Shown: piece by piece, positions 1 through 33,104 of the stretch
How positions within the stretch are numbered: the stretch's first letter is position 1
Layout: the number at the start of each line of letters is the position of its first letter
The notes under the pieces: model-generated
Seen by the model: the letters and a program-made list of their open reading frames with translations, nothing else
What the model was told of the DNA's origin: nothing
Database searches by the model: none
NCBI GenBank assembly: GCA_036574075.1
Contig: JAINCN010000021.1
Span: 128,652-161,755 of the forward strand
DNA: 33,104 bases
Reading direction: 5' to 3'
DNA from: Deltaproteobacteria bacterium
Lineage (GTDB): Bacteria; Desulfobacterota; Dissulfuribacteria; Dissulfuribacterales; UBA5754
Made by a program: the position numbers and the translations under genes

Positions 1-546
1 ATCATCGTGGATGGGGATACAAGCACCAACGACACCGTCTTGCTCCTTGCAAACGGCATGGCCAGAAACCATCCTCTTGCTGGAGATGCCGAGCCCTTTG
101 GACAGGCCCTCCATGACGTCTGCGCAGAACTCGCCCGAAAGATCGTCGAGGACGGCGAAGGGGCCACGAAATGCGTCTCCATATTCGTAACCGGGGCGAG
201 ATCGGACGAAAGCGCCGATGCAGTCGCCCGGGCCATCGCCACCTCCCCCCTTGTAAAGACTGCCTTTTTCGGAGAAGACCCCAACTGGGGACGGATCCTC
301 GCTGCTGCTGGACGTGCGGAAACCGATCTTGATCAGACCCGCATCTCCCTATCCATTGAAGACATCCCTATCGTCTCTCAGGGGATCGGGCTCGGTGACG
401 GACAAGAGGCCCTTGCCAAGGCCGCCATGGCGAAAAGGGCCTTTACAGTGAAGATCGATCTCGGGCTCGGGGCTGGATCCGCCCAGGTAGTGACCTGCGA
501 CCTCTCTGCGGATTACGTACGCATAAACGCGGATTACCGCACCTGA
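1..546 (+). CDS. argJ: Glutamate N-acetyltransferase / amino-acid acetyltransferase ArgJ, C-terminal part (5' end outside window)
   Basis: ArgJ transfers the acetyl group of N-acetylornithine to glutamate in the cyclic arginine pathway; bifunctional forms also use acetyl-CoA. The frame is open from the first base, so the gene starts upstream. The visible part is the beta chain that follows self-cleavage: the family signature VDGDTSTNDT lies at its start, then FFGEDPNWGRILAAAGR and a C-terminal end in DYVRINADYRT, typical of full-length ArgJ. The nucleophilic Thr at the autocleavage site should lie upstream of the window. The stop is TGA at 544-546. Convergent with the flavoprotein gene, with a 29-bp gap. 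The identification is firm; whether it is mono- or bifunctional cannot be told from this half. Confidence 0.95.
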   Translation: MIVDGDTSTNDTVLLLANGMARNHPLAGDAEPFGQALHDVCAELARKIVEDGEGATKCVSIFVTGARSDESADAVARAIATSPLVKTAFFGEDPNWGRILAAAGRAETDLDQTRISLSIEDIPIVSQGIGLGDGQEALAKAAMAKRAFTVKIDLGLGAGSAQVVTCDLSADYVRINADYRT

Positions 547-559
547 CGCCTTCCTCTAA

Positions 560-573
560 CCTGAATACGTGAG
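560..573. repeat. Orphan terminal-repeat-like 14-mer between argJ and the flavoprotein gene
   Basis: CCTGAATACGTGAG matches 13 of 14 bases of the terminus of the MITE-like element found three times in this window. No element body follows it. It may be a relic terminus or a coincidence. Confidence 0.3.
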
Positions 574-575
574 CT

Positions 576-1544
576 CTATCCCTTTACCAGGGATCCGTAA
601 CGGGCGAGGATCCCGTCCACAACCGTCTTCCCCGAGTTGAAAGCGGCCATGATCGTCCCTTTTTCCACTGCGAGATCGCCCGCCAGGAAGAGACGTGGGA
701 TGTTCGTCTCGCCGACCTCGTCCACCTTCGGCCGATCCCCCTCGTATTCCACGCCCGCACCTTCGAGGAACACCCGTGGCGTCATGCCCCCAAGACAGTA
801 AAAGACGGCATCAAAGGCAAGGACCTGCCCGTCCTTGAACACGACAGAGACCTCATCCCCCGAGGGCTCGAGCCTGTCGATATCCGTCCCCATCATGAGT
901 TTGACCGTCCCCTTGCACGCGCATTCATTGATCGAACAGAGATTTATCTCGTTCATGCGAAAGAATTCCGGTCTCCGGTACGAAAGGGTCACGTCGTTTT
1001 CACACGAGAGAAAACAGGCCGTTTCCGCTGCCGTGTCCCCTCCTCCCACGACGAGAAGACGTTTTTTCGTGACAGGCGTCCTGGGAAGGCTGAAATGGAC
1101 CTTGTCCTTCACCTCGGCTGGGATGGCATAGCGTGGCTTGACCGGTTTGCCGAAGATGCCGATGGCCACGACCACGATCCTGGAACGCACAGTCAGGCCG
1201 TCACCGGCAATTACTGTAAACTCCCCATCCGTGGGCACGATCTTCTGGACATCCTTCCTGAAACGGACATCGAGGGCATACCTTTCAACGACCTCCTTCA
1301 TGCGATCGAGAAAGGCCTCCCTCGTCTCGGTATCAAAGGAAAGCCTGCCAATGGGCTCCACCTTGACCTTCCGGAAGACGGGGTCGACCCTTTTCCCTTC
1401 GTGATAGAGGCTGACAACCGTATCGCAGATGTGGCCCTGCTTTTCGAGCAGGACGACCGGCCCTATTCCTGCCTCCTTGGCCTCTACAGCAGTTGCAATC
1501 CCAGCCGGTCCGGCTCCGACAACGACAATCCTGGCCTGTTCCAT
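576..1544 (-). CDS. FAD-dependent NAD(P) oxidoreductase, YpdA/thioredoxin-reductase-like
   Basis: A two-dinucleotide-fold flavoprotein of about 322 residues. The N-terminal FAD-binding Rossmann motif is VVVGAGPAGIATAVEA, and the internal NAD(P)-binding motif is LLVVGGGDTAAETA. The C-terminal FAD motif LFLAGDLAVEKGTI is followed by AAFNSGKTVVDGI. No CxxC redox pair follows the second Rossmann fold, so it is not a classical thioredoxin reductase; the arrangement resembles YpdA-type (bacillithiol disulfide reductase-like) or NosZ-associated flavoproteins. Two cysteine clusters (CSINECAC, CFLSC) are visible in the central region. The start at 1544 is chosen because AAGGAGA precedes it at suitable distance and the Rossmann motif begins five residues in; an upstream start would run into the repeat element at 1586. 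The physiological substrate is unknown. Confidence 0.8.
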   Translation of the reverse strand: MEQARIVVVGAGPAGIATAVEAKEAGIGPVVLLEKQGHICDTVVSLYHEGKRVDPVFRKVKVEPIGRLSFDTETREAFLDRMKEVVERYALDVRFRKDVQKIVPTDGEFTVIAGDGLTVRSRIVVVAIGIFGKPVKPRYAIPAEVKDKVHFSLPRTPVTKKRLLVVGGGDTAAETACFLSCENDVTLSYRRPEFFRMNEINLCSINECACKGTVKLMMGTDIDRLEPSGDEVSVVFKDGQVLAFDAVFYCLGGMTPRVFLEGAGVEYEGDRPKVDEVGETNIPRLFLAGDLAVEKGTIMAAFNSGKTVVDGILARYGSLVKG

Positions 1545-1585
1545 CTCTTGATATCTCCTTGACGTGGGTCTTGTAAAAAAGATGT

Positions 1586-1760
1586 CCTGAATCCGTGAGA
1601 TATGCACTCAACCTTTCGATTTCACAGCATAAGCCTACTGCCGAGGTATTTGTGGATGGAGGCGCCCATGGACGGGGCTCGAACGGCAAATCTGCCCCAT
1701 GGACAGGAGGCTATTTGCCGCACGAAACAAATACCCCGGCCGTAGGCTCACGGATTCAGG
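1586..1760 (+). mobile_element. MITE-like palindromic element, copy 1 (175 bp)
   Basis: It begins CCTGAATCCGTGAG and ends in the exact inverted complement CTCACGGATTCAGG. The interior carries nested inverted repeats: a GGTATTTGT arm pairs with ACAAATACC, and CGGCAAAT pairs with ATTTGCCG. It is nearly identical to the reverse complement of copy 3 and has the same length. The flanks GATGT (1581-1585) and AATGT (1761-1765) look like a 5-bp target duplication with one mismatch. It carries no credible protein. It lies 42 bp upstream of the flavoprotein start codon. Confidence 0.85.
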
Positions 1761-1816
1761 AATGTAATAGAATTGTATGACTTGCTCAATCTCCGCAGAA
1801 AGCTAAAATCCGGATC

Positions 1817-2023
1817 ATGATTCGAGAATGCCTGTGCCAAAAAGACAATAGATCGGTCCCGGTCGAAAAAGGGTGCCTGCACCCCCTCGATTATTGCCCT
1901 CACCGTCAGTCCTGCATGCTCCATTTTCTCGAAAAGGAGAGGGTAAAAGGGGCAAAAAAGGCCGAGCATCCGGAAGATATTCCTTCGTCTTCATCGAGCA
2001 ATGAAGATCCTCCTTACAAATGA
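1817..2023 (+). CDS. Small Cys-rich hypothetical protein overlapping surE
   Basis: A 68-residue open frame whose end overlaps the first 23 bases of surE. It has five cysteines (two in CLC near the start, then GCLHP, YCPHR and SCMLHFLEKE), which suggests a small metal-binding or knuckle-like fold. The tail is basic and then Ser/Glu-rich. I do not recognise a family with certainty. The overlap with surE would allow translational coupling. The ribosome-binding site is weak (CCGGA), so this could also be leader DNA; the Cys spacing is the main argument for a gene. Confidence 0.4.
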   Translation: MIRECLCQKDNRSVPVEKGCLHPLDYCPHRQSCMLHFLEKERVKGAKKAEHPEDIPSSSSSNEDPPYK

Positions 2024-2792
2024 CGACGGAATCCACGCCCCGGGGCTCTGTGCCCTCTTTGAGGCATTGGCCCCTCGGCACACCCTTTTTGTCGTCGCCC
2101 CGGACGGCGAAAGGAGCGCCGTAGGACACGCCATCACCCTTTCCGATCCCTTGAGGGTCCGTGAAGTAAGACGCAAGAGGCCGGCCGGGGGCAGCGAACG
2201 CTTCGGATGGGCCGTGAGCGGGACCCCTGCGGACTGCGTGAAACTCGCCCTTCTCGAACTCCTCGAAACCCCTGTCGATCTTGTGGTCTCTGGGATCAAC
2301 CAGGGTGCGAACACGGGAATCAACGTCCTCTACTCGGGCACGGTATCGGCTGCCACCGAGGCCGCCATACTCGGGGTCAAGGCGGTCGCCCTCTCCCTCG
2401 ATTCCCCTTGCGTTCCGGATTTCTGCCTCGCCTCCCTCGTGGCAGAACGAATAGTCGATTGGGCTGCAAAAACCCATTTTCCGCAAGGCACAGCGATCAA
2501 CGTCAATATCCCAGCCATTCCACTCCAGCACATCAAAGGCGTAAGACTTACGAGACAAGGAACGGGCCGGCATCAGGAAAGGTTTGAAAAAAGAAAGGAT
2601 CCGCGCGGAAACGTCTATTACTGGCAAACAGGTTCGGTTTCATCGGCAATGGAAGATCCATCTATTGACAGGTGCGCCCTTGCACAAGGCTATATTACCG
2701 TCACCCCTATCCACGCCGACCTGACGGACTACCAAATCCTTGGCCGTTCAACCATCGCTGGGATCGAATCCATCGACATATGGGGACCTTAA
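2001..2792 (+). CDS. surE: 5'/3'-nucleotidase SurE
   Basis: SurE is a metal-dependent phosphatase that dephosphorylates nucleoside 5'- and 3'-monophosphates and short polyphosphate. The start MKILLTNDDG carries the metal-binding Asp pair (D8, D9). APDGERSAVGHA supplies the conserved Ser39, and SGINQGANTG supplies the conserved Asn at about 100. Its 263 residues are the normal family length. The product ends normally, and a strong hairpin follows 20 bp after the stop. In many bacteria surE sits with pcm, nlpD and rpoS; here it does not, and a small Cys-rich frame precedes it. Confidence 0.96.
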   Translation: MKILLTNDDGIHAPGLCALFEALAPRHTLFVVAPDGERSAVGHAITLSDPLRVREVRRKRPAGGSERFGWAVSGTPADCVKLALLELLETPVDLVVSGINQGANTGINVLYSGTVSAATEAAILGVKAVALSLDSPCVPDFCLASLVAERIVDWAAKTHFPQGTAINVNIPAIPLQHIKGVRLTRQGTGRHQERFEKRKDPRGNVYYWQTGSVSSAMEDPSIDRCALAQGYITVTPIHADLTDYQILGRSTIAGIESIDIWGP

Positions 2793-2811
2793 AAAATGGT
2801 CCTTTTGCCTT

Positions 2812-2850
2812 ATAAAAGCGCCCGTTCGCAGCCGTGAGCGGGCCTTTTAT
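2812..2850. terminator. Bidirectional rho-independent terminator after surE
   Basis: A long hairpin with arms ATAAAAG-GCCCG and CGGGC-CTTTTAT around a short loop. The A-tract on one side and T-tract on the other let it act in both directions. It lies just after surE and upstream of the HTH gene's promoter. Confidence 0.7.
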
Positions 2851-2866
2851 AATTGCAATCTGCCAA

Positions 2867-2880
2867 CTCACTGATTCAGG
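2867..2880. repeat. Orphan terminal-repeat-like 14-mer downstream of surE
   Basis: CTCACTGATTCAGG matches 13 of 14 bases of the right terminus of the MITE-like element. It has no partner terminus within 300 bp. The orientation is opposite to the orphan at 560. It could be a decayed insertion; chance is not excluded. Confidence 0.3.
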
Positions 2881-3017
2881 ACATGCCATCTCGCCCAACG
2901 TGAAAAAGGGAGGCCCCCCTGCTTCCACCGCCATGACGCCAACCGGGACGAGGGATAATGATACAACAGCTCCATTGCATGGCCATTACAGACCTTAAAA
3001 AAACCTTCAAAAATATC

Positions 3018-3045
3018 TTGACAAAAAAGGAAAACTTTCTATATG
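3018..3045 (+). promoter_or_regulatory. Sigma-70-type promoter for the small HTH gene
   Basis: A perfect TTGACA -35 box at 3018-3023 is followed, after 16 bp, by TATATG at 3040-3045 as the -10 box. The DNA upstream is A/T-rich (AAAAAAACC, AAAAATATC), like an UP element. The predicted transcript begins shortly before the Shine-Dalgarno sequence TAGGAGGA ahead of the start codon at 3077. Confidence 0.7.
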
Positions 3046-3076
3046 TTCATTTCAAATCCCTTAGGAGGAAAAACAT

Positions 3077-3340
3077 ATGGCCGGAAGAAAAAGCAGATCG
3101 TACACAGTGAATGACGTCAGATTCGTCAAAGAAAATTATGCTACCATGACCGCCTCTCAAATTGCGGAACAACTTGGCATAAGCAAATTTCAGGTATCCA
3201 AAATAGTCAGTGAACTTCGTCAATATATCGATCTTCCCAAAAAAACGATCACGAGGATCAACCCCATTCTCCAGTTTCTGGAGGAAGAGGGAATCAAGCC
3301 CATTCCCAAGGAAAAAAAGACAAAACAAGGGAAAAAATAA
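3077..3340 (+). CDS. Small helix-turn-helix DNA-binding protein (87 aa)
   Basis: A basic 87-residue protein that opens with MAGRKSRSYTVNDV. Residues about 22-47 (TMTASQIAEQLGISKFQVSK) form a clear helix-turn-helix, and the tail is Lys-rich (KEKKTKQGKK). It has a very strong Shine-Dalgarno sequence (TAGGAGGA) and its own promoter and terminator, so it is a monocistronic, probably well-expressed gene. No sensor domain is present, which fits a small nucleoid-like or constitutive transcription factor. I cannot name a family and do not assign a target. Confidence 0.85.
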   Translation: MAGRKSRSYTVNDVRFVKENYATMTASQIAEQLGISKFQVSKIVSELRQYIDLPKKTITRINPILQFLEEEGIKPIPKEKKTKQGKK

Positions 3341-3367
3341 ATCCCGGCACACAACCAAGATGTCATG

Positions 3368-3400
3368 AAGCCCGGCAGGACGGTTGGTCCTGCCGGGCTT
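3368..3400 (+). terminator. Rho-independent terminator after the HTH gene
   Basis: A perfect 14-bp stem (AAGCCCGGCAGGAC with its complement) closes a five-base loop. The T-tract after it is weak (TTCGTCCTT). It lies 27 bp after the HTH stop codon and isolates that gene from gatB. Confidence 0.8.
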
Positions 3401-3515
3401 CGTCCTTGATGAACCACTCTCCCCGTGGTAGTTATCCCATCTGTTTCGAGCTTCCCTAAAGATAGTTTTTCAGTAGCATCACACTTGAAATTCATCCAAT
3501 CCACGGGGGATATCA

Positions 3516-4943
3516 ATGGATTTCGAACCGGTCATCGGCCTTGAGGTCCATATCCAACTAAAGACCGCAAGCAAGATCTTCTGCGGGTGTACAACACAAT
3601 TCGGGGCATCTCCCAACTCCCATACCTGTCCTGTTTGCCTCGGCATGCCCGGGGTCCTGCCTGTCCTCAACCGATCCGTCGTGGATTTCGCCCTCTCTAT
3701 GGCCCTTGCAACAAACTGCCGCGTCAATCCGAGAAGCGTTTTTGCCCGCAAACATTATTTCTATCCCGATCTCCCCAAGGGATACCAGATATCCCAATAC
3801 GAGGAACCTCTGGCTGAGCACGGCTGGATAGAGATCGAGGGCGCCCACGGACCAAAAAGGATCGGCATCACGCGCATCCACCTGGAAGAGGACGCAGGGA
3901 AGCTCATCCACGATGAGCATCGTCCCGTGAGCTTCGTGGACCTCAACCGGACCGGTGTCCCATTGATCGAGATCGTGAGTGAACCTGAGATAAACTCACC
4001 CGAAGAGGCGGCTGATTACCTGAGAAAGATCCGGGAACTGGTGCGCTACCTGGACATCAGCGACGGCAACATGGAGGAGGGAAGCCTCCGCTGCGATGCG
4101 AACATCTCGCTGCGACCCGTGGGATCCAAGACATTCGGGGTCAAATCCGAACTCAAGAACATGAATTCGTTCAAAAACGTCCAGAAGGCCCTCGAGTTCG
4201 AGATCCGCCGACAAACCACCCTCCTCCTCAACGGCCAGAAGGTGGTCCAGGAGACCCGGCTCTGGGACGTCACACGCGCTGTCACCATATCCATGCGGGG
4301 AAAGGAGGAGGCCCATGACTACCGCTATTTCCCCGAGCCGGACCTGGTCCCTGTTCGGGTTGATGCGGAATGGATCGAACGCATACGATCCACGATTCCC
4401 GAACTCCCGGACGACAAAAGACGCCGTTTTATCCAAAGCTACGGCATCCCCCCCTATGATGCCGGAGTCCTCACGAGTTCCCGCGCAATCGCTGAATACT
4501 TCGAGACATGCGTTTCCCTCTTTCCCAAGCCCAAGACCGTCAGCAACTGGATCATGGTGGAACTCCTTCGGCTCCTGAATGAAGACGCACGCGAAATCGA
4601 GGACTGTCCTGTCTCTCCTGCCGGATTGGCGGAACTGCTCGAACTCGTAGAATCGGACAAGATCAGCGGAAAGATGGCCAAGGAGATCCTCGAGGAGGCA
4701 TACCGGTCGGGTGATTCCCCAAGAAAGATCGTCGAGATGCGGGGACTTTCCCAGGTAAGTGACGACACGGCCTTGCGGGAGGTCGTAAGAAAGGTCATCG
4801 AGGATCACCCGCAGGAGGTGGAAAAATACCGCTCGGGAAAGACGAAGGTCCTCGGATTTCTCGTGGGACAGGCCATGAAAGAGACCAGGGGCGCGGCAAA
4901 CCCCAAGATCCTGAACGCGCTCTTCATCGAGATGCTCTCATGA
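3516..4943 (+). CDS. gatB: Aspartyl/glutamyl-tRNA(Asn/Gln) amidotransferase subunit B
   Basis: GatB binds mischarged Glu-tRNA(Gln) or Asp-tRNA(Asn), phosphorylates the acid and, with GatA and GatC, amidates it. The start [17 protein letters not shown] is the family N-terminus. The zinc-knuckle cysteines are seen in FCGCTTQF and [11 protein letters not shown], and the signature [18 protein letters not shown] is present. The C-terminal helical/YqeY tail (residues about 330-475) ends in [13 protein letters not shown]. At 475 residues it is full length. It precedes mtnA with an ATGA overlap, so the two are translationally coupled. gatA and gatC are not in this window. Confidence 0.97.
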
Positions 4944-6049
4944 CTTGTCCGGACGAGGCCAGACCCCTCGACCTCCTCGAATCAGAAGGGAAAAGTAGGA
5001 TCACGCCCCTTGCATGGAGCGGAAGGCGCCTGCATCTTCTGGATCAGAGGCGTCTTCCTTTTGAAGAGACATGGATTTCGTACGATACAGCAGGGGATGT
5101 GGCGCAGGCCATTCGGGATATGGTCGTTCGGGGGGCCCCGGCCATAGGGATCACAGCCGCATTCGCAATGGTCCTCTCTGTCAAAAAGGCCGTTTCATCG
5201 CCCCAGGCCCAAGGGGTTTCCTTTGATTTCGAAAATTGCGAAAAAGATGCCGAAGCCCTTCGATCCTGCCGCCCGACGGCGGTCAACCTGGCCTGGGCCG
5301 TGGACCGCATGCTACGGGCCGTATCAGGGGCGGTCGGCAGACCGGCTCCCGAGATAACTGCCCTATGTGAATCCGAGGCCATGGCCATCTGGATGGAAGA
5401 CATACGGGCAAACCTCAACATGGGACGACTGGGGGTCGATCTCATCCCCAATGAAGGGGGCGTACTCACCCATTGCAATGCAGGGGCGCTTGCGACTGGG
5501 GGATACGGCACTGCCCTCGGGGTCATCCGGGCCGCTGTCACCCAAGGGAAAAGGATCTCGGTCTTTGCCGACGAGACACGTCCATGGCTTCAGGGCTCAC
5601 GGTTGACCGCATGGGAGCTCGCTCAGGACCGTATCCCGGTCACGCTTATAGCCGATTCGGCCGCTGCCGCCCTCATGGCGCGGGGAGAGATACAGGCAGT
5701 AATCGTGGGTGCGGACCGGATCGCAGCAAACGGCGACGTAGCAAACAAAATTGGGACCTACGGACTTGCCTGTCTTGCCAGGGCGCACTCGATCCCCTTT
5801 TATGTCGCAGCCCCCTGCTCGACAATCGACCTGGCTACCGCCTCCGGGGATCTCATCCCCATTGAGGAACGGGATCCATCGGAGATCACCCGCTGCGTCG
5901 GCTTGTCCGTGGCCCCAGAAGGTGTACAGGCGAGAAATCCGGTCTTTGATGTCACACCGGCGCATCTTATCAGCGCCATCATCACGGAGCGGGCCGTCCT
6001 CACCCCACCGTACGAAACGGCCATCCCTTCCCTGTTCAAAAGGCCCTGA
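4940..6049 (+). CDS. mtnA: Methylthioribose-1-phosphate isomerase
   Basis: MtnA converts 5-methylthioribose 1-phosphate to methylthioribulose 1-phosphate in methionine salvage, or the 5-deoxyribose analogue in related salvage routes. The catalytic Cys is C179 in [11 protein letters not shown] and the catalytic Asp is D259 in [20 protein letters not shown]. The [11 protein letters not shown] loop at about 61-70 is typical. It is 369 residues, somewhat longer than usual because of an N-terminal extension and an insert near residues 84-110. No other salvage genes (mtnK, mtnP, mtnB) are in the window. The start overlaps the gatB stop (ATGA). The gene converges on the SAM hydrolase gene with only 4 bp between stops. 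Confidence 0.95.
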
Positions 6050-6053
6050 AAAC

Positions 6054-6842
6054 TCAACTTCGACGCAGTAAGACCTTTGCCCCCCTTCCCAATCTCAGGA
6101 CATGGAGGGCGCTCCCTTTGGAGACGGCCACCTCGAGACGATCGTCACTGCCCATCAGGGCAAGAAGCGACCCAGCGGGCACATCAGAATACGTCTGCAC
6201 AAAGGGACAGATCACACCGCCCACCTCCACCACACCACCATGGCCTTTGAGAAAAGAGGTAACCCCTTGGCGATCGAGATTCGTGACGAGATTTCCGAAC
6301 CGGTCCTCGTAAACAATCTCCCCCACAAGGGTCTCCCCTTCCGTGTTCGGAACGGGAAGATCGAGGATCACGGGGTGAGGGTGGGGCGGCCCTGATTCTC
6401 TGGGATCCATCCCGCACGCGATACGTGCCGCCACTGGCGCAAAGACATCCCGGGCATGAAAAGTCGAGGAAAGAGGCTGCTGGGCGGCAAACCGCTCCAT
6501 CTCGATCCTATAGGCCTGCCAGCCCTCGCATCGGTGAAAAATCTCGCTTAGAAGGCCGTTATCCGGGGCGACGAAGACACGGCCACCGGCACAAACGACC
6601 ATGCCTGCCCGTTCAGTCCCGACGCCTGGATCCACCACGCAGATAAAAACCGTACCAACGGGAAAAAATGCATGTGAACATCCGAGGATATAGGCACCTC
6701 CAAGGATGTCATGGGGCGGGACATCATGGGTGATATCGATGATGATGGGATCCGGGATGAGACTTACGAGGACCCCTTTTACGATTCCGACATAGGAATC
6801 CCTAAGGCCGAAATCACTCAGGAAGGCGATAACGGGCCTCAT
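6054..6842 (-). CDS. S-adenosylmethionine hydrolase / SAM hydroxide adenosyltransferase (DUF62)
   Basis: Characterised members of this family split SAM into adenosine and methionine with hydroxide as nucleophile; relatives are the fluorinase and chlorinase. The N-terminus PVIAFLSDFGLRDSYVG is diagnostic. The Asp of VDPGVG and the His and Arg of SSTFHARDVFAPVA are consistent with the Asp-Arg-His activation triad of hydrolase-type members. The C-terminal beta-barrel domain follows (EDRFGNLVTN, ending in KVLLRRS). At 262 residues it is full length. It lies downstream of the SpeD-like gene on the same strand with a 123-bp gap, and converges on mtnA. The neighbourhood therefore has three genes tied to SAM or its products. 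Confidence 0.92.
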   Translation of the reverse strand: MRPVIAFLSDFGLRDSYVGIVKGVLVSLIPDPIIIDITHDVPPHDILGGAYILGCSHAFFPVGTVFICVVDPGVGTERAGMVVCAGGRVFVAPDNGLLSEIFHRCEGWQAYRIEMERFAAQQPLSSTFHARDVFAPVAARIACGMDPRESGPPHPHPVILDLPVPNTEGETLVGEIVYEDRFGNLVTNLDRQGVTSFLKGHGGVVEVGGVICPFVQTYSDVPAGSLLALMGSDDRLEVAVSKGSALHVLRLGRGAKVLLRRS

Positions 6843-6965
6843 CTGTGGAATCCTGTGTGGTCCCTTCGTTTACTGGTATTGCGGCGCTCCGGCAAAATGG
6901 AGCTGGATCAGCCGATCCTGAAGAAAATGGGAGAAGTCCGAAGCAATCGGACCTGAACCCGTCAG

Positions 6966-7433
6966 TCAAGTGTCTTCGATATAGAGGTACTCGCCCCTGT
7001 TGATCTCGGTTATCTGGACGCTTTCAGGCAACAGGCCCCGCTCGATTCCGGCAAGGACCCGGTACGCATGATCGCGGCTCGAGGCATAGATGTCCAGGGC
7101 CGCGTATCCGTTTTCCGGCCATGTATGGATGACTATATTGGCATGTACGGACCTGACTGCGCCGGATACGCCGTACGGCTCGAACTGATGGACCCTTACC
7201 TCGGCAACTGGCGAAGTCTCGAAACCATCCTCTTCCGAACTGGCACGGGAAAGGGCCTTTTCGACCTCGCGGGCGTCGGCAAGGATAGAGAAAGGAGACC
7301 TCCACATCTCGACGAGAAGGTGGGTAGGCATCCAGTTTCTGACGCTTTCATACGCTACGCCCCGGCCGGCGAGGCGGGCATCCTGCACGGCATGAACCAC
7401 ATTTTGCGCTGTATTCATGGCACAGTACCCCAC
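6966..7433 (-). CDS. SpeD-like protein lacking the pyruvoyl serine (adenosylmethionine decarboxylase fold)
   Basis: The core FEPYGVSGAV and VIHTWPENGYAALDIY align cleanly with bacterial S-adenosylmethionine decarboxylase. In active SpeD the segment before HTWPE reads ESH-L-x-I and the Ser becomes the pyruvoyl cofactor; here the aligned residues are His97-Ala98-Asn99, so the serine is missing. The catalytic Cys of the FTCG motif is also replaced (Ser118), while His103 is kept. It should not self-cleave or decarboxylate by the known mechanism. Homology begins near residue 35 (MPTHLLVEMW), so a shorter start at 7331 or an ATG at 7418 is possible; no ribosome-binding site decides. It lies between tRNA-Pro and the SAM hydrolase, all on one strand. 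A SAM-binding or regulatory role is inference. Confidence 0.82.
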   Translation of the reverse strand: MGYCAMNTAQNVVHAVQDARLAGRGVAYESVRNWMPTHLLVEMWRSPFSILADAREVEKALSRASSEEDGFETSPVAEVRVHQFEPYGVSGAVRSVHANIVIHTWPENGYAALDIYASSRDHAYRVLAGIERGLLPESVQITEINRGEYLYIEDT

Positions 7434-7490
7434 ACTTCAAGGTCAACATTGGCAATTTGCCCGGGAAAACCGCCTGCTACTGACAACATT

Positions 7491-7567
7491 TGGTCGGGAC
7501 GAGAGGATTTGAACCTCCGACCCCCTGAACCCCATTCAGGTGCGCTACCAGACTGCGCTACGTCCCG
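7491..7567 (-). tRNA. tRNA-Pro (anticodon GGG)
   Basis: A 77-base cloverleaf read on the minus strand. The acceptor stem CGGGACG pairs with CGTCCCG and is followed by A and an encoded CCA. The D-arm is AGCGCAGTCTGGTAGCGC. The anticodon stem CCTGA/TCAGG holds the loop ATGGGGT with anticodon GGG. The T-arm is GGAGGTTCAAATCCTC. It is close to the enterobacterial tRNA-Pro(GGG) sequence. A MITE copy lies 77 bp upstream. Confidence 0.97.
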
Positions 7568-7999
7568 ACCGAGCGACCTGGCCCGTTAGAGCCGGAAAAC
7601 CCTGTATTACTACCATGCGATGCAGGATAACGCAAGAACGGCATCCTAAATCCGTGAGATATGAACTTAACTTGGCAATTTTTCACAATAGCCCGACGTT
7701 CGAGGTGTTTGTGGATGGAGGCGCCCATAAACGGGGCTCGAACGGCAAATCCGCCCCCATGGACAGGGGCCATTTGCCGCACAGAACAAATACCCCGGCC
7801 GTCGGCTTGTTCTGAAAAATCGCAAGGTGGAATACATAACCCACGGATTCAGGTTGACATTTTGTGTGGATGATGGAAATGTGAGATCGAAGGAGTAAAG
7901 CGAAAACGGAAAATGCTCTATATGGGTCCTCATGAAAAGAACATAAAGAAACCGGTTCGCAAAATGCCTTATTCTACAGACTCGTTGGGAGTGAACAAT
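7568..7999. other. Gene-free stretch between tRNA-Pro and the sensor kinase
   Basis: It contains MITE copy 2 (7645-7853). A TTGACA box directly abuts the right terminus of that element (7854-7859), but no good -10 box lies at 16-18 bp. AAGGAG at 7890 precedes an in-frame ATG at 7913, too far for a standard ribosome-binding site. I see no other gene. Confidence 0.6.
7645..7853 (+). mobile_element. MITE-like palindromic element, copy 2 (209 bp, long form)
   Basis: The left end CCTAAATCCGTGAG differs by one base from the other copies; the right end is CCCACGGATTCAGG. Unlike copies 1 and 3, both arms are complete: the right arm keeps about 34 bp (AAAATCGCAAGG, AATACATAAC) that mirror the left arm and are absent from one side of the short copies. 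The interior hairpin CGGCAAAT/ATTTGCCG is kept. No matching target duplication is visible (GGCAT against TTGAC). It is more diverged, so probably older. Confidence 0.75.
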
Positions 8000-10900
8000 A
8001 TGAACGAAAAGGCAAAATTTAAAAAATGGCTATGGATAGCTGCAACCGGCTGGTCTTTACTGATATGCGCTTCTTTTGCCTTTAACAGCTGGCAAAGTTG
8101 GCAATCCATGTTGGAGCAAGGTAGAAGCGAAGGGGAAATGGCCTTTTTAAAAGACCTTTCCTATCGTCTCTGGAACGCCAGTCATGGCGGGGTCTATGTG
8201 CCGGTAACGGAAAGCACACAGCCCAATCCTTATCTTCACGTACCGCTGAGAGATGTCACGACGACCGATGGCCAAAAACTTACCCTGATAAATCCCGAAC
8301 ATATGGCCAGGCTGGTTTTTACCATCGGTGCTGAACGCTATGGCTTCAGGGGGCGTCTCACCAGTCTTAACCCTATAAATCCGGGTAACGCCCCGGACGC
8401 ATGGGAAAAAAAGGCATTGCAGGCAGTTGAAAAGAACCGTGCCGAGATCACAGAATTTCTGTGGATGGACGGGAAACCCTTCATGCGGTTTATGCGACCC
8501 ATGATAACAGAAGATGTGTGCCTCAAATGTCACCGCGAGCAAGAATACAAGGTGGGTGATATCCACGGAGGCATCAGTTTATCAGTTCCTATGAGCGATC
8601 TCGTATCGAAAGCAAAAGAAAGTATATGGTATCTTGCCTTTGCCCATGGCGCCTTCTTAATTCTCGGTATCTTTGGGCTGATATGGAGTAATAGAAAGAT
8701 AACTCAATACTTCATTGCCAGCTTGGAATCAGGTGAAAAGGCAAAAGCTGACAGGATCGCACTGCAACAGGAACGGGATATGTTTGTCAGCGGTTCAGTG
8801 GTTATTTTCAAGTGGAAAAATCAGGAAAACTGGCCGGTGGAATATGTATCGGCCAATGTAAAGGAGCTGCTTGGCTATACAGCAGATGAGTTTTTACAGG
8901 GGGAAGTTCTTTACGCCAGCCTTGTTCACCCGGAAGACATAAAGCGGGTTGCTGATGAAGTCCAAAGCTACAGCCAAAGTCAACTGGAGCGATTCAATCA
9001 CCAACCCTACAGGCTCATACATAAAAATGGGGATGTAGTTTGGGTGCTGAATTACACCACTATTCTGAGGGATGAAGCAGGAAATATTACTTACTACCTG
9101 AGTTATCTTGTAGATATCACCGAATGGAAAAAGTCGGAAGAAGCTCTGCGAGTCAGTAAAGAACGTCTGGATCTGGTCTTGAAAGGAGCGGAGTTGGGGA
9201 TGTGGGACTGGCACATCCCAAGCGGCAAGATCGTGATAAACGAGCGCTGGGCTGAGATGCTGGGCTACACGCCAGAGGAAATCGAGCCGAAATTAAGCAG
9301 TTGGGAGAAATTGGTGCACCCGGATGATCTGGAGAACGTGAAGGCCATTTTGACCGACCATATGGAAGGACGCAGTCCCATTTTCAACACAGTACTTCGC
9401 CTGCGGACCAAATCCGGAGAGTGGAAATGGATTCTGGCTGTCGGCAAGGTGCTTGAAAGAGATAAGGATGGCAAGCCGGTACGTATGCTTGGAATACATC
9501 AGGACATCACCGAGCGAAAAAAATTGGAAGATTCTCTTAAAAAGCGGGAAGAACAGTTAAGAACCTTAATCAACTCCACACCGGATATTATCTGCTTTAA
9601 AGACGGCCAGGGCCGCTGGCTGGAGGCAAACGAAGCCGATCTTAAATTATTCCAGTTGGAGAACGTGGATTATCACGGCAAGAAGGACAGTGACCTGACT
9701 AAATACAGCGAGTTTTATCACGACGCCTTTATGACCTGCGAAGCAAGCGATGAGATTGCCTGGCAAAAGGGGACACTGTCGCGCAGTATTGAAATTATTC
9801 CCAAACCTGATGGCAGCAAAAGGGTTTATGATGTTATTAAAGTGCCTATTTTTGAAGAAGATGCTTCGCGTAAGGGACTGGTTGTCTTAGGTAGAGATAT
9901 CACCGAAATGAAAAAGGTGGAGGAACAACTGCACCATGAGCGGGAAAAGCTCTTTGTCACCCTGCAGTCTATTGGCGACGGGGTCATCACCACTGATACC
10001 GAAGGCCGGGTCACCTTTATAAATGGTGTAGCGGAACAACTGACCGGCTGGAGCCAGCAGGAGGCTGCCGGTCAGCCCTTATCAGAAGTATTCCATATCA
10101 TCAACGAAAAAACCGGCGAGCCAGCAGAAAACCCGGTGAGCAAGGTGCTTGCTTCCGGGACAATCATTGGTTTAGCAAACCATACGGCTTTGATCGCGAG
10201 AGACGGCACCCAGCGAAGCATCGCCGACAGCGCCGCCCCGATTCTTGATGCACAAGGAAAAGTCATCGGTGTGGTTCTGGTCTTTCGTGATGTGACCGAG
10301 AAGAAAAGGATGGAAGAGGAGCGGCTAAAAATCAAAAAGCTCGAATCAGTGGGCGTACTTGCAGGCGGCATTGCCCACGATTTCAATAACATCCTTACTG
10401 CCATCCTCGGCAACATCAGCCTTGCAAACATCTATATTGAAAAAGATCATAAGGCGCGTCTCCTGCTGCAGGAGGCGGAAAAGGCCTCTCTCCGGGCCAG
10501 GGATCTGACCCAGCAGCTTCTTACCTTTGCCAAAGGGGGTGAGCCGGTCAGAGAAACCACATCCATCAAACAGGTCATCACAGATTCAGCGGATTTTGTC
10601 CTTCACGGCAGTAATGTCCGATGTCATTACGCTATTTCGGAGGATCTATGGCTTGTGGATATTGATGCCGGGCAGATGAGCCAGGTTATCCAGAATCTGG
10701 TGCTTAACGCTCGGCAGGCCATGCCCGAAGGCGGTGAAATCAAGATAACTTGTGAGAATATCGCAGACATCACCAATGAAACAGGCCTGGGCCTGCCGGG
10801 AGAAAAATGGATCAAAATAACCATTGCCGATACCGGCTGCGGCATCCCGGAAAAATATCTCGATAAAATCTTTGATCCCTATTTTACAACCAAGCAGCAG

Positions 10901-11449
10901 GGAAGCGGCTTAGGGCTTGCAATAACACACTCGATCATCACCAAGCATGACGGCCATATCTTCGTGCAATCAAAACCTGGCGAAGGCACGACCTTTACCA
11001 TCTATCTGCCTGCTTCCGCCACACAGATATCCAGTGATTCAGTAGAGGAAGCGCAAAAACCGGAAAAAACCGTAAAAGCTACGATACTGATCATGGATGA
11101 TGAAGAGATGATACTGGATCTGGCCAAAGAGATGCTTTCCCTTGATGGCCATGAGGTCTTGCTGGCCAAAGACGGCAAGGAGGCTATTGCCATATTTAGG
11201 GAGCGCTATCACAGCGACAATCCTGTTGATGTCATCATCATGGATTTAATCATTCCCGGCGGCATGGGCGGCAAAGAGGCCATAAAGAAAATCCTGAAAA
11301 TTGACCCAAATGCAAAAGCTATCGTATCCAGCGGGTATTCGAACGATCCGGTGATGGCGAATTATCACCAGTATGGTTTTAAGGCAGCGCTCGGCAAGCC
11401 TTTTAAGATGGCCCGATTACAGGAGACGATAAAATCGGTTTTGGGGTGA
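8000..11449 (+). CDS. Hybrid sensor histidine kinase: heme-type DUF3365 sensor, four PAS, HisKA, HATPase, receiver
   Basis: A membrane-bound hybrid kinase of 1149 residues from this start. TM1 is WLWIAATGWSLLICASFAF and TM2 is YLAFAHGAFLILGIFGLIW. Between them lies a Tll0287/DUF3365-like domain with a c-heme motif, CLKCH (C174, C177, H178), predicted periplasmic. Four PAS domains span about 255-770, each ending in a D-I/V-T-E motif. The phospho-acceptor is H793 in GGIAHDFNNILTAILG. The ATPase boxes are QNLVLNARQAM, IADTGCGIPE and GSGLGLAI. The C-terminal receiver accepts phosphate on D1082 (VIIMDLIIPGG). The start at 8000 has GGGAG upstream; an in-frame ATG at 7913 is an alternative. The gene is AT-richer than its neighbours, which suggests acquisition. 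Redox or gas sensing is inferred from the heme motif; no separate response regulator is adjacent. Confidence 0.92.
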   Translation: MNEKAKFKKWLWIAATGWSLLICASFAFNSWQSWQSMLEQGRSEGEMAFLKDLSYRLWNASHGGVYVPVTESTQPNPYLHVPLRDVTTTDGQKLTLINPEHMARLVFTIGAERYGFRGRLTSLNPINPGNAPDAWEKKALQAVEKNRAEITEFLWMDGKPFMRFMRPMITEDVCLKCHREQEYKVGDIHGGISLSVPMSDLVSKAKESIWYLAFAHGAFLILGIFGLIWSNRKITQYFIASLESGEKAKADRIALQQERDMFVSGSVVIFKWKNQENWPVEYVSANVKELLGYTADEFLQGEVLYASLVHPEDIKRVADEVQSYSQSQLERFNHQPYRLIHKNGDVVWVLNYTTILRDEAGNITYYLSYLVDITEWKKSEEALRVSKERLDLVLKGAELGMWDWHIPSGKIVINERWAEMLGYTPEEIEPKLSSWEKLVHPDDLENVKAILTDHMEGRSPIFNTVLRLRTKSGEWKWILAVGKVLERDKDGKPVRMLGIHQDITERKKLEDSLKKREEQLRTLINSTPDIICFKDGQGRWLEANEADLKLFQLENVDYHGKKDSDLTKYSEFYHDAFMTCEASDEIAWQKGTLSRSIEIIPKPDGSKRVYDVIKVPIFEEDASRKGLVVLGRDITEMKKVEEQLHHEREKLFVTLQSIGDGVITTDTEGRVTFINGVAEQLTGWSQQEAAGQPLSEVFHIINEKTGEPAENPVSKVLASGTIIGLANHTALIARDGTQRSIADSAAPILDAQGKVIGVVLVFRDVTEKKRMEEERLKIKKLESVGVLAGGIAHDFNNILTAILGNISLANIYIEKDHKARLLLQEAEKASLRARDLTQQLLTFAKGGEPVRETTSIKQVITDSADFVLHGSNVRCHYAISEDLWLVDIDAGQMSQVIQNLVLNARQAMPEGGEIKITCENIADITNETGLGLPGEKWIKITIADTGCGIPEKYLDKIFDPYFTTKQQGSGLGLAITHSIITKHDGHIFVQSKPGEGTTFTIYLPASATQISSDSVEEAQKPEKTVKATILIMDDEEMILDLAKEMLSLDGHEVLLAKDGKEAIAIFRERYHSDNPVDVIIMDLIIPGGMGGKEAIKKILKIDPNAKAIVSSGYSNDPVMANYHQYGFKAALGKPFKMARLQETIKSVLG

Positions 11450-11606
11450 AAACACGTTTGGAAATCATGTCTAAAAGTAACAGGGTTGTTAATGTGAGCT
11501 GATCAGGGGGAAAGCGTGTGCGGAGACAAATACAAGGCTGATCCATGGAGAAAGGGCGAGAAGGCGAAAAGGGGACCCGTGGAGACATTCAAGGCAAAGG
11601 TCGTCC

Positions 11607-12971
11607 ATGCACAATAAAGACGAAAAAAACCAGATGCCATCGGCCTTGGCCTCGGCCGAAAAGGGTTCGTTCTTCCCGGTTTACGTCTTTGTCGGCGAAC
11701 GCCCCCTCACTGCTCCCCACGTGCGAAAGCTCCTCTACCTTCTCCTGCCCGAGGGAGAACGGGATGCGAATCTCCATGTCTTTGCGGGCGAGACCATGCG
11801 GACGGAGGACATAATCGAGGCCCTCCACAACCGTTCACTTTTTGGCGGAAGGAAGGTCATCCTCATCCAGGACCTGCCTTTGCCACATAAGGCCGCGCCT
11901 TCCGAAAAGGCATGGTCAAAGGTGTTGAGCGCCATGGATGCAGGAGACGAGGACAAGGCCAAAGGCGAGGCCATCCGCATCCTGGGCCGCCTCGGTGTCT
12001 CTCCAGAAGATGTGAAAGGCCTCCCGGAGTCCTCTGCAAAAAAGCTCCTCGCTTGGCCCGAAAGCGAGCCCCTCACCCGCATCCTCTCCCTGCTCGAGGG
12101 GATGGATCCCCTGCCTGAAAGACCTTCAGGCCATGACGCCCAGGCCCTCCAGGATTCTCTCATGACATGGCTCTCACAGAACCCGGACCCGGCGGATGCC
12201 GTACTCATCATTGAAGTGGAATCAATGGAGAAGAAGGGCCGTTTTTTTGCCGCCCTCTCGAAACACGGCCCTATCATGGACGTAAACCCGCTTGCAGGGG
12301 ACAAAAAGGCGACGCGGGAATCAGCGGCCTGTTTCGTCCGGGAACGCTGTGCCGAACGCGGCAAAAAGATCATACCCCGGGCCGTGGACCTCCTCCTCGA
12401 TCTCGTCGGCGACACGGATCGTGTCGCCCTTTCCGCAGAGGTGGAAAAGCTCCTGGCCCACGCAGGCGAAAGTCCGGCCATCGACGTCTCTGATGTGGAA
12501 GCGCTCTCCTTGCGACACCGCGACGAGGAGGTCTTCGCCCTCACCGAGGCCGTGGGAAGGCAGGACCTCTCTGCGGCCTTCTCATCCCTTTGCCGCCTTC
12601 TTGATCAGGGGATACACCCCCTGGCCCTCTTTCAGGCCTTGTCCGTATTTCTGAGAAGGCTCCTCCTCTTACGAGCCTTTCTCGAAGAGACCCCGGACGC
12701 ATGCCCCAGGACGCCTTCCTATGCCGAATTCACGCGTGAGGTCATGCCAAGGTTCACGTCCTTTCTTGGGTCCTCCCCTCACCCTGCCGTATCCGGCCTC
12801 CATCCCTACGCCCTTTATAAGATCCGGGAATACTCGGGCAAATTTTCGACCGACCGGCTCCTTACGTTGATAAATCGCCTCCCGTCCGTGGACCTGGAGC
12901 TGAAGGGGGGGGCATCGTCAGCCAGGCTCGTGTTGGAAAAATTCATCATGGAAAGTATCATGACCACATGA
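11607..12971 (+). CDS. holA: DNA polymerase III delta subunit
   Basis: HolA is the clamp-loader subunit that opens the beta sliding clamp. The N-terminal pattern FFPVYVFVGERPL and the ALHNRSLFGGRKVILIQDL segment match the delta ATPase-like fold. Domain III is seen in LLDLVGDTDRVALSAEVEKL and EEVFALTEAVGRQDLSAA, followed by QGIHPLALFQALSVFLRRLL. At 454 residues it is about 100 longer than typical HolA; the extra sequence is an acidic, helical insert at roughly residues 95-190. AAAGG sits before the ATG at 11607. It heads a plus-strand operon with overlapping genes to rlmE. Confidence 0.85.
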   Translation: MHNKDEKNQMPSALASAEKGSFFPVYVFVGERPLTAPHVRKLLYLLLPEGERDANLHVFAGETMRTEDIIEALHNRSLFGGRKVILIQDLPLPHKAAPSEKAWSKVLSAMDAGDEDKAKGEAIRILGRLGVSPEDVKGLPESSAKKLLAWPESEPLTRILSLLEGMDPLPERPSGHDAQALQDSLMTWLSQNPDPADAVLIIEVESMEKKGRFFAALSKHGPIMDVNPLAGDKKATRESAACFVRERCAERGKKIIPRAVDLLLDLVGDTDRVALSAEVEKLLAHAGESPAIDVSDVEALSLRHRDEEVFALTEAVGRQDLSAAFSSLCRLLDQGIHPLALFQALSVFLRRLLLLRAFLEETPDACPRTPSYAEFTREVMPRFTSFLGSSPHPAVSGLHPYALYKIREYSGKFSTDRLLTLINRLPSVDLELKGGASSARLVLEKFIMESIMTT

Positions 12972-13138
12972 CCTTCATGCACGATAACGAACGAAAAGAG
13001 GATCTTCAGGGCACGGAGACGAGGCGAATCGCAAGGTTTCTCTTTGAGGGCTCCATGCTCAAGAGGACGTGGGGCACGGGATACGCCTTCCTCGGCCAGG
13101 GGCGGGAGTCCGTTGCCGCACACAGCTTTGGACCATGA
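12968..13138 (+). pseudogene. Remnant of an HD-domain phosphohydrolase (YfbR-like), 56 codons
   Basis: The frame reads RRIARFLFEGSMLKRTWGTG and then YAFLGQGRESVAAHSFG before TGA. This matches the N-terminus of HD-domain nucleotidase-type proteins (pattern FLFE-x2-MLKRT-x2-TGY-x-FLG-x-G-x-ESVAEHSF). Intact proteins continue for roughly 130 more residues with the HD pair and a late Asp; here none follows, because the frame hits TGA and then TAG. The conserved Glu before His is Ala. The ATG overlaps the holA stop, and the stop overlaps the next ATG (both ATGA), so the piece may persist as a translational-coupling ORF. Confidence 0.7.
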
Positions 13139-14115
13139 CACCACGCGCCCTGCCCTTAGCCGCCATACTCTTCATCATCTCCTTTCTCATGTCGGCCTGC
13201 ACCCTCGGATCCCATGCGTCAGGAGACGAAAACCCCCCACCCCCCCTCAAAATCGTCTATTCGGGCAACACCATGGGGTTCCTGGAGCCGTGCCCATCCT
13301 GAAAGGGCAAGAAAAACGGTGGCATAGCCCGCCGGGCCCGGTGGATCCGGGAAAATGACCCCAAAAAAACCTCACCCGCCCTGCTCCTCGATGCGGGTGA
13401 GACATTCTTTCCGACCTGTGACCCTCCGGACGGTTCCCTCAAGGCCTGTGCCCTCCTTCTTCTCGACATCAACAAGGACCTGGGATACGACGTCGTGGGC
13501 GTGGGCGCAAAGGACCTTTCCGCATCCGGAAAATTCCTGCAGGACGAGGCCAGGAAGCGGGGGCTCGTCTTTGTATCCGCAAATCTCCTTCGCAAAGAAA
13601 GGCCGCTCTTTCCCCCCTTTGTGGTCCTGGAACGCAGCGGACTACGTATCGGCATAACAGCGGTAACCGCCCGGCATGTGGGGCAGACCCCTCATGAAGA
13701 GGGGATCAGGATCGAAGAGCCCGACTCAGCGCTTGCACCCGTTATCGAGAAGCTCAGAAAAAAGACCGATCTCGTGATCCTCCTCTCCAGTCTGGGGGAG
13801 GAAGAGGACACAAAACTACTTGCCCGTGTAAAGGGAATCGACATCCTCGTGGGAAGCGGCCCTGGTACGAGACTCAACCGTCCCGAAAGGTTCGAAGGAA
13901 CGTATCTCTTGCGTCCGAACGAGAAGGGGAAGTCCTTGGGGGAGGCAACTGTTCTCTTTGACAGGGATCGGCGCCTAAAGGATCTCCAGGGCCGCCTCGT
14001 CCTTTTGACAGAGGCCTACCCGGAAGACGAAGGGATCAAAATGAAGATAGATGACCTTTACGAGAGATCGAAAGCCGCCTCCGGACAAGGGATACCGGGT
14101 GCTGTCCCGGAATAA
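13135..14115 (+). CDS. Candidate selenoprotein: exported lipoprotein of the UshA/5'-nucleotidase-like family with CxxU motif
   Basis: One frame of 327 codons is open from ATG 13135 to TAA 14113-14115 except for a TGA at 13300-13302. Residues before and after it form one family motif: IVYSGNTMGFLEPCPS, then Sec56, then KGKKNGGIARRARWI. Relatives have a second Cys (EPCGC-x5-GGLARR), so UGA falls where a Cys is expected, giving Cys53-Pro-Ser-Sec56. A possible bacterial SECIS hairpin follows (stem 13317-13322 with 13329-13334, loop CAUAGC), 20 bases after the UGA. The N-terminus is a lipoprotein signal with LMSAC (C22). Later segments LLLDAGETFF, YDVVGVGAKDLS and RIGITAVTARHV match metallophosphatase-like relatives, but the usual metal ligands (DxH, GNHD) are absent. 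A TGA nonsense mutation is the alternative. Confidence 0.75.
13300..13334 (+). promoter_or_regulatory. In-frame UGA with putative bacterial SECIS hairpin
   Basis: TGA (13300-13302) is followed by a 14-base spacer and the stem CGGTGG/CCGCCG (one G-U pair) enclosing CATAGC. The loop lies 20 bases from the UGA, within the range known for bacterial SECIS elements. The stem is short and the loop lacks an obvious leading G, so this is suggestive only. A longer GGGC/GCCC pairing (13305-13308 with 13327-13330) is an alternative fold. Confidence 0.45.
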
Positions 14116-15301
14116 TCCATCTCCTGGCTGTTCCCGTTGCGGCGCGTGTCTCTCCGTCTGTCCGGTCTATCGGGTGACTGGACAGGAACGGATGTCGCCC
14201 CGGGGAAAGGTCCATCTCGTCAGATCCTCGACCCATGCAGGACAAGCCGAGGTCCTTGAGACCCTTTCGGCATGTCTCCAGTGCGGGGCCTGCGCCACTG
14301 TCTGCAGTGCCGGCGTCTCTCCGGCCGCCCTCGTACGAGAAGCCCGTGCGAACAGGGACTTAAATACCCATCTTCCCTGGTGGGTCAGCGGCCTTACAGG
14401 AGAAAGGAAGGTCATACAAGGCCTCGGAAGAATGGTTTCTGGCATTCCTCACTCACGGGGTATTGCATCCCTGTTCCTCCACGATCCTGACATACCCCGC
14501 CTCCTTCCCCTTCTCAGGCAGGAATCAGCGGTATCCCGCCTCTCCCGAAACACTCCGCCACCTGGAGGCTACCCGCGCATCGCCCTTTTTGTGGGATGCA
14601 TCCAGAATTATCTCTTTCCGGAGATCACGCTTGCGATCTCCGACTGGTTCGGAGGCGGGCTAATCGCCCCGGTTGACCAGACCTGCTGCGGCCTTGCGGC
14701 CTGGGTCTCTGGTGACGAGAACCGGGCCCGGGATCTCGCCCGGACGAATCTGGCCGCCTTTCAAAAGGTGCGGCCAGATATTATCGTCACAGGCTGCGCA
14801 TCCTGCGCCTCCATGCTCAGACATACCTACCCCGATCTCTTTCCCGCATCCACGCCGGAAGGACAGGAGAGCCGGCAGATGGCTGCCATGGTCCGGGAGA
14901 TGGGGGAACTTGCAGGAGAGCTTGGCGTCATCCCCCCCAGAAAGAGGGGATCCGGAACCGTGACCTACCACGCCCCTTGCCATCAGAGATTTTCACTCAA
15001 AAGTGCAAAAGAGGTGGAACAGGTCCTTAAATCCATGCCAGGCATGGAATTCATCCCCATGGAGCCCGGCTGCTGCGGATACGGAGGGCTTTTCGCCACC
15101 CGCCACCCGGATCTCTCCCGGAGTGTCTGGGAAGGTCGCAGCAAGGCCTGGCAGAAAACCGGTGCCTCCACCGTGGTCACCACCTGCTCGGGCTGTCTCC
15201 TCCAACTTCGTTTGAGAAGCGCAGAATGCGAGGAGGCGCCTGAGGTCCTCCACCTCGCGGAGCTGGCCTCCAGGCACACGGGCATTGCCGTCCATCCCTG
15301 A
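14099..15301 (+). CDS. GlcF/HdrD-like iron-sulfur protein with two CCG domains
   Basis: A cytosolic Fe-S electron-transfer subunit of about 400 residues. Two 4Fe-4S motifs lie at the N-terminus: CSRCGACLSVCPVY and CLQCGACATVCSAG. Two cysteine-rich CCG domains follow: CCGLAAW with GCASCASM, and PGCCGYGGLF with TTCSGCLLQL. This is the layout of the glycolate oxidase Fe-S subunit GlcF, and also of HdrD/GlpC-type proteins. The GTG at 14099 is chosen because AAGGGA precedes it by about seven bases and the first cluster follows at once; an ATG at 14051 in the same frame is possible. It overlaps the end of the candidate selenoprotein gene. No glcD-type flavoprotein is next to it, so the electron donor is unknown. 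Confidence 0.88.
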   Translation: MLSRNNPSPGCSRCGACLSVCPVYRVTGQERMSPRGKVHLVRSSTHAGQAEVLETLSACLQCGACATVCSAGVSPAALVREARANRDLNTHLPWWVSGLTGERKVIQGLGRMVSGIPHSRGIASLFLHDPDIPRLLPLLRQESAVSRLSRNTPPPGGYPRIALFVGCIQNYLFPEITLAISDWFGGGLIAPVDQTCCGLAAWVSGDENRARDLARTNLAAFQKVRPDIIVTGCASCASMLRHTYPDLFPASTPEGQESRQMAAMVREMGELAGELGVIPPRKRGSGTVTYHAPCHQRFSLKSAKEVEQVLKSMPGMEFIPMEPGCCGYGGLFATRHPDLSRSVWEGRSKAWQKTGASTVVTTCSGCLLQLRLRSAECEEAPEVLHLAELASRHTGIAVHP

Positions 15302-15308
15302 TCATGCG

Positions 15309-15896
15309 ATGAAAAAGGTCCAGGATCACTATTTCAAGAAGGCGAAACAGGAAGGCTATCCGGCACGCTCCGTCTATAAACTGAAGGAGGTGCAGGCAGC
15401 CCGGGGTTTCCTCAAAAAGGGGGACACCGTCCTCGATCTGGGGGCATACCCCGGCTCATGGTCCAAATACATCCTCGAGGTCATCGGACCATCCGGACGA
15501 CTCGTGGCCGTAGACATCACCCCTTTCAGGCCGTTTGCGGAAAACATGATCGTAATCCAAAGAGATATCACTCAACTTGCGCCCCAGGACCTCCTTGCAA
15601 TCCATCCCAAATTCGACTCTATAGTAAGCGACATGGCGCCCAAGACCACGGGGCACAAGGCCCTCGATCACCTCCGCTCCGTGGCCCTCGCCCACAAGGC
15701 CCTCGAACTTGCGCTCGCCGTTGGGTCAGAAGACTGCGCCTTTTTCTGCAAGGTCTTCCAGGGAAGCGATTTCCCCGCCTTTCTCAGCGAGGCCAGGGCC
15801 GCCTTTCGCACGGTAAACGTAGTGAAACCCAAAAGCTCCCGCTCTGAGAGCGTGGAGATCTTTGTTTTCGGAACAGAAATCAAATTAGAGGGGTAG
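15309..15896 (+). CDS. rlmE: 23S rRNA 2'-O-methyltransferase RlmE (FtsJ/RrmJ family)
   Basis: RlmE methylates the 2'-OH of U2552 (E. coli numbering) in the A-loop of 23S rRNA. The order DHYFKKAKQEGYPARSVYKL, VLDLGAYPGSWSKY (SAM site; relatives have GAAPGGW), VSDMAP, CKVFQG and SSRSESVEIFVFG gives the catalytic Lys-Asp-Lys-Glu tetrad. It is about 195 residues, the normal length. The ATG at 15309 fits the family start; an upstream TTG in frame overlaps the preceding gene. It is the last gene of the plus-strand operon and converges on rimI with 4 bp between them. Confidence 0.93.
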   Translation: MKKVQDHYFKKAKQEGYPARSVYKLKEVQAARGFLKKGDTVLDLGAYPGSWSKYILEVIGPSGRLVAVDITPFRPFAENMIVIQRDITQLAPQDLLAIHPKFDSIVSDMAPKTTGHKALDHLRSVALAHKALELALAVGSEDCAFFCKVFQGSDFPAFLSEARAAFRTVNVVKPKSSRSESVEIFVFGTEIKLEG

Positions 15897-15900
15897 AGGA

Positions 15901-16323
15901 TTAGAGGGATATCTCCAGAAGGAGTGATCCTTTTCTAGCACCGGCCTGACGAAAGCCGAATTTTTCATAGAGCCGCCGGGCAGGGATGTTCCCTTCCCGG
16001 ACGTCGAGGATCGCCCTTGTCGCACCATGTCTTTTTCCCCACGCAAGGCACAGGCCTAGAAGGCGCGATGCCACACCCCTGCGGCGCATATCCCGGGAGG
16101 TCGTCAGATTGACGACGTAGATCTCGTCTAAGATATACTGAAAACAGATGTAGCCAAGGATCCTACTCGTCCCGACCACACAGCTCACCCACAAGTGGCT
16201 GTGGGTAAAGGCGGGATCCATGGCCTTGCTGAAGGCGGATCTACCCCAGGGATCCTCGTGAGAGGCCTCCTCGATGGCAAGGAGTCCGGGGATGTCCGAA
16301 AAACGCGCCTGTCGTACGAGCAT
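15901..16323 (-). CDS. rimI: GNAT acetyltransferase, RimI-like (ribosomal protein bS18 N-acetyltransferase)
   Basis: The GNAT fold starts at MLVRQARFSDIPGLLAIEE. Motif B/D elements are LDEIYVVNLTTSRDMRRRGV (acetyl-CoA loop R-x2-G-V-A), ILDVREGNIPARRLYEKFGF and a short C-terminus. DPWGRSAF at about 24-31 matches the substrate-loop pattern of RimI (PW). The start at 16323 is used because the family begins there; the frame is open further up but would overlap the EIIA gene. It is the last gene of the long minus-strand run. RimI is the best name; another GNAT of similar layout cannot be excluded. Confidence 0.8.
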   Translation of the reverse strand: MLVRQARFSDIPGLLAIEEASHEDPWGRSAFSKAMDPAFTHSHLWVSCVVGTSRILGYICFQYILDEIYVVNLTTSRDMRRRGVASRLLGLCLAWGKRHGATRAILDVREGNIPARRLYEKFGFRQAGARKGSLLLEISL

Positions 16324-16336
16324 GCGTAGCTCAAGC

Positions 16337-16741
16337 CTACTTCTTGGCAAGGATGGCCGATGCCTGATTGATGCTCTTTCGTCCATACTCCAGGGCCTCC
16401 CGCGCCACGTCCGACAGGCCCTTTCCCCCATCCCGGCACTGGCAGAGCCGAATGAGCATGGGAAGATTAACGCCTGTGACGACCTCCACCGCGCCTTCTC
16501 GAAGAAAGGGAAGGGTCATGTTGGCAGGGGTCCCTCCGAACATATCCGTCAGGATGAGGACCCCTGACCCGTCGTCCACTTCCTTGATAGTTCGTGAGAT
16601 TGCCCCCTGAATGTCATTTACGTCCAGAGAGGGATCGATGGATAGGGCACGTATGCGTTCCACCTTACCGACTATGAATTCCGCAATCTGGAGAAGGTCA
16701 CGAGCGAGTTCGCCGTGCGCGGCGATGACGACACCTACCAT
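16337..16741 (-). CDS. PTS mannose-family EIIA component
   Basis: A 134-residue EIIA(Man)-type domain. The phospho-acceptor is H9 in GVVIAAHGELARDLL, and the second signature is LILTDMFGGTPANMTLP. No EIIB, EIIC or EIID gene is nearby, so it is probably a regulatory phosphocarrier rather than part of a sugar transporter, as is common in Deltaproteobacteria where a partial PTS follows rapZ. It is 5 bp downstream of rapZ and probably cotranscribed. HPr and EI are not in the window. Confidence 0.9.
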   Translation of the reverse strand: MVGVVIAAHGELARDLLQIAEFIVGKVERIRALSIDPSLDVNDIQGAISRTIKEVDDGSGVLILTDMFGGTPANMTLPFLREGAVEVVTGVNLPMLIRLCQCRDGGKGLSDVAREALEYGRKSINQASAILAKK

Positions 16742-16746
16742 AACCG

Positions 16747-17670
16747 TTAGGTCTCCTTGTCCTTGTCGCGATGAGTCACGATGACGTCACTTCCCTTCAT
16801 CGCGATCAGATTTGCCACGTGATCGGCGATCACGACGCTTCGATGACGGCCTCCTGTACAGCCGATCGCGATCACGAGATACGATTTGCCTTCCGTGCCG
16901 TACTGGGGGATGAGATAGAAAAGAAATTGGGAGAAACGCTCCAGAAAGGCCTGGGTCTCTGCCTTTTCGAGGACGTATTGCCGGATTTGGGGACTTGTCC
17001 CGTCAAACGGGCGAAGTCTCGGATCGAAATAGGGATTCGGCAGGAACCGGACGTCGAAAACGAGGCTCGCGTCCGGGGGGACACCGTATTTGAATCCGAA
17101 GGAAAGGACATGCAGGACGAGATGGTCCAGACGCTTTCGGGGCTCGTAGAGGGAAAAGATCTCCTGCCGAAGTTGGTGGACATTCATTGCGGAGGTATCG
17201 AGGACACGGCTCGAACACTCCTTCAGGCACGCAAGACGCATCCTTTCGAGCCCGATCGCATCCAAGATGTTTCCTTTTTTCGGCATCAAAGGATGGGGCC
17301 GTCTCGTCTGGCTGAATCTCCTCAGGATGACATCGTCTCCAGCATCGAGAAAGAGGATCTCCACATGGTAGCCGTCCTCTTTGATCTGGGTGAAGATGGA
17401 ATGATACTGATCGAGAAAGGTGGATTCCCGCACGTCCATCACCAAGGCGACCTTGGTTGGCTTACGCGCCGTGCCATCGGCAAAGGAAAGGAACTCGGGG
17501 AGGAGGACGATGGGAAGATTGTCCACGCAAAAATAGCCCAGATCCTCGAATGCCTTTAGCGCCGTGCTCTTGCCCGATCCTGACATGCCGGTGATGACGA
17601 CGGTCTGGACCATTCGCTGAGAGGGAGAAGACGATTCGGTTTTCGGCAGGGCAGGATCGGTCATGGGCAT
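16747..17670 (-). CDS. rapZ: RNase adapter RapZ / YvcJ-type nucleotide-binding protein
   Basis: In enterobacteria RapZ binds small RNAs and directs them to RNase E; in other phyla the homologue YvcJ is a P-loop GTPase-like protein of less clear role. The Walker A motif is ITGMSGSGKST, followed by LGYFCVDNLP. The C-terminal half holds VFDVRFLPNPYFDPRLRP and VIAIGCTGGRHRSV, the conserved C-terminal pocket. At 307 residues it is slightly longer than usual because of an N-terminal tail rich in Ser and Pro; a start at the internal Met before VQTVVITG is possible. It keeps the rpoN-hpf-rapZ-PTS order. Confidence 0.95.
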   Translation of the reverse strand: MPMTDPALPKTESSSPSQRMVQTVVITGMSGSGKSTALKAFEDLGYFCVDNLPIVLLPEFLSFADGTARKPTKVALVMDVRESTFLDQYHSIFTQIKEDGYHVEILFLDAGDDVILRRFSQTRRPHPLMPKKGNILDAIGLERMRLACLKECSSRVLDTSAMNVHQLRQEIFSLYEPRKRLDHLVLHVLSFGFKYGVPPDASLVFDVRFLPNPYFDPRLRPFDGTSPQIRQYVLEKAETQAFLERFSQFLFYLIPQYGTEGKSYLVIAIGCTGGRHRSVVIADHVANLIAMKGSDVIVTHRDKDKET

Positions 17671-17867
17671 CAGTCACCAGAACGCCGGCATTTAACCCGG
17701 GGTTAAAAGGTCTTCGGACCTCACGCCTATCCTACGGGATGCTCTCATCGGTCTGGATGATGAGCCTTTCGATCTGGCCTTCTTCCTCGGCTGCAAGGAT
17801 CTTTTCCATGAAACCAGGGTGTTTTAGAAGCGAATCGCACCCACAAAATCCCGGATTTTGGCGGGCT

Positions 17868-18401
17868 TCACGGTTCAATAAGGCCAAGGTCCCCGTCCTT
17901 GCGCCAGTAAATGCAATTCACGTTGCGCGTCTGGTCGTTAAAAAAGAGGAGAAAATCGTCTCCCCGGATCTGAAGCTGTTCGACCGCCTCCTGGACCGAC
18001 ATGGGCTTGGGATCCATTTTTTCCGTGTGGATCGCCCCAGAGGCGGCGGTGTCAGTCATGACGCCAGGCTCCTTAGAGGCGGCCATAGATGCGAGGGTCT
18101 CTCCACCCTTCCGTTCGCGTTGTCTCTCACGAAATTTCTTGAGCTGCTTTTCGATCTTGTCCGACACAAGATCGATGGCAGAATGCATGTCGTCCTGCTC
18201 TTCCTTGGCCGCCGCCTTTAGACCGTTGCCGGTCACGACGACATCCACAATGTTCCGGAATTTCGCCACAGTCAGTACGACATTCACATCCATGGGGCCA
18301 TCCCCGTATTTCTCGATCTTTTGAAGCCTGGTTTCCACATAATTCCGTATCTCGTCAGACGAGTCACAATGGCGGAAGGTCACCGACACTCTCATACTCA
18401 T
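17868..18401 (-). CDS. hpf: Ribosome hibernation promoting factor, long form
   Basis: HPF binds the 30S decoding region and makes inactive 100S dimers; the long form has both domains. The N-terminal S30Ae domain starts MSMRVSVTFRHCDSSDEIRN and contains EEQDDMHSAIDLVSDKIEKQ. A linker (about 105-125) leads to the C-terminal dimerisation domain MSVQEAVEQLQIRGDDFLLF ending in GLIEP. Its 177 residues fit the long form. It overlaps the rpoN stop by 4 bases, so the two are coupled. The 197 bp between hpf and rapZ hold no confident gene. Confidence 0.95.
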   Translation of the reverse strand: MSMRVSVTFRHCDSSDEIRNYVETRLQKIEKYGDGPMDVNVVLTVAKFRNIVDVVVTGNGLKAAAKEEQDDMHSAIDLVSDKIEKQLKKFRERQRERKGGETLASMAASKEPGVMTDTAASGAIHTEKMDPKPMSVQEAVEQLQIRGDDFLLFFNDQTRNVNCIYWRKDGDLGLIEP

Positions 18402-19930
18402 AAGGCACCTCGATCGCTGATTTCTTTTTCTTCCGAGTGCGTCTTGCGGATCAGCGCCACATCAGGGCGCTTTCTCCGGGATGCTGGCAGGATGCCCAAT
18501 TGTTCACGATACTTTGCAACGGTCCGTCGGGCAATGCGGATGTCTTCCTTGGCAAGGATCTCGGCTATCTGGGTGTCCTTGTAGGGATGGGCCACGTCCT
18601 CGGACTGTATGATCTGCTTGATGCGTTCCTTGACCGTGTGGCTTGCGATATCTGCCCCATTTTCCCGCGCAAGCCCGAATCCGAAGAAATATTTCAGTTC
18701 GAATATCCCCTGAGGGGTATGCGCATACTTGTTCGTCGTCACCCGGCTGATGGTTGATTCGTGCATGCCCACGTCCTCGGCGACATCCCGAAGGATGAGG
18801 GGCTTCAGGTAGAAAATCCCCTTGTCGAGGAACTCCCTCTGGAAGGAAAAGATGCTGGTAGCCACCTTCTGGATGGTCTTCTGCCGCTGACAGATGCTCT
18901 TCATGAGCCACGTTGCCGACCTGAGTTTCTCCTGGATGTACAGCCGGGCATCGTCTCCCAGAAGTCCCCTGGCCTGGGCCTCGCGCCAGTAGGAATTGAT
19001 CTTGAGATGGGGGATACCTTCGTCGTTCAGGGTGACCACATAGTCGTCACCGATCTTGGTTACGTACAAGTCTGGAACGATGTAATGCGTCTCCTCGTTG
19101 CCGTATGCCCTGCCAGGTTTGGGATCGAGATGGACAATAACCTGTACGGCGGCAAGGACTTCGGCGATGTCTCGGCCTGTTGCCTTGGCAATGAGCTGAT
19201 ACTGATGCCTTTCCATGTGGTGGAGATGCGAGGAGACGATCTCATGGACAAGAGGGTCCTGGATGCGGTAGTGACGAATCTGGATGAGAAGACACTCCCG
19301 AAGATCCCGGGCCGCAACCCCGACGGGGTCAAAGAACTGGATCCTCTTGAGGACCTTTTCTGCCGTTTCCAGATCACATCCGGCATCACTGGCGATATCT
19401 GCCAGATCCATGCGAAGATAGCCGTCAGGATCCAGGTTTCCAATTATCAGCTCGCCCACCTCCCTCTCCTTGCCTTCAAGTCGGGAGAGCCGGAGCTGCC
19501 AGAGGAGCTGATCGGCAAGCCCGGGCGACTTAGACAGGAAATTATCGTAGTCAGGAAGTTCCTTTTGTTCGTAGGAGTAAGACTGGATGGCAACCCTCCG
19601 GTCCTCTTCCCACATCTCCCGCCAATCCGTCTCGGCAAGGGCACGTTCCTCCCACGGCATCTTTTCCTGATCCGAGGACGCAAGCGTCGATAGGGCCTGG
19701 TCCGCGTCCCATGCCTCGAGGCCTTCCGCAGCCTCCGCCCCGATCTCGCCATTGGTCATAGGCTCATCGGCCTCTGTCACATCAAGAACGGGGTTGGTCT
19801 CAATTTCCTGCCGGATGGCTTCGATGAGTTCGACGCGCGAAAGCTGCAGGAGCTTGATCGCCTGCTGCAGCTGAGGGGTCATGACGAGCTGCTGGGCGAG
19901 CTTTACTTGCTGACGAAGTTCTATCGCCAT
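18398..19930 (-). CDS. rpoN: RNA polymerase sigma-54 factor
   Basis: Sigma-54 directs RNA polymerase to -24/-12 promoters that need AAA+ activators. Region I is MAIELRQQVKLAQQLVMTPQ followed by LQQAIKLLQLSRVELIEAIR. An acidic region II follows (about 50-110), then the core-binding domain. The HTH at about 385-410 (DVGMHESTISRVTTNKY) and the RpoN box ARRTVAKYREQLGI near the C-terminus are complete. It is 510 residues, the normal range. The gap to lptB carries two palindromic repeats. Confidence 0.97.
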   Translation of the reverse strand: MAIELRQQVKLAQQLVMTPQLQQAIKLLQLSRVELIEAIRQEIETNPVLDVTEADEPMTNGEIGAEAAEGLEAWDADQALSTLASSDQEKMPWEERALAETDWREMWEEDRRVAIQSYSYEQKELPDYDNFLSKSPGLADQLLWQLRLSRLEGKEREVGELIIGNLDPDGYLRMDLADIASDAGCDLETAEKVLKRIQFFDPVGVAARDLRECLLIQIRHYRIQDPLVHEIVSSHLHHMERHQYQLIAKATGRDIAEVLAAVQVIVHLDPKPGRAYGNEETHYIVPDLYVTKIGDDYVVTLNDEGIPHLKINSYWREAQARGLLGDDARLYIQEKLRSATWLMKSICQRQKTIQKVATSIFSFQREFLDKGIFYLKPLILRDVAEDVGMHESTISRVTTNKYAHTPQGIFELKYFFGFGLARENGADIASHTVKERIKQIIQSEDVAHPYKDTQIAEILAKEDIRIARRTVAKYREQLGILPASRRKRPDVALIRKTHSEEKEISDRGAL

Positions 19931-19932
19931 GG

Positions 19933-19985
19933 ATCCCTAAAACCGAAAAACCCCCCTCTGGTAGGGGCACGGCGCGCCGTGCCCC
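19933..19985. repeat. Palindromic repeat, copy A (rpoN upstream)
   Basis: The unit ATCCCTAAAACCGAAAAA, then CCCCCCTCTGGTA, then a perfect 22-bp palindrome whose half is GGGGCACGGCG (19964-19985). It recurs as copy B, 46 bp further on, with one added base. It lies directly upstream of the rpoN start codon and could form a hairpin in the rpoN leader. Confidence 0.85.
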
Positions 19986-20031
19986 AAATTCCACCAAAAT
20001 AACCCCTCACCACAAAAAACACAGAGAAAAA

Positions 20032-20088
20032 ATCCCTAAAACCGAAAAATCCCCCATCTGGTAGGGGCACGGCGCGCCGTGCCCCTAC
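20032..20088. repeat. Palindromic repeat, copy B (touching the lptB stop)
   Basis: The same unit as copy A. Here the palindrome extends to 28 bp, half GTAGGGGCACGGCG (20061-20088). Its last base is the end of the lptB stop codon (TAG, 20090-20088). It may serve as a terminator-like or mRNA-end structure, but there is no T-tract. Confidence 0.85.
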
Positions 20089-20810
20089 TAAAAACGGAAA
20101 TTTTCCCCAAGATAACTCTCCCGCACGACAGGGCTTGAGGCGATCTTCTCCGGAGTCCCCTTTTCAATAATCGTGCCATTATTAACAATATAGGCATGGT
20201 CACAGACAGTCAAGGTTTCCCGAACGTTGTGGTCAGAGAGAAACACCCCGATTCCACGCGCCTTAAGACCCCGGATGATCCCCTGGAGATCGGCGACCGC
20301 CCTCGGATCCACCCCGGCGAAGGGTTCGTCGAGCAGTATGAATGCAGGATCCGTTGCCAGTGCCCGAAGGACCTCGACCCTCCGGCGCTCTCCACCTGAA
20401 AGAGAATCTCCACGCGCCCCGGCGAGATGTCCGATGCCCATCCCGTCGAGAAGCTCCTGTGCACGGATCCTCATTTCGTCCTTTGAAAAACCGCGCGCCT
20501 CAAGAACGAGGCGGATATTGTCCACGACAGAGAGCCTACGAAATACCGATGGCTCCTGGGGGAGATATGTGATGCCCTTGCGGGCCCGCTCGTGCATCGG
20601 AAGCCGGGTGATGTCCTCCCCGTTCAGAGAGACCGTCCCTCCATCCGGCTGGATAAGGCCGGCGATCATATAAAAGGTCGTCGTCTTTCCGGCGCCGTTG
20701 GGGCCGAGAAGACCGACGACGGATTCCCCTGTAAGCTCGATGCTCACGCCATCGACTACTGTGCGACCCCGGTATTTCTTGATGAGCCCATGGGCCTCGA
20801 GGACGTTCAC
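20088..20810 (-). CDS. lptB: LPS export ABC transporter ATP-binding protein LptB
   Basis: LptB powers extraction of lipopolysaccharide from the inner membrane by LptFG. The Walker A motif is LLGPNGAGKTT, the Q-loop is YLPQEPSVFRRLSV, the signature is SLSGGERRRVE, Walker B is FILLDEPFAGVDP, and the switch His is in LSDHNVRETL. The C-terminus VRESYLGENFRF is typical for LptB. It is 240 residues. It overlaps the lptA stop by 4 bases (ATGA). lptF and lptG are not in the window. Confidence 0.96.
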   Translation of the reverse strand: MNVLEAHGLIKKYRGRTVVDGVSIELTGESVVGLLGPNGAGKTTTFYMIAGLIQPDGGTVSLNGEDITRLPMHERARKGITYLPQEPSVFRRLSVVDNIRLVLEARGFSKDEMRIRAQELLDGMGIGHLAGARGDSLSGGERRRVEVLRALATDPAFILLDEPFAGVDPRAVADLQGIIRGLKARGIGVFLSDHNVRETLTVCDHAYIVNNGTIIEKGTPEKIASSPVVRESYLGENFRF

Positions 20811-21382
20811 TTTTCCCCTTGAGCCTTTACTTTTTCGTCGGGATAGACCACCGCCTCCACCTTCCCCTTTGATCCGCTCTGGACCACGCTCCGGTCCTCG
20901 TTCATATAGAGGGTGATGACGTCGCCGCTCACGCGATTCCGTCCTTCCCAGACCTGGGCGGCCCCGCTGATAGTAACCGTCTCGGTCCGCCTGTCGTATA
21001 CAGCCTTCTCCCCGGTCGCAGTACGTGCCCCTTTGGTGATCCTGACATGTCCGGTCGCGACCATCTTTTCCACGGATCGGCCGCCCTCCCCCTTCACGTT
21101 TTCCTCTGCCTTGACGTAATGGACATCAAGCCGGTCGGTATGGATCGTGAGATCGTCCTGGACTGCCACCACGTTTCCCGTAAATACAACCTTCCCCGAC
21201 TGGTCCATGGCCTCCATGCTCTCGCTCGAGATGTGAATGGCCCCCGGATCCCGATCCTGAGCGGCATGGGCAAGGAAGGGAAAAGCAAACCCATAGGAAA
21301 GGGAAAGGAGCAACAATACAAAGATCTTCCTGCACACCTTTTTCGAGGCTTTCATGACACTATCATACCGATCGGCTTCCAT
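20807..21382 (-). CDS. lptA: LPS transport periplasmic protein LptA (OstA-like)
   Basis: LptA is the periplasmic beta-jellyroll bridge that carries LPS from LptC to LptD. The signal peptide has a basic region KASKKVCRKI and a core FVLLLLSLSYGFAFPF ending AHA. The OstA-like repeats follow: IHISSESMEAMDQSGKVVF, VTGNV-type turns, ATGHVRITKGARTATGEKAV and QVWEGRNRVSGDVITLYMNE. AAGGAG lies 6 bases before the ATG at 21382, which decides the start. Its 191 residues are normal. Between lptC and lptB in the usual order. Confidence 0.92.
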   Translation of the reverse strand: MEADRYDSVMKASKKVCRKIFVLLLLSLSYGFAFPFLAHAAQDRDPGAIHISSESMEAMDQSGKVVFTGNVVAVQDDLTIHTDRLDVHYVKAEENVKGEGGRSVEKMVATGHVRITKGARTATGEKAVYDRRTETVTISGAAQVWEGRNRVSGDVITLYMNEDRSVVQSGSKGKVEAVVYPDEKVKAQGEK

Positions 21383-21408
21383 GGAAAACTCCTTGAGGGG
21401 AAAAACCG

Positions 21409-21972
21409 CTAAAAGGTCATGCGTGACCCCTCATCAAGGGTCGTCTGCTGCTTTCTAATGGTCATAATCCCGGTATCGAAGTGATACTCGAACCCTGCCC
21501 CCTTCACAAGAACTCCCTGTCCCCTGATAAGAACGGGATCGTCGGACCGCATGAGCTGGTCCTTGCGTATGTAGTAAAGCCTCTCGGTCGAAAGGGTCCT
21601 TCCGTCCGGGGTGGTCATGAGGACATGGCCAGCAAGCGATATGTCCTCCCCCTTCACGTCATAGGTCCCCGAATCGGCACGGATCTCCACCTGTTCCTTT
21701 TCCCCCTGATCCACAAAGACAAGGACCTTTTCCAGATCGAGGATCTCACGGTCCTCAAAAAAACTCGCACGCTCGGCCTTCAATGTCCATTCGAGCCGGC
21801 CGCCCTCGTACCTGTCGTAGGTTATCCCTTCGAACTGGGCATCTGCAGCAATCCCGCTCACAGAAAGGGAGGACTCCTGTTGCCGCCTTCCTTCTGTGGC
21901 AAAAAATCCCCATATGATGACCAGGAGCAGGACGGCTGACCCGAAAACCGCCACATATCGAAAATGGCCCAT
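21409..21972 (-). CDS. lptC: LPS export protein LptC
   Basis: A single-span inner-membrane protein that receives LPS from LptBFG. The transmembrane segment is YVAVFGSAVLLLVIIWGFFA, right after the start MGHFR. The LptC/OstA fold follows with FEGITYDRYEGGRLEWTLKA, YDVKGEDISLAGHVLMTTPD and GRTLSTERLYYIRKDQL. The start at 21972 is set by AGGGGT seven bases upstream and by the distance to the membrane span. About 187 residues. Ten bp downstream of kdsC. Confidence 0.9.
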   Translation of the reverse strand: MGHFRYVAVFGSAVLLLVIIWGFFATEGRRQQESSLSVSGIAADAQFEGITYDRYEGGRLEWTLKAERASFFEDREILDLEKVLVFVDQGEKEQVEIRADSGTYDVKGEDISLAGHVLMTTPDGRTLSTERLYYIRKDQLMRSDDPVLIRGQGVLVKGAGFEYHFDTGIMTIRKQQTTLDEGSRMTF

Positions 21973-21982
21973 GTCCAAACCC

Positions 21983-22525
21983 CTATGCGCCCAGATAGGG
22001 CCCAAGGCACTTTCCCCACGCCTGCCGCGCCCTGAGGATGAGATCACACACCTCCCGCACCGCCCCGCCGCCACCCGGGCATCCCGTGACATAATCCACG
22101 TAATCCTGAAGAGGGGGACGGGCATCCCGAACGGCGACGGAAAGGCCTACGCGCAAAAGCACGGGCAGATCCACCCAGTCGTCGCCCACGGCGCAGACCT
22201 CCTCATCATGGACCATGCAACCATCCCGGATCTCCTCGTATACAGGAAGCTTTCCGGAAACGCCCTGCCTGAAGATCCCGATTCCGAGCTCCCTGACCCT
22301 CCTTTCCACGGCAGATGAGGTCCGGGAGCTGATCACAGCAACATCAACGCCGGCCTTCATGAGGAGTTTCAGACCCAGACCGTCATGGACATGAAAGGAA
22401 TGGATCTGTGCCCCATCGGTGGTGTAGACGATCCTGCCGTCCGTCATGACCCCGTCCACGTCAAGGACGAGGAGCCGGACCTTCGCCGCCTTTTCAAGGA
22501 CGATATGGGGATCAGTCCTGGCCAT
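21983..22525 (-). CDS. kdsC: 3-deoxy-D-manno-octulosonate 8-phosphate phosphatase KdsC
   Basis: KdsC removes phosphate from Kdo-8-phosphate. It is a HAD-superfamily C0 enzyme without a cap: LLVLDVDGVMTDGRI carries the nucleophile and acid-base Asp, VAVISSRTS is motif II, and CAVGDDWVDLPVLLRVGLSV is motif IV. The C-terminus has CPGGGGAVREVCDLIL, the family tail. About 180 residues. The start overlaps the kdsA end by 14 bases. Some relatives act on other sugar phosphates, but the position between kdsA and lptC supports Kdo. Confidence 0.94.
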   Translation of the reverse strand: MARTDPHIVLEKAAKVRLLVLDVDGVMTDGRIVYTTDGAQIHSFHVHDGLGLKLLMKAGVDVAVISSRTSSAVERRVRELGIGIFRQGVSGKLPVYEEIRDGCMVHDEEVCAVGDDWVDLPVLLRVGLSVAVRDARPPLQDYVDYVTGCPGGGGAVREVCDLILRARQAWGKCLGPYLGA

Positions 22526-23348
22526 GGGCGATCTCGTGTATGGCGCGGAGGACACGAAGAAGACGCTCGGCGTCATGGAGCGAAAGGCTGTTGGGGCCGT
22601 CGCAAAGGGCCCTCTCCGGCTCCGGGTGGACCTCCAGAAAGACCCCGTCCACACCAGCCGCCACTGCCGCACGGGCGAGTGCAGGGACGAATTCCCTCTG
22701 GCCAGAGGAACACGCATCCCCAGCCCCTGGAAGCTGGACGCTGTGGGTGGCATCGAAGATCACAGGGACCCCGTACCCCCTCATGATCGGAAGCGACCTC
22801 ATGTCCACCACGAGATTATTGTAGCCGAAAGACGTCCCTCGTTCCACGAGAAGGACACCCCGGCCACCCCCCTCACGGATCTTGCCTATCACGTGGCGCA
22901 TGTCCCAAGGGGCGAGAAACTGGCCCTTCTTGACGCTCACCGGCAGACCAGTCCGGGCCGCAGCAAGGAGCAAATCGGTCTGACGGCAGAGAAAGGCCGG
23001 GATCTGGATGCAATCGAGCACCTTGGCGACCTTTGCGGCCTGCTCGGGCTCGTGGATGTCCGATATCACCGGGACCCCAAGACGGGCCTTGACAGCGGCA
23101 AGCATCTCCATGCCCCGATCAAGACCCGGCCCCCGGTAAGAACGGATAGAGGTCCGGTTCGCCTTGTCGAAAGAGGCCTTGAAGAGATATGAAAAGCCCT
23201 CGCGCTCCGCAGCCCTGGCCATGACCTCCCCGATGCCGAGCGCTGTGTCCAGGTCCTCGAGGACACATGGGCCTGCTATGAGGAGGGGACGGCAGCCTGG
23301 GCCTACATCAAAGTCGGCGATGGAAACGGATTCAGGTTCCTGGATCAT
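22512..23348 (-). CDS. kdsA: 3-deoxy-8-phosphooctulonate synthase
   Basis: KdsA condenses arabinose 5-phosphate with phosphoenolpyruvate to Kdo-8-phosphate, the committed step to the LPS inner core. [11 protein letters not shown] is the PEP-site start, then [55 protein letters not shown] and the C-terminal [15 protein letters not shown]. The Cys in GPCVLED fits the metal-dependent form of the enzyme. 278 residues, normal. It overlaps the pyrG stop by 4 bases. Confidence 0.96.
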
Positions 23349-24985
23349 CCCTTCTGGGTATGTGAGACAATGGCCGCCTGTATGAAGGAGACAAACAGGG
23401 GATGAGGGTCCAGGGGCCGGGACTTAAATTCCGGATGAAACTGGCAACCGAGAAACCACGGATGAGTCGGGATCTCCACGATCTCTACGAGCTCTCCGTT
23501 CGGGCTGATGCCAGTGACAGACATCCCCTTATCCTCGAGGACCTTGCGGTATTTCTGGTTGAATTCATAGCGATGACGGTGCCTCTCAAAGACCTCGTCC
23601 TTTCCATATGCGGCCCTGGCCCTGCTTTCGGGCGCCAGGATGCACGGATAGGCCCCAAGCCTCATGGTCCCCCCCATCTCGCTCGCCTCGCTCCGTGTCT
23701 GGATGCTGTTCGTCCGGTAATCGAACCACTCCTTCATGAGGTAGATGACCGGATCCGGCGTGGACGGAGAAAATTCCGTGCTGTCCGCCATGGGAAGACC
23801 GCACACGTTCCGGGCAAATTCTATGACGGCAATCTGCATTCCAAGACAGATCCCGAAAAAAGGCACCCCGTTTTCCCTCGCATAGGTAACGGCCTCAAGC
23901 TTTCCGGGGATCCCCCGGGATCCAAACCCTCCGGGGACAAGGATGCCGTCCACGGCCCTGAGCCGCTCCACGAGCTCAGGGCCCCGGAGTTCCTCCGAGT
24001 TGATGAAATCGATGGAGACCTTGGCCATGTTGGCGAATCCGCCGTGCGCAAGGGCCTCGTTGAGGCTCTTGTATGCCTCTGAGAAGTTGGGGTATTTCCC
24101 CACGACGGCGATCCTGACCTGGTACTGGGGTTCGCGTATACGTGCCATCAGGTCCTCCCAGTCCGTGAGGATCGGCTCGCGGGTCCACATGCGAAGGGCC
24201 TCTATGATACGTTCATCCAGCCCCTCCTCCCGAAATTTGAGCGGGACCTCGTAGATGCAGCCCACATCCTGGGCGGTGATGACCCGGTCGGGTTCCACGT
24301 CACAAAAGAGGGCGATCTTGGCCTTTATCCCCTTTTCGAGGGGGACCTCGCTCCTGCAGAGGAGGATGTCGGGCTGGATGCCGATGGATCGGAGCTCCTT
24401 GACGCTGTGCTGCGTGGGCTTTGTCTTCACCTCGCCTGCTGTCTTGATGAAGGGGACATAGGTGACGTGGACATACAAGGTGTTCTCCCTGCCCAGATCC
24501 CCCCGGAGCTGACGAATGGCCTCGAGAAATGGAAGCCCCTCGATGTCACCCACGGTCCCCCCGATCTCCACGATGGCGATGTCTGCCTCGCCTTCGAGCT
24601 GGAGGATGGCCTGCTTGATCTCGTCCGTCACGTGGGGGATGACCTGGACAGTGCCTCCGAGATAGTCCCCCTTACGCTCCTTTGTGATCACGCTGTGGTA
24701 GATCCGCCCAGAGGTATAGTTGTGCCGCTGCCCGAAACGGACTGTCGTGTACCGCTCGTAGTGCCCAAGATCCAGGTCGGTCTCGGCGCCGTCGTCCGTG
24801 ACGAAGACCTCCCCGTGCTGAAAGGGATTCATGGTCCCTGGATCCACGTTTATATATGGGTCGAGCTTCTGGATCGTGATCCGAAGACCCCTGGCCTCGA
24901 GAAGGGCACCGATGGAAGCGGCCGCCAAGCCCTTCCCAAGGGAAGAAAGGACCCCACCCGTGATGAATATGAATTTCGTCTTCAT
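23345..24985 (-). CDS. pyrG: CTP synthase
   Basis: PyrG makes CTP from UTP, ATP and glutamine; CTP is also needed for CMP-Kdo, which fits its place beside kdsA. The synthetase domain starts [40 protein letters not shown] and [18 protein letters not shown] follow. The C-terminal glutaminase domain has the oxyanion GGFGSRG and the nucleophile Cys in GICLGMQ; the His/Glu pair is in [10 protein letters not shown]. The start at 24985 is preceded by GAGAGGA at 8 bases and matches the family; an in-frame ATG at 25039 overlaps the ACT stop (ATGA) and could add 18 residues. Confidence 0.97.
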
Positions 24986-25035
24986 GAAACGGGTCCTCTC
25001 GGACATGTCGGTCCTTGGAGGTCTCTTCCCTGTGG

Positions 25036-25485
25036 TCATCGATAAAAAAACTGGGGGTGGACCAGGGCCACACCCGCATCCCTAACGGCCACAAGGGCCT
25101 TTTCAAGGAGCCCTTCCGGAACCCGGAAGACAAGGACTGCCTTGTGGGAATTGCCGACAAAGGCGTATGTGTAATCGATATTCACATCCGCGTTCGAAAG
25201 GGCCCGAACGACCTCGCAAAAACTTCCAGGACGGTCATCCACCTCGACGGCAAAGACGTCCTGAAGCCTGACCGTGAAACCTCCGGAGGCCAGGATGTTT
25301 CTCGCAAGCTCCGGGTTGTTCACCACGAGCCGGAGGATCCCGAACTCAGCGGATTCAGCCATGGCCAAGGCGCGTATATTGATCTGCGCATTCTTAAGTA
25401 CCTCTGTGACCTCGAGAAGCCTCCCCTTCCTGTTTTCGAGGAAGATCGAAAGCTGCTTGACAGCATACCTTTCTTTGATGTTCAT
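25036..25485 (-). CDS. Tandem ACT-domain protein (amino-acid-binding)
   Basis: Two ACT repeats in 149 residues: [20 protein letters not shown] then [20 protein letters not shown], and [20 protein letters not shown] then [23 protein letters not shown] domains bind small ligands such as amino acids. It has no catalytic domain. It is directly downstream of the phenylacetate-CoA ligase gene with a 4-base overlap, a pairing common in anaerobes, so it may sense an aromatic amino acid or its breakdown product. That role is inference. Confidence 0.88.
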
Positions 25486-26786
25486 GACGCCTTCTCCACC
25501 TCCCGTTTGTCCAGGATGCGCTGGGCCTTGCCCATGCTCCGCTCCAGGGTCTTGGGTTCCACGAGCTTGACCCTCACATTGATATAAAGTTCGTTCAGCA
25601 TCTCGCTCTCAAGCCTCTTCTTGAGGGCCTCAAGGGCCCCGATCCCATCGGCAAGGGTCCTCTCGTCCACCTCCACCCAAACCTCGAGCCGGTCAAGCAC
25701 ACCCTTTTTCTCGAGAACGATCACGTAGTTGGGGGTCAACCCCTCCACCTTCGTAAGGACATGCTCCACCTGGGATGGAAAGACGTTCACGCCGTTGACA
25801 ATGAGCATGTCGTCGCTTCTCCCCTTCACGGACTCCATGGAAACCAGGGTACGGCCGCATGGACACGGCTCGGGGTAGAGACGGGTGATGTCCCTTGTCC
25901 GATAGCGGATGAGGGGCAGGGCCTGTTTCGTGACTGCAGTGAGGACCAGCTCGCCCTCCTCGCCGTATGGAAGGGGCTGGCCCGTGTCCGGGTCGATCAC
26001 CTCGGGGAGAAAATGGTCCTCGTTGATATGAAGCCTCCCGTAGGGACAGCTCGCTGCGACCCCTGGCCCTATGATCTCGGAAAGACCGTAGGCCTCGTAG
26101 TACTCAATACCCCACACGTTACGGACAGCGGCCCGAAGGCCCTCGGATGCGGGTTCAGCCCCGAAGAAACCCACCCGAATACGAAAATCGTCCCGAATGG
26201 AATATCCTTCCTCCTTGGCCACCTCCGAGAGATGAAGGGCGAAGGAAGGCGTACAGCACAAGACAGTTGCGCCGAAGTCCTTCATGAGAAGGAGCTGCCT
26301 TTTCGTAAAACCCCCGCCCGACGGGACGACCGCCGCGCCCACCGTCTCGGCCCCGTAGTGGAAGCCAAGTCCCCCTGTGAAAAGACCGTATCCGTAAGCG
26401 TTATGGACGACGTCTCCCGGTCCGACACCGGCCATGCGAAGGGTTCTTGCCATGACCTCTTTCCAGACATCGAGATCATGCGCCGTGTAGCCCACCACAG
26501 TGGGTTTGCCTGTCGTCCCTGAAGAGGAATGGATACGGACGACCTGGCTAAGCGGGGCGGCAAAGAGGCCAAAGGGATAATGATCCCGCAGGTCCTGCTT
26601 GGTCGTGAACGGCAGGCGGGCAAGATCCGATACAGAGACGATATCCGCCGGCGACACCCCGGCCTCGCGAAACCTTTCCCGGTAAAATGGGACGAGATGA
26701 TTGACACGGGACACCGCGTCCCTGAGCCTTCGCGCCTGAAGGGCCTCCATGGCCTCCCTGGGCGCGCCTTCGATTGCATTCCACAT
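25482..26786 (-). CDS. paaK: Phenylacetate--CoA ligase
   Basis: An ANL-superfamily enzyme that activates phenylacetate or a related aryl acid with ATP and CoA. The P-loop-like motif is [18 protein letters not shown], the adenylate-binding motif is [14 protein letters not shown], and the hinge region is [19 protein letters not shown]. About 434 residues, normal for PaaK. The start at 26786 (MWNAIEG) has AAAGGA upstream and matches family length; the frame is open 19 residues further. Substrate choice cannot be decided from the sequence; indolepyruvate-derived aryl acetates are possible because such ligases often sit beside iorAB, which is not seen here. Confidence 0.92.
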
Positions 26787-26902
26787 GAATTTACAATCCT
26801 TTCCGAGGCTGCACGTCTTTTTTCGATCCGCGGACAGCCCCATTCCTGAAATCTCTCAAACACCATGGCTTTATTTCAGCCCGGATGGGATGTCAACCCC
26901 GA

Positions 26903-27445
26903 CTATTTCTCGATCCCCTCCCTGGCCTGCACACCGGAACGGAAGTAGTGTTTCACCTCCTCCATGCGGGTGACGAGATCTGCAAAGCGGAGGATCCTTT
27001 CCGGCGCCCCCCGGCCTGTGAGGACGACCTCCACATGCTGCGGCCTCTTTTGGAGAAATTCCTCGACCCTCTCCACGGGAATAAGCCCCATCCGGAGGGC
27101 GCAATTCACCTCGTCGAGGACAACAAGATCGTATCTTCCGCTCATCATGGCCCGTTCCGTCTCCTCCAGCCCCTCGACGGCCCGGGAGACGTCTTCCGCG
27201 TCCGGCCGTCCCCGTACGAAACGGCCACTCCCGAACTGAAGCACTGTCACCAGATCTCCGAGGCTTTCAAGGGCCTTGATCTCGCTGTATCTGCCTTTCT
27301 TTAGGAACTGGACGAAGAGGACCCGCCAACCTGCACCCACTGCCCTCAGGACAAGTCCCAGCGCCGCAGTCGTCTTTCCCTTGCCTTTTCCGGTATAGAC
27401 GTGGACATATCCCTTTTCGCGTTTTGCCGATCTGTTTTCACTCAT
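26903..27445 (-). CDS. cobO: Cob(I)alamin adenosyltransferase, CobO/BtuR type
   Basis: It transfers adenosyl from ATP to cob(I)alamin or corrinoid. The P-loop is VYTGKGKGKTTAALGL, then RVLFVQFLKKGRYSEI, the Asp-Glu of YDLVVLDEVNCALRMGLI, and VVLTGRGAPERIL. 180 residues, normal. The N-terminal tail MSENRSAKREKGY is basic, as in BtuR. No cobalamin riboswitch is visible in the 22 bp before it. The preceding gene is the large AsmA-like protein, with which it has no evident functional link. Confidence 0.95.
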   Translation of the reverse strand: MSENRSAKREKGYVHVYTGKGKGKTTAALGLVLRAVGAGWRVLFVQFLKKGRYSEIKALESLGDLVTVLQFGSGRFVRGRPDAEDVSRAVEGLEETERAMMSGRYDLVVLDEVNCALRMGLIPVERVEEFLQKRPQHVEVVLTGRGAPERILRFADLVTRMEEVKHYFRSGVQAREGIEK

Positions 27446-27467
27446 GTAGTTGAAATGTCAAAGGTCA

Positions 27468-30400
27468 TCATTTCCTCCCCGCCTCCTTGCCGGATGGGGA
27501 CAAAGGGGAAAAGATGGTGAAGGGAAGCTTTAGCGTCCGCTCGACAAAACCGAGGAGACCCGAGCCGACGGCACTTGGGGGAAGGATCGTCACGGATGGA
27601 TCGGAGAGCGGACCTCGCACCCCCACAGGGATGCTGATGAAGGCACCGTCCTTTCCACCGAAGACCCTGCCGATGAGGGGGATGTTCCGTAGTACGAAAT
27701 CGACCGTCTTGAAGGGCGCGATGAGAATGGTCAGGTCCGAATCGAACTCCGCAAGATCCACCTTGCCTTCAGCAAAGATGTTGAGACCCTTGCCGTTCAC
27801 ATAGAGGTGCTCGATTTCAAAGACGTTGTCAGCGATCGCCCCTTCCATGTCGAACCTGTCATAGGCAAATCCCTCGGTAAAAAGATCGGGGAGCCCACCT
27901 GAAAAGATGTCGAGGACATTGACGACGCTGAAGACCTTTGCAAGGAGGGTGAGCCTGCGGATTCGTCCACCCGAGGAGCTGACCGCTACCGATCCCGAGT
28001 CCCACAAAGGATATCTCCCCGAAAGCTGGATGTCCGTCGTGAAATCCCCCTCGATGATATCCTGCCCGAGGCCAAGGCACGAAAGCGTGGTCTCAAGGCG
28101 GGGCATGGCCTTCTGAGGCCCGGATGCAGATCGAACCGCGACATCCACGTCCATCTCCCCCCTTTCCCAGTGAACGGCCCCAGCCACACCCAATCCGCAA
28201 AGATCGGCATGTGTCACGTCAAAACGCGTCCTGCCGGTGGGCTCGATCACGAGCACACCCTTGAGGGGATGAAAGACAAGGGGCCCCTTTCCCTGTCGGA
28301 CAAGTTCAAATGCGTCGAGCAAGACCTGCGAGCGAACACCCACATTCCAGCCCCCCTCGTCATCGCCCTTTTCCATGCCTCCTGTACCCTTTCCATCCCG
28401 TCCGTCCGGTGCCGGTGCCAACAGGTCCCTGATCGTCCCAGAGGATACGCGCCCGCCCCCGATATCCAGGTTGAACGAAATGCCTTCGTCTGTCACGGAC
28501 ACCTCCCCGTTCCCCTCCACAGATTCGCCATCGTGGGCCAGAACGAGCCGATTGATCCGGGCCGCATGGATCCCCTCTGCCATAACGGCAAGATCCCTGA
28601 CCAGCACGGGCCGCGCCAATCCCCACCTCCAGACAAGGTCCCGCGCGGCAAAGTCCCCTGCGATCCTGCCTGACAAGGGATGCGCCGGGTCATAGTCTGC
28701 GTGGAAGGTCCCGGAAATCTCCCCATGGAGAAGGTCGTTTCTCTGTAAAAGGCGATCGAGCGACCGTCCATTCAGCTCACCAGAAAAACCCACGGAAAAG
28801 GACCTGTCCGGAGGGCCGTGAAAGTCAAGGGAGAAATCCCCCACGCTCGCCCCGTCACGGACCGAGATGGCCCGTATGGAGACCGCGCCTTTGTGGACAT
28901 CAAGGTCGATGGACGCCACAGGCGCCGGCGTTCCCCTGGGCGCGTCAGGAGAGATATCCCCCTTGACAGAGACCGGCCCCTCACCCCAGGAGATCCTGAG
29001 ATCGTCCACCTTGCAGGGCACAGCAGGCATATAGGGCTCCGGGATCCAGCCCTTCTCCTCCACCCAGCGGGCGATGCCCTCGCGGGCGGTCCCGGCGAGA
29101 ACGAGCTTTCCGCGCCATTTACGGAATAGGTCATGGCTGAGATCCCCTGAAACCTGGATGGGCTGGCCGTCCAGTTCCCCGGTGATCGACCGGAGCGAGA
29201 GGGATCCCCGGGTGATCGTTCCCGAGCCGGACTTGACGCTGGCAGCCCCCGGAAGGAGCGGAGAGACGAACGTGACGCCTGGACGGGCCCTTGCGCTCAG
29301 CCGGAACTCCCATTTGTCCGGGGCCTCAGGCCCGCCAAGAAAGGAGCCGTCCTCCACATCCATACGCCCCCCTGCTGTGGTCACGACCCTGGAGATGGCC
29401 CCTGCGATCTTTGGGAACGAGGCGAGCCAACCGCGAAGCGGGCCTACGTCAACTGACCCGGAAACGGACTGGATCTCGATGCGGATCCCATCCTTCCACG
29501 TGACCGATCCTGCGGACGCCTTCACCTCGTGAGGACCCAGGAGACCCGAAAGGCCCTCCCACGAAACCTGGTCGTGAGATATGACCACCTCACCTCCCCG
29601 TGGAGAGACGGGCCAAGGAAGGCGCCCGTAGGAAACGGCACAGTCCGCCTCTTTAATCCCGATGCGGACGGACGGCCTTTCCCTGTCATCCCCGATGGAA
29701 AGATGTATGGACGCCTCGCCCGTCACCTCCCCGATGCGGGGAATCTCCTCCCGGACGACACCCTGGCTGAAGATCCTCTCGAGAAGGGGCGGGACCTCAG
29801 AGACCTTTCCACGAAAATCCCCTTCAAGGCGAAAGGCCTTGTCCTTCTGCGTGAGCCTTAAGACGAGGTCCCCATTTTCACCTTCTATGCCCCCCAATCG
29901 GGCCGAAAGTCCTGACCCCGAAAGGAGGCCGTCTTCGATGCGTATGGGGCCGGAAACCTGATCAAGGAGGAGATCCGGCCGTGGGACATGGATCTCGGCG
30001 CCTTGGAGGAGGGCGGTGACCGTCATGGCTTCGAGCCTTCCGAGCTCCGAGGACCTTCCGGTAAAACGGTACCGCGCCTCCCTGGCCACGCCTCCACGGA
30101 CCACGTCGCAGACCTCGCTGACCCGTTTCTCTCCTCCGAAAAGGGTGAGGAGCTTTTCACGGATGCCTCCGAGATCCGCATCCGCAAAAGTAAGGTCCAC
30201 GTCCCAGAGGCCCGTTTCATCCTCGCCCTGCGTCCGGGAAAGGGTCCCTTTCAGGGAAAGGCTGGGATCCGTGGCCTTGAGTTCTGAGATCTCGATGCCG
30301 AGCCCTTTCCCGTTGCGCTTCACCACGGCATTGAAATAACCACAAGAAAAGGCGAGATTCCTTCCCTGCGGACGAAAAGTGAGACAGGGGGCCTCCCCGG

Positions 30401-31136
30401 AGAGGCGGGCGGTGAATACATCCGTCCCCTTCCCTTCCATGTGGACATGCACAGAAAGCCCGGAATCCACGAGTGTGAAACCGTTTCCTGAATGGTCCTT
30501 GGGGATGATGAGATGGGGCCTGAGCCCATCCCCCAGAAACGTCGCCTTGTAGGAGCGGTCAAGGGGCCGGTAAACCCCCTTTACATCCGCGTTCTTGACA
30601 AAGGGGGCGCGGAACGAGCCCTCGAAAGAGATCTCGTCCTTCGAAAAGGAGGCCTCTACGGAAACGCCCGTGCCGGCAAGGACATCCTTTCGGAAGCGAT
30701 CCGCCCATTTAGCCCCTTCGTCACATGCGACACTCCCATCCTGGATGGCGATCCGGGTGATGGGAAATTTTTCAGGCAGTCCCCCTACTCCAGGCCCTTC
30801 TGGCAGGCCTTTCACGCGGACGACCGGGGAATCGAGATCGAGGGCAACGAGGAAACGCATGGAAAAGAGGGAACGCACATCCGGACGGATTAGGACCAAA
30901 GGTGCCTCTACCGAGACCTCCCGTGTATCGACCCTGACGGTCGAGACCCTGAGACCAGGTGCGGGGAGCCATCTCCACTCGGCCTTCCCGAACGTGACGG
31001 TCCCCCTGATCTCCCTGGAGACGGCATCCAGGGCATCTGCAGTCATCCTCTTGAGGGGAAGGAAAAAGGGGGCGAGCAGGACGACTGCTACGAGTGCGGC
31101 AAGGACGGAAAAGGCGACAGCGGCCCGCTTACGCAT
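27468..31136 (-). CDS. Very large AsmA-like / DUF3971-type envelope protein (1222 aa)
   Basis: An N-terminal membrane anchor (AVAFSVLAALVAVVLLAPFF) leads into a long periplasmic beta-rich body. The first 100 residues (VTFGKAEWRWLPAPGLRVST) resemble the AsmA N-terminus. The C-terminal part, FEIEHLYVNGKGLNIFAEGK, VDLAEFDSDLTILIAPFKTV and LRNIPLIGRVFGGKDGAFIS, matches the AsmA-like C-terminal domain found in the AsmA/TamB/YhdP group of bridge-like lipid-transport proteins. Family members are linked to phospholipid movement to the outer membrane and to outer-membrane integrity. The start lies inside the end of the upstream kinase gene (8-base overlap), so the two are coupled. A role in lipid transport is inferred from family only. 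Confidence 0.85.
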   Translation of the reverse strand: MRKRAAVAFSVLAALVAVVLLAPFFLPLKRMTADALDAVSREIRGTVTFGKAEWRWLPAPGLRVSTVRVDTREVSVEAPLVLIRPDVRSLFSMRFLVALDLDSPVVRVKGLPEGPGVGGLPEKFPITRIAIQDGSVACDEGAKWADRFRKDVLAGTGVSVEASFSKDEISFEGSFRAPFVKNADVKGVYRPLDRSYKATFLGDGLRPHLIIPKDHSGNGFTLVDSGLSVHVHMEGKGTDVFTARLSGEAPCLTFRPQGRNLAFSCGYFNAVVKRNGKGLGIEISELKATDPSLSLKGTLSRTQGEDETGLWDVDLTFADADLGGIREKLLTLFGGEKRVSEVCDVVRGGVAREARYRFTGRSSELGRLEAMTVTALLQGAEIHVPRPDLLLDQVSGPIRIEDGLLSGSGLSARLGGIEGENGDLVLRLTQKDKAFRLEGDFRGKVSEVPPLLERIFSQGVVREEIPRIGEVTGEASIHLSIGDDRERPSVRIGIKEADCAVSYGRLPWPVSPRGGEVVISHDQVSWEGLSGLLGPHEVKASAGSVTWKDGIRIEIQSVSGSVDVGPLRGWLASFPKIAGAISRVVTTAGGRMDVEDGSFLGGPEAPDKWEFRLSARARPGVTFVSPLLPGAASVKSGSGTITRGSLSLRSITGELDGQPIQVSGDLSHDLFRKWRGKLVLAGTAREGIARWVEEKGWIPEPYMPAVPCKVDDLRISWGEGPVSVKGDISPDAPRGTPAPVASIDLDVHKGAVSIRAISVRDGASVGDFSLDFHGPPDRSFSVGFSGELNGRSLDRLLQRNDLLHGEISGTFHADYDPAHPLSGRIAGDFAARDLVWRWGLARPVLVRDLAVMAEGIHAARINRLVLAHDGESVEGNGEVSVTDEGISFNLDIGGGRVSSGTIRDLLAPAPDGRDGKGTGGMEKGDDEGGWNVGVRSQVLLDAFELVRQGKGPLVFHPLKGVLVIEPTGRTRFDVTHADLCGLGVAGAVHWERGEMDVDVAVRSASGPQKAMPRLETTLSCLGLGQDIIEGDFTTDIQLSGRYPLWDSGSVAVSSSGGRIRRLTLLAKVFSVVNVLDIFSGGLPDLFTEGFAYDRFDMEGAIADNVFEIEHLYVNGKGLNIFAEGKVDLAEFDSDLTILIAPFKTVDFVLRNIPLIGRVFGGKDGAFISIPVGVRGPLSDPSVTILPPSAVGSGLLGFVERTLKLPFTIFSPLSPSGKEAGRK

Positions 31137-32100
31137 AAAAGGGAAGGATCCGGTCGAGGAGCCGCCTCAGGGCCGGAATCTTGTGGGCAAGGGGGCCTGT
31201 ACAGAGCGCATCGAGATTTGCAAGGGCCGCCGGGATATACTCGCGGAACCGTGCCCTCCCCTTTACGAGGGCAAGGTGCGCATAGGCGCCGAGGGCCTGG
31301 AGCATCCGCAGGACGGCAAGTACCTGAAGGCCTTCGCTGAAGCGGATCGGATCCATCGAAACGCCGAGGCTGGAGAGATCATCGAGATATGAGGCGATGA
31401 GTGGTCCGTGGATCTCGCTGGGAAGGTCCGCGTAAGGATCGAAAAGGAGGGAGGCGAGGTCATAGCCGAGTGGGCCGAGGCGCCCTCCCTGAAAATCCAC
31501 GATGCCGATCCCGTCGCCATTTACGAGGATGTTTCTCGACTGAAAATCCCGGTGGAGGAAAAAATCCTGCCCGGGAAGATCGTCAACCAGGGCGGAAAAA
31601 CCCCGAAGCTCGTCTTCGAGGACGTCAAGGCCCGTTAGCCCCATGAGCCCCCTGGCAAAGGCGGAAAGGAAGTAGCGAGCCTCGCGTTCAAAGGCAAAGG
31701 CCCCGTCGTAGCGGGGGGTGTCGAAACACCAGGAGGGATCGAAGCCACGGGCGCCCAGGACCTGCATGCGGGCGAGATGCCGGATGATGGCGCGGTAACG
31801 CGCCTCCACCGCGTCCCAGCGGCCAGAGGCCCTGCATTCGAGGACCTCCTCCTCGAGATGCCTTCCCTCGATGAAGGAGACATGGACCACGCCGCTCGCC
31901 TCGTCGAAGGCGAGTATCTCCGGAACGGGTATGCCCGCCCGGTGAAGATGGGTCCCTATGCGAAAGTAGCTCAGGGCCTCGCGTTTCCCTGCGTCCCCTG
32001 GGGAAGGATGGACGGCGACGGCCTTCCCGGTCCCGGATCCGGTCACCACGAAGGCCCGGTCCGAACCGTCCGGCCTTATCTGGATTGGGCTTCTTTCCAT
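31129..32100 (-). CDS. APH-family sugar kinase, AmgK-like (N-acetylmuramate/N-acetylglucosamine 1-kinase)
   Basis: An aminoglycoside-phosphotransferase fold of 323 residues. The catalytic loop is FFLHRDFQSRNILV and the metal-binding segment is IGIVDFQGGRLGPLGYDLAS. This form of the second motif (DFQ-G-x3-GP-x-x-YDL) is typical of AmgK, which phosphorylates MurNAc/GlcNAc at C1 for peptidoglycan recycling, rather than of antibiotic kinases. AmgK normally pairs with the uridylyltransferase MurU; none is found here, the upstream side being occupied by MITE copy 3 and an unrelated gene. It heads the minus-strand run; any promoter lies within the roughly 90 bp before the element or in the element itself. 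Confidence 0.8.
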   Translation of the reverse strand: MERSPIQIRPDGSDRAFVVTGSGTGKAVAVHPSPGDAGKREALSYFRIGTHLHRAGIPVPEILAFDEASGVVHVSFIEGRHLEEEVLECRASGRWDAVEARYRAIIRHLARMQVLGARGFDPSWCFDTPRYDGAFAFEREARYFLSAFARGLMGLTGLDVLEDELRGFSALVDDLPGQDFFLHRDFQSRNILVNGDGIGIVDFQGGRLGPLGYDLASLLFDPYADLPSEIHGPLIASYLDDLSSLGVSMDPIRFSEGLQVLAVLRMLQALGAYAHLALVKGRARFREYIPAALANLDALCTGPLAHKIPALRRLLDRILPFYA

Positions 32101-32184
32101 GCGGTTTGATCCACATCATACTATGGAGAGGAATAGCCTTTCAGAAAACACAGGAGATGGTCTATTTCAACCCCTTGGATTGCG

Positions 32185-32369
32185 TATTCCCTGAATCCGT
32201 GAGCCTACGGCCGGGGTATTTGTTTCGTGCGGCAAATAGCCCCCATCCATGGGGGCAGATTTGCCGTTCGAGCCCCGTCCATGGGCGCCTCCATCCACAA
32301 ATACCCCGGCCGTAGGCTTATGCTGTGAAATCGAAGGGTTGAGTGCATATCTCACGGATTCAGGTATTC
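32185..32369. repeat. 5-bp target duplication flanking MITE copy 3
   Basis: TATTC at 32185-32189 is repeated exactly at 32365-32369, immediately outside the two termini. Confidence 0.85.
32190..32364 (-). mobile_element. MITE-like palindromic element, copy 3 (175 bp, inserted in a gene end)
   Basis: The same element as copy 1 in reverse orientation and of identical length, with termini CCTGAATCCGTGAG and CTCACGGATTCAGG. The inner stem CGGCAAAT/ATTTGCCG encloses GCCCCCAT/ATGGGGGC. Flanked by a perfect TATTC duplication. Its terminus supplies the TGA stop of the neighbouring DUF499-like gene. It carries no protein gene. Confidence 0.9.
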
Positions 32370-33104
32370 TCCATCACCCGGTCATCCAGCCCCAGTTCCC
32401 GCAAAGCATTCTGGGTCTCCTCCAGGGACTGCTTCGAGAGGCCATCCGATGGGCTGACCTCGACCGAAATAGTGAGCTTCAAGCCTGGGGTAGCGGCAAA
32501 GCGTGAGAGCACCCTGGTGTAGAAGTTCATCCATTTCTGTGGAGGCACCTCGCCAGACCATCGGATGCCGGCAATCTTCGCTGGTCCGGCAACAGGCGGG
32601 GTCGGTGCCGGTTGCGGTTCAATCGGTGTACCACCTGGTTCCGCACCTCCACCTGTCCCTGTTCCAACTCCCGTGCCGCCTCCTTGCACGGGAACCCCCA
32701 CCGGCGGTGGTGTGGTTTGAGCATCCAGGTAGGCTCGTGCCACTTCAGCCGTGATGACGAACATGTCATCGGAGAACTCGATGTCTGCCGGGCTGACGCT
32801 CTGATTGAAGGCGAATGGCTGATACTTGCCGGAGGTGCCTTTCCCCACGTAGGCCAGTATTCCACTCTCGACGCCGCGCGCGATGGTTTCCTTGACGGCT
32901 TCCGCGTTCAGCAAGCGCGGAAAGACCGGGGAGGCGTAGAACGCATCGCGCACCGACCTGGTCGCCCATTCGGGACACGCCGGCGGCCAGTTCCGCACCA
33001 AGAAGTTCGGGCTCACCCCTTTCTCCACGTCGCCATCGGCGCTCAAACGGTTGAGGATGTTGGAGATAGGGGTATCCGCCGCGCTGGAATGGACGAGCCC
33101 GAGA
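32360..33104 (-). CDS. Probable DUF499-type AAA ATPase, C-terminal part (5' end outside window)
   Basis: The frame is open to the window edge. The order is a winged-helix-like segment (NRLSADGDVEKGVSPNFLVR then NWPP), ARGVESGILAYVGKGTSGKY, a Gly/Pro-rich linker (about 120-150 residues from the visible start) and a terminal domain with SGEVPPQKWMNFYTRVLSRF and LEETQNALRELGLDD. I associate this C-terminus with DUF499/COG1483 ATPases, often found with DUF1156-type DNA methylases in restriction-like or defence clusters; that is family memory, not a search. The stop TGA (32362-32360) lies in the MITE terminus; without the insertion the frame would run six codons further to TAG. Confidence 0.6.
   Translation of the reverse strand, partial: LGLVHSSAADTPISNILNRLSADGDVEKGVSPNFLVRNWPPACPEWATRSVRDAFYASPVFPRLLNAEAVKETIARGVESGILAYVGKGTSGKYQPFAFNQSVSPADIEFSDDMFVITAEVARAYLDAQTTPPPVGVPVQGGGTGVGTGTGGGAEPGGTPIEPQPAPTPPVAGPAKIAGIRWSGEVPPQKWMNFYTRVLSRFAATPGLKLTISVEVSPSDGLSKQSLEETQNALRELGLDDRVMENT

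Follow-up and report, generated by a model that had tools for sequence, protein, structure and literature searches.

The TGA at 13300-13302 of the 33,104-nucleotide stretch of DNA that was analysed (the window) almost certainly directs the incorporation of selenocysteine (Sec) into a UshA-like protein. The selenoprotein type is known, but this protein belongs to a new branch of it, an order-wide clade outside the curated family models. The conservation of the Sec codon, the exchange between Cys and Sec, the Sec machinery of the genome, the fold and the loss of metal ligands were established by computation. On this basis, the gene product is probably an exported pseudo-phosphoesterase in which Sec, usually with a Cys three residues earlier, carries out thiol/selenol redox chemistry. 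The positions of the features are given in Table 1.

Table 1. Features of the selenoprotein locus in the window
Feature	Coordinates	Strand	Description	Basis
UshA-like selenoprotein gene	13135..14115	+	326 residues, Sec at the TGA	NCBIfam profiles, relatives, alignment A1
Sec codon	13300..13302	+	TGA, residue 56	Relatives with the same TGA; A1
CxxU motif	13291..13302	+	Cys-Pro-Ser-Sec, residues 53-56	Translation and A1 columns
Signal peptide	13135..13200	+	Ends in lipobox LMSAC (Cys22)	Translation, A1, inspection
RNA hairpin	13317..13334	+	CGGUGG/CCGCCG, six-base loop; nt 18-35 (U of UGA = 1); likely SECIS or part of it	Minimum-energy fold, recoding tests
holA	11607..12971	+	DNA polymerase III delta subunit; conserved upstream neighbour	NCBIfam, neighbourhood comparison
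HD_3/YfbR-like gene remnant	12968..13138	+	56 aa; about 470 bp shorter than in the same-genus relative	Comparison with relative
CCG/Fer4_8 iron-sulphur protein	14051..15301	+	GlpC/GlcF/LdhH-like; conserved downstream neighbour	Pfam, NCBIfam, neighbourhoods
RlmE/FtsJ-type rRNA methyltransferase	15285..15896	+	Conserved downstream neighbour	Neighbourhood comparison

Conservation of the in-frame TGA and the Sec machinery

Translation of the window gave a single frame (13135-14115) with a sole in-frame TGA (13300-13302), exactly as the original prediction had placed them, and the ATG of this frame overlaps the stop codon of the upstream HD-gene remnant (ATGA). The family motif described as continuing across the TGA, GNTMGFLEPCPS-U-KGKKNGGIARR, is real and conserved (the residues around Sec56 are ...YSGNTMGFLEPCPSUKGKKNGGIARRARW...), and the proposed CxxU motif was supported as Cys53-Pro-Ser-Sec56. 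In a genome search, matches to the read-through protein were found in 97 of 148 related genomes, most of them with one in-frame TGA. The TGA was located at the identical motif column in all of the 30 best relatives examined, and the Sec column was invariant in a 23-row alignment (A1). Cys, which had been expected at this column in relatives, replaced Sec in more distant homologues, namely as CGC in one genome of the same order and in others, and as CDC in Omnitrophota; a single-protein query for related loci returned only the Omnitrophota Cys forms. The suggested alignment of homologues across the UGA therefore gave Sec in the best relatives and Cys in the distant ones, the distant forms being C-x-C with a spacing one residue shorter than that of C-x-x-U.

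In comparison with the same-genus relative, dN/dS was approximately 0.34 over the 270 codons after the TGA, and no amino acid changes occurred in the first 16 codons past it. Because purifying selection persists beyond the TGA, its conservation in frame is not a matter of chance. If the TGA were a true stop, the gene would be a pseudogene, would contain a sequencing error, or would encode a short protein followed by an internal restart at 13495; an internal GTG ORF (13495-14115) sharing the end of the full frame does exist, and the adjoining HD gene is itself broken in the same genome. Nevertheless, such a stop is scarcely credible in view of the same TGA in 30 relatives, the purifying selection between the TGA and 13495 (dN/dS of approximately 0.30), the conservation of the motif on either side and the presence of the Sec machinery. 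A pseudogene or real stop was thus rejected on the basis of the TGA conservation and the dN/dS values.

Among the Sec genes whose presence had been put forward as a check, selA (607 bits) and selB (363 bits) were identified by profile searches of the genome, and a tRNA-Sec gene (selC) with the anticodon tca was present. As for selD, no match over the cut-off was obtained in the genome assembly, where the best match was a thiL-like gene, but a Sec-type selD was found in a sister of the same genus. Since the DNA flanking the sister selD matches the ends of two contigs of this genome (C63 and C46), the simplest reading of the missing selD is an assembly gap; the alternative is that selD has truly been lost from the genome. 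The genome has a further use for Sec, as indicated by a second gene with a TGA, which encodes a fused glutamate-synthase-like/ferredoxin/formate-dehydrogenase-like protein with the motif ARV-U-HAPS (L102 position 1909; G000:C64 near 25.4 kb). Both contigs flanking the missing selD end in a dispersed repeat of approximately 165-175 bp, which occurs in direct and inverted copies and is found in the window at 1585-1760, 7644-7807 and 32190-32365. Its 22-base core, TCCGTGAGATATGCACTCAACC, occurred 109 times in the 2-Mb genome when up to two mismatches were allowed, compared with 0 for the reversed control.

RNA folding downstream of the UGA

A hairpin downstream of the UGA had been proposed as the SECIS element, and its arms (13317-13322 and 13329-13334) pair in the minimum-energy fold. 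Since dinucleotide shuffling of the single hairpin sequence was not significant (z 0.40), the folding of the 48 nt from the UGA was compared with that of synonymous recodings across relatives. The z value was below 0 in 29 of 30 relatives. With 19 representatives, the mean z was −1.61 at offset 0 (19/19 negative) and −1.21 at offset 24, and those of the other segments ranged roughly from −0.9 to +0.2. Because folding was better than that of the synonymous recodings only just after the UGA, an RNA structure following the UGA appears to be under selection. Its exact form varies between relatives, and the RNAalifold consensus contained three pairs only, with no covariation and no covarying hairpin. 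An Rfam search of the region yielded chance matches only and no SECIS hit; the Rfam SECIS_1 search of the genome returned nothing, and its controls were silent as well.

The published constraints on bacterial SECIS elements comprise spacing, stem, energy and a G in the first two loop positions (PMC13188914). The window hairpin conforms to those on spacing, stem and energy, but in the minimum-energy fold neither of the two leading positions of its loop, CAUAGC, is a G. The RNA signal after the UGA is real, but the assignment of this particular hairpin as the SECIS is supported only in part, given its loop and the lack of a covarying consensus. By inspection, a classical-like GGTCT loop sequence was recognized in eight relatives, and that of the formate-dehydrogenase-like Sec gene begins at nucleotide 22 counted from the U of the UGA.

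Fold, loss of the metal site and family placement

The 5'-nucleotidase-like ancestry recognized in the original prediction was confirmed by both profile and model, which agree on a metallophosphoesterase fold. The profile matched solved 5'-nucleotidases with an E value of 3.6e-33, and a Foldseek search with a predicted model of moderate confidence (pLDDT 68, pTM 0.73; under 50 in pLDDT at residues 48-59, around the motif) placed 5'-nucleotidases first (E 2.7e-16). However, the ligands of the dimetal 5'-nucleotidases (NDxH, GD, GNHE, H and GHxH) are not retained. When the metal-ligand columns of the 23 A1 rows were read via an alignment with the solved enzymes, the Asp of NDxH was found to be replaced by Asn, Ser or Arg in every row except one, and its His was lost in all 23. 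The second Asp ligand survives in some rows, whereas nearly all have lost the Asn and His of GNHE as well as the later His residues, those of GHxH and xxHxG being kept only in the phylum-level outgroup (L042/L044). NDFHG is retained in canonical paralogues, and the CxxU motif maps near the position that the metal motif NDxH occupies in canonical homologues. Since almost all of the metal ligands are gone, the window protein is unlikely to have nucleotidase or phosphatase activity, judging from its sequence. Compared with UshA and CD73, it shares the fold and the overall alignment but lacks both the metal ligands and the C-terminal nucleotidase domain, and the thiosulphohydrolase SoxB is a distant homologue (E 3.5e-18) whose dimetal site is likewise absent here.

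The family had been suspected to be undescribed. In fact, NCBIfam contains two models under the name 'UshA-like (seleno)protein' (NF041198 and NF049981), the CxU type of UshA-like selenoprotein was already described in 2008 (PMC2398784), and a 2026 review lists CxU and CxxU UshA-like families (PMC13188914); a new selenoprotein family was therefore rejected. The window protein scored 169.6 bits against the cut-off of 275 for NF041198, with positions 10-272 of the 519-position model matched, and 105.5 bits against the cut-off of 140 for NF049981, with positions 1-258 of the 262-position model covered; no Pfam model matched it, Metallophos included. As judged from the E-values, all 23 aligned members would fall short of both cut-offs. 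With the PCGU type (NF041198; COG0737 UshA-like, 2008 GOS study), to which the raw score was higher, the protein shares a Sec five residues before the GG, but it has C-x-x-U (PCPSU) in place of the C-x-U (PCGU) of that type. The CxxU motif and single-domain length of UshA-like selenoprotein family 2 (NF049981; PMC13188914) are both found in the window protein, which shares with this family the fold, the motif PC-x-x-U-GGK-x-x-GG, a similar length and the lack of a C-terminal domain, yet falls below its cut-off. True NF049981 members were found in 5 of 395 genomes of the phylum (254-286 bits, motif PCPSU or PCPTU). In the tree, in which the exact branching is provisional owing to incomplete family-2 rows in the alignment, the Sec proteins of the same order and one outsider formed a clade (95/94) apart from the NF049981 clade (97/96).

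The finding is modestly new in that an order-wide clade lies beyond the curated models, its metal site has been lost and Sec has outlasted its Cys. Because its scores are below both curated selenoprotein models, standard annotation likely splits or truncates this gene, though most genomes of its order carry it.

Proposed chemistry and gene neighbourhood

Hydrophobic signal-like N-termini were recognized by inspection throughout A1, in line with the export originally predicted, and the window protein is thus presumably exported. It had also been taken for a lipoprotein; the lipobox in the window agrees with this, but lipidation is not conserved in the same-genus homologue, which has LMPLC instead, other members have ordinary signal peptides, and lipidation is not a feature of the family. 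SelB-dependent recoding of the UGA would yield an exported selenoprotein in which the N-terminal, metallophosphoesterase-type part of a 5'-nucleotidase (UshA/SoxB superfamily) is present and the C-terminal nucleotidase domain is missing. Its active group would most likely be the Sec56 selenol, which in most members could join Cys53 in a reversible selenenylsulphide, and the thiol/selenol redox chemistry would probably take place outside the cytoplasm. The presence of C-x-x-U in most A1 members suggests such a selenenylsulphide redox centre. Three lineages, however, keep Sec and lack the Cys (L036 SKSU, L131 VHSU and L075 DSGU); a selenenylsulphide is therefore not the universal mechanism, and Sec may also act alone.

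Given these three lineages, Sec56 alone might be a nucleophile or a sulphur or selenium carrier, for example as a perselenide or a thiosulphonate-type adduct, with Cys53 as an accessory. This would be reminiscent of SoxB, which hydrolyses sulphonate from a cysteine-bound carrier, and a SoxB model and SoxB structures were among the matches. We regard this as unlikely, since most members retain the Cys, SoxB depends for its chemistry on a dimetal site that this protein has lost, and the similarity to SoxB is weaker than that to 5'-nucleotidases. The location of the motif near the NDxH place of canonical homologues, together with the loss of the old ligands, would suit a selenolate/thiolate ligand of a metal or metalloid in a periplasmic binding or detoxification protein; A1 contains no further conserved Cys/His set to complete such a site, and this role is quite improbable. 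Even less probable is a nucleotidase or other phosphoesterase that is still active and regulated by Sec. In spite of the clear 5'-nucleotidase profile and fold matches, the metal ligands are lost throughout the clade, the substrate-binding C-terminal domain is absent (326 aa vs about 520 in the matched enzymes) and Pfam Metallophos gave no match.

Redox chemistry at Sec56 remains the favoured reading. The literature searched yielded no biochemical evidence on any of the UshA-like selenoproteins, and the lost metal site and invariant Sec provide a testable proposal for these uncharacterised proteins, namely that they are redox proteins and not phosphatases. More tentatively, the clade may represent a third branch of UshA-like selenoproteins, spread across the order, in which a metal-dependent phosphoesterase fold was turned into a metal-free selenol redox protein and Sec is more essential than Cys.

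The usual gene order within the order is holA, HD-domain gene, UshA-Sec gene, CCG iron-sulphur gene and rlmE. The adjacency of the CCG iron-sulphur gene, to which the original prediction had drawn attention, was conserved in 13 of 21 neighbourhoods, but adjacency says nothing on contact, and a direct partnership is hypothetical. Since the CCG protein has no obvious export signal by inspection, it is doubtful that it touches an exported partner directly. In relatives, a longer HD gene lies between holA and the selenoprotein gene; the shortening by approximately 470 bp at 12968-13138, in comparison with the same-genus genome (L076 1420-2061), may reflect either a true deletion or a collapse in the assembly. 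In another family of the phylum (L093-L095), the UshA-like Sec gene has selA and a B12-binding radical SAM gene as neighbours, and in L088 and L091 a UshA-like Sec gene with the diverged motif CPGU-GD adjoins multihaem CXXCH cytochrome and DUF4124 genes. Elsewhere in the window (19939-20105), between rpoN-like and ABC transporter genes, there were two 47-nt repeats 100 bp apart, adjoined by a 31-nt inverted repeat (GGGGCACGGCG/CGCCGTGCCCC).
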